64,000 nucleotides of DNA from Chitinophagaceae bacterium (GTDB lineage Bacteria; Bacteroidota; Bacteroidia; Chitinophagales; Chitinophagaceae): positions 1-64,000 of the forward strand of contig PMSV01000019.1 of the NCBI GenBank assembly GCA_003168265.1, read 5' to 3'. Of this stretch, positions 1 through 64,000 are shown in pieces. The position numbers were made by a program, and so were the translations under genes. The notes below the pieces were generated by a model. That model did no database searches, was not told the origin of the DNA, and saw only the letters and a list, made by a program, of their open reading frames with translations. Each line of letters begins with the position of its first letter. Position 1 is the first letter of the stretch.

Positions 1-9
1 AGGGGTTAG

Positions 10-906
10 TTAGAGGCTTACAGCAATAGAATCAAACCAGCTCCCACCGCGGACGTTCTGCAGACTAATTTTCTCCCAGCCTACTGCAGATATTGCGTCC
101 ATCTGTGCCAAAAGCAAAGCCGGATATGGAATTTTATCTAGCAACTCAGGATATGGAATTTTCAGTTGCGTTATCATTGCAGGCCAGAGAAGCGTCACAT
201 ACGAGACATGTTCAGGGAATTCATTTGTCGCTGGAAAGGAGTCACATATCAAGCCACACAATGAGCCCTCTTCATTAAAAACCGGGCCACCGCTCATTCC
301 GCCCTCAAATTGGGCATCTGTTTGGAAACAAGGAAAGTTCAAACGGACACTATCCCTTCTTTCTGGAAATATTTCAACCACCTTGCCAATTGTGGTTGCA
401 GCCGAGTTGTCCCAATGCAATGAAGTTCCTTGCTCCCCGACCGAAATCTTACTGGTAGAATTATGAAAGCCGAAACCGACAATGCGTGCGCCAACTGAAG
501 GCAGATTTAAATCGATTTTACACTTTTTCCAACTGTAATCGGCAGACTCATTATTAGCGGAAAGCACATATAAAAACGCGATATCGCTTTGAAGGCAAAA
601 ATAAATTTCATACGCTCTCCAAACATATATTTTATTTCCATTTTCGGCATATTGAGCAGCAAAAATATTTACATGGTCAATTGTTTCATTCTCCTTGCCG
701 GTCTTCATATTTTTTTCCAACCTTACATTCGTAAATTGGTTTATAAAATCCTCAATAACATGTCTGGCCGTTATGATTAAATGGGGAGCTATGATCACCC
801 CAGTTCCAGAAACAAAGAAATTATCTTTGTCCTGATAGCCAATAGATACAACAACCTCCATTATTGGTTGATTATTTTTTGTATCAATAAAATTCGAATT
901 ATACAT
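10..906 (-). CDS. Trypsin-like serine protease (S1 fold), cytoplasmic
   Basis: A 298-residue protein with the chymotrypsin-fold triad in order: His49 in TARHV, Asp108 in SDIAF and Ser205 in GGMSGGPV. The family hydrolyses peptide bonds. There is no signal peptide or membrane segment, so unlike the periplasmic DegP/HtrA proteases it should act in the cytoplasm, and no PDZ domain follows the protease domain. It is the last gene of a minus-strand run (zinc ribbon, HEPN protein, protease) after an 87-bp gap. Stand-alone intracellular trypsin-like proteases often sit in bacterial conflict loci, which suggests activation by a partner; this is inference. Family assignment is firm, substrate unknown. 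Confidence 0.85.
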   Translation of the reverse strand: MYNSNFIDTKNNQPIMEVVVSIGYQDKDNFFVSGTGVIIAPHLIITARHVIEDFINQFTNVRLEKNMKTGKENETIDHVNIFAAQYAENGNKIYVWRAYEIYFCLQSDIAFLYVLSANNESADYSWKKCKIDLNLPSVGARIVGFGFHNSTSKISVGEQGTSLHWDNSAATTIGKVVEIFPERRDSVRLNFPCFQTDAQFEGGMSGGPVFNEEGSLCGLICDSFPATNEFPEHVSYVTLLWPAMITQLKIPYPELLDKIPYPALLLAQMDAISAVGWEKISLQNVRGGSWFDSIAVSL

Positions 907-993
907 ACACTTGGAAATAGACCAATAAATATCTTCTGCAATTATTTTAATGAGCCATTGAAGACATGTAAAGATTAATCAGTTAATCGCAAT

Positions 994-1785
994 CTAAGAC
1001 TGAGTGACCTGCTTGCACCAATCCTTAAAATGCAACACTACACGATCAAAATCATCGTTAGATGGAAGTACCCCGTTGTGAGCGATGATATTTCTAACCT
1101 TCTCTAATTCCTCAAGCCTCAGTTCGACAAATTTCATTTCATCAAAAAAGCTTTTAAAATCCGTCTCAAACTTTCTGATTATTTTTACCAAGTCACCCCA
1201 GTCTAGATAATACAATGGCGATAGGGAGCCTCTAGGGCTAAGCCATTTATTTTTAGCTTCTTTTTCTTTTCTCTCTTTTATTTTTTTTTCAAGCTCAGCA
1301 TTTTTTGCTTTATCCCACCAATTACTACCGATTTTTTTTTCTAAAATATCAATTATGAATTTACGAACGGAATTTTCTAGGCAATGTAGAATTATGTATA
1401 GACCAGCCATCTTTTTTGCATCCTCGATGTCAGTAGGGCTAAGAAATGGGGTGATCTTAATATTTGCCCTTTCTGTTATTGAGATTTCTTTTTCTAAATG
1501 AGGCAAATACAATTTATTTAATTCTTCAAGAGCTTTTCTGTTTAATTTATATTTATCATCAGAGCCTTTAGCAACTCTATTGCTTTTATTCAAATCTTTT
1601 TTTAAATAAGTTGAATTATATAATGATAGATCAGATTGAGCAAAGTAGTTGTTTATCTCCTTTAAAGTGATTTCATTTTTCTTGATTTTATATTGATGAA
1701 ACCACATAAACGCAATAGCCACGTCAAGCTTTGACGATTGTTCGGAAACTTTCGCAACTTCACAAAACTCATTAAATACGCCCAT
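994..1785 (-). CDS. Swt1-type HEPN domain protein with N-terminal wHTH-like region
   Basis: A 263-residue protein. The C-terminal half is helical and carries the HEPN RNase signature R-x4-H as RNIIAHN (Arg231, His236). Residues about 18-95 resemble a winged helix, with a stretch like IAFMWFHQYK that has a counterpart in the upstream zinc-ribbon protein. HEPN proteins are commonly metal-independent RNases in toxin-antitoxin or abortive systems. A charged Lys/Glu-rich linker (about 165-180) separates the parts. Its ATG overlaps the TAA of the upstream gene by one base (TAATG), indicating coupled translation. The HEPN call is well supported by the motif; RNase activity and targets are inferred. 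Confidence 0.7.
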   Translation of the reverse strand: MGVFNEFCEVAKVSEQSSKLDVAIAFMWFHQYKIKKNEITLKEINNYFAQSDLSLYNSTYLKKDLNKSNRVAKGSDDKYKLNRKALEELNKLYLPHLEKEISITERANIKITPFLSPTDIEDAKKMAGLYIILHCLENSVRKFIIDILEKKIGSNWWDKAKNAELEKKIKERKEKEAKNKWLSPRGSLSPLYYLDWGDLVKIIRKFETDFKSFFDEMKFVELRLEELEKVRNIIAHNGVLPSNDDFDRVVLHFKDWCKQVTQS

Positions 1786-2576
1786 TACTTTGACTTTTCG
1801 TTTTTGCTTTTATCTTTGGTTTTCTTAGCTCTGGATTGTGTCCCTATTTGCCATTTGTCTTTAGCTTCGGCGCTAAATATTTCTGACACATAAGTTCTTG
1901 CCAATTCAATGCCTGGCGCTTTGATTTGCACAAAGTCTCCATCAATGCCTATTTGTGGATTATTAGCAAGCCAAAATCTAAAATTCCCATCCTCGACACT
2001 TGCGCTATCGACGATTGTTGTAAGGTCTCGCCTCGGCACAGATTCCACTCCAAGCAAATATTTGTGATAAAGAAATATTATTGCTAGCCGTATAGCATAA
2101 TCTCTTTTCGATTTTGCCTTAAGCCTCGTTTCAACTAAAGTCGCCTTATCGTTATCAATTTTTATAATTTTCTTCAACTGGTCAATTTCCGGATTATTTG
2201 CTCCTTTTTCATCCAGTATTTCTGCAACAACATCTTCAGTCTTAGTTGAGTCTATTGCTGGTGGCAGTCCATTTAAAGATCTAATTTTAGTGCCTGAAAT
2301 CCTGTTCGCTAAAATTACTCCGAATGCCTCGCTTATATTATTTCCAATTGTGTCCGTAAAAGCAGCCTTGAACGTTCTGGTCGATCTCGTCTCAGAAAAA
2401 TCAATGGTGTTAAATGAAGCATTGATTTTTCTCCTTACTTCCTCACCGCATTCGATACAAATAATAGCATCTTTTATAAGCAAGCTGCTACAGTTCTTAC
2501 ATTTGAATTGTTTCGCACAATTAGGGCAAAAAAAACCTGAATCAGGTAATGCCCCAGAACAGTAAATACATTCCAT
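1785..2576 (-). CDS. Double zinc-ribbon protein, predicted partner of the HEPN gene
   Basis: A 263-residue protein with two N-terminal zinc ribbons: Cys3/Cys6 with Cys17/Cys20, and Cys26/Cys29 with Cys40/Cys43. The middle is low in recognisable motifs. Residues about 165-240 (IIFLYHKY onward) look like the winged-helix region of the next gene. The C-terminus is Lys-rich. Zinc ribbons usually bind nucleic acid or act as recruitment modules. One-base overlap with the HEPN gene argues for a stoichiometric pair, possibly a regulator or sensor with a toxin. The gene begins a three-gene minus-strand operon. No family name is recognised beyond the ribbons; function is inferred from context. Confidence 0.6.
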   Translation of the reverse strand: MECIYCSGALPDSGFFCPNCAKQFKCKNCSSLLIKDAIICIECGEEVRRKINASFNTIDFSETRSTRTFKAAFTDTIGNNISEAFGVILANRISGTKIRSLNGLPPAIDSTKTEDVVAEILDEKGANNPEIDQLKKIIKIDNDKATLVETRLKAKSKRDYAIRLAIIFLYHKYLLGVESVPRRDLTTIVDSASVEDGNFRFWLANNPQIGIDGDFVQIKAPGIELARTYVSEIFSAEAKDKWQIGTQSRAKKTKDKSKNEKSK

Positions 2577-2769
2577 AAAAAAATATTTTAAGAGTTGGTG
2601 ATTTGCTCAAAAACTGACTATCGCCATCATTACTAGTATCCCAGAGTCCATAATTTGAACAAAAATGAATAATTTTGAACTCTGCAATTTATAGACAAAA
2701 TCCGCCTCGGTCTGTCGCACAGATTGTCCACAAAAGCATTTTTTGTATAATTTTGATAGCAGTAAACAT

Positions 2770-4053
2770 ATGCTCGTAAATTTTTCCCTTGGTAATTTCT
2801 TGTCTTTTAAAGATGTACAGATTCTGAATCTTGTGCCAGAAAGTCTGAAGGATTTAGAAGAAAATTTGCATACCCCATTTTTTTATGACCATAATACAAA
2901 ATTGCTTAAATCGATTGCGATTTATGGCCATAACTCTCATGGAAAATCCAATTTGCTAAAGGGTTTTCAATTTTTTCAACACTTTGTTTTTAATTCATTT
3001 GCATTAGGCCAGTCGAACAATCGGATTGAGACTAAGCCCTTTCTCTTAAATCCTTCGACGGAGGAAAAGCCAAGTTTTTTCGAGATTACTTTTTTATTAA
3101 AGGAAACAAAATACCGTTATCATTTTACGTTCAGCGCCACGGAGATCATTGAAGAGAAGTTATATTATTCTGAAGCGAAAGTCCGCGAAAATTATCTGTT
3201 TGAAAGGACGGGGCAAGATTTTAAAATAAGCAAATCCTGGAATAAAGATGCAGACCATAATATCAATAAAGCAATTTATTTTACAAAGCCGCACATCCTG
3301 TTTTTGTCAGTGCTTTTTACGCAGGAAAATATACCACGTGTCCAATCAATTTCCAGTTGGCTAAGCGCAAATCTGGTAATCCCTGATGACTATTTAAAAG
3401 AACTAGTGAAAGCTCGCGCCATTTACTCAGACCCCATGTATAAAGACCTTATATTGAAATTTATTAAAAATGCAGACTTAGGTTTCAAGACAATTTTTGA
3501 TAGAGTTGAGAGTCTATCAAAAAATAAGTTAGATCTTCAAAAAGGCCTGTTGAACATTTGGTTCGAAAAAGAAATAAAAAACTTTGAACTATATGCTTCC
3601 CATGACCTATTTGATGACAATAAAAAAAATATAGGAATCATTGAGTTTGAACTCCTAAAAAGTGAATCAGCAGGCTCATTAAAATATTTCATATTTATCT
3701 GTTTAATATCATACGCGATCAAAAATTCGCAATTAATTTGGGTCGATGAGCTTGATGCAAGATTTCATTCTTCGCTATTAGAAATGCTAGTGCAATCATT
3801 TCATAATCCCAAAATAAATCCTATCAATTCTCAAATGATATTTACAACGCACAATACTGTTTTACTAGATAAAAAATTGAGGAGAGATCAGATGGTTATT
3901 GTCGAAAAAAATAAATTTGGTGAATCGACGATCCAACGAATGCACAGTTCTAAGAAACCAATACGTATCGGTAAGTCGATTGAAAGGGAATACAGACGTG
4001 GAAATTTAGGTGGTGCTTCGAAGAATTTTGAAGGCCCCACATTATTTGATTAG
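2770..4053 (+). CDS. AAA15/OLD-like ATPase (AbiL/RloA type)
   Basis: An ATP-binding protein of about 427 residues from the ATG at 2770. A longer reading frame from a TTG at 2743 is less likely because the family normally begins with Met followed directly by an FxxxNFLSF-type strand, as here. Walker A is GHNSHGKS (residues 53-60 from this start), Walker B is LIWVDELD, and a TTHNTVLLD switch follows, the hallmark of SMC/Rad50-like AAA15 ATPases. The family is linked to abortive infection and restriction accessory loci. It is divergent from the zinc-ribbon operon and has no obvious downstream RloB/TOPRIM partner, so it may act alone. ATPase family assignment is firm, defence role inferred. Confidence 0.75.
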   Translation: MLVNFSLGNFLSFKDVQILNLVPESLKDLEENLHTPFFYDHNTKLLKSIAIYGHNSHGKSNLLKGFQFFQHFVFNSFALGQSNNRIETKPFLLNPSTEEKPSFFEITFLLKETKYRYHFTFSATEIIEEKLYYSEAKVRENYLFERTGQDFKISKSWNKDADHNINKAIYFTKPHILFLSVLFTQENIPRVQSISSWLSANLVIPDDYLKELVKARAIYSDPMYKDLILKFIKNADLGFKTIFDRVESLSKNKLDLQKGLLNIWFEKEIKNFELYASHDLFDDNKKNIGIIEFELLKSESAGSLKYFIFICLISYAIKNSQLIWVDELDARFHSSLLEMLVQSFHNPKINPINSQMIFTTHNTVLLDKKLRRDQMVIVEKNKFGESTIQRMHSSKKPIRIGKSIEREYRRGNLGGASKNFEGPTLFD

Positions 4054-4138
4054 CAGTGTCTGTAATAATTGCAAAGGTCCCCAGCTGTCTTCTTATTATA
4101 TTTTAAAAATCATAAAAAAGCTAGTGTAGCACATTTGT

Positions 4139-4606
4139 TTATAACAGGTAAAGAAGCTCTCTTACTAATTTAGTTCTGATATTCCATGGTGTAATCATCA
4201 TATTCTTACAGATACTGTTGAGCGCTTCATTTGCGAATCTAAATTCGCTTAATTTTATGATAATATCGACGTCCAAACCATTATCCACCAAAGTTTGAAT
4301 ATATACTTCTCCTGAAGGGAAATTGTGGGGAATACCATTTAAGCTAGCAACTGTTCCTTCTATCCGGAACGGTATTATTGCAAGATCTATGTGTCGATTG
4401 TTTTGAAGGTCAGTTAACTGATCCAAAAGTTGTTCAGGAGTTATTTGACTACGCTCTTGCAACGCAGCGTTTTTTATGAAAACGCTTTTTACCCCGTCTG
4501 TAAAGGCAAGTTGAAATATTCTTTCACCTCTATATATTCCTGTAAGATTCCTTATAAGGGCCGATTTGCCTGAATGTGTATCTCCAATTATTGCAATTAT
4601 TTTCAT
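4139..4606 (-). CDS. Small P-loop NTPase, hypothetical
   Basis: About 155 residues from the ATG at 4606; a GTG at 4627 would add seven residues. The start is chosen because the protein then opens with a beta strand leading straight into a Walker A motif, GDTHSGKSA. The rest is alpha/beta, with a possible Walker B strand DLAIIPF and a C-terminal helical Arg-rich stretch. No G-protein specificity motif (NKxD) is visible, so nucleotide preference is unclear. It follows a 72-residue hypothetical gene on the same strand after about 115 bp, and the two may be co-transcribed. Function unknown; only nucleotide binding is supported. Confidence 0.6.
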   Translation of the reverse strand: MKIIAIIGDTHSGKSALIRNLTGIYRGERIFQLAFTDGVKSVFIKNAALQERSQITPEQLLDQLTDLQNNRHIDLAIIPFRIEGTVASLNGIPHNFPSGEVYIQTLVDNGLDVDIIIKLSEFRFANEALNSICKNMMITPWNIRTKLVRELLYLL

Positions 4607-4720
4607 ACTACAAAAGTTGAAAAACACTGCCTGTAAAAGCTAGCTAAAAAATTCCAGTAAAATCATTTTCGAGTCTTGGATTTACTAGACTTCTGTTACA
4701 GATTTGAGGAAAATAATTAT

Positions 4721-4939
4721 TCATTTTTGAAATAATCTTGTTTTTATATTCTCGTCCTCCTTAGAAACGATTTTTAATTCCTTCCACTCGTCACTCAGTT
4801 TGTAAAAGTAAACTTTATGTTCAATTTCCCTTTTTTCAACAACTTCAGTTACAATAAACATAGCCCCAGTAACATTTACTGCAACATCAAATAAATTGCA
4901 TCTTGCTTGGTCGTAAATTTCGCTATCATGTAATCGCAT
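4721..4939 (-). CDS. Hypothetical 72-residue protein
   Basis: Small soluble protein, acidic at the start and Lys/Glu-rich at the end, predicted beta strands in the middle. No motif is recognised. It starts with ATG and lies upstream of the P-loop gene on the same strand. Its length and ordinary composition make it plausible as a real gene, but nothing else supports it. Confidence 0.4.
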   Translation of the reverse strand: MRLHDSEIYDQARCNLFDVAVNVTGAMFIVTEVVEKREIEHKVYFYKLSDEWKELKIVSKEDENIKTRLFQK

Positions 4940-5148
4940 AAAATTAAATTAATGATTAATTATTTTATAATACTGCAAGTTACTACATGCCAAATTTGTA
5001 TGTTAATTTTCTTAGCAATTAGATGCTAACTCGACTCTTCAAATGCATCTTCGCTGTTTTATCCATTCGAAATTTAGTAAGTTTAAGTAAAAGAAAAACA
5101 CGAAGAGAAAAAAACCATTTCTTAAATCCGTCAAGAAAGTAATTTTCA

Positions 5149-7131
5149 CTACATCCTTTTCACCATACTGCTTTTCAATCTTGGATCATTCAGAATCCTC
5201 TCCATTTCCGTTTCAATGACTTGACGAATATCATTTTTGATAAGCAGATAATTTTCAAGGATTATTTTTTTGTCGACTTGCAATTGCGGTAATTCTTTAA
5301 AATCAATCTGTTTTTCTTTTTTAGAAGCTTTATTTATTATCTCGCAATGGAATTTTTTCAAACGGATTTTCTGCTGCGGGTCATCAGCGACCATCCCAAC
5401 AAATTCGCCAGAAGAAAGGGAAGAAATTGTTGACTGCGGTATCGCCATTTCAAGATGAGTTGAATTAGTTACGGATGTTTTGTTGTCATTCATTGAAACG
5501 CTTTGCTTGTCCTGAATTATTTTTCCAAAACTTTCTGAAAGCTGTTTCGCTGTTTCCCCGGAGACCTGGCCGCTGATGATGTTGCCGACAATATTGATGA
5601 TAACTTCCGCTTGCTCTTTTCCGTAATGAAGTTTTAACTGGCTTGCATCTTGTATTGCAAGCGTTGTTGCTACTTTATTGCTACGCGCAGTCGCTAAAAG
5701 ATTATCAATGCCGTTAAAATAAATTGAAGGGAACTCGTCGAAGATGATGCTGCTTTTCAATTTATTCCTTTTATTAAGTTGGCGCGTCAGCTCTGTTATA
5801 TAAAGCGAGAGCATCGCGCCATAGATATTTGCTTTTTGCGGGCTGTTTCCGACACAAACTATTTTTGGCCTATCGGGATTATTGATGTCAAGCGTAAAAT
5901 CATTTCCAGAAAGTACATAGTACAAATTCGGCGAAGATAATTTCCCGAGGCTGATTGTTGCGCCTGCAACTTGTCCTTCGAGCTGTGCATTTGCATTGTT
6001 CATGTATGCGGTGACGAATGGCATGATCAGCGCTTCTACCTGCGGCTCTGCTCTTAAAATGGAAAATAATTTATCGTAAGGCGTTTGTATCAGCTCTATC
6101 ACGTGCGCAAGCGTGCAATATTTACCGTCCTCGTATATCCGTAAATACCAAATCAGTGCGGTCAAGAAATTAATCGGTGACTCCACCCAAAAATCTCCCT
6201 GCTTTTTTATCCATGCTTGATTTAATCCCAACAGAATTGTCCTTGCAGATTCAGCGGCATCAGTTATGTCATGCATTGATCTCACGTCAATCGGGTTGCA
6301 CCGGTGCATGATGTTTTCAAAATCGATCACATAAAATTCAGGCTTGACTTTATAAGAAGATTGATATTGCAGATAATAATTGTAAGCGATTGTTGTCAAG
6401 TCAGGATATTTAAAATCATAAATGAACATCGCAAAACCTTTTTGGATGTGCTGTCTGATAATATTCTGTATTACAAAAAAAGTTTTGCCGCTCCCCGGAG
6501 TTCCTAAAATCAATAATCCTCGGAAAGGGTTGGTGACATTTATCCAACTCGAACGTGACCTGCCACGAAGGTTATACTCTGCAGGCAGATTGATTGAGTA
6601 TTCATTCTCAATCAATCTCTCTTCTTGCGGGAAAGTTTCATTGTAGGTATTGAAGATTTGCTTATTTGAGAATTTGCTTGTAACAATTTTTGAAAAAATC
6701 AAAAACCCGCTAAGCAAAAAAATGTAGCCGAGTGTTGTTGCGATCATATAGGCGATGCACAAATCAGCTGTGTCGTAATTCAAGTCAAACAACAAATAGC
6801 CAAAAAAATAAAACAGTGCGCCGATGATGGTGTATGTTATCGCATATTTATAATTCAACCTTTCATTTTCTCTTGTCTTGATGCCAACTGAAGAAAATGC
6901 CAAAGCTGCAAGAGCTACAGATTTTGCTTTGAAGTAATTTCTCAAGAAATCTATTTTAAAGAAATTTATTGCAAGCCGGTCTGCTATTTTGCATGTCAGT
7001 TTCCAATGTTCAAATGCCGGATAACAGTAGCCATAAAAATGGATGATGAGGATGGCAATGCTGATTATCCTGGATAGCTCACGAAGTTTTCTTGCGCCAT
7101 CATCGCTGGCAGGTTGAATATTGTTTTGCAT
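5149..7131 (-). CDS. mobC: Type IV coupling protein, TraG/VirD4-like (MobC, YWFCY type)
   Basis: A 660-residue inner-membrane ATPase. About four hydrophobic segments occupy residues 18-150, including an HFYGYCY stretch typical of the Bacteroidota YWFCY N-terminal domain. The motor follows: Walker A GTPGSGKT (Lys216), a Walker B-like strand ending in IIFDEFPS, and coupling-protein motifs through residue 560. These proteins deliver the relaxase-DNA complex to a type IV secretion channel. It is the last gene of mobA-mobB-mobC, 18 bp after the relaxase. No other transfer (tra) genes are in the window, so the element is either mobilised in trans or its mating-pair genes lie to the left. Assignment is firm. 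Confidence 0.9.
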   Translation of the reverse strand: MQNNIQPASDDGARKLRELSRIISIAILIIHFYGYCYPAFEHWKLTCKIADRLAINFFKIDFLRNYFKAKSVALAALAFSSVGIKTRENERLNYKYAITYTIIGALFYFFGYLLFDLNYDTADLCIAYMIATTLGYIFLLSGFLIFSKIVTSKFSNKQIFNTYNETFPQEERLIENEYSINLPAEYNLRGRSRSSWINVTNPFRGLLILGTPGSGKTFFVIQNIIRQHIQKGFAMFIYDFKYPDLTTIAYNYYLQYQSSYKVKPEFYVIDFENIMHRCNPIDVRSMHDITDAAESARTILLGLNQAWIKKQGDFWVESPINFLTALIWYLRIYEDGKYCTLAHVIELIQTPYDKLFSILRAEPQVEALIMPFVTAYMNNANAQLEGQVAGATISLGKLSSPNLYYVLSGNDFTLDINNPDRPKIVCVGNSPQKANIYGAMLSLYITELTRQLNKRNKLKSSIIFDEFPSIYFNGIDNLLATARSNKVATTLAIQDASQLKLHYGKEQAEVIINIVGNIISGQVSGETAKQLSESFGKIIQDKQSVSMNDNKTSVTNSTHLEMAIPQSTISSLSSGEFVGMVADDPQQKIRLKKFHCEIINKASKKEKQIDFKELPQLQVDKKIILENYLLIKNDIRQVIETEMERILNDPRLKSSMVKRM

Positions 7132-7149
7132 AAAGGAGGATTATTTTTT

Positions 7150-8379
7150 CTACAATTCGCGTGAATGTTCCTTTTGTTTTTTTTGTTTGTACTTGTCCAT
7201 TAGCTCATAGACAAGCTCTTCATTTGAATCTTCGGGTTTCATCATAAGCTCAAGAACATTCGACAATGTGTTTTCATTTTTTATATCCCTCTCATTATTG
7301 AATTCATTTGCTTTCGATTGCTCAATGCCAACTCTTTCAAATATTCTCTCTGCAGTGTATTCTTTTCCAAGCTTGCTTTCACTGAATACTGATTTTGTTT
7401 GATGGTCAACATAAATAAATCCATGTTCTTTATTTCTTTTATCATTGCTTACTATCGCTGATACTCTTTCTTGTTCTAATGCACGGACAAATTCTTTCAA
7501 TGATTTTTGCAGCTTCACCAATGTCCAGTCAATAGAATTTTTTAAACGCTTCATTTCAGGCTGGCGCTTCAATTCGTTTTCTAGAAATTTCTTTTCGAGG
7601 TTTGCAAGCGTTGGCTTGTTTTCAATGTTGCTTGCTTTTATCTGCACACCGATTTTTTTTCCGTTGTCGTCAAGCATGCGGTACATCAGCCCTCTGTTCT
7701 TATATATCCTCCCCTCCTCTCGCCCTCGGTCTGCAACGACATTGTATTGCCGCAGCGCTGCATTCAGTTCCTGGAGCGAGGCATATTTATATTGGCTCGT
7801 TACAAAATCGACCACATTCGAGATGCTCTTTTTTGTCTCTGCTTTTCCGTATTTCAGTTTTTGGACATTGGATTTTTTTTGCTCAATATTTTTTTGCAAT
7901 TCGTTTTTATTTGCACTTACTAATCCATAAATTTTTTCAAGCTCCTTTCTTGCTTTTTCAGATTGGCTACGGCCGATATTGTGCGTTGAGATCCTACTGC
8001 CATCGTTCCTGATGAGAGTTGACACAATATGAACATGTGGATGGCCGGCATCATGATGCTGGTACACGAGATAGGGCTGCCTTTCAAAACCGATTCGCTT
8101 CATGTACTCATCAGTTATTTCTTTAAGCAATTCTTTGTTCAGCTTTTCATTTTCCGATGGGTGGAAATTCAGCGAGATATGGATCGTTTTTGTCAGTGCT
8201 CTTTCATTGCGCATCATGAGATTTTCAAAACGTTTTTGTTTGTCATCAAGATCAAGCTGGTGCGGCAGCTTCAAAAAATTTTCTGCATGAATTAATTGCG
8301 CTTGCCCATGCTCCACTTTTTGTTCATTATAATTCAGCACGCGTTTCATGCTGCGCGGCACTTTTATTTCCGGGACCAT
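7150..8379 (-). CDS. mobB: Relaxase/mobilisation nuclease MobB (MOBP-like)
   Basis: A 409-residue relaxase. The catalytic region is residues 1-150, with the histidine cluster HHDAGHPHVH that coordinates the metal for oriT nicking. The nucleophile is expected to be an N-terminal Tyr such as the one in LNYNEQK. The remainder is Lys/Glu-rich and helical, typical for Bacteroides MobB/BmgA-like proteins. It nicks one strand at oriT and stays covalently attached for transfer. The start overlaps the mobA end by 16 bp, indicating translational coupling. Motif, size and neighbours all agree. Confidence 0.9.
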   Translation of the reverse strand: MVPEIKVPRSMKRVLNYNEQKVEHGQAQLIHAENFLKLPHQLDLDDKQKRFENLMMRNERALTKTIHISLNFHPSENEKLNKELLKEITDEYMKRIGFERQPYLVYQHHDAGHPHVHIVSTLIRNDGSRISTHNIGRSQSEKARKELEKIYGLVSANKNELQKNIEQKKSNVQKLKYGKAETKKSISNVVDFVTSQYKYASLQELNAALRQYNVVADRGREEGRIYKNRGLMYRMLDDNGKKIGVQIKASNIENKPTLANLEKKFLENELKRQPEMKRLKNSIDWTLVKLQKSLKEFVRALEQERVSAIVSNDKRNKEHGFIYVDHQTKSVFSESKLGKEYTAERIFERVGIEQSKANEFNNERDIKNENTLSNVLELMMKPEDSNEELVYELMDKYKQKKQKEHSREL

Positions 8380-8702
8380 AGCTCATAGATTTCATTCATG
8401 CGGAGGCAGATTTCTTCAACCTTGCTAACAACAATTTGTTTGGAAAATCCGGGGGCAGCATGTAGGATTTTGATAGCTGCATTGAGATCCTTTTTCAGAT
8501 CGTTCGCTGCTGACAAAAAGTCTTCCGCAGTCTGGTTGCGGTAAATAATCACAACAGGTTTTTGCAAGAGAATTTTGCGTGCATATTCGCTTAATTTTTT
8601 GCAATTCGTCTCAGAATAGAAGTCGTAAATTTTTTCATATTCGGCAGGCTTCACGCGAAAGCTGATCCAGCTTTTTGGCTTTTTGTTTTCTTCTTTCATC
8701 AC
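8364..8702 (-). CDS. mobA: Mobilisation accessory protein MobA (ribbon-helix-helix type)
   Basis: A 112-residue basic protein. The first 50 residues have the pattern of a ribbon-helix-helix domain (SWISFRVKPAEYEKI followed by an amphipathic helix with LSEYARKIL). The C-terminal half is helical. Bacteroides MobA proteins bind oriT and help load the relaxase. It is the first gene of the mob operon and overlaps mobB by 16 bp. Two adjacent Met codons leave the start uncertain by one residue. oriT should lie close by, most likely upstream (8703-9225). Confidence 0.8.
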   Translation of the reverse strand: MMKEENKKPKSWISFRVKPAEYEKIYDFYSETNCKKLSEYARKILLQKPVVIIYRNQTAEDFLSAANDLKKDLNAAIKILHAAPGFSKQIVVSKVEEICLRMNEIYELWSRK

Positions 8703-9225
8703 ATTTCATTTTCACTTTTATCAACTTAATTATACTGTTCTCTTTCGCGACAAAAATCAATTGTGCAACATTTGGTACACTTCACCCTTCCAAGGGATTT
8801 GCTATGGCTCTAAAATTTACGCATGTGCATTATCGTTATTCCTACGATGGATATTTTCTTGTTTGCCATGAGCAGAATAATCACATCAAAAAATTAAACT
8901 TATGTTCTCTATCAAAGAATATTTTAAATAAATTATTACTAAATTTTCGTTTTGAATTTGAATATTTATTCTATCAGCAAAAAAGAAATAAATTTCATTT
9001 TTAATTGCTGACTAATAGGCAGTACATCAATAAAAATATTTTTTCTCTTACAAAATTAAATGCATCAAGTACGCCAGACAAGATGTTTAACTACTGTATT
9101 GGTTTGCGGTGATTGAAAAATAAAATTATCATTCCTTGCTGCCGCAGGCTCTGCCATTGAATGACCGGAGGGAGATGGCATAAAAAGATTTGTGCGCAGC
9201 ACGCAATTTGGATGTGGGTTAGCTT
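8703..9225. other. Non-coding region upstream of mobA, candidate oriT
   Basis: No credible gene. It contains a short inverted repeat at 8785-8796 (CCCTT, two bases, AAGGG) about 85 bp upstream of mobA, next to a TTGTGCAACATTTGG stretch. Position upstream of mobA makes it a candidate relaxosome site, but no nick sequence is recognisable. AT-rich up to about 9090, GC-rich after. Confidence 0.3.
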
Positions 9226-9237
9226 GGCACGGCTAAG

Positions 9238-9286
9238 GCAAGAAATAACTGAAGCAAGGGCTGCGCAGCATAGCGTTATTTCTTGC
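9238..9286. repeat. Hairpin, 12-bp perfect arms
   Basis: Arms GCAAGAAATAAC (9238-9249) and its exact complement (9275-9286). The loop contains the palindrome GCTGCGCAGC (9260-9269). It starts one base after the outer arm of the larger element ends. Confidence 0.8.
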
Positions 9287-9303
9287 AACCCCTTTCGGCG
9301 CTG

Positions 9304-9404
9304 GCTACTTAGCATAATGTGCTTATAAGACTTTTTCGTGCGCGAGCATGCTCGCATAAGCACGGGGAAAAAGCTCTTATAAGTTCACGTTATGTTAATG
9401 TAGC
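9304..9404. repeat. Long imperfect hairpin with palindromic tip
   Basis: Arms begin with GCTAC (9304) and close with GTAGC (9404). Matching blocks include CATAATG opposite CGTTATG, CTTATAAG on both sides, and CTTTTTC (9331-9337) opposite GAAAAAG (9367-9373). The tip holds the perfect 14-bp palindrome GCGAGCATGCTCGC (9342-9355). It spans 101 bp and is nearly continuous. Confidence 0.75.
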
Positions 9405-9422
9405 TCCCGACCGTGGGCAGGC

Positions 9423-9535
9423 TTTGTTGCGGCTGTTGTGCGTTGGCGTGCAGCTCTTTTATTTTTTTTGTGGATTTTGTGCGGAGCGAAAAAAAATGAA
9501 TGTGCTGCGCTGAAGCGTTGGCAAGCCGCAACAAA
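9423..9535. repeat. Hairpin arm pair, 12 bp perfect, 89-base interior
   Basis: TTTGTTGCGGCT at 9423-9434 is exactly complementary to 9524-9535. The interior has long T and A runs (around 9451-9470 and 9488-9497) that can also pair weakly. It nests inside the 14-bp arm pair of the larger element. Confidence 0.7.
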
Positions 9536-9581
9536 ATATCAGGAGGGCGGCAGCGCCGAAAGGGTCTGTGCGGATGGTTCT

Positions 9582-9639
9582 GTGCGTATGAAGAAGTCTT
9601 AGCCGTGCCGGGCGGCGGTTGGGCGATTTCTTCACGCAC
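9582..9639. repeat. Hairpin overlapping the outer right arm
   Basis: GTGCG plus TGAAGAA (9582-9595, with two bulged bases) pairs with TTCTTCA plus CGCAC (9628-9639). The loop contains the right outer arm of the large element, so this hairpin and the outer stem cannot be assumed to form together. That leaves room for alternative folds. Confidence 0.6.
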
Positions 9640-9692
9640 TGAGAACCTTGTGGCTTAAACCGTTAAATAAAATAATACAGAAGGATAACGAG

Positions 9693-9817
9693 CATTTATT
9701 TGCCATACCGATTCTACTCCGTGCAAATATTTTTAAATATTGAACATTAGAAACATAAAGAAATCTGCCGTTTTAGTTAGGCAAAGACGTAATGTATATT
9801 TATGGCTTGTGTGCAAT
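9693..9817 (+). repeat. Diverged 125-bp repeat, copy 1 (carries promoter-like core)
   Basis: Matches 18390-18513 over its whole length with almost no gaps. Shared blocks in order are GCAAATATT, ATTGAACA, GCAAA and TATATTTAT, ending in TTGTGTGCAAT. In this copy the direction of the promoter-like core points into a region with no plus-strand gene, so it looks orphaned. Confidence 0.55.
9781..9803 (+). promoter_or_regulatory. Promoter-like core GCAAA...TATATTTAT, copy 1
   Basis: GCAAA is followed after 9 bases by TATATTTAT. The same arrangement occurs at 16182-16203 and 18478-18499, each time 33-51 bp before a plus-strand gene there. The second box resembles the Bacteroidota minus-7 element (TAnnTTT). 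Here no gene follows directly. Confidence 0.35.
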
Positions 9818-9909
9818 TTGGAAAGACCCTTTAACCCATTACAGCTTTTATGCCGTCAATGTTCAGATTACAATGTGTTACCTGAGTCGGCGTGAAAACC
9901 TAAGCTGTA

Positions 9910-10476
9910 TCAATCAGATTTAAAATACTCATCCAATACCATCAAGACCATATTTCCTTGGGCGAATAATTGAAATACCAAAAGATGCTTTGCCCAACCT
10001 AATTTCTCATAAAGTGGTTTATAAAAAAGAATAAAATCATTCAGAATAAAATAAATTATTACAAACCCAATAGACCACATTAAAGGATTACTATTGTTAA
10101 ATGATTTTCCATTTTTTTTTTGCCATTCCTCAAGGTCGATTATAATAAATATAAATGAAAGCAGCATCATAGATGAGCTAATTATGCCAGTAATCCAAAA
10201 AATAAAATCGATAAAGCCCCAAATTTCTATTAGCCAGCTCGATAATAAAGCAACGCCAAGAGAAATTATAAAAAATGCACTAAATAGACCAATTTCATTT
10301 CTATTCCGTATTTGATTTCGTGTTGGCTGTAACTCCTTTTTAGCACCTAATAAATTTTTAATTCGTAGTGCAAAACCAGGTGATTTTTTAAAAGCAATTA
10401 TCAATTGCCAGACCGTTAATAGCAAGGAAAGTACTGCGATAATATCACGTGTCGTATCTGTAAGAAACCCTTTCAT
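9910..10476 (-). CDS. Hypothetical multi-pass membrane protein
   Basis: About 188 residues from the ATG at 10476; an in-frame TTG at 10506 would add ten. Four or five hydrophobic segments are visible (near the N-terminus, two in the middle, two near the C-terminus), with a basic loop of about 25 residues after the first. No domain is recognised. The gene is isolated on the minus strand between the palindromic element and decayed DNA. Function unknown. Confidence 0.55.
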   Translation of the reverse strand: MKGFLTDTTRDIIAVLSLLLTVWQLIIAFKKSPGFALRIKNLLGAKKELQPTRNQIRNRNEIGLFSAFFIISLGVALLSSWLIEIWGFIDFIFWITGIISSSMMLLSFIFIIIDLEEWQKKNGKSFNNSNPLMWSIGFVIIYFILNDFILFYKPLYEKLGWAKHLLVFQLFAQGNMVLMVLDEYFKSD

Positions 10477-10506
10477 TCTATTTTGATTCCTTCCGTCTCC
10501 TTTCAA

Positions 10507-11268
10507 GATTGCTCTCGTTTAATAGCCTTCCTACGATAGCAAATACATCTAAATGTACAAATTCCCAAGAAATAAAGGAATAGCGCTTTGGGGTATTCGG
10601 GAAAATACAACTTGAAAAACAAAACTTTCCAGCAAATAGGCAAATGTCTTGCTTTGGTATATAAAACAATCTCTATCAGTCATCGTAATATGTTCTCACA
10701 AATTACAAGAAATGTCACTTGGAGTATGGCTACTAAATGGCGACAATGTACATGAGAAAATCTTATCAATTAAAGCAATCGAGCTGACGAGACCGCAAGC
10801 ATATAACAAAAAGCAATAGACCAGATCCCTAAACAAATTGCACCTAAAGACGGAGATGGACGAACAGAGATTGCTGAACAAATCGAGACCAAAACTAACG
10901 AAGTTTGGAAAGCTTGGCGGCAAGTTTTTTGAATACGAAAAAGAGTTGAATACGATCGACATTAGGTATGTCAAAAAACATAAAGATTTTTTTTGACAGT
11001 CATTGACTGCAAAAAAGTGAGTTGTTTGACAAATGTAGTATGTACTCAACATGCGGTTTGATGCTATGCTGGTGCGGCGGAATAACAATTGAGATTTGTA
11101 GTGCAATCAACTAATATCCGGCAGACATAATCGTTTTCAGTATTTGTTGCTAACTTCATCGGCAGCATTTTTACTTGGCTGCGGTTCCTGGCTGGAAGTT
11201 ATAAATTTCGGTACAGCACCAAACTGTCGACCTTGGCAGCCATTTTTTGGACACATTCTAATTAAGCT
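10507..11268. other. Region without a convincing intact gene
   Basis: Contains a decayed plus-strand reading frame (10712-10996) and cassette-like non-coding DNA with the motif CGGAATAACAAT at 11078-11089, also seen at 12247-12258 and, with one change, at 13843-13854. The minus-strand frames here have Cys/Phe/Ser-rich composition and look spurious. Confidence 0.5.
10712..10996 (+). pseudogene. Possible decayed gene with internal TAG
   Basis: A 94-codon frame with ATG start and TGA stop, interrupted only by TAG at 10817-10819. Both halves have normal Lys/Glu-rich composition. No homology is recognised; it may be chance. Confidence 0.25.
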
Positions 11269-12207
11269 ATGGAAAAAGTCATTTTCGATACAAACGCCTA
11301 CAGATATTTGGTGACAGATAAGAATTTTGATGAAATAGACCAGCTCATTGAAAAAATAAAAAATAAAGAACAGCAAAGAGGACTTGAAAGTCTTATTAGC
11401 CCAATTGTTGCTAAAGAGTTACTGGCACATGTCGCAGATAAGAAGGACCCAAGTTTTCAAAAATGTCTGAATGCAATTAAAGCTATGTATTTGCACAATG
11501 GAGACGGAGAGTCATATCGTCTTATTGCAAGTCCTGAAATGCTCATCGCAAAATCATTTTTCAACGAGGCAATCCCGGCAAAAGAAGAGACGAATAAAGC
11601 TATGATTCAAATCGCATATCATTTAGCAAAGAAACCATCGGCCTATGTTTTTAGAAAATTTCAAAGAAATCTAAATTTAAATAGAGACCATGTTCTAGAC
11701 TCTGAAAATAATTATGCGTTAACATTAAGACAGTTCGTAAAAACTGTTGACCCGTCCGCCACTGGATGGAAAATATTTCCTGACAACCCGCAAAAAAGGC
11801 AAGAAACATTAGCCAACATACGTTCAATAAATACATCACTTGACATTGCGGCTGGTTATATCTCAATCGTATATCAATTGCTTCTAGCTTCTGGCAAACA
11901 GGTTCACATATCAGATGACGACCTATATGATATGTCTCAAGAATTTATCAAAGTTTTTCCAGAAGTTGTTGCTCATTATAAGTTTGTCTTAGAGAATTTG
12001 GTCAATAGCGAGTTCAATCTTTTAGAAAACAACCGAAACAATTTCGTTTGGGACACTCAATTAATGTTTAATATAGGAAACCATTCAATTAGCGGCGAGA
12101 AGTTGTATTTCGTAACTGCGGACAAAGCTATTATCAGCACGGCAATTGGTCAAAACGCGAAATACACGATTTTGACTTATGAAGAATATTTAGACTACAT
12201 AAACTAA
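11269..12207 (+). CDS. PIN-like domain protein (predicted RNase)
   Basis: A 312-residue protein starting with a PIN-type first strand, VIFDTNAY (Asp7). Other acidic residues expected for the PIN metal site follow: Glu in AKELLAH (about residue 50), Asp in VWDTQL and Asp in VTADKAI near the C-terminus. PIN proteins are metal-dependent RNases, often VapC-like toxins. This one is about twice the usual VapC length because of a helical insertion between the second and third acids, and no antitoxin gene precedes it. It ends seven bases before an attC-like site, which fits a gene cassette. PIN fold is likely; target unknown. Confidence 0.65.
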   Translation: MEKVIFDTNAYRYLVTDKNFDEIDQLIEKIKNKEQQRGLESLISPIVAKELLAHVADKKDPSFQKCLNAIKAMYLHNGDGESYRLIASPEMLIAKSFFNEAIPAKEETNKAMIQIAYHLAKKPSAYVFRKFQRNLNLNRDHVLDSENNYALTLRQFVKTVDPSATGWKIFPDNPQKRQETLANIRSINTSLDIAAGYISIVYQLLLASGKQVHISDDDLYDMSQEFIKVFPEVVAHYKFVLENLVNSEFNLLENNRNNFVWDTQLMFNIGNHSISGEKLYFVTADKAIISTAIGQNAKYTILTYEEYLDYIN

Positions 12208-12213
12208 AACCGC

Positions 12214-12286
12214 AGCCAACAGAAGGTTTGCCGCATGTCTGGCGGACGGAATAACAATCCCCTACGGCAAGCCTCGAACGTTGGGC
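12214..12286 (+). other. Integron attC-like recombination site
   Basis: Outer boxes are AGCCAAC (12214-12220) and GTTGGGC (12280-12286), the second matching the GTTRRRY consensus. Inner boxes AGGTTTGCCG (12224-12233) and CGGCAAGCCT (12265-12274) pair with one mismatch. Spacers are 3 and 5 bases and the whole site is 73 bp, within the range of attC sites. It starts seven bases after one gene and ends 17 bases before the next ATG, exactly the cassette layout. The first outer box deviates from consensus at one position, and no integron integrase is in the window. Confidence 0.5.
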
Positions 12287-12303
12287 GCAATTACAAAATC
12301 ACC

Positions 12304-13095
12304 ATGACGCAATACGAATTAGTACATAGAGTCTATTCAGAAAATACCAATGAAATTGACGAAAGAATTGGGAAATCTAAATTCCCGGTGACATTTCAAG
12401 TATTGAAACTTTTTTCTTTAAAAATTAATGATATTTTAAAAAGTTTACAAAGTATTGAAGCAAATCAGAGTTTTTATTCAAGTCAAGGTTTAACAAGGAT
12501 ATTGTACGAGCATTATTTAGTAGCGTATTTCATTTGGACAAAATGCAGGGTTGACGACAATGACGAATGCGCTATCGATTATAAACAGTACTATGCCATT
12601 TACGAAATGATAAAGCAGCAAAATTACAACTCAAAGCTCGACAAAAGTTACGATTTAACTAAAACACCTTTGCAAAACTTTTTAATAAAAGTCCCTGAAT
12701 TAGATGACCCCGATAATCCTTTAAACCAGGATAATTTTACAGATATTAATACAAGGGCTAACAAATTTGATATAAGAAAAATCCTTCAATACATGCAAGA
12801 TAGTTTAGACCCTAACGACTATTTCAAATCACTCCATGTTTTGGTACATGATGTTTGTAAGAAGTACAATAAAACGTCGTCTTATGTACATGGAGGTCGA
12901 ATGGCAGAATTAGAGGCTTTTGAAAATACACCTCCGATTGACAAATCAAAAATTCTAAATGACAATGTTGAGTTTGCCAAAATATTCTCTTATCAGATTT
13001 TAGATTTTATTATGATGCTTCTTCTCTTGGAAGACAAATCGTTTATAAAAACTTACCAACCCATATATGACTTTATAAATAAAGACAGACATTGA
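12304..13095 (+). CDS. Hypothetical helical protein, possibly HEPN-like (DUF5677-type)
   Basis: About 263 residues from the ATG at 12304. A longer frame from 12235 would translate through the attC-like site and is rejected. The protein is mostly helical. The pattern LTRILYEHYLVAYFIW near residue 65 and SSYVHGG near residue 200 recall the DUF5677/HEPN-like proteins, where an Arg/Glu helix and a late His are conserved. The C-terminus is hydrophobic (DFIMMLLLLED). The start lies 17 bases after the attC-like site. Function is not established; a role in defence is a guess from context. Confidence 0.5.
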   Translation: MTQYELVHRVYSENTNEIDERIGKSKFPVTFQVLKLFSLKINDILKSLQSIEANQSFYSSQGLTRILYEHYLVAYFIWTKCRVDDNDECAIDYKQYYAIYEMIKQQNYNSKLDKSYDLTKTPLQNFLIKVPELDDPDNPLNQDNFTDINTRANKFDIRKILQYMQDSLDPNDYFKSLHVLVHDVCKKYNKTSSYVHGGRMAELEAFENTPPIDKSKILNDNVEFAKIFSYQILDFIMMLLLLEDKSFIKTYQPIYDFINKDRH

Positions 13096-13100
13096 CTACT

Positions 13101-13227
13101 CACAACATAAGACTTGGCAAAATGCTAGAAGGGGATAATGTCCTTCAGCTTTTCGTTGTTTGCTTGATGATTTGTTCTGGGTATTGAATGCTATCAGGTG
13201 CAATTCTCCAAACCATGAACGTTGCCT
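13101..13227 (+). other. Possible degenerate attC-like site
   Basis: CACAACATAAGACTTGG at the left partly pairs with CCAAACCATGAACGTTG at the right, placed directly between two plus-strand genes as a cassette site would be. The right outer box (GTTGCCT) departs from GTTRRRY, so support is weak. Confidence 0.25.
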
Positions 13228-13244
13228 GGAATAAATTTTGATAT

Positions 13245-13799
13245 ATGCATGAATTTTATACAGTTTCAAGACTTGACATTTCTGACAAGAACACTTTGGG
13301 ATTATTTACAAGAGATGCTTCTGCAATTTTTGAGGTTAAAGACCTTTTTACTCAAGATGATGCAAAGAATTTAATTGACAATCTTTATCCAAACGGCATT
13401 TCGCAACATGGACGACAGTATTTATTTGACAAATACGTTTGGTTATATGACCAATATCAAAATAGCTATGTTTCTTATCTGCAAATCTTAGAAATAACAT
13501 TTGAGTTAGTAAGACTTTGGAGACATACCGACAAACCTTCAAGATTTACATCTCTCTTTGGTTGTTTGACATTCGAGGATGCCTTAAAATTAAAAACTGA
13601 AAGATTCACTAATAGTGGAGACATTTACAAAGTCTCCACCGACAACTATTTTAAAGCTGATATGAATTTATTGCTCACAGCGACAATTCCAGGGAATATT
13701 TTAATGGCAGAAAAATATTGGACAGGGCAACAAGGTCCAAATCCTTTTTGGGAAATATTAATGAATGCGCCTGTCAAAATAATAGAAAAAATTACCTAA
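13245..13799 (+). CDS. DUF2441-like hypothetical protein
   Basis: A 184-residue soluble protein. The middle contains KPSRFTSLFGC followed by an acidic helix (FEDALKLK), and the end reads NPFWEILMNAPVKI, a layout I associate with the DUF2441 family, some of whose features recall ADP-ribosyltransferase-like folds (Arg, Ser and a late Glu). The enzymatic idea is only a suggestion. It sits in the cassette-like series between the HEPN-like and cyclase-like genes, with AT-rich DNA unlike the mob operon. No partner gene is adjacent. Confidence 0.45.
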   Translation: MHEFYTVSRLDISDKNTLGLFTRDASAIFEVKDLFTQDDAKNLIDNLYPNGISQHGRQYLFDKYVWLYDQYQNSYVSYLQILEITFELVRLWRHTDKPSRFTSLFGCLTFEDALKLKTERFTNSGDIYKVSTDNYFKADMNLLLTATIPGNILMAEKYWTGQQGPNPFWEILMNAPVKIIEKIT

Positions 13800-14037
13800 G
13801 TTGTACTGACTGCGAGATTAAGTTTTGTGCAATCGCAGCTGCCGGAATAAGAATGACCATTTGTAATTCCAAGCAGCTTTCGGTCGAGCTAGACACACAT
13901 CGCTGGACTTTTCTGCTTATCTTCAACTTAGTGTTTTCAATCAGGAGCGACCTCACGGAGACGGAATTCTATTTACCCTGTCGAAGAAAGGGATGCTCGT
14001 TGGAGCCAAGATAATTGACCTATAATAAACTGAACGA

Positions 14038-14955
14038 TTGACAACAGGACAGATAAAATACGAACAAAGAATTGTAGCGTTCATTGACATTCTCGGCTTT
14101 AAAGAAATTGTAAAGCAGTCTGAGCATGACACCACAAAAATTGAACTACTATATTCAGTCCTTGATTTTTTGAAAGGTTGGGAAACATCAGATAAATGGG
14201 ATTTAAAGTTTGTTGAAATTGAAGAAGATGCTCAAAAAAAAGGCGTGGTTAATTTTGACATACGTGGCAAAACAAATACCACATCTTTTTCTGACAGCAT
14301 TGTAGTATCCGTCCAGGTAGACGACAATGTAAATGAGATGACATCAACGCTCGTTGTCAATTTAGCTTATATAGGTGCGCTATTAATAGAAAAAGGGATT
14401 TTATTCAGAGGTGGGTTGACGATAGGCAACATTGTTCATAATGATAACGGTACTGTATTCGGGCAGGCTTTGATCGATGCCTACCAACTTGAAACCAAAA
14501 GCGCAAAATACCCAAGAATAATATTGTCGGACAAATTGATTCGAGAGCTGAATTACCCAATAGAAACAAAGAGAAATAGATACCCATATCACCAATATAT
14601 CGACAGATTTGAAGATGGGTGCATTGGCTTTCACCAAATGATTTATTATCAGGTCATCGAAAGCTGGACTGAAATGACATCTGTAAAATTGATTTCAAGT
14701 TTATCCAACGTTCGTAAAACCATCATCGATGGATTAGACAGCAGTTTCGAAAACACCGACATTTTTGAAAAATACAGATGGCTTAAGGAACAGTACAACA
14801 ACTTAATAATCCTAAGGGATTTTGATTTCGATACTAAAACGGATGAGCACATCAAAATGAAGATAAGAGAGCTCAATGATGGGATATCAGGGCAGAATAT
14901 ACATTATTCATATACTGATAAGTTTTACAACCAAAGAAATAATAGGCAGAAATAA
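14038..14955 (+). CDS. Class III nucleotidyl cyclase-like protein, solo
   Basis: A 305-residue protein with a class III cyclase-like core. FIDILGF supplies the first metal Asp (Asp17) and FSDSI the second (Asp86). RGGLTIG (residues 124-130) and a FGQAL-AYQLE stretch match the late core where adenylate cyclases have GxVxxGxxG and VNxAxRL. Such proteins make cyclic mononucleotides; unusual members include the cUMP/cCMP synthases of Pycsar antiphage systems. No effector (TIR or membrane protein) is beside it, so a Pycsar assignment is not supported. An in-frame TAA lies 12 bases upstream, so TTG at 14038 is the only workable start that keeps the first motif. Product unknown. Confidence 0.55.
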   Translation: MTTGQIKYEQRIVAFIDILGFKEIVKQSEHDTTKIELLYSVLDFLKGWETSDKWDLKFVEIEEDAQKKGVVNFDIRGKTNTTSFSDSIVVSVQVDDNVNEMTSTLVVNLAYIGALLIEKGILFRGGLTIGNIVHNDNGTVFGQALIDAYQLETKSAKYPRIILSDKLIRELNYPIETKRNRYPYHQYIDRFEDGCIGFHQMIYYQVIESWTEMTSVKLISSLSNVRKTIIDGLDSSFENTDIFEKYRWLKEQYNNLIILRDFDFDTKTDEHIKMKIRELNDGISGQNIHYSYTDKFYNQRNNRQK

Positions 14956-14980
14956 TGGTCGCTAACAAAAACACTTTGCA

Positions 14981-15286
14981 TTAGGCGCGTTCAACTTTCG
15001 CTCTTTGAATTTTTAAACTAGACTCTCTGGCCTTCCGTTCGATGCGCTCGCATATAAAGATAATACGCGCAGCCGTCAGCTTGTATTCTTCCGAAAGCTC
15101 CGAAGGGGTTTTGCCGCTCTTGTGCTTTTCATGGATTTCTTTGTTCCGAATTATGATAGCATTGCTTTTGTACAAATCACCGCCAAAATCAATGATGGCC
15201 TTATATAAAATGTCTGCTTCCTTTCTAAGATCTTTTTGGTGTGCGCGAACCTTCTTCAATCTACTTTGTGCCTCCGCTAAAGTCAT
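14981..15286 (-). CDS. Small HTH-like mobilome protein (module gene W)
   Basis: A 101-residue basic protein. Residues about 58-88 look like a sigma-70 region 4-type helix-turn-helix (GKTPSELSEEYKLT then a recognition helix). The N-terminus is a charged helix. It ends a minus-strand series with the zinc-free hypothetical genes at 15296-16042. I call these X, Y, Z and W because a second, differently damaged copy of the series lies at 21638-22462; that copy lacks W. DNA binding is likely, role unknown. Confidence 0.5.
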   Translation of the reverse strand: MTLAEAQSRLKKVRAHQKDLRKEADILYKAIIDFGGDLYKSNAIIIRNKEIHEKHKSGKTPSELSEEYKLTAARIIFICERIERKARESSLKIQRAKVERA

Positions 15287-15295
15287 AATGAAATA

Positions 15296-15631
15296 TTATT
15301 CGATCGTGCTCCAGCGCACGATGATCGTTTTTGTTTCTTCTTCCAGGCCATCGAGGTCTGCAGCATCGATTATCTTTTCTTTCAGTTGCGATGCGAGTGT
15401 CGCATCATAGCGCGAGCCGCTCAGCCCTTCATATCGCTGGGCAATATGCTTGTCATGCTTTTTCACCGCATGGTACAGTTCTCTCCATGGCTCCTGATTA
15501 GGCAATTACTTTTCTCTCCATTTTTTGATTAGCGATTCTAATTCAACGATGCCCATCTCGATCTCTTTCTGGAGGCCTTTATCAATGATGGCACGTGCGG
15601 TTTCTTTGTCTTTCCTTGAGATTTCTGCCAT
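15296..15631 (-). pseudogene. Module gene Z, copy 1, broken by a nonsense codon
   Basis: Reads as the same protein as 21638-21973, differing by only a handful of conservative changes, but has TAA at 15508-15506 (codon 42) where the other copy has CAA (Gln). Both halves are otherwise open in the same frame: 41 codons before and 69 after. The intact homologue is a charged helical protein of about 111 residues with the motif KHDKHIAQRY. A TTG just after the stop could restart translation of the C-terminal part, but loss of function is the simplest reading. Confidence 0.75.
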
Positions 15632-15696
15632 CGAGTTTAAATTTAGGGTGGTTATTTTGCAGCGACAACATTATGCATTAGCATCATAACCAAACT

Positions 15697-15750
15697 CTAT
15701 TTTTTCTGTCCGATGTAGTCTTCCTTTTTCTTCTCGTAGAAATTATTTTT
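15697..15750 (-). pseudogene. Remnant of module gene Y, 3-prime tail only
   Basis: Seventeen codons reading FYEKKKEDY-like residues match the C-terminal LYEKIKKDYM of the intact gene at 22078-22317. The rest of Y is missing, and the tail abuts the end of gene X. A deletion appears to have joined the X and Y 3-prime ends at a short shared run of A residues. Confidence 0.55.
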
Positions 15751-16042
15751 TGGGCTTGTCTTTTTTATTTCTTCTTTTCTGGTTGATAGCCCATGCGGCT
15801 TCGAGCATAGTCTCTATCTCTTGATAATACCAAAGCAGGTCGCCAGGCATTGTGTCATAGAGCTCCGCTACCTGCAGGGCAGATATGGATACCGTCACCC
15901 ATTCCCAGAGGAACTCTCGGTATTCTGAAAGACGGTGGTTGATAAAAAATTCTTTAATCACTTTCTCCGGGTCATCCATTTCTTTTTGGGAAAGCCTGAT
16001 CGGTTTGTCATAAAATTCTCGATGGTATTTGAACTGGCTCAT
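15743..16042 (-). CDS. Hypothetical mobilome protein (module gene X)
   Basis: A 99-residue protein, acidic and aromatic in the middle (FLWEWVTVS) and very basic at the end (RRNKKDKPKK). Predicted all-helical. It is first in the minus-strand X-Y-Z-W series. The 3-prime end is duplicated as a remnant at 22387-22462. No family recognised. Confidence 0.45.
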   Translation of the reverse strand: MSQFKYHREFYDKPIRLSQKEMDDPEKVIKEFFINHRLSEYREFLWEWVTVSISALQVAELYDTMPGDLLWYYQEIETMLEAAWAINQKRRNKKDKPKK

Positions 16043-16181
16043 GCTATTTTTATTTAACAGTGAAGGTTATTCATTACTTGAGCATCTTACTTATGAATTC
16101 GCGAGAATCATTTATGAATCTTTGTATTTTTAACGATAACTGTAAACCAAACAGGATAAAATATTTGTACAATTTAGCTAT

Positions 16182-16203
16182 GCAAAAGGTTGCGTATATT
16201 TAT
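16182..16203 (+). promoter_or_regulatory. Promoter-like core GCAAA...TATATTTAT, copy 3
   Basis: GCAAAAGGTTGCG followed by TATATTTAT, ending 32 bases before the ATG of the 460-residue gene at 16236. Same boxes and spacing as 18478-18499. The flanks are not clearly related to the 125-bp repeat. Confidence 0.4.
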
Positions 16204-16235
16204 GAAGGGCTGTTATCAAAATTCAAAAATAAATT

Positions 16236-17618
16236 ATGCCAGAAACAACTTCGTTTTACCGGGGTGGTACAAAGGTTGTGGAGGGAAGAACCCTAGGCGG
16301 CATCTTAGTAGATCTCTTAGATGTTTCGCTATATAAAAATATTAAATTAAAATCTCAAAAAACTACAAAGAAGGACCTGATTTTTGCGAGCAATGAGGAT
16401 TTTTGGAAACATATTCTAAAAAATAAAGCTTTTATAGGGCAATACATTACCCTATCCAATTTTTGTTTGACTGAATGGTTGCCTATGTCCCCCGGACTGT
16501 TTTATACTGAAAATGCTTGGATGTTCAGAGCAGAGGCAAAAAAGTTTGTGGTCAGCAAATCTCCGCAGACTGCAAGTCGTATATACCTTGATTTATCAAT
16601 TGGCAGCAGATACTTCACTGACAGAAAACCTAGGTCAAAAGATGGTTTCATTGAATTGGACCCGAGGGGAAAAGTAAGTATGGTTCTAGGTGGCATAGGA
16701 TCTCTAAGGTTGGCCCCAAAAAAGCTGTTTGATGATGAACGGGTGTTCTTGATGGGGGCTTCATCTAATGGAGTATGTCATGAAGGAGTGCCCGTGATAT
16801 TGCCGTCTGTCCTTTACAACACGTTCATTTCAGAGCTCAAGGAAAACTGCGGGTTGCGTTGCAAACTTGTAGGTAAATTATGCATACTTCCAACAGACGG
16901 TCTTCCAATTAAATATAATAGAACGATATCAAAATATTGCTTGTTTGTTGAACAAATAAAAAATCAAACGAGATGTAGTGAGGAAGACATATTAGTAAGC
17001 ATAGCAATTACATACTCCACTAGCCCCAAACATTTGAAGAACAAACAATGGTCTTTTGTTACCTTTAATCCCCATAGGAGCGACCGTCAATTAATATATT
17101 CTGTGGAATGGCTTTATGATTACGCTAAAAGATATTCTGGAGTTAAAGATCCATTCATTCTTGGTGATTTTGATGAATACAAGCAACATTTTGAGAAAAT
17201 TGATTTTTCTTTAAAAGATATTGCTAATGGCAAAATTGATTTTGCAAAGCTGGCTCAATACGGAAGTTTTCTAGATTTTAAAATAATAAATATCATGGGA
17301 GACAATTTTGAAAATATTTCTGGGACGATAATTAATCGTTCAATAGTTACCAACTCTTTAAATAAAATCTCACATCAACTTGATGATGAATCCGCGGATC
17401 TATTAAAAAAAATCACCCAAGAGGTTGAGAAATCTGGCAATAACGATGCTAAAGATAATATGGAAGAATTTCATAGAGAGATTCAGAAACCCGAGCCTAA
17501 AAAAAGTTTACTAAAATCTTTTTGGACTGGAGTAGTTACTGCAGTTCCAGCATTGATTTCGAATGCTGACAAAGTACTTAGCATAATTGAAAAAGTAGGG
17601 ACTATTATACCTCATTGA
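16236..17618 (+). CDS. Hypothetical 460-residue protein with a modular C-terminus
   Basis: Residues 1-280 form a mixed alpha/beta part rich in Cys/Lys that I do not recognise; it opens with an Arg/Gly stretch, SFYRGGTKVVEGRTLGG. Residues about 345-400 contain GDNFENISGTIINRS and a helix with DDESADLLKKI. Residues 410-460 hold PEPKK and a short hydrophobic stretch (SFWTGVVTAVPALI) then a final amphipathic helix. This C-terminal block looks like a separable adaptor module of the kind found at the ends of varied bacterial conflict proteins; that is an impression, not a match. It is preceded by the repeated promoter-like core, single gene, plus strand. Confidence 0.5.
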   Translation: MPETTSFYRGGTKVVEGRTLGGILVDLLDVSLYKNIKLKSQKTTKKDLIFASNEDFWKHILKNKAFIGQYITLSNFCLTEWLPMSPGLFYTENAWMFRAEAKKFVVSKSPQTASRIYLDLSIGSRYFTDRKPRSKDGFIELDPRGKVSMVLGGIGSLRLAPKKLFDDERVFLMGASSNGVCHEGVPVILPSVLYNTFISELKENCGLRCKLVGKLCILPTDGLPIKYNRTISKYCLFVEQIKNQTRCSEEDILVSIAITYSTSPKHLKNKQWSFVTFNPHRSDRQLIYSVEWLYDYAKRYSGVKDPFILGDFDEYKQHFEKIDFSLKDIANGKIDFAKLAQYGSFLDFKIINIMGDNFENISGTIINRSIVTNSLNKISHQLDDESADLLKKITQEVEKSGNNDAKDNMEEFHREIQKPEPKKSLLKSFWTGVVTAVPALISNADKVLSIIEKVGTIIPH

Positions 17619-17637
17619 TCTTAATAATCAGTCAAAA

Positions 17638-18270
17638 TTATCTATACCATTTCCTGAGCTTGTCATCTAAGTCTCGGGTAAAAGGATTCAGGGTTTCGCC
17701 GAAATCGATCATCCCCTCGAACTCGGCACGATCAACGAGCTGTTCGCGGTAACGGTTGACAAATCCTGCCGCTAAGCCAATGGAGACAGTGTGCACTCCT
17801 TTGCCAATGATATGCTCGACATCGTGCACATAAAAAAAGTTGCTGCCTAATCTTCCCTGCAAAAAGTAAAATGAAAATTTTTCATGCAAGCGCGGCGTGG
17901 ACATCAGCCATATCGTGATAAAAGCATAACTGTCATAATACCTGAAATGCATTTCGTGCCTCGTGCCTTCTGTTTTGAACAGTTCAGGTTGCTCTTCATT
18001 CAGCAGGAGTATGTCCTCATAGATTTGCGTGATCCATTTAGTGACCTTGACTGTGTCCGCGCCGAATGCCTTCGCGATATTTTTTATGCTGATCTCTTTT
18101 TCGCCTTTCAGAAAATCCTTATCGAGCAGCCATTTCAAAAATGGAGTGTAAGCATTTTCTTTTTGTTCCAATAATATTTTACTCCATTGCGGCATGCTAG
18201 AAAGGCTAAAGAAAATTTCTTTCGTAGCAGGCTTGTGGATGATTTTTTTGGTTTCGATTTTTCTTGACAT
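17638..18270 (-). CDS. Hypothetical mobilome protein with HTH
   Basis: A 210-residue protein. Residues about 55-85 (EISIKNIAKAFGADTVKVTKWI) look like a helix-turn-helix. The middle is rich in aromatic residues (FRYYDSYAFITIW) and the end is charged. I associate this type with Bacteroidota mobile regions but know no function. It converges with the plus-strand 460-residue gene, the stop codons being about 20 bp apart. Confidence 0.5.
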   Translation of the reverse strand: MSRKIETKKIIHKPATKEIFFSLSSMPQWSKILLEQKENAYTPFLKWLLDKDFLKGEKEISIKNIAKAFGADTVKVTKWITQIYEDILLLNEEQPELFKTEGTRHEMHFRYYDSYAFITIWLMSTPRLHEKFSFYFLQGRLGSNFFYVHDVEHIIGKGVHTVSIGLAAGFVNRYREQLVDRAEFEGMIDFGETLNPFTRDLDDKLRKWYR

Positions 18271-18317
18271 GATGCTTAGAATATTTTCTTAAGAAGGTAA
18301 TCAAAATAGCAAAGTGA

Positions 18318-18332
18318 ACCTAACGGTTAGGC
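18318..18332 (+). other. Back-to-back attC outer boxes (minimal site-like palindrome)
   Basis: ACCTAAC, one base, GTTAGGC: both match the integron outer-box consensus sequences (RYYYAAC and GTTRRRY) and are complementary over six bases, but no variable stem lies between them. It could be the scar of a collapsed attC or chance. Confidence 0.25.
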
Positions 18333-18389
18333 ACATGGCATAAACCTAAAATATCAAACTAAAAATACCATTATACAATGCAACGCGCT

Positions 18390-18513
18390 GTATTTGCGCT
18401 GCCCAATATATCCCGCGCAAATATTATCCGACAATTGAACAACAGAAAGATAAAAAAATATCCGCGGTTTCAACTGGGCAAAAAGTCGCGTATATTTATA
18501 AGTTGTGTGCAAT
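18390..18513 (+). repeat. Diverged 125-bp repeat, copy 2
   Basis: Pairs with 9693-9817, nearly collinear, roughly two thirds identical by eye. It ends in TTGTGTGCAAT 36 bases before the helicase ATG, so here the element appears to work as a promoter/leader. Confidence 0.55.
18478..18499 (+). promoter_or_regulatory. Promoter-like core GCAAA...TATATTTAT, copy 2
   Basis: GCAAAAAGTCGCG followed by TATATTTAT, ending about 50 bases before the helicase start. The second box resembles the Bacteroidota minus-7 element. Confidence 0.4.
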
Positions 18514-18549
18514 CCTGACACGACCGACACTTCAAGACGGACATTATAA

Positions 18550-21198
18550 ATGAAAAATACAGTCACCTTTTTGATTGCCATTGGAGCTTTTATAGTTGGA
18601 CTTGTATATTACTTTTGGGACAAAGGAGAAAAGAGAAAGAAAAAAGAATTTGAAGAGGAATTAATTCGCGAAGAAGAAGCAAGAAAAATCCTGCACGAAT
18701 TTTTCAAGGTTAGGCTTGACAAAATAAAAAATGCAAAAGACGAGTTCGCAAAATATCTAACAAACGAACATGGATATTTCAGTAATTATCAATTGACTGT
18801 TTGGAATAAGCAGTATTCATCTTTATTTAGGGAGATTAAAGACAAAGCTTTTGAATATATCGAACTTAATGGTGATGAAGTTGAGATTATTAAGGCTTTT
18901 ATCAACTACAGTAAAAACCCTACCTCTTTAAGAACTGAATTCAATAAACAGTTCATCCCATATGAATTAAAATCCTACGAGGATTTTTTTAAGAGAATTG
19001 AAAAACATGGGCTTGACAAAGAACAGCAAACCGCAGTTGTAACTGATGATGACAATAACATCGTAATTGCGGGTGCAGGTTCAGGAAAAACAACGACAAT
19101 AGTTGGAAAAGTAAATTATGTAATTGACAGATACAAAATACCACCAACTGAAATCCTGCTCATCTCATTTACAAATAAATCGGCGACAACCCTTGCCCAA
19201 CGGATAAATGCTAAAGGTGTTGAGGCTAAAACGTTTCATAAGTTCGGCAAAGATGTTATCAGCGAGGTAGAAGACAAACAACCGAGCATTTTTGATGAAA
19301 GCCAGTTTAAACCGCTGTTGACAAAGTATTTTAAGGAACTTATCCAAAACCAAAGCTATTTGCAAAATGTAACTACATATTTTACCGACTTTCTCAAACC
19401 TGAGAAACCACAAGATGAGTTTGAAAATCAAGGTGCATATTTTCAATATTTAAAAGACCAAAACTTTGAGACTTATAAGACTAAAGAAATACCATTTAAA
19501 GGAAAAACAACTTTTAAAATGGAAGTTGTAAAAAGTATTGAAGAATGCAAAATCGCAAATTTTTTATTGTTCAATGGGGTCAATTACGAGTACGAATTCC
19601 CATACAAATTCGACACAGCTACGCAGGCACACAGACAATACAAACCAGACTTTACGATAAATCCAAAATCCGACAGCGTTTATCTTGAACATTTTGCAAT
19701 CAACAAAAAAGGAGAAGTCCCCCATTTTTTTGCCAAAACAGAACAAGGCCAAACAATTGAACAAGCAACTAAAGAATATACAGATGGAATAATCTGGAAA
19801 AGAAATCTTCACAAAAACAACGAAACTGCTTTAATTGAAACTTATAGCCACGAGATGCTTGAAGGGGTTTTATTTGTCAATCTTACAAAACATCTAATAG
19901 AGTCGGGTATTCAGCTTTACCCGAAAACACCAGAGGAAATTTGGGAAATAATATCAGAAGTTGCCAAAGATGAAGTAGATAATTTCATCAACCTTTTTCA
20001 AACTTTCATCACGCTCATGAAATCCAACAATTACCAAATTGTTGATGTGATCAATAAGAACAAAACGATAAAAAACAAATTTTATCAACAACGCAATGCG
20101 CTATTCATTGAGATCATTACACCAATATTTGAGAAGTACGAAAAATATTTAGCTGAAAGAAAAGAAATTGATTTCAGCGATATGATCAACAGGGCATCTA
20201 AATACATTGCCAGCAAACAATTCAAGAAAAAATTTAGCTACGTTATCATAGACGAATTTCAAGACATTTCGATAGGCCGTTACCAACTTGTAAAAGCAAT
20301 CAAAGAAAGTAATCCATCTTGTAAACTATTCTGCGTTGGCGATGATTGGCAATCAATTTATAGATTTAGTGGAAGCGATATTGCCCTATTCAAAAATTTT
20401 GAAAACTTCTTTGGGCATACAGTAAAATCAAAAATTGAAACTACTTACCGTTTTCATGATCCATTAATTAGTTTGTCAAGTGATTTCATTCTCAAAAATC
20501 CAAATCAAGGAAAAAAAGAGCTTAAAGGCACAGGAATATCAAAATCAACTAAGCACAAAATTGTTTATTCAATATCGGACAACCAAGATGATACGTATGC
20601 ATTGCGACAAATTTTTGACGACTTACTATTGACGACTGATTTTGCTGAAAAAGAAATTTATGTATTAGGCAGGTATTCATTTGACATTGACAGAATAAAA
20701 AATGAACATGATACATTTCACATTGATAAAACCAATGGAATAGTTAGCTATTTACAAAAGAACGAAAAGGGAGAAACTAAAAAATCAACGGCTCAATTTA
20801 TGACAGTTCACAAAGCGAAAGGGCTTGAAGCCGACATTATTATTGTGTTAAATTGTAATTCAGGGAAACATGGATTCCCTTCTGAAATATCCGATGACCC
20901 TGTATTGAATCTTTTACTTAGCGAGGCTGACCAATTTGAAAACGGAGAAGAAAGACGACTATTTTATGTAGCGATGACAAGGGCAAAGGAAATGGTTTAC
21001 TTTGTTGCCGACAGCTCCTGTAAATCCAAATTCATTACGGAGCTTGAAATAGAAAGCGGCGACAGCAAAATAAAAAAATGCCCAAGGTGTAAAACAGCAG
21101 ACCTAATAAAACGCAGTGGGACAAAGAACGGTAAACCATGGGCTTTTTATGGTTGCTCAAACTTTATGTATGGTTGCTCACACCAAGAGTGGGTTTGA
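18550..21198 (+). CDS. UvrD-family superfamily I helicase with nuclease-like insert and C-terminal zinc ribbon
   Basis: An 882-residue protein. It opens with a hydrophobic segment (residues 4-20) that may anchor it. Helicase motifs follow: I AGAGSGKTT (Lys180), II VIIDEFQD, III GDDWQSIYRFSG, and VI VAMTRAK. Between motifs Ia and II an insert contains KPDF (Asp367) and YLEHF (Glu380), a spacing like PD-(D/E)xK nucleases, although the final Lys is not in place. The last 40 residues form a topoisomerase-type zinc ribbon with CPRC and YGCSN cysteines. This resembles helicase IV. Role would be DNA unwinding in repair or defence. It is a single plus-strand gene behind the repeated promoter-like core. 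Confidence 0.8.
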   Translation: MKNTVTFLIAIGAFIVGLVYYFWDKGEKRKKKEFEEELIREEEARKILHEFFKVRLDKIKNAKDEFAKYLTNEHGYFSNYQLTVWNKQYSSLFREIKDKAFEYIELNGDEVEIIKAFINYSKNPTSLRTEFNKQFIPYELKSYEDFFKRIEKHGLDKEQQTAVVTDDDNNIVIAGAGSGKTTTIVGKVNYVIDRYKIPPTEILLISFTNKSATTLAQRINAKGVEAKTFHKFGKDVISEVEDKQPSIFDESQFKPLLTKYFKELIQNQSYLQNVTTYFTDFLKPEKPQDEFENQGAYFQYLKDQNFETYKTKEIPFKGKTTFKMEVVKSIEECKIANFLLFNGVNYEYEFPYKFDTATQAHRQYKPDFTINPKSDSVYLEHFAINKKGEVPHFFAKTEQGQTIEQATKEYTDGIIWKRNLHKNNETALIETYSHEMLEGVLFVNLTKHLIESGIQLYPKTPEEIWEIISEVAKDEVDNFINLFQTFITLMKSNNYQIVDVINKNKTIKNKFYQQRNALFIEIITPIFEKYEKYLAERKEIDFSDMINRASKYIASKQFKKKFSYVIIDEFQDISIGRYQLVKAIKESNPSCKLFCVGDDWQSIYRFSGSDIALFKNFENFFGHTVKSKIETTYRFHDPLISLSSDFILKNPNQGKKELKGTGISKSTKHKIVYSISDNQDDTYALRQIFDDLLLTTDFAEKEIYVLGRYSFDIDRIKNEHDTFHIDKTNGIVSYLQKNEKGETKKSTAQFMTVHKAKGLEADIIIVLNCNSGKHGFPSEISDDPVLNLLLSEADQFENGEERRLFYVAMTRAKEMVYFVADSSCKSKFITELEIESGDSKIKKCPRCKTADLIKRSGTKNGKPWAFYGCSNFMYGCSHQEWV

Positions 21199-21288
21199 CG
21201 GTGTGACAGACCAGCAGAGGTGGGTGTGCACACAACATGAACTGTGCAAAAAATAAATTTATAGCTTTGCCAAAACAACTCCCAGCCC

Positions 21289-21573
21289 ATGAACCTTTTT
21301 GTAGCAGGACTGCCCTTTGATATGGATGACCATGAGCTCAGGGAGATATTCGAGGATTATGGCAAAGTCAGCTCCGCAAAAATCATTTTAGACAAAGAGA
21401 CCGGGAAGAGCCGCGGCTTTGGCTTCGTGGACATGGCGGAGAGGGAAGCAGCAGAGAATGTCATAAAAAAACTCAATGGCGGCGAGCTGGAGGGCAAGAA
21501 GCTCACCGTGCAAATCGCTGAAGACCGGAAAAAGAACACAAGCGGCCGTCAAAGGACAAAGCCCCGTCGATAA
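21289..21573 (+). CDS. RRM-type RNA-binding protein
   Basis: A 94-residue protein made of one RNA recognition motif. RNP2 is LFVAGLPF at residues 2-9 and RNP1 is KSRGFGFVDM near residue 42, followed by a basic Arg/Lys tail. Single-RRM proteins of this size are abundant in Bacteroidota and cyanobacteria and are linked to RNA chaperoning, often under cold stress. The gene is monocistronic on the plus strand, converging with module gene Z. Confidence 0.9.
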   Translation: MNLFVAGLPFDMDDHELREIFEDYGKVSSAKIILDKETGKSRGFGFVDMAEREAAENVIKKLNGGELEGKKLTVQIAEDRKKNTSGRQRTKPRR

Positions 21574-21637
21574 GGCCTCATTAACGGGCATGCATACCTG
21601 AATAATTAACCTGCCTAGTTTTTGAAAAAAATATTTA

Positions 21638-21973
21638 TCATTCGACGGTGCTCCAGCGGACGATGATCGTTTTTGTTTCCTCCTCCAGGCCGTCGAGGTC
21701 TGCTACATCGATTATTTTTTCTTTCAGTTGTGATGCCAGTGTCGCATCATAGCGCGAGCCGCTCAGCCCGTCATATCGCTGCGCGATATGCTTGTCATGC
21801 TTTTTCACTGCATGGTACAGCTCTCGCCATGCTTCCTGATTCGGCAATTGCTTTTCTCTCCATTTTTTGATGAGCGTTTCTAATTCAACGATGCCCATCT
21901 CGATCTCTTTCTGGAGGCCTTTATCAATGATGGCGCGTGCGGTTTCTTTGTCTTTCCTTGAGAGCTCTGCCAT
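21638..21973 (-). CDS. Module gene Z, copy 2, intact
   Basis: About 111 residues from ATG at 21973; an upstream in-frame start at 22036 is possible but the broken copy at 15631 begins at the equivalent Met. The protein is charged and helical with KHDKHIAQRY in the middle and an acidic C-terminal third ending in RWSTVE. It is almost identical to the nonsense-broken copy at 15296-15631. No function known; typical of mobile regions. Confidence 0.6.
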   Translation of the reverse strand: MAELSRKDKETARAIIDKGLQKEIEMGIVELETLIKKWREKQLPNQEAWRELYHAVKKHDKHIAQRYDGLSGSRYDATLASQLKEKIIDVADLDGLEEETKTIIVRWSTVE

Positions 21974-22077
21974 CGGGTTTAAATTTAGGGTGGTTATTTT
22001 TTCGGCAATAAAATTATGCTTTTGCGTCATAACCAAACTCTATTTTTTCTGCGACTGCCCTTCCGGCTGCATTGAAA

Positions 22078-22317
22078 TCATTGATAAAAAATATCATCGT
22101 CATCAAGCTCCATATAGTCCTTCTTTATCTTCTCGTAAAGGTCATTTTTTGTTTTGGTGTACAGGCTCATTACTTCCTTCCAGTCTTTTTTTCTTTCTGT
22201 GCTCACAAATACAATGAGAAAATGCCTGAGCGTGATCAGCTCAGCCCTGATGCCGAAAAGAAGGTTCAGGGATATTTCGTTGTGCTGTTTCTGTTCCATA
22301 AATGTTTTGGCATGCAA
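22078..22317 (-). CDS. Hypothetical protein (module gene Y, intact)
   Basis: A 79-residue protein (or 73 from an internal Met). The N-terminal two thirds have a hydrophobic helical stretch (LNLLFGIRAELITLRHFLIVFV) and the end is acidic (ELDDDD). It precedes gene Z on the minus strand with a gap of about 105 bp. The other module copy keeps only its last codons at 15697-15750. Function unknown. Confidence 0.5.
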   Translation of the reverse strand: MHAKTFMEQKQHNEISLNLLFGIRAELITLRHFLIVFVSTERKKDWKEVMSLYTKTKNDLYEKIKKDYMELDDDDIFYQ

Positions 22318-22704
22318 ATAAAGAGGTTATCACAATTTTGCCAAAACAACAAAAAAGGATATCCATTGTCGTTAAAATCGCCAACTATTGCGATGCTTTA
22401 TTTTTGGGCTTGTCTTTTTTATTTTTTATTTTCTCGTTGATAGCCAGGGCGGCTTCGAGCATGGAAAAGGGCAGCAGCTAACATGAGTATTTTGGAATAG
22501 CGGGATCATTATTTACAACCGTCAACTATTTTCAGGACGAGCCATGTAATTCTATGGGGTAATATTGGGCTGGCGTAAGTCTTTTGAGCATTTGTTATTA
22601 ACTTCAAATAAATTTTTAAATCGGCGTCAGTCGCCGGCAGACAATTATAAAATGCCAGCACAGCAGCAAGCCCTGACGTTGCGCGCCACTTGAACTCATG
22701 TTTT
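22318..22704. other. Intergenic region holding a gene remnant
   Basis: Apart from the gene X tail (22387-22462) it shows no credible gene. 22600-22690 has cassette-like GC-rich sequence ending in GACGTTGCGCGCC, reminiscent of an attC outer box but not matching the consensus. Confidence 0.4.
22387..22462 (-). pseudogene. Remnant of module gene X, 3-prime end only
   Basis: Nucleotides match the 3-prime part of 15743-16042 (the segment coding for AAWAINQKR-like residues and the Lys-rich tail). Similarity stops abruptly at about 22462, so the start of X is lost here, the reverse of the situation in copy 1 where X is intact and Y is lost. Confidence 0.6.
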
Positions 22705-23268
22705 ATGGAAAAAATGAAATTGATAGCACTTTTATTTCTCTTGACACTAGGGTTAGCATGTTCAAAATCTAATAATCCTCCCTCGAATGCTATTGAGGGG
22801 ACTTGGATATTCACGAATCAAAGCACTTTTTCATACCCATATCCAGAAGTATTAACAAACCCGCTCCCATTTACGGCTACCAGCTCTTCTACTACTGTCG
22901 ACAGCATTAAGATAAGTTTTTACAATAATGGAACTTATACTTTTTCAAATTTCAAATTGCCTATTGACAACGGGACATATGTTATTGCACAAGACAGTTT
23001 TCTAATCATCAAACCAGACACTTCTGGTTTTGTAAAGTACAATTATACTTTGCCGTTAATTTATTCTTTCACTGGACCAAATCCACCCCCACCTCCACCG
23101 CCTTATGCAGGTTTTATTTTTACGAGCGACACAATACTATTTAAAAAATCAGATAACAAGACAATAGCTTTTTCAGGAGTTTGGTTGACTAAGGCTAACA
23201 GCCCTATAATACCGAGCAATGATACAATTATATTGAACCAATGTATCAATTACTTCAAACTACAATGA
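22705..23268 (+). CDS. Lipoprotein, lipocalin-like hypothetical
   Basis: About 187 residues from the ATG at 22705. A signal peptide with lipobox LGLAC gives a lipid-anchored Cys, followed by SKSNN. The mature part is Ser/Thr/Tyr-rich with alternating beta strands, starting IEGTWIF as in Bacteroidota lipocalin-like lipoproteins, and contains a run of seven prolines near residue 130. It likely sits in the outer membrane facing the periplasm or surface. Monocistronic. Confidence 0.65.
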   Translation: MEKMKLIALLFLLTLGLACSKSNNPPSNAIEGTWIFTNQSTFSYPYPEVLTNPLPFTATSSSTTVDSIKISFYNNGTYTFSNFKLPIDNGTYVIAQDSFLIIKPDTSGFVKYNYTLPLIYSFTGPNPPPPPPPYAGFIFTSDTILFKKSDNKTIAFSGVWLTKANSPIIPSNDTIILNQCINYFKLQ

Positions 23269-23337
23269 TAGCAAGAGGCGTGCAACATTAACAGGTTTCA
23301 TTGTCAAATAAATTTATTGACCTTAAATCACTTCTGA

Positions 23338-23739
23338 ATGAGACAAGTTTTATTTTTTTTATTATTGACGTCTTTATGCTCGACAACACACTGTCAAATG
23401 TGGGGCGACAGCAGCTTAAAACATAAGCCATTATTTTATTCTGTAGAGAAAGCGCCAAAATTCCCTGGCGGGCTTAGCGGTTATTATAAATTCCTATCTG
23501 AAAATTTAAAGATGCCAGAGAACGGCTTTTCGCAAAATTCGCATAAACAGGTTGTTGTCAGGATAATAATTGACACAAGCGGCAAAGTGGCATTCTCGGA
23601 AATTGAAAAAGGGCTGAATGAAAATTATAACAATGCCGTTTTAGATGTGACAAAGGTTATGCCTATCTGGGCACCAGCCAGACAAAACAATTATCCAGTG
23701 CCGGTTTCATTATCCTTGCCAATTTTATTCGTTGATTGA
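23338..23739 (+). CDS. TonB C-terminal-domain-like exported protein
   Basis: A 133-residue protein with an N-terminal signal peptide (about 20 residues). The mature part follows the TonB C-terminal fold: KFPGG near residue 41, VVVRIIIDTSGKV, then MPIWAPARQNNYPVPVSLSLPI. There is no N-terminal transmembrane anchor or proline-rich linker, so it is not a full energy transducer; such short proteins are common in Bacteroidota. Role unclear, probably periplasmic. Confidence 0.75.
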   Translation: MRQVLFFLLLTSLCSTTHCQMWGDSSLKHKPLFYSVEKAPKFPGGLSGYYKFLSENLKMPENGFSQNSHKQVVVRIIIDTSGKVAFSEIEKGLNENYNNAVLDVTKVMPIWAPARQNNYPVPVSLSLPILFVD

Positions 23740-23828
23740 ACTATTAATGCAATTACTAAAGCTTACCTATGCTTTCCAACAGTGATGCATATCTGCAAAT
23801 GTTGGATGAAAAATTATCTGCAAAAATA

Positions 23829-23852
23829 AAGCCCTCTTTTTAGGAAGGGCTT
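23829..23852 (-). terminator. Rho-independent terminator for the glycosyltransferase gene
   Basis: Stem AAGCCCT/AGGGCTT with a 10-base loop; on the minus strand it is followed by TATTTTT. Confidence 0.6.
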
Positions 23853-23936
23853 CAAAGATAACGGTAAACACAATTGCGGGTACTCAGGAAGATATACCTA
23901 TTAGCGGTATTTATGACTCGCGCCCATGCCAAAAGT

Positions 23937-25181
23937 TTAACGGAAATAGTCTTCGATCTTATTTATCGTTGAGCCGAGGCCGCCTTCATTGTTTATTTTC
24001 TCTCCTATCTCTGCAACGCTTTTTATCATCTCTGGTGCTTGCGTTTTTCTGATCGCATCTGATAATTTTTCCGTCGTCAATTTTTTGAATGGGATGTGAA
24101 CGCCTAAATTTTTGCCCGCGATTATTTTCCCCCAGAGCGGCTGGTCTGCAAAAATAGAAACGATGATGACAGGTATTCTTGCTTTCAGCGCAGCGGCGAC
24201 CGTGCCGATGCCGCCGTGGATGACCGCTATTTTGCACTGAGGAAAAAGCCATCCGTGGTTTATCTGTTTTATGATAAAAAGCCTTTCGTTGTGCGGCAGA
24301 TCGGGAAGCTGAGACCAGCCCTGGCAAAAAATAAAACGATGATCTGTGCTTGCGAGCAATTCGTTCAAAATATTTGCAAACAATTTCGAATCTGGGATGG
24401 GTATGCTGCCAAAACCAAAATAGATTGGCGGCTCTCCGTTAGTCAACCATGCGATTAATTCAGGATCCGGCTCTTCTGTATCCTTATTTGGCATTGTCAG
24501 AAATCCTGTGATGTCAATATTATCATCCCAATCTCTCGGGCGGTGGATCAGTGACGGGCTGAATGAATACAAGCTCAGTATATTTTGTTCTGATATTTTT
24601 TTAAGAATGGATTTTTTTAACGGCGGCAATCCCAGTGCTGCGCGGTGCTCACGAACTTCTTTCTTGTTCAGCTGCCAGTAGATATAACGGAGAAGCCTAT
24701 ACGTAAAAAGATTGTACCACGGCGCGTCAAAAAAAGCGAAGCCCGCGAACGGGAATTCTTTTGTCGGTTGCGTCGGGAGGCTGAGATTGACGACTGCCCA
24801 TTTCTTTCCCAGCTTTTCAGCGATCGAATAGACCCACGTAAAAGTGAGCGGGCTGGCGATCAGAACGTCAAAGTTCTTGCAGGCCTTCATCATATCCTCG
24901 TTGATCAGCGGCTGCATCTTCCGGCCAATCTTGTTCAGGTGGCGCAAAAAAGAGATCATGTTCCCGGTATTCAGCAATCTGAGCACTCCCGGCGAAGTGA
25001 CCATGGCTTCAAGGTCGCCGTGCAAAGGACACAAATCAACGCGATAGCTTTCCGCAAATGGCCTGAAATTCTCATTGGCGGCCAGCGCAACGTCATGGCC
25101 TCTATCCATCAGCCCCAATGCAAGAGCGATATAGGGCTGCACATCGCCCCTTGACCCGTATGTTATGATCGCGTAACGCAT
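23937..25181 (-). CDS. GT1-family glycosyltransferase (UGT/sterol glucosyltransferase-like)
   Basis: About 414 residues from the ATG at 25181; a longer frame from 25211 would add ten residues before the typical first strand. The N-terminus YGSRGDVQP and the C-terminal donor-binding region HGGIGTVAAAL followed by FADQPLWG match GT1 enzymes of the sterol glucosyltransferase/antibiotic glycosyltransferase type, which move a sugar from a nucleotide donor to a lipid or small aglycone. GT-B fold. It is a single minus-strand gene. Acceptor unknown; glycolipid or detoxification is plausible. Confidence 0.85.
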   Translation of the reverse strand: MRYAIITYGSRGDVQPYIALALGLMDRGHDVALAANENFRPFAESYRVDLCPLHGDLEAMVTSPGVLRLLNTGNMISFLRHLNKIGRKMQPLINEDMMKACKNFDVLIASPLTFTWVYSIAEKLGKKWAVVNLSLPTQPTKEFPFAGFAFFDAPWYNLFTYRLLRYIYWQLNKKEVREHRAALGLPPLKKSILKKISEQNILSLYSFSPSLIHRPRDWDDNIDITGFLTMPNKDTEEPDPELIAWLTNGEPPIYFGFGSIPIPDSKLFANILNELLASTDHRFIFCQGWSQLPDLPHNERLFIIKQINHGWLFPQCKIAVIHGGIGTVAAALKARIPVIIVSIFADQPLWGKIIAGKNLGVHIPFKKLTTEKLSDAIRKTQAPEMIKSVAEIGEKINNEGGLGSTINKIEDYFR

Positions 25182-25502
25182 AGATATTTTTTTGCCATCG
25201 CAAAAATGCATTTCCTGAGTGAAGTTAGATATGCCAAAAAAAATAAAAAAATGTGCTTGGATGTAAAAATATTTTGCCTATTATTTTTATCGCCTGCACG
25301 GGCAATTTTGACGTGCGGAGCTGGATGTTGAAATTGACTAGGATATCGTACGCATTAAATACACTTAATCATTTCGATGTTACACACCTGAGCGCTATGG
25401 TGCAATTTTTTTAATTATAAATATGAGGCCTGCTCTTCAGCCGGCAATCTATATTTCTCAAAATAACGTTAATGCATAACCAAAATATTCTTTATTAAAA
25501 GC

Positions 25503-26168
25503 TTATTGTAGTTTCATGGTGTGGTTGGTCACGTTTTTTAACGAAACATAAGTAGAATCCCTGCCCTTCAGCAGCACATTGCCTAGCAGCGTGTCCTTGA
25601 CATTAAAATAATACTCGCCAGAATCGATATTATACATTCGCGCATATCCATTGATGTCTGTGACAAGGGTAAAAATATTGCCAGTGCTATCAAGGTCATC
25701 GGCCAGTTGCTCGCTTTTGAAGACCAGCAGTGTATCAAAAGAAATTGGGCTCAGCAGGCTGTCGACGAGATAAAGGACCAAACCATTTTGCCCATTCGTA
25801 TTGGGAACAAAAGTCAAGTCTTGCATCCCGTTGCCAGGCGTGACCTTTTGATCAATAACAGATATCAAGCCAGCAGTATCCAAAGATGCAGTAATCCAGT
25901 ATTGTGTGTGCTTATCAAGGTTGACAAAGAGATATTTGCCGTTTGAATCCGTTTGTACGGAGTAGAGATATCCAGCATTCACTTTATTGGAACTCTGTAA
26001 ATAGAGGGTAAACCCTGGAAGCGGCACCGAGTCATTCGGCAGTTCCGGATTTGGCTTAAAAAACAATGTGCCGGCCGTATCCAGATTGCCGCTCAGGTCA
26101 CCCTTTCTGCCGCAGGTGGCAAACAGAAGGCCAAAGGCTGTTATACAGAAAAAAAGATACTTTTTCAT
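25503..26168 (-). CDS. Lipoprotein with repeated beta-sandwich-like segments
   Basis: A 221-residue lipoprotein (lipobox LFATC, Cys19). The mature part has two similar segments of the form DSNGKYLFVN and DINGYARMYN, as in carboxypeptidase-regulatory-like or Cna-B-type domains. Just downstream of the 798-residue secreted protein, 17 bp apart, same strand, so probably an operon. Likely outer-membrane associated. Function unknown. Confidence 0.6.
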   Translation of the reverse strand: MKKYLFFCITAFGLLFATCGRKGDLSGNLDTAGTLFFKPNPELPNDSVPLPGFTLYLQSSNKVNAGYLYSVQTDSNGKYLFVNLDKHTQYWITASLDTAGLISVIDQKVTPGNGMQDLTFVPNTNGQNGLVLYLVDSLLSPISFDTLLVFKSEQLADDLDSTGNIFTLVTDINGYARMYNIDSGEYYFNVKDTLLGNVLLKGRDSTYVSLKNVTNHTMKLQ

Positions 26169-26185
26169 ATTAATAATTGATATTC

Positions 26186-28582
26186 TTATTTGAAAAATGC
26201 GGTTAGGATGCTGACCACGGCCAACGGGTCAGCGGAAATGCCCAAGAACAATGCTGGCCTATAACCAGTCGTTTGTCGCAAGATCTGATTGTTCAGGATT
26301 GAATAGCTCGTGTTGCTAAACCATTGCACTCCGCTGCTGAGTGTCAGGCCAGGGATCAGGTCAGCCCCAAAACCGGTATAGATATTTTTTAATGGGTCCG
26401 AGATTGAGGTCCCGGCGATAAAAGATATCCTTGATTTTATCACATCCCAGCCTTTGGCCTTTTTGAACCCGATCAGATCGGAATTGCCCAAGAAGACTTT
26501 TTTCAGGAAATGAAATTTGAGCGCCACCATGAAATCTGATTTCTGTTCTACGCTGCCTATATCAAGATTCCCTGTCACTGGGTCTCGGGCAATATTTGTC
26601 ACCCGGTTGTGCGTCAGGGTATAAGTGACTCCCAGTGTCAGCTCGACAAGCCTCGATTTGCCAAATTTGAAATAGCTCGAATCAACCATAACTGTAAGCG
26701 GGTTCTTGGATGTATCGGAAGGGTTTTTCAGCGGCAGTTTATAGTCAACTTCGGTCGGCGACTTATCATTGCCTTCGAAAAATGTCAGGCGCGTGATCAG
26801 GGCTGGCGAATCAGGCAGAGTTTCCTGTACATACAAAGGCGGCAACTGGGACGCATTGTATAGCGAATCAAAAAAATGGAACCTCCTGAAATCCTTCAGG
26901 AAGCCTTCGTACAAGGTTGCATAGCTGGCGGCATAATCTGGGGGAGGCGCCAATAGACTTGCTATGCCGCCTCTGTCCCAAAGCATATCAAAATAATCAG
27001 CGCTGTATATCTTATCAAAAGGGGAAATTTCAGGAAGGCTATCTGCGATCTCAGCAAGGCTTGTCTTTCCGCCCGATGTGCCTATAAAAGTGGCGGCGTT
27101 GTTCAATGACGGTAGTGAGAGGGCTGTAGATGAGTTCACATTTTGAGTGAGTTCAGGCTGATCGTTATAAGTCAACAGAGATCCCTGACCCCCTACTTTG
27201 AATGCGAGCGGGACATTATGAATCGCAGAAACCAATCTCTCATTGTCAGGATAGAGGTAGCCGAAATCACGTCTGTCCACATCCCGGTTGAAATAGTAAT
27301 TGCGTACATGGAGCGCGCTGTCACTGTTCTGACTTAGCGGGCTGATCACCTTATTGCGGAAATAAGCGTAGTTCTGGAAAGCCTTCATTGCTGTGGTGTT
27401 CAGCGAGTCCATTTTTTTCTTGTCTCCAGCATCACTCGCTTGAGATGCTTTTGAGGCAGAGTCATCAATATGCAGCAGCGAATCGCGCTCTTTCAATATG
27501 GCAAACATATCCCTGAAATGAGCATAGCCCAATGCGCTGTCCCTGATCAGCTGAGAGGCCATATTGATCACATGTTTGTCAATAGTATCCTTTGGCTGCT
27601 GGTTAGCCGCAGTCAAAGTCCGGAGCAGGCTTGGATCGGTAAAACCAAAGGGATTTATGCTCAGTTCCCCTCTCTTTACCATCCAGGAAAGGTGCAGCAT
27701 ATAGTCAAAAGAATTGGACAAGATATGCGGGTCCTTCTTGTAGTAGGCAAGTGTTGCAGAACTGTCCCATCCTGCAATCACGTGATCGAGCGTATCCACA
27801 CCTTTCTTACTTTTTTTGTCGTGCTCTATTTTGCCGAACAAATATTTTGACGCGTTCGCAAACGCCGGGTCGACAGAAATCATCTTTTCGAAATAGAGCA
27901 GGTCGGGGTAATCAAACAACTGTGCATGGTCATTATACCAACGGATCTGCAGGTCTTTTGCGCCATCCCTGCGATAAAGATTGATCACTGCATTAGCACC
28001 GCTGGCGATGCAGTGTCCTTGCAGATAATAATCGCAACAGTCATCTTTGGCAAGGCATAGGGGAACGCTGTCATCGCAATCTTTGCCGGGGCACTTCATT
28101 TTCAATTTGTACTGATCAATGAGCTCTTTGATAAAGTCTTCCGGCTGTGGGGTATAGATAAATGTGCGGCCAAAAACAGAAGGCCGGCAATTAGGTTGGC
28201 ACGAACAAAGAGGTGAATAATATGCAAGGAGGTCTTCAAATTTCCTGTCGTGAAAAAAAGTGAACAATGATTCAAGGTCGTTGACAAGCATCGTTATTTG
28301 ATGCAAATAATCGGGATGGGGGGTTGTCCGTTCGGCCTGTTCTTTGCGCGATTCCCAGTAAGCAAGCGCCTGAGCAATATTCCCACGGACCGAATCCACC
28401 TGCCGCATAAATGTCTCTTTGTCAAAAGCGATTTTGATGTTAATGTTTGAATTGGGCAACAGCAAAGCAGGAGGTCCTTTGATCAGCTCACCAAATTTAC
28501 TGAACTCATATGTATAAGCAACTTGTGCGCTTGCACCAAAAGCTAAGATGAGGAATACTCCAAAAATGCTGGATATTTTCAT
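26186..28582 (-). CDS. Large secreted protein with outer-membrane-barrel-like end
   Basis: A 798-residue protein with a signal peptide cleaved after about residue 19 (FGASAQ). Residues about 120-190 hold a Cys-rich cluster (CSCQPNC, CPGKDCDD, DDCCDYY), suggesting disulfides or metal binding in the periplasm or outside. The middle is helical. The last 130 residues alternate hydrophobic strands (LTLGVTYTLTH, MVALKFHFL, FGADLIPGLTLSSGV) and resemble outer-membrane barrel strands, though the final residue is Lys. No family recognised. It precedes the 221-residue lipoprotein in the same transcription unit. Confidence 0.6.
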   Translation of the reverse strand: MKISSIFGVFLILAFGASAQVAYTYEFSKFGELIKGPPALLLPNSNINIKIAFDKETFMRQVDSVRGNIAQALAYWESRKEQAERTTPHPDYLHQITMLVNDLESLFTFFHDRKFEDLLAYYSPLCSCQPNCRPSVFGRTFIYTPQPEDFIKELIDQYKLKMKCPGKDCDDSVPLCLAKDDCCDYYLQGHCIASGANAVINLYRRDGAKDLQIRWYNDHAQLFDYPDLLYFEKMISVDPAFANASKYLFGKIEHDKKSKKGVDTLDHVIAGWDSSATLAYYKKDPHILSNSFDYMLHLSWMVKRGELSINPFGFTDPSLLRTLTAANQQPKDTIDKHVINMASQLIRDSALGYAHFRDMFAILKERDSLLHIDDSASKASQASDAGDKKKMDSLNTTAMKAFQNYAYFRNKVISPLSQNSDSALHVRNYYFNRDVDRRDFGYLYPDNERLVSAIHNVPLAFKVGGQGSLLTYNDQPELTQNVNSSTALSLPSLNNAATFIGTSGGKTSLAEIADSLPEISPFDKIYSADYFDMLWDRGGIASLLAPPPDYAASYATLYEGFLKDFRRFHFFDSLYNASQLPPLYVQETLPDSPALITRLTFFEGNDKSPTEVDYKLPLKNPSDTSKNPLTVMVDSSYFKFGKSRLVELTLGVTYTLTHNRVTNIARDPVTGNLDIGSVEQKSDFMVALKFHFLKKVFLGNSDLIGFKKAKGWDVIKSRISFIAGTSISDPLKNIYTGFGADLIPGLTLSSGVQWFSNTSYSILNNQILRQTTGYRPALFLGISADPLAVVSILTAFFK

Positions 28583-28746
28583 ATTAAACTGAATTTTGGT
28601 CTGACTTAAAAAATATAATGATGATATTTTGATAGTTGAGAATCTTTTTAGAAGTAAGCAGTATGAGCTACAGAAAAATATAATTTTGACATTCGTTCTA
28701 TAACAATATTTTTTGGTGAATATTCAAAATAATCCTTTAACCTGCA

Positions 28747-28764
28747 ATACCCCTTTAGGGGTAT
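28747..28764. repeat. Perfect short hairpin ATACCCC-TTTA-GGGGTAT
   Basis: Seven-base arms around a four-base loop, just beyond the stop codon of the small gene at 28782. No T run follows on either strand, so it may be a weak terminator, an operator or an element-end sequence. Confidence 0.5.
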
Positions 28765-28781
28765 AGTTGATCTCATACAAA

Positions 28782-29030
28782 TCATTTATGGAATTTTAGC
28801 TTAATCTGGTTGGCTTTTTCTTCAATTTCGGACGCGGCGCCTGACATCATCTTGTCTAAGTCTTCCCGTTTAAAGTAGCCGCTATTGTTCTTAAAAACCC
28901 CGAACTGATTGCATCTTTCGAGAAGCCGCGTCCGCGCAAGGTTGCAATATATCATCGCTTCTTCCGGCTTCAGGTAGGGCTTGTAGCAGAGCGCAACCGC
29001 ACGCATCTCTACCTTGTCATTATTTTTCAT
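28782..29030 (-). CDS. Small DNA-binding-like mobilome protein
   Basis: An 82-residue protein. Residues 20-65 (LKPEEAMIYCNLARTRLLERCNQFG then YFKREDLDKMM) look like the excisionase-type winged helix common in Bacteroidota mobile elements, where the last helix ends in an RREDLD-like motif. It lies 17 bp downstream of another small HTH gene, same strand. Likely part of the regulatory or excision functions of an element whose integrase is not in the window. Confidence 0.5.
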   Translation of the reverse strand: MKNNDKVEMRAVALCYKPYLKPEEAMIYCNLARTRLLERCNQFGVFKNNSGYFKREDLDKMMSGAASEIEEKANQIKLKFHK

Positions 29031-29047
29031 CTGAATCGTATTGTGAT

Positions 29048-29242
29048 TTAGCCCTTCAACAGTTGCTGGATATCGTTGTGCAAAAAATAGACCCTTGAGC
29101 GAACTTTGAACGGCTTTAATTTACCGTCCCTGATCATTCCATATATCGTTGGCCTTGTGACGCTGAACATCTCGCATATCTCATCCATTTTGTACAGTGG
29201 TTTATAGCTGAGGCCTGGGGTCTCGTATTTATTCTGGGCCAC
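29048..29242 (-). CDS. Excisionase-type helix-turn-helix protein, N-terminally truncated
   Basis: The 64-residue product contains a MerR/Xis-like HTH: YKMDEICEMFSVTRPTIYGMI then a wing with FKVRSRVYFL and NDIQQLL. It would start with GTG at 29242. The same frame continues upstream to an ATG at 29350 but is interrupted by TGA at 29299-29297 (codon 18), and the sequence upstream has the composition of a real N-terminus (an acidic helix FREIIKEELK). So the original gene was probably 100 residues and has lost its start region to a nonsense mutation. The DNA-binding part is still intact. Confidence 0.6.
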   Translation of the reverse strand: MAQNKYETPGLSYKPLYKMDEICEMFSVTRPTIYGMIRDGKLKPFKVRSRVYFLHNDIQQLLKG

Positions 29243-29380
29243 GGTTTTATTTTGTTGCAGCTTCAGCTCTTCCTTTATGATCTCCCGGAATTTTTTTCAG
29301 AAATCATCGGGAGCGTAAGGGAATAACATCGGGATGCTTTGCTCGTTCATGCTTTTGTTTTTGCTTTTTTTATATCCTTC

Positions 29381-29650
29381 CTATAAATATTTCTTCAGCC
29401 ATTCTGAATTCTTATCGCTGTAGGTATTTATCCAAACTGCTTCTCTGCCTGTCCTTATCACGAACACGGGGTCAGCGATGACCGTGATTTTTGCAAGTAG
29501 CAATCTCAATTCCGCAGACGTTTTTTCTGTGACGACGGCATAAGCATTGTCATGAATCGGGCGCCATGAATATTCTTCCTTCAGCTTTGCGATGAATGCT
29601 TCTTTTCTTTTCGGGTCTTTGATGTCGAAAGTCACGATATATGTTATCAT
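29381..29650 (-). CDS. Cas2-like ferredoxin-fold protein (SinR-family type)
   Basis: An 89-residue protein starting MITYIVTFDIKD, the first strand of a ferredoxin-like fold as in Cas2/VapD. The Asp in FDIKD matches the Cas2 catalytic or structural Asp. It ends SEWLKKYL. No other cas gene or repeat array is nearby, so this is the stand-alone type often labelled SinR-like, not an adaptation protein. Function unknown; a toxin-like or nucleic-acid role is conceivable. Confidence 0.6.
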   Translation of the reverse strand: MITYIVTFDIKDPKRKEAFIAKLKEEYSWRPIHDNAYAVVTEKTSAELRLLLAKITVIADPVFVIRTGREAVWINTYSDKNSEWLKKYL

Positions 29651-29697
29651 GTTTGCCCATCGCTCTCATATTTTCAGGTACGCATCACAGTTACTTT

Positions 29698-29823
29698 TTA
29701 CAATCCGCCACCAATGCTTCCGACACATTTCAAGCCGCTCAGATCTTTATGATGTTCATACCTGATTGATTTCTCTTTGTGCAAAGGGTTCAAAGCGATC
29801 AGCAAAATGGTGATCAGCTTCAT
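29698..29823 (-). CDS. Possible 41-residue protein coupled to hom
   Basis: ATG overlaps the TGA of the homoserine dehydrogenase gene (ATGA). The product has a hydrophobic start (about ten residues) and a Gly-rich end. The overlap suggests translational coupling, but the frame is short and could be chance. Confidence 0.3.
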   Translation of the reverse strand: MKLITILLIALNPLHKEKSIRYEHHKDLSGLKCVGSIGGGL

Positions 29824-31076
29824 AATGCCATCATTTGCATCTCATCAATAGCTGTCATCTTCATCTTTGTTATTTCTTTTCTTTCGATGATCCCATCCGG
29901 CATCAAGATCAGCGACACGCCGTTGTCTTTCCACGAGTCGTTTTGCAGAAGCTCCGCGAATGGCAATATGCCGATCAGGTATTTTCTTTTTTCTCCTGCG
30001 TGCCATTCGCCGATCATAATAAAATCTCCTTTCGGCACATCATCGTGCTCATTGAAGCTGACAAATACAGACACGCAAAAATCATTTGTCAATTCGTGAG
30101 GAGTATGATGATATAATTTCTTGTACTCGTATTTGTATTGATAGCGCAGTGCCGAGAGATCGCTGAGGATGGCTGATGCAGTCGGGAAAGACCCTGCGCC
30201 TTTGCCATAAAAAAATTGCTTGTCAGCAAATGCACTCTCGATCACCACGCCATTATATTCATTTTTTACAAAACTTAAAGGATCGTCATGTTTCACTAAT
30301 TGCGGGAGAACAAATGCTGCGACCTTGCCATCGGATAATTTTTTTGCTTGTGCTACTAATTTTATCTCAAAGCCTTTTTCTTTTGCAGTGATTGCGTCAG
30401 CCTGATTTATATTTTGGATCCCGGTGAAAACAAACTCATCTGAGATTATACCATATGCGTGTGTCAAAAGGAATGACCATTTGTTTTTCGCGTCATGGCC
30501 ATCTGTGTCCAGTGTAGGATCTGTCTCTGCAAAGCCTAACTGTTTTGCTAACAGCAATGCCTGTCCGTAATCAAGATTCTCTTCGAACATCTTTGTGAGA
30601 ATGAAGTTCGTTGAGCCGTTGGCAATCGCCCGCATAGAATGCAAAAGGTCATTGTCATAATATTCTTCGAGATTGCGGATGATTGGTATGGATGCTCCTG
30701 CGGCGGCTTCATATAAAAAAGGCATTTCAGTTTCTTTTTGCAATTGCAATATTTCTTGCAAATGGTCTGCTATCATTTTCTTGCTGGCACTGACAACAGC
30801 TTTTTTATTTTTTAATGCTGTACCCACAATTTCAAAAGCAGCTTCTGATTCGTTGATCACTTCGACGATTACATTTATTTCTGCGTCATCCAACAACTCA
30901 TTTTTGTCAGTAGTAAATAGTGACTTTGGCGCATCCCTCTTTTTCTGAGAATTTTTTATGCACACTTTTTTTATTGTTGCGTTCAATGATGGTGTTTGAT
31001 TCAAGACTTTGTACAGCCCTTCGCCGACAACGCCGAACCCGAATAACCCAATCGTCAGTTGCTGATGCTCGTTCAT
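29820..31076 (-). CDS. hom: Homoserine dehydrogenase
   Basis: A 418-residue oxidoreductase that reduces aspartate semialdehyde to homoserine with NAD(P)H, the branch point to threonine and methionine. The N-terminal Rossmann motif is GLFGFGVVGEGL. The catalytic domain has the conserved GSTNFILTKM and FAETDPTLDTDGHDAKNK (catalytic Lys and Asp). No ACT regulatory domain is present at the C-terminus; the last 70 residues are an extra domain found in Bacteroidota versions. Cytoplasmic. It lies downstream of a hairpin-containing leader and of a TenA-like gene. Confidence 0.92.
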   Translation of the reverse strand: MNEHQQLTIGLFGFGVVGEGLYKVLNQTPSLNATIKKVCIKNSQKKRDAPKSLFTTDKNELLDDAEINVIVEVINESEAAFEIVGTALKNKKAVVSASKKMIADHLQEILQLQKETEMPFLYEAAAGASIPIIRNLEEYYDNDLLHSMRAIANGSTNFILTKMFEENLDYGQALLLAKQLGFAETDPTLDTDGHDAKNKWSFLLTHAYGIISDEFVFTGIQNINQADAITAKEKGFEIKLVAQAKKLSDGKVAAFVLPQLVKHDDPLSFVKNEYNGVVIESAFADKQFFYGKGAGSFPTASAILSDLSALRYQYKYEYKKLYHHTPHELTNDFCVSVFVSFNEHDDVPKGDFIMIGEWHAGEKRKYLIGILPFAELLQNDSWKDNGVSLILMPDGIIERKEITKMKMTAIDEMQMMAL

Positions 31077-31173
31077 ATGTTTTTAATGCCTGTTTTTAAA
31101 ATGAGGAGAGAGCTAAAGCCCCCTCCGTGGCAGCCACACTGCTTAAACTATTAGGAAATTGGCTGCGTTAGTT

Positions 31174-31242
31174 TCAAACACATTCTTTAAAAAAGCCGGG
31201 ACACTGGAAAGAATCCCGGGGATGGAGCGGCGGTACTACCAT
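31174..31242 (-). other. Candidate leader peptide frame before hom
   Basis: A 22-codon frame with ATG at 31242 and TGA at 31174 runs through both hairpins of the hom leader. It is Pro/Phe-rich with no run of Thr, Met or Ile codons, so it is not a classical amino-acid attenuator by composition. May be chance. Confidence 0.2.
31189..31219 (-). terminator. Rho-independent terminator between TenA-like gene and hom
   Basis: On the minus strand CCGGGA and TCCCGG close a 12-base loop, then CTTTTTT follows. It may end the TenA-like transcript or act as an attenuator for hom. Confidence 0.65.
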
Positions 31243-31255
31243 GATGGGGCCGCTC
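31225..31255 (-). promoter_or_regulatory. Upstream hairpin in the hom leader
   Basis: GAGCGGC pairs with GCCGCTC around a 17-base loop, six bases before the terminator stem on the transcript. Two hairpins in tandem suggest control of hom rather than simple termination. Confidence 0.35.
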
Positions 31256-31292
31256 ACATATACCTTAAACTAACAATGAGCAATCTTTATGA

Positions 31293-31871
31293 TCAGTTCA
31301 TTTTTTCGTCCATGATTCCACTTAGCGCATCCCATAGTGCGATGCACTGATCGGCGCAGGCTTTGTTCGCGATCGCTTTTTCATGTTCATGCAGCGCGCT
31401 GATCTTTTCTGCAAGCAGCCTTGGCTCTTGCCAGTCGTCAACATGCTTAATGAAATAGGCTTCATCTATTTTCTGGTCGCTGTAATGTTTTCTTATCCCT
31501 TCCAGTTTTGATTTGGCCGTGGCAGGCTGTTGCAATTCGAAAGCATACAGTGCGCCGAGCGCGGAAGCATAGCGCTTGAAATTATTTTCGGTTGTCCATA
31601 ACAGTTGGATGGATGGTTTCAACCTTGAACAGATCATTTGTGGGCAGATACTGTCAGCGAATTTTTCCCATAATTTAAAATGTTCCATCTCCTCCGCAGC
31701 GATTTTATGCTCGCCAGCTATTTTCCATCCTTTGCTGATCTGCCTAATAAATGTGCCCCATTCACATGAATACAATGCAAGTTGTTTGCGCGTCAATTTG
31801 CCTTCGTTCCATGCCAAGTAAAATGGATGTTTCAGCAAACTATGCTCATTAATGATATCTGAAAATGTCAT
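31293..31871 (-). CDS. TenA/PqqC-like (haem oxygenase fold) protein, CADD-type
   Basis: A 192-residue all-helical protein. The start HSLLKHPFYLAWNEGKLTRKQLALYSCEW is typical of the TenA/PqqC/CADD superfamily (a His, a Trp and then Tyr/Glu ligands). Later Glu and His residues at EEMEHFKLWEKF and FELQQPATAK are consistent with a di-iron or substrate pocket. Members act in thiamin salvage, PQQ synthesis or self-sacrificing p-aminobenzoate synthesis; which applies here is unclear. Upstream of hom on the same strand, with a terminator between. Confidence 0.65.
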   Translation of the reverse strand: MTFSDIINEHSLLKHPFYLAWNEGKLTRKQLALYSCEWGTFIRQISKGWKIAGEHKIAAEEMEHFKLWEKFADSICPQMICSRLKPSIQLLWTTENNFKRYASALGALYAFELQQPATAKSKLEGIRKHYSDQKIDEAYFIKHVDDWQEPRLLAEKISALHEHEKAIANKACADQCIALWDALSGIMDEKMN

Positions 31872-31961
31872 GACTATGATAAAATTTTAAGTTTCAAAAA
31901 AAGGGGCGAGTAAAGACAGGCCCCGTGTTAACGATTCTATTTGTATATATAAAAACATAGT

Positions 31962-32468
31962 TTATTGGTACACCAGTTTTTTTATGTGCTCTGCATATTT
32001 TTCCATCGCAAGGAATGTGCTGGCGATCAAATCGTATTGCGGCATCTGCCCCTCTTCTTCATCTTCTGCTTTTTTCCTGAACAGTTCTTCGTCGCGGTCA
32101 GTCCGGCCGCTTTTGTAATAATCGCAGAATTCCTGGTTGTCGCGAACGAATTTGTCAAATCTTTGCATCTCCCGCAATTGAAAATCTTTTATCTGGTCTG
32201 GTTTTTCTGAAGGCTCAAACAAGATCAGGTGATATAGTTGCCTATAAAATTTTATTTCCGAGATGAACAGGGGCTTGATCTGCTTATAGAATCTTATTTC
32301 TTCTGCGGCATCCCTGAACTTATACCCATCCATCTGTTTTGCCAGCAGCGACCAGAAGTGCTCGGCAGCATGGGAACAGCGCTCCACCTGGGCACGCATC
32401 TCCGCCTCCTTCCCCTTGACGCAGGCGATCTCTTCCTGTGTGAACAGATTAAAGTGTGATATATGCAC
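31962..32468 (-). CDS. rteC: RteC family protein of conjugative elements
   Basis: About 169 residues from the GTG at 32468. The frame is open to an ATG at 32594, but that extension would lie antisense to a credible HTH gene. Features of RteC: EEIRFYKQIKPLFISEIKFYRQ in the middle and RFDKFVRDNQEFCDYYKSGRTDRDEE near the end. In Bacteroides conjugative transposons RteC is a DNA-binding activator of excision genes. Shorter than the usual 250-280 residues, lacking most of the last 60. It may be a relic copy. It lies next to a divergent winged-helix gene. Confidence 0.65.
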   Translation of the reverse strand: MHISHFNLFTQEEIACVKGKEAEMRAQVERCSHAAEHFWSLLAKQMDGYKFRDAAEEIRFYKQIKPLFISEIKFYRQLYHLILFEPSEKPDQIKDFQLREMQRFDKFVRDNQEFCDYYKSGRTDRDEELFRKKAEDEEEGQMPQYDLIASTFLAMEKYAEHIKKLVYQ

Positions 32469-32747
32469 AGTGCGGAGCTGACAATGTTTTTCAATGCGAT
32501 AAAAAAAGATGAGCGCATCTGCGCCTTCCATATCAGCCTGTACATGGCGATGTTCCAGAAATGGAACCTCAATCATTTTCAAAACCCTGTCCACATCTCA
32601 CGGCGCGAGATGATGATGCTCTCAAAAATAAATGGGACTGCGACCTATCACAAATACATCAAGGATCTGCAGGCGTTCGGGTTTATAAAATATATGCCCT
32701 CGTATCATCCGAAATTGGGGAGCGAGGTTTGGTTTAATAAAGTATGA
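32463..32747 (+). CDS. Winged-helix regulator of the Bacteroidota mobilome type
   Basis: Ninety-four residues from 32463; an internal Met at 32484 is an alternative start. The core is a replication/regulator-like winged helix: HISLYMAMFQKWNLNHFQNP, SRREMMMLSKI, TYHKYIKDLQAFGFI. Proteins with this series are widespread in Bacteroidota mobile elements. Its 5-prime region overlaps the possible long form of RteC on the other strand. Probably DNA-binding. Confidence 0.65.
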   Translation: MHSAELTMFFNAIKKDERICAFHISLYMAMFQKWNLNHFQNPVHISRREMMMLSKINGTATYHKYIKDLQAFGFIKYMPSYHPKLGSEVWFNKV

Positions 32748-32768
32748 GAAGAATTAAAGATTAGGATC

Positions 32769-33617
32769 CTAAAATAAATGTGACGGTATCAATTGAAATT
32801 TCTCTTTCCCTAATGTCATTTCATAAACACGGGCATTGGGATATTTGTTTTTCACTATTTCCAATATGGCAAATTTATCCGTCAGCGGCATATTTACACC
32901 AAGATGAACAGTTTGCAAAGCCGACGAGTTTACTGTCGCTTTCGTGTTTGGTCCATTGATTCGAGTAATCCGATATTCATCTTCGTATTCCCAGATTTTA
33001 GCCTTGGTATATATTAGTCTGTGCATAAGATGGATATCCATCTCCAAAACGTTTACAGTTGGTATTTCTTCAGAATATTTAACCTTTGAAACAGCCCCCA
33101 GGTTTTGCTTCACGAGCTTTTTTGTATCAAATCCTATCACGAATCCTTTGTGACTGTCTGCATAATGTGACCACATTAAAAAATTAGCGGCGTGAGGTGT
33201 CAAACTTACAACGCCGTACATCAAATTAAGATCATCTTTATTAAATCCATATTGCTGCTGGAAATATGTATCTGGATCCTCCAAGATGTGAAAAAGTTGT
33301 TTAGCAATCTCCTCCTCTAAGGCTTTTGGGTTACCTATTAAATTTGGGAATTGCCTCGGTGCCAGTTCTTCCAATTTCTGTTTTATTTTTACCGGATCAG
33401 AATCTTGTGGATCTGGTCTAAATGGAAGGCCGCAGTCGTAGGGGTCGTTAAATTTTTTAGGCTCGGGAAAGAATAGCTCCATATCGGTGAGCAGCCTCTT
33501 ATGGTGGGGGTTGTCCCATACTCTGTATTTATAAAGCATCTCTGGCATGTTATTAAAAAACTCATTCTCAGTTGTTCGGAAATAAGTAGTCATTTTTTTT
33601 AGGGATTTAATTGACAT
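32769..33617 (-). CDS. DUF2971 protein
   Basis: A 282-residue protein with the DUF2971 landmarks: LYKYRVWDNPHHKRLL, ELFFPEPKKFNDPYDC, LMWSHYADSHKGFVIGFD and a late WEYEDEYRI. The Arg, His and Glu placement suggests an enzyme active site, and the family is often found in defence islands, but no reaction is proven. Two Met codons (residues 1 and 9) are possible starts. It is divergent from the 350-residue gene on the right, separated by about 120 bp. Confidence 0.8.
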   Translation of the reverse strand: MSIKSLKKMTTYFRTTENEFFNNMPEMLYKYRVWDNPHHKRLLTDMELFFPEPKKFNDPYDCGLPFRPDPQDSDPVKIKQKLEELAPRQFPNLIGNPKALEEEIAKQLFHILEDPDTYFQQQYGFNKDDLNLMYGVVSLTPHAANFLMWSHYADSHKGFVIGFDTKKLVKQNLGAVSKVKYSEEIPTVNVLEMDIHLMHRLIYTKAKIWEYEDEYRITRINGPNTKATVNSSALQTVHLGVNMPLTDKFAILEIVKNKYPNARVYEMTLGKEKFQLIPSHLF

Positions 33618-33738
33618 CTTGAAGCTGCATGTTGGTTACAAATTCAGCGAACCGCATACTGATAAGATTTTTTCCTTAATTTATACAAACTAAATAAAAA
33701 TCTTACGCCAATAAAATTAATCTCGACAATATATCAGA

Positions 33739-34791
33739 ATGGAAAACGAAACAAAATCAAAAAGAGCCCCAGTGAAAAGCAACAAAAAAACTTACAGTGA
33801 TCTTGTATATAGAATAACAAAGTCAGAAAAGCTTTGGCTAAATGAGTTGGTAACTATTTTGAAAGAGAACCGAAGAGTTGATTATAGAGAAATCTGGTCT
33901 CGTCTTGAGGGAAAAATTTCTGAAAAGTTTTTGCCCAAAGCGATGGATTTTCATTTGGTAAATGCAACAGGCGAACAAATCACACTCTTGGGAATGGTGG
34001 CACTACAAGGCAATCTGAAATTTTTAAGGCTTTGCGACAAGGTCATCAAAGCCACTTGGCAAATTATTAAAGCAGAACCGAAAATACAGACCATCGCAAC
34101 ATCTGCGATTTCTGAGAAGTCGGGAGTTGCGAGTTTTGAAACTGGCTTGATATTGAACGTGATTTATCTATACGGCCGATTTTGGGGGCGTGCGGATTAT
34201 AATGAAAATGGATTTACGATAAAAGCCATACATATAACGACGGAAGAATCTATATTTTATCAGTACAAACGATTTACAAAGATCGAGGATGGGATAATTG
34301 AATTGTTGGAACGAGAGAAAAAAGATAAAGTATTTCTCAGCACACCGACAGCTAGCCCTAAACAAGTCCCCAATAACAGCGCTCTGAATAATTATTTCGT
34401 CGAGGACAGTCGCTTGGATGAATTAAGGTCAATAAACGACCCTAGATTTGATTTCAAAAAACTCATCAGGCTATGTGAAGAGATTAATGATAATTATTGT
34501 CGTGGCAACTACTACTCAACTGCGATGATCGGGCGTGCCATTTTAGATCACGTCCCTCCTATTTTCAAACTGAAAAGTTTTGATCAAGTCGCAAGCAATT
34601 ATGGTGGCCCAAATGCATCAAAGAGCTTCAAAAAAAATATGAGCCATTTGAACAATTCTTTTAAACAGATTGCTCACGCGCATTTGCATACTGCTATGCG
34701 TGAAAAAGAAGTATTGCCCAATGAAACACAAGTTAATTTCAAACAGGACATGGACGTTTTATTATGCGAAATAATTAGGCTATCAAAATAA
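33739..34791 (+). CDS. Hypothetical 350-residue protein, possible HEPN-like C-terminus
   Basis: Residues 1-100 are a basic helical part. The middle has a low-complexity linker (TPTASPKQVPNNS, about 212-224). The last 120 residues form a helical domain with MIGRAILDHVPPIF, FKKNMSHLNNSFKQIAHAHLHTAMREKEVLP and a terminal DMDVLLCEII helix, which I know from many proteins in bacterial defence regions. His-rich IAHAHLH may be functional. No confident family name. Divergently transcribed with the DUF2971 gene, so the two may be co-regulated. Confidence 0.5.
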   Translation: MENETKSKRAPVKSNKKTYSDLVYRITKSEKLWLNELVTILKENRRVDYREIWSRLEGKISEKFLPKAMDFHLVNATGEQITLLGMVALQGNLKFLRLCDKVIKATWQIIKAEPKIQTIATSAISEKSGVASFETGLILNVIYLYGRFWGRADYNENGFTIKAIHITTEESIFYQYKRFTKIEDGIIELLEREKKDKVFLSTPTASPKQVPNNSALNNYFVEDSRLDELRSINDPRFDFKKLIRLCEEINDNYCRGNYYSTAMIGRAILDHVPPIFKLKSFDQVASNYGGPNASKSFKKNMSHLNNSFKQIAHAHLHTAMREKEVLPNETQVNFKQDMDVLLCEIIRLSK

Positions 34792-35146
34792 ATTTCGTGG
34801 TGGTGTTAATTGACTTCCGAACAGTCTGATTATCGTAAAAAAAATCTTCCCATTGCAAGGCTTGCTTGAAATAATTAATTAAATTTGTAAAACACTTTAG
34901 TAGTTCGTTGAAAAAAGAATTTGCAGTTCGCAATTAGAGCGGGTTATACTGAGATAATAAAAATAAAAGATTAATAACCTTTGTTTTATCAATAAAAAGA
35001 TTCTCCCAGCGGGATCACGGAAAACGAAATACCCTCCTGAATTTCCTCCAGGCTGCGTGACTTCGCCGATGATGCAAAAATTAGATTCAGCCGGCATAAA
35101 ACAGATGCAATACTATAGGCTTACTTTTAAAAAAGGGTCGGCCATC
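34792..35146. other. Intergenic region, no supported gene
   Basis: A minus-strand frame at 34897-35097 has a Gly-rich middle (PGGNSGGYFVFRDP) that could be a gene fragment, but its end is low-complexity and no homology is recognised. No terminator with a clear T run is seen. Confidence 0.4.
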
Positions 35147-36895
35147 TCAATTGTTAACAACAGGGACATATAATGCGCTTGGATGCTTGCTGTCATTGTA
35201 AATTTTAACGTGGGCCTTATGTGAATCTTTTGCTGTTTCGCTGGCAATGACCCCTCCGCTGCAATAATTCTTTTGTATATAGATTGAATTGGGCGAAGAC
35301 AGGATCAATCGCAAACGGCTTCCTTTTTCAATGACCCTTGAGATAAATGTAAACCTGTTGAAATGAAACAAATTGATTTCTCCCGGTTTTAACAAGGTCT
35401 CAATTTCAAGATTATCCCTGTATCTCGCCCTGATGGTATAGTTTGTCAATAGCACACTTGAACCGTCTGCCTTTATTTCATAAATGTCCGCCTCCACATC
35501 AATGTCCTTTACATCCGCTTCAATATAGGCATTCAACTCAAAAAAGCCTGACACTTCGGTCTCCTTGTCAAAAGGAGCCGAATGATAAATAACACCTCTG
35601 TTTCCCAAATAGTAGGCATAAGCCTGGTCGGTTAAATAGTCTTTCGATGGTTTCAATTCCAATAAACCATAACTTTTTTCTAAAGGATCATAAATGTATT
35701 CACATGGAATATTAGTTAGAGGCAAACCGGATTGTAAAAATGCCGAATGCAAAACATCACTATGGCTATCATTTGCAGAGTTCAGGTAAAAAATCTGTTT
35801 CTCCTTGCCAATTTCTTCCAGTGAAGCGGTATATTTCCATTTGTCTTTATTCGTAACATAATAAGCCACTTTATTTCTTAAAAAAGCAGGTTTTGTACTG
35901 TCCTTTAATGTATAATTATACCATTGTCTATGCAGGTCGTTCATATCCAGCAAACAAGAATCCCCGAATATCAATCCACCTACCTCCTTTTTAGGTGTCC
36001 TTGTACCTGCATGATCCCAGGGACCAATAATAAGATAGTGGCTATTCTTAGCGGATGCGGAAGCCAGTTGCATAAACTCTGTATAATGCGCCAATGCTCC
36101 CGGTTGATCGCCATCGTAGCAACCTGTAATAGTTAGGATAGGAATATCCATTTTGGCATACTGCGATGAATTCGGACGCATCTTTTTTATATAATCGTCT
36201 ACCAGTGGATGAGAAGTCCATTTTTGAAAAGTCTTGTTGGGATTCCCTACAAGGGAATCCAGGCTGGTAAATGGCAAATCCCGATTGTACCGTTCCGAAA
36301 ACTTGCTTATCCAGAATTTGGAATCGTCGAACAAATTGTCATTGCCTGTTTTTTCGTTGGTGAAGGTCAGCCACTGAATGGTATAAGGATAGCCGATATT
36401 ATAGAACATTGGAAAATCGACGCCCGGTGCTACCGCGGCAACCGGCACGATCGTTTTTAAATGCGGTGGCAATTCTTTTGCCGTTGCCCATTGGTCGTAA
36501 CCGGCATAAGAACCTCCCCACATGGTGACCTTGCCATTACAGTAATTTTGTGCGGCCAGCCACTCCACTATATCATAGCCATCTTTTGCTTCCTGCATAA
36601 ATGGGTCAAAAATACCTTCACTGCTGCCTCTGCCCCTGACATCGACGATGGCAAATACATAGCCATGATCTCCAAAATACATTCCTCTTGGATGATAGGT
36701 GTCGCTAATATAAGGTGTCAGGGTAAAGATGACGGGCAGGGGCTCTTTTTGCTCATGAGGTTTGTAAATTGTGGCATTCAATTGAAACCCGTCTCGTAGT
36801 TTAATTTTGACACCTGATAAAATATCTACGTTCTGGGCCGGTACAATAATAACATCAGTAAGCAGTAATGTGAGAAATAAAAAAAGAGATTTCAT
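35147..36895 (-). CDS. CocE/NonD family X-Pro dipeptidyl-peptidase-like hydrolase, exported
   Basis: A 582-residue protein with a signal peptide (first 20 residues, ending VPAQ). Alpha/beta-hydrolase fold with nucleophile Ser in MWGGSYAG (about residue 149), Asp in TGCYDGD and His in GPWDHAG. A C-terminal jelly-roll region (from about residue 430) completes the S15/CocE layout. The family hydrolyses acyl or peptide bonds such as cocaine esterase, glutaryl-7-ACA acylase and X-Pro dipeptidases. Probably periplasmic. Monocistronic. Confidence 0.85.
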   Translation of the reverse strand: MKSLFLFLTLLLTDVIIVPAQNVDILSGVKIKLRDGFQLNATIYKPHEQKEPLPVIFTLTPYISDTYHPRGMYFGDHGYVFAIVDVRGRGSSEGIFDPFMQEAKDGYDIVEWLAAQNYCNGKVTMWGGSYAGYDQWATAKELPPHLKTIVPVAAVAPGVDFPMFYNIGYPYTIQWLTFTNEKTGNDNLFDDSKFWISKFSERYNRDLPFTSLDSLVGNPNKTFQKWTSHPLVDDYIKKMRPNSSQYAKMDIPILTITGCYDGDQPGALAHYTEFMQLASASAKNSHYLIIGPWDHAGTRTPKKEVGGLIFGDSCLLDMNDLHRQWYNYTLKDSTKPAFLRNKVAYYVTNKDKWKYTASLEEIGKEKQIFYLNSANDSHSDVLHSAFLQSGLPLTNIPCEYIYDPLEKSYGLLELKPSKDYLTDQAYAYYLGNRGVIYHSAPFDKETEVSGFFELNAYIEADVKDIDVEADIYEIKADGSSVLLTNYTIRARYRDNLEIETLLKPGEINLFHFNRFTFISRVIEKGSRLRLILSSPNSIYIQKNYCSGGVIASETAKDSHKAHVKIYNDSKHPSALYVPVVNN

Positions 36896-37078
36896 ATTTA
36901 CTATGTTTAATAATGTATTGTCAATTAAGTCAGCTCACAATATGCAATTTGCTAAGGCCAAAGAGCGGCCCCCCAGGCTTTAAGGGCAGATCAATAGGGA
37001 AGGATACTGGTCTGAAGTTAGTAAAATTTGATCATGAGATGGGATTAGTCCGAATAATCGAAGAATATTTCAATAAGC

Positions 37079-38023
37079 TCAGGATTGTTTCGAAGCAAGT
37101 ACTACGATCGCAATTTTGCCCTGCGTATGCCCTTTTTGACCATGTTCCTGCGCTTGCACGGCTCTTTCCAAAGGAAAAACTTCCGCGATAAATATCTTCA
37201 ATTTTCTCTCATCAATGAGAAGGGCGATCTGCTTCAACTGATCCGGGTAGGACTGCGCGACAAATCCTTCCAGATGAATATTATGCGCTTCTGCTTCAAT
37301 GCTGTTTTCCGGTTTGACTGTAGTAATGAGGCGGCCGCCATTTCTTAGCACCATAAGTGATCTTTTTTGCGTATCTCCGCCAATGGTATCAAATACCAGA
37401 TCAATATCTTTTAATTTTTCTTCAAACTTCTCTTTGCTGTAGTCGATCACTTCATCTGCGCCAAGCTCTCTCACAAATGCGAGATGATTTTCTGATGCAG
37501 TGCCAATGACATAGGCACCCTTCCATTTCGCAAGTTGAACTGCAAATGCGCCAACGCCTCCTGAAGCAGCGTGGATCAGGACCTTTTGGCCAGGCAGCAA
37601 CTTTCCGTGATCGAATAACCCCTGCCAGGCTGTAAGACAGGCCAGCGGGACGGCAGCGGCCTTAACATGGGTAACGCTGGTAGGCTTTAGGCTGATCTCG
37701 CTCGCGTTGACCGCAATGAATTCTGCATATGCTCCATTTTTTGTAGGGTATGGCCTGCCGAAAACCTCATCACCTTTTTTGAACTCGCTTACGCTTTCGC
37801 CCACTTCTTCAACTGTGCCCGAAACATCCCAGCCGAGAATAAGTGGAAAACTGACTGGAAATCTTGCCTGGCTCTTCCCCTCTCTGATCTTCCAGTCGAT
37901 AGGATTGACAGAACTCGCATGGACTTTGATTAATAATTCGTCGCTCTTGATTCGGGGCCGGGGCGCATCTTCATATTTTAGCACTTCCGGGCCGCCGAAT
38001 TGGTGAATCCTTACCGCTTTCAT
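37079..38023 (-). CDS. NADP-dependent quinone oxidoreductase (MDR family, zinc-free)
   Basis: A 314-residue medium-chain dehydrogenase. The GroES-like N-terminal part has SSVNPIDWKIREG and GWDVSGTVEEVG. The Rossmann motif is AASGGVGAFAVQLAKW. No catalytic or structural zinc cysteines are visible, as in quinone/zeta-crystallin reductases. It would reduce quinones or enones with NADPH. Single minus-strand gene. Confidence 0.88.
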   Translation of the reverse strand: MKAVRIHQFGGPEVLKYEDAPRPRIKSDELLIKVHASSVNPIDWKIREGKSQARFPVSFPLILGWDVSGTVEEVGESVSEFKKGDEVFGRPYPTKNGAYAEFIAVNASEISLKPTSVTHVKAAAVPLACLTAWQGLFDHGKLLPGQKVLIHAASGGVGAFAVQLAKWKGAYVIGTASENHLAFVRELGADEVIDYSKEKFEEKLKDIDLVFDTIGGDTQKRSLMVLRNGGRLITTVKPENSIEAEAHNIHLEGFVAQSYPDQLKQIALLIDERKLKIFIAEVFPLERAVQAQEHGQKGHTQGKIAIVVLASKQS

Positions 38024-38093
38024 AAAAATATTTTAAAGTTTTTTTATACTTTATCGGGACCAATTTTAATATTTATAACAACTTGATTTTAAT

Positions 38094-38576
38094 TCAACCA
38101 TTATCATCTCTGATTTTGCGAATCTTTTCCAATTCAATAACATCTATCTGATCTTTAGGCCGATTCACCATTTTTTTGTTTTCAATAAGGTGGTTAATAT
38201 GCAAAAAAGGAACTTTAATTCCCTCGAGATCCGCAATAGAGGCAAGATTCAGACATTCACTAAAGCTTATATTCTCTAATCCCTTCATAGCAGTCATAAT
38301 ATCTAACTCTATGCCATCACCTACATAAAAACTAGTCCAACCAGGTACAAATTTCATCGTTTCCAGGGAAGAAAAATCGCCATATCCCAAGGCCGAAAAT
38401 GACTTTCGCAAATTCCGTCGGTTTTCTACAGTATCATCCAACCAGAGGTCCAAATCATCCGTACTTCTATTGAATCCATGAAACCTTATAGCGAAGCCTC
38501 CTACCATTATATATCGCACACTATTAACGTTTAGAGCTTCCCAGAAACGGAGCAGCCCTTCATCCATCATATCCAT
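38094..38576 (-). CDS. MNT-type nucleotidyltransferase
   Basis: A 160-residue protein with a minimal nucleotidyltransferase fold. The helix VGGFAIRFHGF is followed by STDDLDLWLD (two catalytic Asp residues) and, after about 50 residues, GIELDIM supplies the third. Proteins of this size transfer AMP or other nucleotides and often act as toxins or antitoxins. Three Met codons near the start leave a few residues uncertain. It begins six bases after the stop of a 58-residue gene on the same strand, forming a likely two-gene unit. Confidence 0.7.
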   Translation of the reverse strand: MDMMDEGLLRFWEALNVNSVRYIMVGGFAIRFHGFNRSTDDLDLWLDDTVENRRNLRKSFSALGYGDFSSLETMKFVPGWTSFYVGDGIELDIMTAMKGLENISFSECLNLASIADLEGIKVPFLHINHLIENKKMVNRPKDQIDVIELEKIRKIRDDNG

Positions 38577-38582
38577 AATTCT

Positions 38583-38759
38583 TTATTTGTGGGTGACTTT
38601 TGCCTTTTTGAACAAGGCATTGGCACGAAGCATCTGAGTAAAAAGCTTGAATTTCTCCATATCCGATCGATAAACATTCTGGCGAAGACGTTCCATTTCG
38701 CGTTCATCGGCCTCAGAATTCAATATTATGATTGATGCCGGTTTTTTTTTCTCCGCCAT
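38583..38759 (-). CDS. Small charged protein, partner of the nucleotidyltransferase
   Basis: Fifty-eight residues, ATG at 38759 and TAA at 38585-38583. It starts with a Lys cluster, then a strand (ASIIILN), then a long charged helix. The spacing to the next gene is six bases. Size and charge fit an antitoxin or a small regulator; no family recognised. The overlap-free tight pairing is the main support. Confidence 0.55.
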   Translation of the reverse strand: MAEKKKPASIIILNSEADEREMERLRQNVYRSDMEKFKLFTQMLRANALFKKAKVTHK

Positions 38760-39063
38760 AATAACCCAGGTTTTATAAATGTCAATGCAAGTTAATTAAT
38801 ATCTCTGGAATTTAAATATTTCGAAAAGGAGGGCTCCTTCTCTATCTCATTGATTATACGACTATATATATACACTTTTCGCCTAAATATCAGACATGCA
38901 ACTGCCCATTCAGAAAACAAATCCTTTAAATTTTGAACCGCAAATGCTTTAACCATTTCAGTATTTGCTCTCTGTTGGAGTTGAGAACTATTCTAAACCT
39001 GGTGACAAATATTGTTTTCATTATATCAATTTAATTGAATTGAAAACGTCACGTTAGCGGGCA
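38760..39063. other. Intergenic region, AT-rich
   Basis: No supported gene. Probably holds the promoter of the minus-strand pair on the left and the transcript end of the acidic-protein gene on the right. An inverted GGAGGGCTCC sequence at about 38827 is the only local symmetry noted. Confidence 0.35.
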
Positions 39064-39408
39064 TCAATCCTTACTGTCTTCTTCCAGGTTATTATGATTA
39101 TCACCGCCAATACTGTAGTAATTATTTTCTTCATCTTCTTCCCCTATTTCTTCTGCCTTATCGTCAAGTTCTGCGCCGGGAACATCAAGGCTGTTTCGCT
39201 TGGAATCCGGATCAAATTCATTATCATGCCAATCAACTATTTTGGTTAGCGGATCAACTATGTCTGCATCCACGTCCGGTTTCACCTCTCCCTCCTTTTT
39301 TTCTTTATTATAGATATCTTCTGATGAAGGATAAAGGGAATAGTTTAGGGAATTCTCTTCGCCCAGATTGTTAATCATATATAAATTCATTTTTATGTCT
39401 TTTTCCAT
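39064..39408 (-). CDS. Acidic hypothetical protein of Bacteroidota
   Basis: A 114-residue, strongly acidic, probably disordered protein. The pattern SEDIYNKEKKEGE, then LDVPGAELDD and EEDEENNYYSIGGDNHNNLEED, is one I recognise from many Sphingobacteriales/Chitinophagaceae hypothetical proteins. No function known. Monocistronic. Confidence 0.65.
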   Translation of the reverse strand: MEKDIKMNLYMINNLGEENSLNYSLYPSSEDIYNKEKKEGEVKPDVDADIVDPLTKIVDWHDNEFDPDSKRNSLDVPGAELDDKAEEIGEEDEENNYYSIGGDNHNNLEEDSKD

Positions 39409-39732
39409 CGCTAATTTATTTAAATAGTGAAAAGATGACTAATTATTCGACTATATTACTTCACTCTTTGCCACAGCCTTAGAATCTTTAAAGTTCTGCG
39501 TATTTACATTTTCAATTGTTATTTAAATCCTGGAAATTATTATATGATTCACACATGAGCCTGTCAATCAGAACAACAAGTAATATTAGTTTAAGGTGGC
39601 TTTTTTTACGCCGGGCAGCCGAAGCATTTCTCAAAAGTGTGAATATTACAATCAATTAATTTAATTACGTAAGGCCTTCCTGTTAAAAAGGCCTCAGCTT
39701 TACACATGAATTTCGATTTTGATAAATGATCA
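39409..39732. other. Upstream region of the acetate kinase operon
   Basis: No supported gene. AT-rich. A short hairpin AGGCC/GGCCT lies at 39672-39694 about 40 bp before the acetate kinase start. The promoter is presumably here but no clear Bacteroidota minus-33/minus-7 pair stands out. Confidence 0.35.
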
Positions 39733-40938
39733 ATGATGATCGATAAATCTGGTATACTCACAATCAACGGAGGATCATCAAGTATAAAGTTTGCTCTTTT
39801 TGAAATGACTGAATTTTTCAAACTTCTGCTTTCCGGCGAATTAGAAAATATTGGAACAAAACTAGCAGCATTCAATTATCACAATAAAATAACCGGACAG
39901 ACAAATAACATAAACATCGTCGCAAATGATTATGCCCATGCGTCGGAATTCCTGGTTGACTGGCTCGAAAAGGAAAAACTATTTGCTTCAGTAAAAGCAA
40001 TTGGGCACAGGGTTGTTTTTGGCATGGAACATACTGCACCAGAAATAATAACACCTGAATTATTGGTGGAATTAAAAAATATCAGCGCTTACGACCCCGA
40101 ACACCTGCCGGAAGAAATTGAACTGATGGAATTATTTTGCAATCACTACCCTGACTTGACACAAGTGGCATGTTTTGATACTGCATTTCATACAACCCTG
40201 CCACTCGTGGCAAAAATGCTGGGTTTACCGCGTAAATATTACAATAAAGGGATTCAACGTTACGGTTTTCACGGTTTGTCTTACGCTTTCTTAATTGGAG
40301 AACTTAAGGTTCTTGACGGCGAAAAAGCTGCACAGGGAAAAATAATATTAGCACATCTCGGGAGCGGAGCCAGTCTCGCAGCGGTGAAATACGGAAAGAG
40401 CATTGATACAACAATGGCTTTCACGCCTTCATCAGGGTTGCCGATGGGAAGCCGCAGTGGCGACATTGACCCGGGCGTGGCCTGGTACCTGATGAAGTTT
40501 GAAAAAATGGGCCACGCGGAATTCAGCCATTTAACAAATCATGAGTCGGGTCTGATAGGAATATCTGAAACAAGTTCCGACATGCGGGAATTATTGGAGG
40601 TTCAATTAGTCGACAAACGTGCTGCAGAAGCAATTGAAGTTTTCTGCTATCAGATAAAAAAAACCATAGGTGGCTATGCCGCAGCGCTTTGCGGTTTGGA
40701 TACACTTGTATTTTCAGGCGGTATTGGTGAAAATTCGCCTGAAGTACGTAGTAGAATATGCGATAGCATGGAATTTTTGGGAATTGAATTGGATAAATTA
40801 AAAAATGATAAAAATGAACAAATTATTTCAGCAAAAAAAAGCAGGGTGAATGTTCGTGTAATTAAAACAAATGAAGAACTAATGATTGCAAAATTGGTAT
40901 TTGATATTGTAAATCCCTCGATAAAACAAAACTCATGA
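39733..40938 (+). CDS. ackA: Acetate kinase
   Basis: A 401-residue kinase of the ASKHA fold that makes acetate and ATP from acetyl phosphate and ADP. The N-terminal phosphate loop is [14 protein letters not shown], the middle has [10 protein letters not shown], and [11 protein letters not shown] near residue 330 completes the nucleotide site. Usual length. Its stop overlaps the start of the phosphoketolase gene (ATGA), so translation is coupled; together they form an acetyl-phosphate shunt. An adjacent Met at codon 2 leaves the start uncertain by one residue. Confidence 0.93.
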
Positions 40939-43328
40939 TGAAATCAATAAATAGGAGCCCCGCGACTCAAACTTTGTCGCCTGATTTGCTTCAGAAGATG
41001 AATGCCTACTGGCGAGCAGCTAATTATTTATCTGTCGGGCAAATCTATTTGTATGACAATCCGCTTTTAAAAGAGCCGCTTAAATTGGAACACGTAAAAC
41101 CGCTTGTGGTAGGCCATTGGGGGACTACTCCCGGACAGAACTTTATCTATGTGCATCTGAACCGGGTTATTCAGAAATACGATCTGGATATGTTTTACAT
41201 TGCAGGACCCGGACATGGCGGACCGGCAATAGTAGGCAATGTTTATCTCGAAGGAACCTGGAGTGAAGTATATCCAAACATCACCCGGGATGAAGAAGGG
41301 TTAAAAAAACTGTTCAAACAATTCTCCTTTCCCGGAGGCATTTCAAGTCATGTGGCTCCCACAACACCAGGCTCCATACATGAAGGTGGTGAGTTAGGCT
41401 ACTCCTTGAGTCATGCTTTTGGAGCGGCATTTGATAACCCAGGACTTATCGTAGCCTGTGTTATAGGAGATGGTGAAGCGGAAACAGGGCCTTTGGCGAC
41501 ATCCTGGCATTCGAATAAATTTCTAAATCCGATTACTGATGGAGTTGTGTTGCCTGTCCTGCATTTGAATGGTTTTAAGATCAGCAACCCTACCTTACTT
41601 GACAGGATAGAGCATGATGAGCTGGAGGCGTTTTATAAAGGTTGCGGATGGACCCCTTATTTTGTAGAAGGCGATGATCCGCAAACAATGCATCAACTCA
41701 TGGCAACAACATTGGACAAGGCCGTTGAAGAAATACTTCAAATAAAAAGAAATGCTCATGATCACAATGACACGACCCGTCCGCGCTGGCCAATGATAAT
41801 ATTCCGTTCGCCTAAAGGTTGGACAGGACCAAGGGAAGTAGATGGGTTGCCGAATGAAGGCACTTTCCGCTCACACCAGGTGCCCCTGCTGGTAGACCCC
41901 GAACATCCCCAACATGTCAAACAATTGGAAAGTTGGATGAAAAGCTATAAACCGGAAGAACTTTTTGACGGGGATGGAAAATTGATTGAAGAGCTGGCAG
42001 AATTAGCGCCTAAAGGAAACCGCAGAATGGGTTCTAATTTACACGCCAATGGAGGAATATTATTGAATGACCTGCACATGCCGGACTTCCGTATCCATTC
42101 TGTAAAATTAACTTCTCCCGGCGCTGTGACAGGGCAGGATACAGCAGTATTAGGGAATTTTATAAGGGACATCATAAAAATAAATCAGGATCAGCATAAT
42201 TTCCGTGTATTCGGGCCTGATGAAACCATTTCAAATTTATTGGGTGCAGTCTTCGAGGTCACAGACCGGCAATGGGAAGCCAGGGAAAAAACAAACGATG
42301 AATTTCTTGCCCCGGAAGGACAGGTATTGGATTCGATGTTAAGTGAGCATCAGTGTGAAGGTTGGTTGGAGGGCTACCTTCTTACCGGGAGACATGGATT
42401 TTTCAACAGTTACGAAGCTTTCATTCGCATCGTTGATTCCATGTTTAGTCAGCATGCTAAATGGTTAAAAGTCACTTCAGAACTGCCTTGGCGTCGAAAA
42501 ATTGCGTCCCTGAATTATCTGCTGGCATCTCATGTTTGGCAGCAGGACCATAACGGGTTTACGCATCAGGATCCCGGTTTCCTGGATCATGTAATCAATA
42601 AAAAGGCAGATGTTGTAAGGGTTTATCTCCCGCCGGATGCTAATTGCCTGTTGTCCGTTTTCGATCATTGCTTGCGAAGCAGACATTATGTAAATGTCGT
42701 TGTGGCGGGGAAACATCCGTTGCCCCAATGGCTTAGCATTGAAGCTGCAATCATACATTGCACTGAAGGAATTGGCATTTGGCAATGGGCAAGCAATGAC
42801 CAGGGCTCAGAGCCGGATGTAGTCATGGCTTGCTGTGGCGACACCCCGACTCTTGAATTATTAGCAGCAGTTTCAATATTAAGGGAGCATTTACCTGAAA
42901 TTAGAATTCGTGTAGTGAATGTAGTCGACCTGATGAAATTACAGCCCCATACTGAGCATCCTCATGGTTTAAATGAAAGGGATTTTGATTCGATTTTTAC
43001 GAAAGACAAGCTTGTAATTTTCAATTTTCATGGTTATCCCTGGCTGGTGCATCGCCTGACTTACAGCAGGACAAATAGAAATATTCATGTAAGAGGCTAC
43101 AAAGAGGAGGGTACCATTACAACGCCTTTTGATTTGAGGGTTCAAAATGATATCGACCGTTTTCACCTGGTAATTGACGTCCTGGACCGTTTACCGCATT
43201 TAAACAGCAAAAGGGATTATCTGAAACAACAGCTAAAAGACAAGCTTATAGAGCATAAACACTATGTGCATGAACATGGTAAAGATATGCCGGAAATTCT
43301 TAACTGGAAATGGAAATCACATGAATAA
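40935..43328 (+). CDS. xfp: Phosphoketolase
   Basis: A 797-residue thiamin-diphosphate enzyme that splits xylulose 5-phosphate (and in many versions fructose 6-phosphate) with phosphate into acetyl phosphate and glyceraldehyde 3-phosphate or erythrose 4-phosphate. GPGHGGP and [18 protein letters not shown] carry the ThDP/Mg site; HQDPGF and the C-terminal transketolase-like domain complete the family pattern. Length is normal. Start overlaps acetate kinase by four bases and the end overlaps aldolase by eight, indicating a tight operon. Confidence 0.95.
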
Positions 43329-44373
43329 ACAATTATTGATAGATACAGCAAAAGAACTTCTTGCAGACGATAAGGGATTACTGGCAATAGATGAAAGTAA
43401 TAATACCTGTAATAAGCGTTTTGAAATAATCGGCATTCCTCAAACAGTGGAAGCCCGGCGTGACTGGCGCGAGCTGATTATAACAACGCCTGATTTAAAT
43501 GAATGTATAAGTGGATTGATATTGTATGATGAAACAATCCGCCAAAACGGAAGAAAAGGCCTTCCAATCATAAAGACAATTCTGGATGCTGGTATTATAC
43601 CTGGAATTAAAGTAGATATTGGAGCAAAATCCATGGCTTTATTTCCAAAAGAAAAAATAACGGAAGGGTTGGATGGTTTACGTGAACGGCTAAACGAGTA
43701 TCAAAACATAGGAGCCCGATTTGCAAAATGGCGTGCTATGATCAGGGTGGGCAGTGGATCTCCAAGCCAGGCCTGCATAGAGGCAAATGCACATGCATTG
43801 GCAAGATATGCAGCATTATGCCAGGAAGCAAACATAATGCCTATTGTGGAAGCGGAAGTGCTGATGAATGGCGATCATGACCTTGAGCGTTGCCTGGAGA
43901 TAACGAAAGAATTTTTAAGAACCATTTTCAACCAGCTTTACAGGCAGGCTGTGATGCTGGAAGGGTTGATCTTAAAACCAAATATGGTTCTTCCGGGTCT
44001 GACCTGTAAAAAACAGGAAACAGAAGCTGAAGTGGCTTATGCAACCGTGAAATGTCTTCTGCAATCTGTCCCGGCCGCAGTACCCGGTATTGCATTCTTA
44101 TCGGGGGGCCAGTCAGGCAAAATGGCTTCGGCTCGCCTGAATGCCATGAATCTTATTTATAAGACAAAGCTACCCTGGGCGCTTACATTTTCATTTGCCC
44201 GTGCCATACAGCAGCCGGCCCTGAAAATATGGTGCGGAGAAGACTCGAATTCTGATGCAGCACAAAAAGCATTATACCATAGGGCAAAATGCAATCAGGC
44301 TGCACGCCTTGGACAATACGATACCGGGATGGAAAGCCCGATTTTAAATTTGCCTGAACCTGTTCCGATCTGA
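43321..44373 (+). CDS. Class I fructose-bisphosphate aldolase
   Basis: About 350 residues from the ATG at 43321, which overlaps the phosphoketolase end by eight bases; an upstream frame start at 43264 lies deep inside that gene. Schiff-base Lys in [12 protein letters not shown], with GLLAIDES near the start and SGGQS for phosphate binding. The enzyme interconverts fructose 1,6-bisphosphate with two triose phosphates. Co-expression with phosphoketolase and acetate kinase allows triose phosphates to be recycled to hexose phosphate. Class I aldolases are a minority type in Bacteroidota, consistent with transfer of the whole set. Confidence 0.92.
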
Positions 44374-44450
44374 AAGAAAGAAATGTGAATTGTATAATCT
44401 TCTCAAATAATTCTATAACATAAAAAAAGGGGATTGCCTTAATTTTATTT

Positions 44451-44714
44451 ATGATAACTATGAAAGTCATTTATGAAGGGAAGAGTTATGCCGCTTCAGA
44501 TTCAAACAATCAGGAATCCTTTCCAGTTCCTGGTTTTAATTTGATGCAAAAAGGACTCTTACATATTTTTAAACCAATCGTCCATCAATTTCCGGATCAT
44601 GATATTGACATTTCATGGAACGAAGACGAAAAGAGACTGAGCTATTCGAGTAATACCCTGGACCAATCCCTGATCGAGGCTGCAATCAAAGAGCATCATG
44701 CCATAGAAATATGA
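44451..44714 (+). CDS. Hypothetical 87-residue protein
   Basis: Eighty-seven residues (84 from a Met three codons later). Beta-strand start (MKVIYEGKSY), then an amphipathic middle and acidic end with SWNEDEKRLSY. No family recognised. It follows aldolase by 77 bp and may belong to the same transcription unit. Confidence 0.45.
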   Translation: MITMKVIYEGKSYAASDSNNQESFPVPGFNLMQKGLLHIFKPIVHQFPDHDIDISWNEDEKRLSYSSNTLDQSLIEAAIKEHHAIEI

Positions 44715-44764
44715 TAATAGATTTTGTCCCACTTCACTTGAGAATGCCTCTAAAATATAGAATT

Positions 44765-44979
44765 ATGAAAAACGAATTTGTGTCTGGAGATGTAGTTCAA
44801 CTTAAATCCGGGAGCACTAAAATGGCTGTCGAAAAAATTGAAAATAATTTAATCTCAAGGTATTCTGGGTTCAGGATGAAAAACAGGTAAGATCAACAGC
44901 CATAAATCCGGGCCCTCTATTTTTATTAAAGTCAGGAGTAATTCCTCATTACCATAAATTTCTTGGGGCTAAGCATTGA
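44765..44979 (+). pseudogene. Frameshifted YodC-like (DUF2158) small protein
   Basis: The first 32 codons read GDVVQLKSGSTKMAVEKI, typical of DUF2158. The frame then ends early at 44890, but shifting by one base after 44859 opens VFWVQDEKQ and a further 30 codons to TGA at 44979, matching the expected second half. A single lost base, probably in the GG run at 44859-44860, explains both. Real mutation or sequencing error cannot be told apart. Confidence 0.5.
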
Positions 44980-44994
44980 TATAAAATCTAGCCC
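44966..44994 (-). terminator. Possible terminator of the N-ATPase operon
   Basis: GGGCTA pairs with TAGCCC around a 17-base loop just past the gamma-subunit stop. No T run; low support. Confidence 0.3.
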
Positions 44995-44999
44995 TGCTT

Positions 45000-45890
45000 T
45001 CAATTCCGGCTTTTCAACGCCTCAAATCCCGAAATGACGTCAAATAACTCTTCATCGATTGAACTTTGCCGCAATCTTTGGTATTTTTCACCAAGATCGC
45101 TTAGCAATTCTTCGATATTTTTTTCGGCACGTTGCATGGCTTCCAGGCGGCTTGCATTTTCACTGGCTAATGATTCCGCACAGGCTTTGAATAAGGAGGT
45201 AAAGAGGTATTCACGTATAAACGCCAATAAAGTCGTCTTAATTTCCCCTGCAACCTGCGGGATATTTTTGGTCGGCCAGCCTATCTTGAAAAACTGATAC
45301 ATCCACTTTTCATCCAATGGCAGAAACCTCCGCATCACCGGTTGATATCCGCCCGTAGCCTTTGGCTGATTATGAAAAATATAAAATTCCTTTTCATCCT
45401 CTTTTTCATTCTCTTCTTCACTCCTTATCAATATCTTATTAACCAGCGCTGTGATTGCATTCACATCATTTGGAACATTAAAGCTTTCTAAAGCCTTATA
45501 CCCCTCATCTGCTAAAAGTAATTTGACACGTTCTCCAATGACCCAGATTTCCTTTTTCCCATTCATTGCATTTATCTTCCGGGTTACAAATTCTGCCATC
45601 AGATCATTGAATTGCCCTACCAAACCCTGGTCAGATCCAAAAACAATAGCACAAATGGCTTTACCCTTTTTATTATGCTTTTTATTTAGATTTTCATTGG
45701 CTCCTATATTATTCTTTCTCAAATAGACAACAATGCCCAGTGCAATAGTTCGAAAATAATCACCAAGAGCATCGACAGCCATCTCGTATTGGATGATATT
45801 TGATGCTGCCATTGCTTTCATTGATTTGACAACAGACTTGAGATCCTTTGCCCCCTCGGTTTTGTTACGCAGGTTTTCTAATGTATCCAT
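45000..45890 (-). CDS. atpG: N-type F-ATPase subunit gamma
   Basis: A 296-residue central-stalk subunit. The N-terminal helix (LRNKTEGAKDLKSVVKSMKAMAASNI) and C-terminal helix (ASENASRLEAMQRAEKNIEELL) form the coiled coil that rotates inside the alpha/beta ring. Last gene of the nine-gene operon. Its ATG overlaps the alpha-subunit TGA by one base (TGATG). Cytoplasmic face of the membrane. Confidence 0.9.
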   Translation of the reverse strand: MDTLENLRNKTEGAKDLKSVVKSMKAMAASNIIQYEMAVDALGDYFRTIALGIVVYLRKNNIGANENLNKKHNKKGKAICAIVFGSDQGLVGQFNDLMAEFVTRKINAMNGKKEIWVIGERVKLLLADEGYKALESFNVPNDVNAITALVNKILIRSEEENEKEDEKEFYIFHNQPKATGGYQPVMRRFLPLDEKWMYQFFKIGWPTKNIPQVAGEIKTTLLAFIREYLFTSLFKACAESLASENASRLEAMQRAEKNIEELLSDLGEKYQRLRQSSIDEELFDVISGFEALKSRN

Positions 45891-47437
45891 CAGCTTTCTT
45901 TTTTTTCATCTTCCGGCTTTTCCAGAAAAGGAGAAAGCAGGTCAGATGCTATCTTCAAAATAGTATCATGGTCCTGGGCGCTTAAAGTCTTATCTGATAT
46001 TAGTCCTTTTAATGTCTCAGCGGGAAGCTGTAGGATATTTTTAAGCAGGGTGGATTCCGCCTCTTGTATTTTATCAATTGGTATTTTATCGAAAAGCCCT
46101 TTAGTCAGCGCTAGTAGTATGAATATTTGTTCAGCAACGGACAAGTGCAGGAGTTCCGGTTGCTTCAGGATCAAACGAATCCTTCTGCCGTGATCAATTG
46201 TATTTTTTGTATTTTCATCCAGCCTGGTGCCAAAGCGGGCAAAACTCTCTAATTCTTCAAACTGGGAATATTCTAGTTTCAAACTCGCAATGGACCGGTA
46301 AGCCGGCAATTGCGCCTTATCCCCAACCCGCGAAACAGACTTTCCCACATCCACAGCGGGTAGGATACCAAGTTCAAAAAGTTTTGGGGAAAGGTAAATC
46401 TGTCCGTCAGTAATAGAAATGAGATTAGTAGGAATATAAGCTGAAATATCCTGTGCTTCTGTTTCAATAATAGGTAATGCCGTCAGTGAGCCGCCTTTTA
46501 GTTCGGCACTTAGGTGAGTGGCTCTTTCCAGGAGCCTGGAATGGATATAAAATATATCGCCGGGGAAGGCTTCCCTTCCGGGAGGCCTCCTAAGTAACAA
46601 GGAGAGCTCACGGTAGGCTCGTGCATGATTGGTAAGATCGTCGTACACGATAAGTACATCACGGCCCTGGCTCATGAAATATTCGCCGATGCTCGTAGCC
46701 GCATAAGGTGCGATATATTTTAATCCCGGGGAAATATTTCCTTCTGCGACAACCACAATGCAGTACTCCATAGCCCCCTTTTCTTTGAGGCTTTCAATCA
46801 CTTTTGCAACAGCAGATGCACGTTGCCCAATCGCACAATAAATACAAAGCACATTCTTATCTTTCTGATTTAAGATTGTATCAATTGCTATGGCAGACTT
46901 GCCTGTTTGCCTGTCGCCCAGAATTAATTCTCGCTGGCCACGCCCGATAGGTATCATCGCATCAATGACTTTAATGCCTGTCTGCAATGGAGCATCAACT
47001 GGAGAACGGTCCATTATAGCTGGTGCCGGGCGTTCAATCGGATACCGATCCTGATAAGCGATGACACCTTTATCATCTATCGGTTTCCCAAGAGGATCGA
47101 TCACTCTTCCTAATAATGTGTTACCAACAGGAATATCCATTACGCGTCCGGTGCGAACCACTTCATCACCTGCATTCAATAAGGAATCATCACCCAAAAG
47201 AATGACGCCAATCTCCTCTTTTTCAATATTATATGCAATACCCAAAAGTCCTCCTGAAAATTCAAGCAACTCCTCAAAACCCGCGCCGGGAAGGCCCGAG
47301 ACCTTCACGATACCGGTAGATACACTCGTAACAAAACCTGTTTCCTTCGGTTCAAAAGAGAAAGAATAAGCTTTTATGCAATTTTCCAGCCGGCCAAACA
47401 GGTTATTGATTATGCAACTTGTATCTGTTGATAACAT
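45890..47437 (-). CDS. atpA: N-type F-ATPase subunit alpha
   Basis: A 515-residue subunit with P-loop [10 protein letters not shown] (non-catalytic nucleotide site), preceded by [10 protein letters not shown] and followed by [30 protein letters not shown]. Forms the hexameric head with beta. Sits between the B and gamma genes, as in all N-ATPase operons and unlike the standard operon where delta precedes it. There is no separate delta gene; its role is presumably taken by the long B subunit. Confidence 0.94.
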
Positions 47438-47453
47438 CTTAACTGGTAATTAT

Positions 47454-48206
47454 TTATTTCGTGGCCTCAGTAATATCTTTTTCCAAAGAATCAAGATATT
47501 CTGAAATGTTCCAGGCCAATTTGTACCCATCTGTCGAAAGCACCACTCCACTGATTAATGAAGGTTTGGTTTTAAACTGTATATTCCTTTTTCCTCCGAC
47601 CACCTCATTCACAGCGTTGGAAATATCATTTTTTTGCTTTTCTTGCAGATCAAAAGCAGACTGAACGATCAGGGGGTTTGCATCAGATTTAAAAGCGTCG
47701 ATAATTTGCTTTTTTTCATTCTCTCTCAAACCGAGTAACTTATTCAGGAAACTGTTTACCGATTGTTCTTCCAAATTTTGAGAAGCAATATCGGCAAGTG
47801 CCTTTCTTGTTATAATCAGTACTTGCTCCTTTGTTTTATTTGCGATCTCCAGGGATTGGGTTTCATAGGAATCTTTCAAAGCCTTATCAAGATTAACCCT
47901 TAAAATATCAGCCTGCCTTCTGACATCCTCAAGCAATTTTTCACCCTTTTTATTGCTTTCATCAACAGCTTTATTCATCAAATCATTTCTCTGCTTATCA
48001 AATTCAATATTTTTTCCTTTAAAATCGTCCTGCTCTTTTTTGGCCTCGGCTTTTTTTGTATCCGCATCCCTGAGCTGATCTGATATTCTCTTTTCTCTTT
48101 CGTCAATCGCCTTAAGCACAGGTTTATACAGAAATTTTTTCAGCAGCCATACTAGGATCAGGAAATTAATGACTTCCGCTATTACTGTGAACCAATCAAT
48201 ATGCAT
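47454..48206 (-). CDS. atpF: N-type F-ATPase subunit B with delta-like C-terminus
   Basis: A 250-residue protein, about 90 residues longer than ordinary B subunits. One N-terminal membrane helix (WFTVIAEVINFLILVWLLKKFLY) is followed by a long charged coiled coil and a C-terminal domain whose LISGVVLSTDGYKLAWNISEYLDSLEK resembles the end of delta. This fused layout is typical of N-ATPases and explains the missing atpH. It connects the membrane part to the catalytic head as the peripheral stalk. Confidence 0.9.
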   Translation of the reverse strand: MHIDWFTVIAEVINFLILVWLLKKFLYKPVLKAIDEREKRISDQLRDADTKKAEAKKEQDDFKGKNIEFDKQRNDLMNKAVDESNKKGEKLLEDVRRQADILRVNLDKALKDSYETQSLEIANKTKEQVLIITRKALADIASQNLEEQSVNSFLNKLLGLRENEKKQIIDAFKSDANPLIVQSAFDLQEKQKNDISNAVNEVVGGKRNIQFKTKPSLISGVVLSTDGYKLAWNISEYLDSLEKDITEATK

Positions 48207-48216
48207 TTTGAATTTA

Positions 48217-48486
48217 TTATTTCGCTATAATATGATTCCAGAAAGGGTTCGCAAATATCAGGATCATGGAGACTACAAAACAATAAATGGCAATGGATTC
48301 GATCATTGCCAGGCCAACGAATAATGTCCTGGTAATGGTAGGCGCAGCATCCGGCTGCTGAGCGATGGAAGTCAATGCAGAGGAGACGGATTTACCTTCT
48401 CCAAGAGCGGGCATCATGCAACCAATTGCAGTAGTGATCCCTGCAGTAACAATTGAAACAATTGCAATGAGGCTTGTATTATCCAT
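48217..48486 (-). CDS. atpE: N-type F-ATPase subunit c (rotor), two carboxylates
   Basis: An 89-residue hairpin of two membrane helices. The second helix carries the ion-binding Glu63 in IESIAIY; Ser64 and Tyr68 match the sodium-ligand pattern ES-x3-Y known from sodium-driven c subunits. The first helix has Glu30 (GEG) where sodium-type F-ATPases usually have Gln, giving the double-carboxylate form typical of N-ATPases. Ion specificity cannot be fixed from sequence: sodium ligands are present but Thr beside Ser64 is replaced by Ile. The number of c subunits in the ring is unknown. Confidence 0.92.
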   Translation of the reverse strand: MDNTSLIAIVSIVTAGITTAIGCMMPALGEGKSVSSALTSIAQQPDAAPTITRTLFVGLAMIESIAIYCFVVSMILIFANPFWNHIIAK

Positions 48487-48493
48487 TTTATTT

Positions 48494-49201
48494 TTATTTT
48501 GAAATTTTATTAACTGTTAGTGGTTTATCCTTTTCTTTCACTTTTTGAACAACAGCGGCAATATAAACTGTGGCCAGAATACTGAAAATATAAGCCTGGA
48601 CCATGCCTGTCAGCAACCCCAGCGCTTTCATTACGACGGGGAATATAAATGGCGAAATACTCAATAAAATAGCTACGATCATCCCTCCGCTCATGATATT
48701 GCCGAATAATCTAACTGCCAATGCAAGCGTGCGCGACAGCTCGCTGATAATATTAAATGGCAGCATGATGAAAGTCGGTTCCACAAATGATTTCAGGTAA
48801 TTTAGTATGCCTCTCTTCTCGACCCCAAAAAAGGGGACGGCAAAAAAGACGCAAATCGCCAGTGCGGCAGTTGTAGAAAGCGAACCGGTCGGAGCCTGGT
48901 ACCAGGGAAGGATGATACATAAATTCGCGGTCGCTATAAATAAAAACAATGTTCCTAAAAAGCCGATATAATCCGAAGGCGGGTTTAAACCGATATCCTT
49001 AATTTCATTGTTTATTGTTGTGACCAGCATTTCCAAAATGCATTGCCATCGTGAAATACGGAAGTCCGTTCTTATCTTCCTGGTTATTAAACCGGATATG
49101 GCGATGAGCAAGGCCATTATAGCCCAGCTGGTGATAATGGTCAGATTGATATGAACAAAACCATGCTGCCAAAATACGGTCTGATCGGGGCTAAGCTTCA
49201 T
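48494..49201 (-). CDS. atpB: N-type F-ATPase subunit a
   Basis: A 235-residue membrane protein with about five segments. The essential Arg is in LALAVRLFGN, facing the rotor carboxylate. Forms the ion path with the c ring. Its start overlaps the atpR stop by 11 bases. Gene order around it (R-B-E-F) is specific to N-ATPases. Confidence 0.92.
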   Translation of the reverse strand: MKLSPDQTVFWQHGFVHINLTIITSWAIMALLIAISGLITRKIRTDFRISRWQCILEMLVTTINNEIKDIGLNPPSDYIGFLGTLFLFIATANLCIILPWYQAPTGSLSTTAALAICVFFAVPFFGVEKRGILNYLKSFVEPTFIMLPFNIISELSRTLALAVRLFGNIMSGGMIVAILLSISPFIFPVVMKALGLLTGMVQAYIFSILATVYIAAVVQKVKEKDKPLTVNKISK

Positions 49202-49505
49202 TGCCTGCCTCCTTTTTTCTTTCTGCCTGATTCAACTCATTTAACGGAATCCGAAGCATGATCAGCCACCTTGCCGTAACAAAACCAAGCAGACAAATGA
49301 GCATTTTTTTCCAACTCCCCATGGATATAAAATAAAATCCAATTAAGGCCACGCTAATGCGGCAAAACAAGCTGACCATAAATATTAAAGCAGGCATTTT
49401 TGCACGAGCTATTTTTTTTACGGTAATCCAAAGGCCAAAAAAAAATATCGCACCGATAATTAATCCCGCAATGAATGAATAACCCATATGCAAAATATCA
49501 TCCAT
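49191..49505 (-). CDS. atpR: N-ATPase subunit AtpR
   Basis: About 104 residues from ATG at 49505, which overlaps the atpQ stop by eight bases; a start at 49538 is also open. Three membrane segments with Arg residues in FCRIS and ARWLIMLRIP, consistent with the AtpR family in which a membrane-embedded Arg is proposed to interact with c-subunit carboxylates. Found only in N-ATPase operons. Confidence 0.85.
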   Translation of the reverse strand: MDDILHMGYSFIAGLIIGAIFFFGLWITVKKIARAKMPALIFMVSLFCRISVALIGFYFISMGSWKKMLICLLGFVTARWLIMLRIPLNELNQAERKKEAGNEA

Positions 49506-49800
49506 CTTTTCCGTTTTTAAAAACCCAATACCAGGCAATCACACAACCAGAAAACAATCCTGTTATCAAACAGGTAAGGGTCCAGGAAAAAGATTGGTGA
49601 TGGTGCTTATCAAGCCATACTCCCAATGAAGTCCCTAACAAAGTGGGCACTGCAACCGACCACCCTACGATGCCGAACATCCCGAATCCGGACCAAATGC
49701 TTCCGCTGTTATAGCGCTCTGCTGCCATTTTGCGTTTAACCTTTTTACCAACCTGTTCCTCCAGACTTTCCTCATACTTTTTGTTCACCGAATGCCCCAT
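49498..49800 (-). CDS. atpQ: N-ATPase subunit AtpQ (AtpI/AtpZ-like)
   Basis: A 100-residue protein: basic cytoplasmic N-terminus, then two membrane helices with GWSVAVPTLLGTSLGVWLDKHH between and within. Resembles AtpI/AtpZ assembly factors that assist c-ring formation or carry Mg/Ca. Two bases separate it from the epsilon gene. Diagnostic for N-ATPases when paired with AtpR. Confidence 0.85.
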   Translation of the reverse strand: MGHSVNKKYEESLEEQVGKKVKRKMAAERYNSGSIWSGFGMFGIVGWSVAVPTLLGTSLGVWLDKHHHQSFSWTLTCLITGLFSGCVIAWYWVFKNGKDG

Positions 49801-49802
49801 TG

Positions 49803-51631
<1,829 letters not shown>

Positions 51632-51646
51632 TTAGATAAAAGACCC

Positions 51647-52375
51647 CTAAACTGTGTGCCCGATTTTTGAATTGCCTAATTCAAATTCCTCGTATGGCTC
51701 TCTATTTTTTATTGTTTCAATATTGAAATCCACAAAAACCAGGGATTTATCCCATTTAATTTCTTTGATATCATTGATTTCTATCAGTACTTTTTTTCCA
51801 CCGAACCACCTATGGGTATCTACAACCAGAGATAATATCTTCCAACTATGATCATCCATGATAAAATCTTTTATATAACCCATTTCTCCGTCAGTTGCAT
51901 GAATATTATAACCATTGATTTCTCGGGTGCTTCGCAGATGCCGGTCCTCGTCGGCTATAATGCCGTTTTTATCCGCCTCGTTCATTATCTTTTCATCAAT
52001 GACCGAAGAAACATTGGATGAATCCCAAAGACCGCCTGCATAAAACCCGCTTCCCCAATAAGGCTGCCATGGATAATGGCCAAATAATTCAATCTCCGAT
52101 TGACGAGACACAGGCTTATCAGTATCGATATCCGGGCTGGTCCGGATTTGTTCTTTTGTGAGTTTTGTGGGAAAAATTCCATCCTTCCAGGAGTTCTTCG
52201 ATAGAGCTTCAGGGGATATAAGAACTTCGCGTTCAAACAACCAGCTTCCCGTCTGCAGAACCAGGTAACGTATATCCCACGTACTATCATCGAAATAGAA
52301 TTCTTTAACCTTTCCGATCTCTCCATCAATGGCTCCCATATCATAGCCTGTCAAACTGTTCAAACTGTGTTGCAT
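51647..52375 (-). CDS. Protein with two PRC-barrel domains
   Basis: A 242-residue protein with two PRC-barrel copies: residues about 1-80 (GYDMGAIDGEIGKVKEFYFDDSTWDIRYLV) and 150-225 (GYNIHATDGEMGYIKDFIMDDHSWKILSLV). The linker is Trp/Gly/Tyr-rich. PRC barrels mediate protein contacts in photosynthetic reaction centres and RimM; stand-alone double versions are common in stress-linked loci of Bacteroidota and proteobacteria. Cytoplasmic. It lies 29 bp after the slipin gene on the same strand. Confidence 0.85.
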   Translation of the reverse strand: MQHSLNSLTGYDMGAIDGEIGKVKEFYFDDSTWDIRYLVLQTGSWLFEREVLISPEALSKNSWKDGIFPTKLTKEQIRTSPDIDTDKPVSRQSEIELFGHYPWQPYWGSGFYAGGLWDSSNVSSVIDEKIMNEADKNGIIADEDRHLRSTREINGYNIHATDGEMGYIKDFIMDDHSWKILSLVVDTHRWFGGKKVLIEINDIKEIKWDKSLVFVDFNIETIKNREPYEEFELGNSKIGHTV

Positions 52376-52404
52376 ATATTTTTATTCGTTAATTTAATTA
52401 AGAT

Positions 52405-53328
52405 TTAAGATTCAGATTTGGCCACCGTATCTTTTTCCCTGTTTGCTTTTTCCTGCCCAATTCCCATTGTCAGCGCCGTCAACCCTGCCATGCTACCCAA
52501 TTGCATGGTCTCAACTGCAGAACTTGGCACGATCACGATAGTTGAGTTTTGCTTCAATCCTTCATACAACATATTCATTGCTCTTAAATGCAAAGCGACG
52601 GGATTATTTGCATAGGTCAACGCAGCTTCGCCAAATTTTTCTGCAACCTGCTTTTCAGAATCTCCCAAAATCACACGAGCCTGTCTTTCTCTTTCTGCCT
52701 GAGCCTGCATGGACATGGCATTTTCCAGTGACGAAGGGATCAGCACGTCTTTAACCTCCACTGAATTGACCCTGATACCCCATGGCTCAGTGCGCTCATC
52801 AATTATTTCCTGAAGGACAGTGCTGATCTTGTCTCTGCCTTCGAGCATGTCCGAAAGCATTGTTTTTCCAATTACATCACGCAGGGCTGTTTGTGAAGCC
52901 CAACTTATTGCACTGATATAATCAGCAACTTCCAGGGCAGCTTTTTTCGGATCCAACACTTTCCAGAATAAAACAGCATCCACATCCACAGGAACAGTGT
53001 CCTTTGTCAGCGTCTTTTCAGCTTTGAACGAAGTCGTTATAACGCGGGTATCGATCCAATAAGGTATCGTGTCTATGATCGGTACAATCAAAAACAAGCC
53101 GGGCCCTTTCAGAGCGCGAAATTTACCAAGTCTCAATACCAAGGCTTTTTCCCAGGGATCGGCAATCCTGATAGCTGAAGAAACAAATAATGCGATAAGG
53201 ATTGAAATAGCGCCAATCGCCTCACTTTTAATAGCATCAGCAGCATTATAATAACCGTATGCCACAAATAATCCAACAGCTACAATAACAAAAAATGCAA
53301 ATACAGAGAACAAGCTCTTACTTTTCAT
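52405..53328 (-). CDS. Slipin/stomatin-like SPFH (band 7) membrane protein
   Basis: A 307-residue protein. Two hydrophobic stretches at the N-terminus (residues 6-26 and 36-54) anchor it, and the band 7 domain follows with LVLRLGKFRALKGPGLFLIVPIIDTI and SSLENAMSMQAQAERERQARVI, the core stomatin pattern. The C-terminus is helical and rich in Met/Ala, typical of oligomerisation. Slipins form membrane microdomains and stabilise membrane protein complexes. In an operon-like row with the glucan synthase and PRC genes. Confidence 0.92.
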   Translation of the reverse strand: MKSKSLFSVFAFFVIVAVGLFVAYGYYNAADAIKSEAIGAISILIALFVSSAIRIADPWEKALVLRLGKFRALKGPGLFLIVPIIDTIPYWIDTRVITTSFKAEKTLTKDTVPVDVDAVLFWKVLDPKKAALEVADYISAISWASQTALRDVIGKTMLSDMLEGRDKISTVLQEIIDERTEPWGIRVNSVEVKDVLIPSSLENAMSMQAQAERERQARVILGDSEKQVAEKFGEAALTYANNPVALHLRAMNMLYEGLKQNSTIVIVPSSAVETMQLGSMAGLTALTMGIGQEKANREKDTVAKSES

Positions 53329-53460
53329 TTAACTTGGTTTTTAACCTTTGTGAAGGTAGAGCCTGGTCGCTCATTATTTGTTATACAACTTTAATTAAAG
53401 CTTGTATTATTCACACCTTATCAGTATGAATACAGGGTTATTAAGGTCCCAAATAATAAT

Positions 53461-56400
53461 TTATTTTGCCAGCGGCAATGATACATGAACGTTATGTTCA
53501 ATATTATCATTTAAGAGATGAATAGCATTGTCATTCTGCATAATTCCATCAACCAATATACCCGGTACCTTTTTTTCTCCGGATTGCTCAACTGCGATAT
53601 GATAAAATGTTTGCTCATATCGGTAATGGATGGAAAAAGAATTCCAATCAGGAGGCACACATGGTTGGATCCTCAATAGGTTTTTTTCACGTTTAAGCCC
53701 TAAAAATGATTCCAATATCAACTGGTACATCCATCCCGCCGAACCGGTGTACCATGTCCAACCTCCGCGGCCTGCATGTTTTTCAGCCGCATAAATATCT
53801 GCCGCGATAACATAGGGCTCTACCATATAAACCCCTGTTTGATCAGGAGCCCTGGAATGATTAATGGGATTGATCAGTGACAATAATTCCCATGTGCGGC
53901 TGGTATTGCGCATAGCAGCAAAAGCCATGACGAGCCAAACTGCAGAATGGGTGTACTGACCGCCATTTTCACGAACACCTGCTACATACCCCTTTATATA
54001 ACCAGGGTTAAGAGTAGATTTATCAAAGGGCGGATTTAATAATTGAATGAGTGAAAGATCCTTTCTGACCAGATGCTTATAGGCGGATTCCATTGCCGTT
54101 TCCGTTCGCGATTTATCGCCGGCGCCCGAAAGCACTGACCAGCTCTGTGCAATAGAATCAATGCTGCATTCTTCATTAGTATGGGAACCCAAGGGCGTGC
54201 CATCATCAAAATAAGCGCGTTTATACCACTCCCCGTCCCAGGCATTTTCTTCTATATTTCTTTTTAATTTATTTGTCTGGCTCTTGCATGTATCTGAGAA
54301 CTTCAAATCGTTTTGGGATAGGGCGATTTCTGAAAACTTCACTAATACATCATAAAGAAAAAAGGCAAGCCATACGCTCTCCCCTTTCCCGTGAATGCCC
54401 ACCCTGTCCAATCCATCATTCCAATCCCCGGAGCCAATCAGGGGAAGGCCATGCTCCCCAAAACGCAGGCAATGCTCAATGGCGCGAACGCAATGGTTAT
54501 AATGAGTATCCGTAGATCCGGAAATGATCGGTAAATCATAATATGACTCTTCATTATCGTTCAGGATCCGGCCTTCCAGAGAGCTGACTTGCTCATGGAG
54601 GATGGAATCGTCCCCTGTATGATTGATATACCTGCTGGTTACGTAAGGCAGCCATAGATAATCATCGGAACAACGCGTACGTACTCCCCGCCCGGAGGGA
54701 GGGTGCCACCAATGCTGTACATCGCCTTCACGGAATTGTTTTGAAGAATGAAGCAATATCTGTGACCGTACCAGGCCCGGTTCGGTATGCATGAGCGAAA
54801 GTACATCCTGCAATTGATCCCGAAAGCCAAAGGCGCCGCCGGATTGATAAAAGCCGCTTCTTGCCCACAACCTGCATGCAAGCGCCTGGTAATTCAGCCA
54901 TCCATTAGTCAAAATATTCAAAGCAATATCTGGTGTATCAATCCGAACGGCGCCTAATATCCTGTTCCAATTGTCATAAACTTTCCGAAGTGCATCGTTT
55001 GCTGCCCCACTCCCCCTGAATCTGTCAAGAATGGCAGATGCTTCTATTTTATCCTTAGCGGCACCAAGCCGAAAAATGATTTCATATTCCTGGTTACCGG
55101 AAAGATTGAAAGAAACCTGGATAGCGGCACAAGCATCCAGGCCTGGGCCTGTTTTGCCAGAAAGTCTTGAACGGCCCATTGCATCAGGGTTTGCCAGTGT
55201 CCCGTTTCGGCCGATAAAGTCTGTACGGTCTGTAGTAATGGTCTTTGAAATATCATCTGTATCAAAAAATGCCACATAATTCGGGAATTCAGTATTGTAT
55301 GGATTTGTGGCAAGTATCGCCCCACTGTCCTCATCCAAATTGGTTACAAGATGCATCATTGATTTTGGCCGCAGATCGCCAAGTACCCATTCCACATAAC
55401 CGGTAACTGACAGCTTCCTGATTCTATCAGATATATTTCTTATTTTAAAAACAACGAATTTTATGGATGCTTCTATATCGACGTATACTTTAGCTTCTGA
55501 AAGAATGCCGTCTTCGCCATATTCAAAAACACTATAACCGAAGCCATGTCTTGTGATATAAGAATTTTCTCCTTTTGCCGGCGAAGGCATCGGGCTCCAG
55601 AAATGGCCGCTCTCTTCATCCCGCAAATAAAAAGCCTCGCCACCGGTATCGCTGACCGGATCATTATTCCAGGGTGTAAGCCTGAATTCATGTGCATTCA
55701 CGATCCAGGTATATGCCTGACCGCTTTCTGAAATTACTGTACCAAAATTAGGGTTGGCAATGATATTTGACCAGGGGAGCGGAGTGGCTTTTTTCTTTTC
55801 TGTCTGTATTATATATTCTTTCCCATCCATTGTAAATCCGCCAAAACCATTAAAAAAAACAAGGCCGCTTCTCGCAGGCAAATTCGTAGGAATTGGAATA
55901 TATCCTTTTTGCGGCATGAATGGCGGCATGGAAATTTTTATTTTCCCGCGCTTGCTGACTTGTTCTTCAAGCGTTCCCAAACTATCTACTACAATAATTC
56001 GTGAGACTGCCTGAAACAAGATCCTATCCTCATTGGAAATCTGGTCTGAGCTTCTTATAAAGATGCCGCCAGGTCTGTCCCTCATGTCTGCAGCCACACC
56101 GGGAGAGATCAATCCCAATATCTGGTTTTGCAAAATTTGCCTGTAACCACCATGATCTTCATTCCAAATGACAAGATCAACCAATAATCCTTTCAATCGC
56201 CAATAAGCATGGGCTTGCACAAGCTGCTTCACAAGATCAATATTTTCCGGATTTTCAATACGCAATAAGACAATGGGCAGGTCCCCGGAAATCGAATAGC
56301 TCCACAACGCGGATTGGCCCCGGTGATTTTTAATTAAAATACCAGGATCAGCACGCATTAATGGGTTGGCATACACAACAGAGCTGGCAAGTTTTCCATA

Positions 56401-59400
56401 GAGTTGTTCATCTGATTCTGTAGCATTTATCTGCCTAAGCACAACCTGACTATGTGTCCATGATAATTCAAACACGCGCTCAGTCAGGGCCCGATCCTGG
56501 AATTTCTCTATCAGTCCAATGCAATTCTCCTTGGTTTCGCTCACACCCATAACCATATCAATGATCGCCGTTTGCTGGGGTTCAATAATCACACTGTACT
56601 TCATTGCAACGATCGGATCAAGCACGGCCCCTTCACTGTCAGACAATGCGGTCTTGTTATTGATAGAGCTTGGATTTGCAATAGTGTTCCCTCTGCCGAT
56701 GAATAGCAAACGGTCAGTCTCATAGGAAATATTTTTTACTTCCACACCCCGAACCTTCATCAAATGGAACATCCAGGGCGGCCGTTCATCATCTGAACGC
56801 TTCCTGCGGGTGCAGATAATGGCATTGCGGGCTTTTATGATTTCTGTTTCTACAAAAAGATCGCTGAAAGCCGGATGAAGACTATCAGAAATCGCCGGAG
56901 CAAGCACCACTTCCGCATAACTTGTGATCGCGATGCGGCGCGACTTTCGCGAATGGTTGGTAAGATGCAACCTTCTTATCTCCACATCATCTTCAGGGGA
57001 AACGACAATCTCCGTGTGAGTCTCCAAATCAAAATCCTTACGCCGGAATTCTGCTCGTCCCTGGGAAAATACCACTTCATAGCTCTTCCCATGTTTCAAA
57101 GTTGGCTGATAAGTGGCCGACCAGGTTTCGTCATAGTCAAGGTCATTAATAAAACAAAAATTCCCCCAATTATCGCAGGTCGTATCCTCCCGCCACCTGG
57201 TAACAGCAATGTTGTTCCATTTGCTATAACCCCCCCCGGCATTGGTTACCATTACATGATACCTTCCGTTCGATAACAACTGAACCTCTGGGACCAGGGT
57301 ATTTGGAGTGTTAATGATGCGCATGGCGGGGCTGGTCGTAACAACCCCGATATCCGCAGCCTGTGAATTCATAGTATAGGATGGAATCGCCAGCGGTATT
57401 CGTTCCTGCAAGAGGAGTATGGTAGCCTGCAACTGGGCTTCCGCCTCAAATCTCTTCTGCATGGGTTGATCAAGCAATAAATAGCTCAATGAAAGAAGGC
57501 TCATTGCCTGATGATGAACCATGAATGAAGCGATCAAAGACTCGGATTGCCCCCTCGGTAATCGAATCGGAGAATAATCAATGGCTTCATAAAATCCAAA
57601 CCTTCCCTCATAGCCTTTGTCAGAGATCTTCTCAAGGTTTCTGCATGCCTCTTCAGGCGCCACCATCAAAGCCATAACAGAAGCATAAGGAGCTATTACC
57701 AGATCATTACCCAACCCGCGTTTCAAGCCAAGTCCGGGAACACCGAATGCGCGGTATTGATAATTCAGGAGGGAATCGAACATATTGTAACCTGATTCTG
57801 AAACTCCCCATGGTACATCCTGCTGCTTTCCATATTCTATCTGCTTTTGAACAGTCGATCTGTATGTCTGATCTAGCAGGGTGTTCCTATAAGTCGGCAT
57901 TACAAGCAAAGGCATCAGGTATTCAAACATGGACCCGCTCCATGAAAGCAGAATTGGTGTACTCGTCGTATTGGTCAGTTGTCGTCCCAAAGCAAACCAG
58001 CTTTCCTGCGGAATCTTACCCTGTGCTATGCAAACAAAAATACCAAGTCTTGCTTCAGTGGCAAGGAGATCATAAAAGCTTGCATCTCTGCGATGTTCTT
58101 CCAAATTATACCCGATAGACAATAAATTCTGAGATTGATCAAACAGAAAATCATAATCCATATCTGATAATTCGGCACATTCCTCAGCAAGAAGCTCTGC
58201 ATTCTCTATGAAATGTTTGGCCGTCCTGGCTGCAATTTCAATCTGTTTAATGAAATTCTCGTACCATCCCTGCTCCCCTTGCTTTTGCCTGTCTGAAAAA
58301 TCCGGGTCCTTACCATTATAAAGGATCGTCGCGATATTTGAAATGGCTCTGATCGTGGGGATTCCGGATAATTCCGGCAATGCTTTGAACTTTGAAACAA
58401 CATCATTTACTGTTAGCCAGGGAGCAAAAGACAACAATTCATCATTTGCACTGCGACACTGGCTTCCAAGTGCCTGCACCCACCAAAATTCTTCTGGTTC
58501 GGATTCCGGCCCGTCTTTCAAGCTTTTCATCAGTTCCGCGGAATTAGAAAGAAGGCGGCTGATATATGAATGATATGCTTCAAGTGTGGGAGTCTCGAGT
58601 TTGGCAGCTTCATCAACATCAATTTCAAGCTGTTTAACTATTTTGTTCCCCTTTAACTTACCGGAAACGATTTTTATGGTGTCCGCCAATGCGAGAAAGA
58701 TTCTTTCACTTATGATTTTTTTCTCAGGCATAGACAGTAAACCCTGTTTCAAAACTAACAGGTGTGCAGCCAGATTGCCACTATCCACCGTTGAGATATA
58801 TCTAGGGATCATTGGCTTTAAAGAAAGCGTATCATACCAATTATAAAAATGACCTTTGAATCTTTCCAGTTCTTTCATTGTGTTGAGGGCATTGGCAGTA
58901 CGCTCAGTTAACTGACTTGCTGTGATATAACCAAAATCAAATGCCGTCAGATTAGCCAATAATGCCATCCCCATATTTGTGGGTGAAGTCCTGTGAGCGA
59001 TTCTGTCAATGGGGCGTTCCTGGTAATTATCGGGAGGCAGCCAGTTTTCTTCAGCATTGACAAATCTCTCAAAATATGCCCAGGTTTTTCTGGCGATCCT
59101 GCGAAGGAAAATATCCTGTTCACGAGACAAATCGGCTTCTGTTTTTTCCAAAGGCAGGCTAATCCGCCACGCTACGGCTGGGGAAAGTATCCACGCAATC
59201 AAAAAAGGAAGTGAAACGAATAAAGTTATAGGGGAATACCTGGTTAGATAAACCAAAACAAGGCTGGATAAGAATGGAGCAAACCACATGGTCAGATAGG
59301 TCCCTGCCATGCCTTTAACAGATGAATTAGCGACTGCCATCGAATGATTCCATTCAAGCAGGTTTCGATGGGAAAACAACATGCGCCAGTTTGTGCGGAC

Positions 59401-62196
59401 AATGGCATCAAGATTGACATAGGCATCATAGGGAAGACAAATCAATATAAAGATATTTTCAAGGAACTGGGCTGCAACTGCACGGATGCTAACATACAAA
59501 TGTTGCCGGAACTGAAATTCTGCCGGCCTCTTACTAATGATTTCCCAGCCGAAATTGATCAAAGAAGGCAACAGGACGATAGCAATTATGATCAGGGACC
59601 ATAGCCACGAAGACTGTAATATTGTCCATCCGAAAATCAATAAAGACACCATCGCAGCAGGCACAAGGCTTCTCCTTATATTATCAAATATTTTCCATTT
59701 GGATAATAAGGATAAGGAATTTCGTTGAAAATTTTTATTGTACTCCGGTACGAATGGCAATATCCAGGTCGCAATCTGCCAATCTCCGCGAATCCAACGG
59801 TGACGCCGTTTCATATCGACAATATACCGAGTCGGGTATTTTTCATATAGTTGAACATCGCTCACCAATCCTGATCGTGCATAACATCCTTCCAATAAAT
59901 CATGGCTCAAAATCCTGTTTTCCGGGAAACGGCCTCCCAGGGCTTTTTCGAACATGTCAATTTCATAAATCCCTTTACCAATAAATGAGCCTTCGTAGAA
60001 AAGATCCTGGTAAATATCTGAAGTAGTTCTTGTATAGGGGTCAATCCCCGGTTCATTGCCATGCATCTGCGCAAACCAGGAACCATCTTCTTCAGGCAGG
60101 CTGACAGCAACCCGGGGCTGGAGAATAGTATAACCCTCTGTGACCCTTTTCTTTTTTTCATCATAAACTGCGTGATTCAGGGGATGAGCAATTGCAGCAA
60201 CGAGTTTCCATGCGGCATCCCTTGGTAATTGAGTGTCTGTGTCCAGAGTTATAATATATTTTACTTTTCCCAATATGCTTCCATTGCCAACTACGACACT
60301 AAAAGAGTCGGATGCACCATTCTTACCTTTTATCAACGCATTCAACGCAGCAAGTTTTCCACGCTTACGCTCATAACCCATCCATACCTTTTCACATTTG
60401 TTCCATTTCCTAGGCCTGTGAAAAAGGAAGAAAATATCATTATCCCCCTTCCCATACTTCCTGTTCAGGCTTTCAATTTTCGTAATTGCCAATTCAACAA
60501 GCTCTTCATCTTCAGGCAATATTTCCTCTTTTGCATCTGCAAAATCAGTCAGCAATCCAAAATGCAATTGATCACTTTTATTTGCCAGATACCGGACCTC
60601 GATCCCTTCGGTCAATTGATCTAATTCTTCCGGGCTTGTAAGTAATGTGGGTATTACGATCAGGGTCTTGTTCTCTTCCGGTATGCCCTTTGAATAATCC
60701 ATCCGGGGAAGGGCTTCAGGCTTTATCAGTAATGTAAAAAGCCAATTTACAATGGTTACAGCAAGTTGACTGGCACAAAGCAAGGAAAGAAATACCAGTA
60801 TGGTCAGAAGCCAATCCCGCAACCCATCAGCATGGGCTTTAACGACGATAAGACCGGCAAAACCAAAACTGATAATTGCTATCGCTATAAAATAATATGC
60901 AAAAGGGAACCGTTTGAAACTTTTGCGAAAAAAATCAACAAGCGATGATTTGCTTTTTACAATTTTTTCCGTTTGGGAAAGACCCTTATCCACTAAATAA
61001 TATCCGACATGCGCTTCGCGAAAATTAACAGTGCCTTCGGATAGAGCGTTTTTTTCTGCCAGCTCAATTGCCGTTTCAGCCACTTCACTTTCTGAAATAG
61101 AAGTTCTCTTCGATATGTTTTCAACAACATGCCTGTAATGATCACGGGTATGGAAATCCATGCCGGCATAAACACCGGCAGGATCATCCCGGAGGGTTTT
61201 CTCAACAACACTAGTTGCTTCCACAAATTCGCGCCAGTCCGTGGTTCCTAAAAAGCGGAGGCTACCGATGCTATTGCTCATTGAGACCTGATCAGCCGCC
61301 TGCTTCTGATTCTCCTGATGCACCAATTCATCCGTCGTCTGGCCATTTTCCGAAAGTCGCTGTTCGATCCAGGTCAGCGCTAGCATAAGTGTTGATCCCT
61401 TGCCCTGCAAACGGCGTGTCAGTTCCGCAACAAATGAACTTTCCAAACTAAGGCCCGAACGCGCCATATCAGCTATGACCAATATCAGGCTTTTGGGGTC
61501 TTTTTCCGCAGTTTGGGTCATTTCATCAGCCCAGTAATCAGCCATATTTTTATATATCCTGCTGATTGCTATCTGAGCCGCTAAACGTCGAAGGTTTTCG
61601 ATCAGTGCAAGCCGAAGCATTATCGGAATTGCCCAGAGCTCTCCCAGATTGAGTTTGTTTACAGTCTGATAAGATGAAATAAAATTACTCAGGCTTCTTA
61701 AATCCACACGTCCGTCACTATGAGAAATGATCTCCAAAGCGATATCATAAACCCGGGGCAGCCCGAAGGAAGGGCCTTCAGAAAGTTGAGGTAAGCCCGA
61801 ACTATAACCTTTTGGCAAATGCCGTTTGCCAGTACGGATCTGTTCTTCGATAAGATAAAAATTATCAAGCAACCATTCCCCGGCAGGTGAAATCCTGCTC
61901 GATTCCTTAACCGAGTCTGTAAGAAGGTTATGAACTTCTATCAGCAATTCCTCATTATCGGCTAGTCTCTTTAAAAGCTGTTCAGATTTATGGCCTGTAA
62001 ATAAAACATGTCGTTTCGCCAGAGTAGGCGCATACTGCTCCATTTGCTCGGCGCTATAGATCTCTGAGCGAATCGGCAGTTTTTCATTAGCATACCTCCT
62101 TATCAGGTTCTGACCAGGGAAGGATTTCCCCAGGTGAGACAAAATTTCCTTAATTGGCTTATTCTTAAAAATTTCCTTTATCGGATTGTTTTTCAA
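53461..62196 (-). CDS. ndvB: Cyclic beta-1,2-glucan synthase (NdvB/Cgs-like)
   Basis: A 2911-residue enzyme, the usual giant size. N-terminal part to about 420, then membrane helices near 435-495. The glycosyltransferase (GT84) region has DTDTQLPRDAAW and the RRHRWIRGDWQIATW stretch; more membrane helices follow (about 860-1010). The C-terminal half holds two GH94-type regions; GSGDWNDGLDRVG carries the catalytic Asp for phosphorolysis that sets ring size. It makes cyclic glucans for the periplasm, which protect against low osmolarity and aid host contact in rhizobia. No separate exporter (NdvA) gene is in the window. Confidence 0.95.
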   Translation of the reverse strand: MKNNPIKEIFKNKPIKEILSHLGKSFPGQNLIRRYANEKLPIRSEIYSAEQMEQYAPTLAKRHVLFTGHKSEQLLKRLADNEELLIEVHNLLTDSVKESSRISPAGEWLLDNFYLIEEQIRTGKRHLPKGYSSGLPQLSEGPSFGLPRVYDIALEIISHSDGRVDLRSLSNFISSYQTVNKLNLGELWAIPIMLRLALIENLRRLAAQIAISRIYKNMADYWADEMTQTAEKDPKSLILVIADMARSGLSLESSFVAELTRRLQGKGSTLMLALTWIEQRLSENGQTTDELVHQENQKQAADQVSMSNSIGSLRFLGTTDWREFVEATSVVEKTLRDDPAGVYAGMDFHTRDHYRHVVENISKRTSISESEVAETAIELAEKNALSEGTVNFREAHVGYYLVDKGLSQTEKIVKSKSSLVDFFRKSFKRFPFAYYFIAIAIISFGFAGLIVVKAHADGLRDWLLTILVFLSLLCASQLAVTIVNWLFTLLIKPEALPRMDYSKGIPEENKTLIVIPTLLTSPEELDQLTEGIEVRYLANKSDQLHFGLLTDFADAKEEILPEDEELVELAITKIESLNRKYGKGDNDIFFLFHRPRKWNKCEKVWMGYERKRGKLAALNALIKGKNGASDSFSVVVGNGSILGKVKYIITLDTDTQLPRDAAWKLVAAIAHPLNHAVYDEKKKRVTEGYTILQPRVAVSLPEEDGSWFAQMHGNEPGIDPYTRTTSDIYQDLFYEGSFIGKGIYEIDMFEKALGGRFPENRILSHDLLEGCYARSGLVSDVQLYEKYPTRYIVDMKRRHRWIRGDWQIATWILPFVPEYNKNFQRNSLSLLSKWKIFDNIRRSLVPAAMVSLLIFGWTILQSSWLWSLIIIAIVLLPSLINFGWEIISKRPAEFQFRQHLYVSIRAVAAQFLENIFILICLPYDAYVNLDAIVRTNWRMLFSHRNLLEWNHSMAVANSSVKGMAGTYLTMWFAPFLSSLVLVYLTRYSPITLFVSLPFLIAWILSPAVAWRISLPLEKTEADLSREQDIFLRRIARKTWAYFERFVNAEENWLPPDNYQERPIDRIAHRTSPTNMGMALLANLTAFDFGYITASQLTERTANALNTMKELERFKGHFYNWYDTLSLKPMIPRYISTVDSGNLAAHLLVLKQGLLSMPEKKIISERIFLALADTIKIVSGKLKGNKIVKQLEIDVDEAAKLETPTLEAYHSYISRLLSNSAELMKSLKDGPESEPEEFWWVQALGSQCRSANDELLSFAPWLTVNDVVSKFKALPELSGIPTIRAISNIATILYNGKDPDFSDRQKQGEQGWYENFIKQIEIAARTAKHFIENAELLAEECAELSDMDYDFLFDQSQNLLSIGYNLEEHRRDASFYDLLATEARLGIFVCIAQGKIPQESWFALGRQLTNTTSTPILLSWSGSMFEYLMPLLVMPTYRNTLLDQTYRSTVQKQIEYGKQQDVPWGVSESGYNMFDSLLNYQYRAFGVPGLGLKRGLGNDLVIAPYASVMALMVAPEEACRNLEKISDKGYEGRFGFYEAIDYSPIRLPRGQSESLIASFMVHHQAMSLLSLSYLLLDQPMQKRFEAEAQLQATILLLQERIPLAIPSYTMNSQAADIGVVTTSPAMRIINTPNTLVPEVQLLSNGRYHVMVTNAGGGYSKWNNIAVTRWREDTTCDNWGNFCFINDLDYDETWSATYQPTLKHGKSYEVVFSQGRAEFRRKDFDLETHTEIVVSPEDDVEIRRLHLTNHSRKSRRIAITSYAEVVLAPAISDSLHPAFSDLFVETEIIKARNAIICTRRKRSDDERPPWMFHLMKVRGVEVKNISYETDRLLFIGRGNTIANPSSINNKTALSDSEGAVLDPIVAMKYSVIIEPQQTAIIDMVMGVSETKENCIGLIEKFQDRALTERVFELSWTHSQVVLRQINATESDEQLYGKLASSVVYANPLMRADPGILIKNHRGQSALWSYSISGDLPIVLLRIENPENIDLVKQLVQAHAYWRLKGLLVDLVIWNEDHGGYRQILQNQILGLISPGVAADMRDRPGGIFIRSSDQISNEDRILFQAVSRIIVVDSLGTLEEQVSKRGKIKISMPPFMPQKGYIPIPTNLPARSGLVFFNGFGGFTMDGKEYIIQTEKKKATPLPWSNIIANPNFGTVISESGQAYTWIVNAHEFRLTPWNNDPVSDTGGEAFYLRDEESGHFWSPMPSPAKGENSYITRHGFGYSVFEYGEDGILSEAKVYVDIEASIKFVVFKIRNISDRIRKLSVTGYVEWVLGDLRPKSMMHLVTNLDEDSGAILATNPYNTEFPNYVAFFDTDDISKTITTDRTDFIGRNGTLANPDAMGRSRLSGKTGPGLDACAAIQVSFNLSGNQEYEIIFRLGAAKDKIEASAILDRFRGSGAANDALRKVYDNWNRILGAVRIDTPDIALNILTNGWLNYQALACRLWARSGFYQSGGAFGFRDQLQDVLSLMHTEPGLVRSQILLHSSKQFREGDVQHWWHPPSGRGVRTRCSDDYLWLPYVTSRYINHTGDDSILHEQVSSLEGRILNDNEESYYDLPIISGSTDTHYNHCVRAIEHCLRFGEHGLPLIGSGDWNDGLDRVGIHGKGESVWLAFFLYDVLVKFSEIALSQNDLKFSDTCKSQTNKLKRNIEENAWDGEWYKRAYFDDGTPLGSHTNEECSIDSIAQSWSVLSGAGDKSRTETAMESAYKHLVRKDLSLIQLLNPPFDKSTLNPGYIKGYVAGVRENGGQYTHSAVWLVMAFAAMRNTSRTWELLSLINPINHSRAPDQTGVYMVEPYVIAADIYAAEKHAGRGGWTWYTGSAGWMYQLILESFLGLKREKNLLRIQPCVPPDWNSFSIHYRYEQTFYHIAVEQSGEKKVPGILVDGIMQNDNAIHLLNDNIEHNVHVSLPLAK

Positions 62197-63077
62197 TATG
62201 ATGTTATTGCTTTAATAAAACTACCTGAGGGTTAAATTCAAATAACAGGGGCGAAAAGCATCCCAGCATAAATCCTGCCAAACAAAAAGGCCAATACATG
62301 ACCGATAAATGAGAGTTGAATCTTGATAAGCAATTAATATTCAAGAAGGTATAATAAAATATATTAGCGAAAGTCTTTATTTTAAATGACCCATTTCTCA
62401 AACTATTGACCTAAATAGTTTTAGAATTTTATGTGTTTTTTTTACAAGTTAAGGTATTTTGGTTTCGCTGGCATCAGCTTACCTGCTTATTTGTTCACTA
62501 AATTGGCTGAAATCTCACCTGTATGTGTGAATAATATAATTAAATTAAATATTTATGTAAGAGTTGGAGACGTAAATTAATTGAACTTTGCTTTGCAGTT
62601 GACTAGTAGGCATCAGTGCAGGTATGACAACAAGCTTAAACAGCCTGCATGTGTGCTTTATGCAAATAAGTTTGATATCGGTCTTACATATGGGCTAGGT
62701 GCGAATATGCACTCAGTCATTTCGGCAACTTCAGCTTGGGTTTCGGGGAATTTATCGACCGACAGTATAAATAATAATCCATGACCCATAACTAAGAAAT
62801 ACTATTTCATTCTCAGAGTAAAGGATAGGTAAAAACATATTCATTAAATATTGAATTTGCTATCTCATAAAATAGTTGGACGGTTTAAAAAGTGTGAATT
62901 ATGCAACTGAAGTCCTAAATCGTGTAAACAATTAGGTAATTCTTTTTCTACCTTCACACCTTATATTTCGAAGGTCAAAGTTGGGGAGTTCAAACTAAAA
63001 GGGTCAGGATTAAATCCTGACTCTTTTCATTTAAAGATGCGTAATTTTGCAGCCAAAAAGGTTTATTATAAAGCAGA
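62197..63077. other. Long intergenic region between glucan synthase and AraC gene
   Basis: About 880 bp without a credible protein gene. It should hold the divergent promoters of the minus-strand operon and of the AraC gene. A stretch at 62884-62925 (AAAAAGTGTGAATTATGCAAC onward) resembles sequence I associate with such AraC genes. A strong hairpin closes the region at 62997-63027. A 67-codon plus frame at 62581 starts with TTG and has no recognised features. Confidence 0.45.
62997..63027 (+). terminator. Strong terminator-like hairpin before the AraC gene
   Basis: AAAAGGGTCAGGATT pairs with ATCCTGACTCTTTT around a two-base loop, then CATTT. It could end a short untranslated RNA from the upstream region or be an attenuator of the AraC gene, 50 bp downstream. 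Confidence 0.55.
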
Positions 63078-63638
63078 ATGAAACTCTTTCTGAAATATAT
63101 GGTCAGCATTCGATGCAAAATGGTAGTTAAATCAGAACTGGAAAAAATGGGTTTGCATTCCAGAACAGTGGAATTAGGTGAAGCCGATATTGAAGAAGAT
63201 ATTTCTGCCGAGCAATGGGATGCGCTGAATAAGGCATTAAAAAGGTCGGGCATTGAATTGATGGACAACAAAAAAAGCATTCTTATTGAAAAAATAAAAA
63301 ATGTTATTGTTGAACAAGTGCATTATTCGGACGAGCCGCTTGAAATAAATTTCTCCGTGTTCTTAGCTGAAAGGCTGAACCACGATTATACCTATCTGGC
63401 AAATCTATTCTCTGAATCGCAAGGTATTACAATCGAGCATTTCCATATCAAGCACAAGATTGAACGCATAAAAGAATTGCTGGTGTACGATGATCTTAAT
63501 ATAACAGAAATAGCCTATAAATTAGGTTATAGCAGTGTTGCGCATTTGTCGAACCAATTCAAAAAAATGACAGGTCTCACCCCCTCCTTCTTCAAAAAAT
63601 TAAAAGACAAAAAAAGAGGCACATTGGAAGACATTTAA
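63078..63638 (+). CDS. AraC-family transcriptional regulator
   Basis: A 186-residue protein. The first 75 residues are a Bacteroidota-specific part (VKSELEKMGLHSRTVELGEADI). The C-terminus has the two-helix-turn-helix AraC domain: YLANLFSESQGITIEHFHIKHKIERIKELL and LNITEIAYKLGYSSVAHLSNQFKKMTGLTPSFFKKL. No sugar-binding cupin is present, so the signal is something else. It likely controls stress genes nearby, such as the small membrane protein that follows. Confidence 0.9.
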   Translation: MKLFLKYMVSIRCKMVVKSELEKMGLHSRTVELGEADIEEDISAEQWDALNKALKRSGIELMDNKKSILIEKIKNVIVEQVHYSDEPLEINFSVFLAERLNHDYTYLANLFSESQGITIEHFHIKHKIERIKELLVYDDLNITEIAYKLGYSSVAHLSNQFKKMTGLTPSFFKKLKDKKRGTLEDI

Positions 63639-63828
63639 GTATTGTGAAGGCCACGCTATCCCCTATTGGCTTTTTAAAGCAAAGCATATGTGTGTATCAT
63701 GTAACTTAATCTACGGATTGTGTAATAATCCAAACCTATCTGCTGCATATCTTCACAGGGCCTAAATCATTGGATATTGAATCAGACCGCAAGGCGAAAC
63801 ACATTAATACATAGCTAAATCATTTATC

Positions 63829-63981
63829 ATGGGAAATATCTTATATTTTATTGCCGGAGTGCTGTTGCTTGTTTGGGCAATCGGCTTTTTTGGTTATGCC
63901 GCCGGGGGTCTAATTCACCTTTTACTTGTTGTTGCCATCGTTTTGTTGGTTCTAAAATTCATCAGAGGGGAAAGAATATAA
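63829..63981 (+). CDS. lmo0937-family small membrane protein
   Basis: Fifty residues: two hydrophobic stretches separated by GYAAGG, ending in a basic tail (KFIRGERI). Typical of the lmo0937/YqaE-neighbour type of small membrane proteins made under stress in Bacteroidota. Its TAA overlaps an ATG of the next frame (TAATG), suggesting coupling. Confidence 0.7.
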   Translation: MGNILYFIAGVLLLVWAIGFFGYAAGGLIHLLLVVAIVLLVLKFIRGERI

Positions 63982-64000
63982 TGAACTTCAAAATCCTTTA
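63981..64000 (+). CDS. Start of a further gene, cut by the window edge
   Basis: ATG overlapping the stop of the small membrane protein; six codons (Met-Asn-Phe-Lys-Ile-Leu) are visible. Nothing else can be said. Confidence 0.3.

What the first reader, a model, noticed from the sequence alone, without database searches (positions are those of the whole stretch)
9226..9639. Multi-branched palindromic element next to the mob operon
Seen: perfect 12-bp outer arms, perfect 14-bp inner arms, three enclosed hairpins and one overlapping hairpin, all within about 410 bp of GC-rich DNA. The right outer arm can pair in two ways, so alternative folds exist. No protein gene explains it. It lies upstream of mobA on a mobilisable segment. 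It may be a transfer or replication origin, a single-strand recombination site, or a large structured RNA. I know of no named family with this layout.
Basis: partly seen in the sequence, partly recalled or inferred. Interest (0 to 1): 0.75.

Follow-up and report, generated by a model that had tools for sequence, protein, structure and literature searches.

The report
Orphan folded site of mobile elements
The palindromic stretch is a stand-alone copy of a large folded structure that, elsewhere in the same bacterial phylum, sits beside paired recombinase genes of mobile units, some of which carry swappable toxin tips.

Summary
It is not tied to the mob operon. Its core hairpin occurs in 29 of 394 genomes of the same family, the own one included. 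In nine aligned copies (one cut at its left end) 26 of 69 base pairs show two-sided compensatory changes (0 of 500 shuffles).

Elsewhere the structure lies 3' of a pair of tyrosine recombinases. Of 80 loci fetched with the second recombinase, 61 have one or two core hairpins; 0 of 82 lie upstream of it. Gene order: ATPase (sometimes joined to a primase) - YR1 - YR2 - site(s). YR1 keeps all six catalytic residues in 75 of 75; YR2 lacks the box I arginine in 62 of 75. In Arenibacter two 6,756-bp units are inserted exactly at TATTATCCNTTTGGG in a cytochrome P450 gene, fusing it to an RHS tip.

The window copy is an orphan: no such recombinase in the window, only a fragment and two distant Xer-like proteins in the genome. 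Best reading: a cis-acting site, folded as a single strand, for recombination and/or replication of such units. ssDNA versus RNA, and the exact step, stay unproven.

The parts
9139..9195 (+). Left conserved block with a short TGCCAT...ATGGCA hairpin, shared with recombinase-linked copies; by eye the likeness begins at 9128
   Evidence: 83% with L034 and L083 over window -160 to -104 from the core start 9299; sequences
9226..9237 (+). P1 left (outer arm) GGCACGGCTAAG
   Evidence: I7, 100%; homologues covary: AGTACGGCT with AGCCGTAC in L037, GGAACGGCT with AGCCGTTC in L096 and L100; helix 1
9598..9609 (+). P1 right (outer arm) CTTAGCCGTGCC
9238..9286 (+). P2 hairpin, arms 9238-9249/9275-9286
   Evidence: I8, 100%; L034, L035, L037 and L038 fold a hairpin of other sequence at this place; not every copy does in its best fold
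9290..9303 (+). P3 left (inner arm)
   Evidence: I4, 100%; 5 of 11 aligned pairs have two-sided changes (helix 2)
9551..9564 (+). P3 right (inner arm)
9304..9404 (+). P4 core hairpin: 9304-9308/9400-9404, 9309-9321/9386-9398, 9322-9330/9375-9383 and inner helices, with a 1-nt (9399) and a 2-nt (9384-9385) bulge on the 3' strand; the most conserved part, basis of covariance models R1 and R2
   Evidence: found in 29 of 394 family genomes, own included; 17 of 26 pairs compensated; like bulges in most of the 32 rows printed, by eye
9407..9550 (+). P5/P6 long hairpin: 9407-9409/9548-9550, 9423-9434/9524-9535, 9448-9454/9504-9510, 9458-9469/9489-9500
   Evidence: helices 7 and 9
9565..9597 (+). P7 position: small hairpin in homologues, weak in the window (9567-9574/9579-9586)
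   Evidence: helix 10 (86% of cells paired)
9610..9647 (+). Right flank, alternative pairing 9576-9598/9625-9647; resembles the stretch that leads into the YR2 stop codon in L038
   Evidence: I2, 74%; resemblance by eye

Best explanation
Window 9128-9640 is a solitary copy of a conserved cis-acting structure (main stems P1-P5/P6 around a core hairpin P4) that belongs to Bacteroidota mobile units. A complete unit carries an ATPase gene (in some joined to a DnaG-like primase), a catalytically complete tyrosine recombinase (YR1), a degenerate partner (YR2) and then one or two of these structures, often in opposite orientation. In one type the unit sits at TATTATCCNTTTGG and its left end supplies a new RHS C-terminal tip. 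Shown: the structure, its covariation, its place 3' of YR2, and, in Arenibacter, the exact insertion. Inferred: when the unit's DNA is single-stranded (replication or transfer), the strand folds, the YR pair recognises the core hairpin, only YR1 cuts, and the one-strand junction is resolved by replication, helped by the unit's own primase/ATPase; it would work like integron attC recombination without being attC. The window copy lacks these genes and would be acted on only in trans, or be a relic.
For: Covariation: 26 of 69 pairs changed on both sides, 94.9% of cells paired; 0 of 500 shuffles reach this (1 of 500 for pair types); slid versions at most 10 pairs. Placement: 82 sites in 61 of 80 YR2 loci, 0 of 82 upstream, although 347,432 of 586,356 bases lie there (R2 was partly built from these loci). 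With R1, built from 7 sequences, 45 of 79 loci match at E<=0.01 (my count; 2 of the 45 are among its 7 sequences). YR1 in 79 of 80, ATPase gene in 70 of 80. YR1 complete in 75 of 75, YR2 in 6 of 75. DnaG-like primase (CHC2, Toprim) joined to the ATPase in L201, Toprim in L186. Of 15 '+' sites in loci with the TATTATCC word downstream, 13 end 138-350 bp before it (three pairs are near-identical twins). One-sided bulges in P4, as attC has extrahelical bases (PMC8946536, passages). Mobility: two Arenibacter units split a P450 gene and fuse it to an RHS core domain; L094/L099 97% identical over 3.5 kb in two genera with unlike flanks.
Against: The crossover word of the integrated units lies outside the hairpins, so the hairpin need not be a strand-exchange site. 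18 of 18 copies fold better on the + strand, but they are G+T-rich; in strand-neutral counts GT to AC mismatches were 1 to 2 (stems of 5), 7 to 10 (stems of 4) and 166 to 97 (stems of 3), against 119.5 to 74.5 in shuffled sequence for the last, so there is no independent strand signal. The whole P1-P7 layout was shown only in nine close copies. In ten other loci with a '+' site, a stem enclosing the core was found in 7, one of them a single pair, and in L173 the best fold does not form the core hairpin at all. 19 of 80 loci have no detected site; 5 of these have under 1.3 kb after YR2, 14 do not. The 80 loci are a capped list (151 relatives found) and at least four are the seed loci again. The window copy has no recombinase and no exact target word nearby.
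Confidence: 0.5

Rival explanations
1. The structure is a single-strand replication start (primase/helicase loading site or origin) of the excised unit, not a recombinase site.
For: Gene 1 of L201 is a DnaG-type primase joined to an ATPase, L186 shows Toprim. The integration word lies elsewhere. In 20 of 61 loci two sites lie in opposite orientation, as around a two-way origin.
Against: 17 of the 19 loci without a detected site also have the ATPase gene. The two ATPase proteins tested from other units (L199, L128) show no primase domain. No replication data.
Confidence: 0.25
2. It is a large structured non-coding RNA expressed from the mobile unit (regulatory, or a cofactor of the recombinases).
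For: Very stable RNA fold (z -7.3), compensatory changes, G-U pairs on the + strand (32 G-T versus 3 A-C cells in P4, on an alignment fitted to that strand).
Against: No Rfam family. 54 of 82 sites lie antisense to the recombinase genes. A strand-neutral count shows no G-U excess beyond composition. No expression data.
Confidence: 0.15
3. It is a double-stranded palindrome: inverted protein-binding sites or a terminator/insulator at the end of the unit, with no single-stranded role.
For: Palindromy alone would give compensatory changes; strand-neutral mismatch counts show no strand preference.
Against: Nested pairing over 240-360 bp (P1, P3) and one-sided bulges in P4 are not needed for ordinary dsDNA sites.
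Confidence: 0.08
4. It is the oriT of the adjacent NikA/MobA-type mobilisation operon.
For: It lies 426 bp upstream of the NikA-like start at 8702.
Against: Mob proteins in 1 of 39 site loci; site near 1 of 30 relaxase loci; both times the window itself. Relaxase relatives are common (108 of 294 genomes).
Confidence: 0.02

Closest known systems
Integron attC sites (and IntI)
   Same: Imperfect palindrome with a conserved stem, one-sided extra bases and a variable end; tied to a tyrosine recombinase; carried by mobile units. RYYYAAC occurs in the left arm of 16 of 39 copies, 2% in shuffled arms
   Different: About 500 bp and multi-branched; GTTRRRY in the right arm of 0 of 39 copies, and neither word in the window; two XerC/D-like recombinases plus an ATPase or primase gene instead of IntI; the integration word lies elsewhere
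CTXphi-type attP of Xer-exploiting elements (recalled, not tested)
   Same: Folded ssDNA hairpin that forms arms for two different Xer-like recombinases, only one of which cuts
   Different: Here the recombinases are encoded by the unit; the host-dif pattern tried gave no clear host site
RIT elements (recombinase in trio)
   Same: Adjacent tyrosine recombinase genes; a palindromic sequence at the ends (PMC3414803, passages)
   Different: Two recombinases here, with an ATPase or primase gene first, and structures of about 500 bp rather than a 28-29 bp repeat
GInts (ginABCD islands)
   Same: Site-specific tyrosine recombinase islands; one of the set (GinC) also lacks the first catalytic arginine (PMC5385486, passages)
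   Different: Three recombinases plus GinD; 'palindrom' and 'inverted repeat' do not occur in that paper's main text
RHS displaced C-terminal tips
   Same: Arrays of orphan RHS tips in Ornithobacterium hominis (PMC6421346 and PMC13183296, passages)
   Different: The passages read name no recombinase-borne unit, target word or structure

Membership tests
The recombinase-linked site family described here | P4 core hairpin by covariance model or sequence | tested here: met
   window 115 bits with R1 (window is in its training set); independent blastn matches such as L008, 71% over about 158 bp, E 2.7e-9
The recombinase-linked site family described here | Lies 3' of a YR1-YR2 pair | tested here: not met
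   No YR1, YR2 or ATPase similarity in the 64-kb window; own genome has a YR2 fragment (C16) and two distant full-length Xer-like proteins, on other contigs. The window copy is an orphan
Integron attC | GTTRRRY core in the right arm (consensus recalled) | tested here: not met
   0 of 39 canonical copies; RYYYAAC in the left arm of 16 of 39, not in the window
Integron attC | Adjacent integron integrase IntI | tested here: not met
   For the L037 pair the integron integrase model scores 35 (YR2) and 119 bits (YR1) against a cut-off of 265
oriT of the adjacent mob operon | Conserved next to relaxase homologues | tested here: not met
   1 of 30 relaxase loci, the window's own
Any Rfam 15 RNA family | Score above the curated gathering score | tested here: not met
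   0 in the window; five sub-threshold matches in 9100-9700
RIT element | Three tandem tyrosine recombinases | tested here: not met
   The units examined have two, preceded by an ATPase or primase gene
Protein-coding gene | A frame that stays open in homologues | tested here: not met
   At least one stop in all 6 frames of all 9 copies over about 385 bp; 95 of 111 indel runs relative to the window are not multiples of 3; longest open stretch 107 codons; no Pfam hit for the two window ORFs
Folded-ssDNA recombination site | Bound and cut by the recombinases as a folded single strand | not testable with these tools
   needs biochemistry

The most novel reading that the evidence does not exclude
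A new kind of single-strand mobile element: an asymmetric recombinase pair (one catalytic, one a degenerate partner) that recognises a 400-500-nt multi-branched DNA fold, makes one strand exchange only, and finishes the job with its own primase/ATPase. One branch spreads through Bacteroidota by landing on a 14-bp DNA word that codes for YYPFG in RHS genes and so swaps their toxin tips; orphan copies of the fold, such as the window's, would mark cassettes that can be moved in trans.
Probability: 0.25. Interest if true: 0.92.

Novelty: new variant of a known kind. Interest (0 to 1): 0.7.

Why it matters
To my knowledge only integrons and some phages recombine a folded single strand with tyrosine recombinases. 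A further system with a much larger fold, a degenerate partner recombinase and, in some units, its own primase would show how such systems arise. The units also suggest a concrete mechanism, down to the target base pairs, for how some Bacteroidota exchange RHS toxin tips, which the passages I read describe as displaced tips without naming a mover (PMC6421346, PMC13183296). Orphan sites would be a handle for finding movable cassettes.

Tried and rejected
Rejected: coding region (but 4 of 9 copies have an open stretch of 99-107 codons on the - strand); oriT; known RNA family; attC membership; plasmid or phage origin of the stretch (no blastn match); other copies in the own genome (the second hit is the palindrome's own complement).

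Led nowhere: host dif pattern with up to 2 mismatches, 16 hits against 29 for the reversed control; the empty site of a group B unit in its genus; repeats at group B ends, only short ones of 7-10 nt; left end of group B units in the window (0 matches); RHS target word in the window (one match with one mismatch, 0.57 expected); mob region in relatives, where the element did not match; recombinase relatives on plasmids and phages, all below 60% identity; fold z-scores for 80 loci timed out. In one search my hand-made P4 pairs were shifted by some columns; I used the RNAalifold structure instead. Many of the short blastn hits (E near 0.01) look like chance or shared hairpin pieces and were not counted; L003, L009, L011, L012 and L015 seem to share one hairpin only and lie near other palindromes (by eye). 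For one search I carried over the matches by hand and merged overlaps; one borderline match (L188 6326-6392, E 0.01, also downstream of YR2) was left out.

Not in print: eight library searches listed no description of the structure or of such units in RHS genes; most subscription journals and all bioRxiv preprints are outside that library.

Full report
Observation. In the window 19 perfect inverted pairs of comparable size were listed, 4 of them here. It is single-copy in the genome, matches no Rfam family and has no blastn match in the plasmid or phage collections.

Homologues. A blastn search of 394 genomes of the same family gave distant but clear relatives (best L008, 71%, E 2.7e-9). They share a core hairpin, for example GGATACTTAACATAATGTGCCTATAGGA ... 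CTATAGGAACACATTATGTTTAAGTAGC. A covariance model of 7 copies (R1) found it in 29 of 394 genomes and 19 of 101 genera, own included. A second model (R2, 41 rows, 2 of them mirror-strand rows) found it in 14 of 296 genomes sampled over the phylum at E<=0.001, one of them the own genome.

Structure. Nine copies, one (L036) cut at its left by a contig end, aligned without structure information (A3) give 69 consensus pairs, 94.9% of cells paired. 26 pairs have two-sided changes; shuffles average 12.6 and 0 of 500 reach 26 (for the count of pair types 1 of 500 does); sliding the partner by 1 to 3 columns gives at most 10. Outer arms, inner arms, core, long hairpin and the small right hairpin all contain compensated pairs. 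In the core alone 17 of 26 pairs are compensated over 56 matches, which include mirror-strand matches and were fitted to the model. In the nine copies each of six frames has at least one stop over about 385 bp, though 4 of 9 copies have an open stretch of 99-107 codons on the - strand, and 95 of 111 indel runs are not multiples of three.

Strand. All 18 copies tested fold better on the window's + strand, and G-U cells outnumber A-C cells in fitted alignments (32 to 3 in P4). Strand-neutral counts show no preference beyond base composition, so I claim no strand from this. One-sided bulges in the core are seen in most of 32 printed rows (by eye), and a GT-rich word (TTGTGYGKTGGC, up to 2 mismatches) occurs 74 times on + and 20 on - over 38 loci, which may again be composition.

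Neighbourhood of the homologues. In 8 of 39 loci (two of them twins in one genome) the site is followed by two tandem tyrosine recombinases; YR2 ends 315-364 bp from the core start in five of them and 940-943 bp in three. Some of the other loci are cut by contig ends. Starting instead from YR2, 80 loci were kept of 151 relatives found, mostly Bacteroidota by title; at least four are the seed loci again. YR1 is upstream in 79 of 80, an ATPase gene in 70 of 80, RHS motifs in 31 of 80. R1 finds the hairpin in 45 of 79 of them at E<=0.01 (counted by me; 2 of those were in its training set). R2, partly built from these loci, finds it in 61 of 80. All 82 sites start after YR2. Patterns from YR2 outward are '-' 32, '-+' 20, '+' 8, '--' 1. 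Of 19 loci without a site, 5 have less than 1.3 kb after YR2.

Proteins. YR1 aligns with XerD and keeps R, K, H, R, H and Y in 75 of 75. YR2 keeps the box I arginine in 13 of 75; its box II histidine is mostly lysine (48 of 75), which alone need not be inactivating; 6 of 75 have R, H or K, R and Y together. The first gene of L201 is a DnaG-like primase (CHC2, Toprim) joined to an ATPase-like part; L186 shows Toprim; L199 and L128 show no primase domain. A recombinase partner without the first arginine is known from GInts, GinC (PMC5385486, passages).

Mobility. In 25 of 80 loci the word TAYTAYCCNTTYGG lies downstream of YR2; in many flavobacterial ones it is preceded by AAAAAAACGCRTAAAC. It codes YYPFG, by eye in RHS-like frames except one; two tested downstream frames (L038, L186) match the RHS core model. 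In Arenibacter G456 three such words lie 6,756 bp apart twice. The outer flanks are the two halves of a cytochrome P450 (Pfam p450 positions 20-405 on the left, 395-436 on the right). The two units agree in 6,755 of 6,756 positions, and the P450 front half is fused in frame to an RHS core domain (652-aa ORF). So the target there is a DNA word, not RHS function. In 13 of 15 cases the '+' site ends 138-350 bp before the word.

A second group (e.g. L084-L101, L039) carries the site near the right end of longer shared stretches with no recombinase. L094 and L099 agree in 97% from -3156 to +381 although they lie in different genera with unlike flanks. Exact ends and mover are not known.

The window copy. 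Homology runs from about 9134 (9128 by eye) to about 9640. The longest alignment is with L038, whose site adjoins YR2 (65% over -165 to +208). No recombinase or ATPase similarity was found in the window. The genome holds a YR2 fragment and two distant Xer-like proteins elsewhere. The copy's pairing is intact, so it is recent, used in trans, or kept for another reason. The mob operon (NikA-like 8702-8364, relaxase 8379-7150, coupling protein 7131-5149, all -) looks like a chance neighbour by two tests.

Mechanism. Shown: conserved fold, position, recombinase asymmetry, one exact insertion. Inferred: the fold acts as a single strand; YR1/YR2 or the primase recognises it; one strand exchange with replicative resolution, as described for attC x attI (PMC8946536, passages). 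That the integration word lies outside the hairpin weakens a simple attC analogy and keeps the replication-start rival alive. The full P1-P7 layout outside the nine close copies is not shown: in ten other loci an enclosing stem was found in 7, the core hairpin in 9.

Verdict. Real, conserved, not described in the libraries searched; identity as a copy of this site family about 0.9, the single-strand recombination role about 0.5.

Noticed in passing
L214 2892-16403 (Arenibacter G456:C21): Two tandem 6,756-bp units split a cytochrome P450 gene at TATTATCCNTTTGGG; the P450 front half is fused in frame to an RHS core domain. The units also carry an ORF6N-domain gene between YR2 and the site.
   Followed up: yes
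L094 and L099, -3156 to +381 from the core: Recombinase-less 3.5-kb units (DUF6266-like and DUF6943-like ORFs, labels recalled) 97% identical in two genera with unlike flanks; mover unknown.
   Followed up: partly
L009 1501-1592, L011 and L012 about 1500-1750, L015, L003: Single shared hairpin (GCACATTT..AAATG..) next to other palindromes, e.g. TAACAAGGTATTGCC...GGCAATACC..AACGTTG in L009, possibly a different repeated palindromic element.
   Followed up: no
L111 and L114 (G308, G347): Weak core-hairpin hits (E 0.0016 and 0.009), ATTATTTAACATAATATTGTTATAGGAC, one per genome in the same genus; could be another element or a resolution site.
   Followed up: no
L050 1501-1857 (G000:C16:61507-61863): Fragment of a YR2-like recombinase (43% over 113 aa) in the window's own genome; the only core-hairpin hits in that genome are the window's.
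   Followed up: partly
window 9117-9129 and 9664-9675: AT-rich near-repeat AAATAAAATnAT on both sides of the element; could be a target duplication or chance.
   Followed up: no
window 10-4053: Accessory genes beside the mob operon: trypsin-like protease, Swt1-type HEPN protein, AAA_21/AbiEii-like ATPase.
   Followed up: no
L036 and L105: By eye, the site's right half runs into an XRE-type regulator gene near RHS-like genes, a possible second insertion spot.
   Followed up: no
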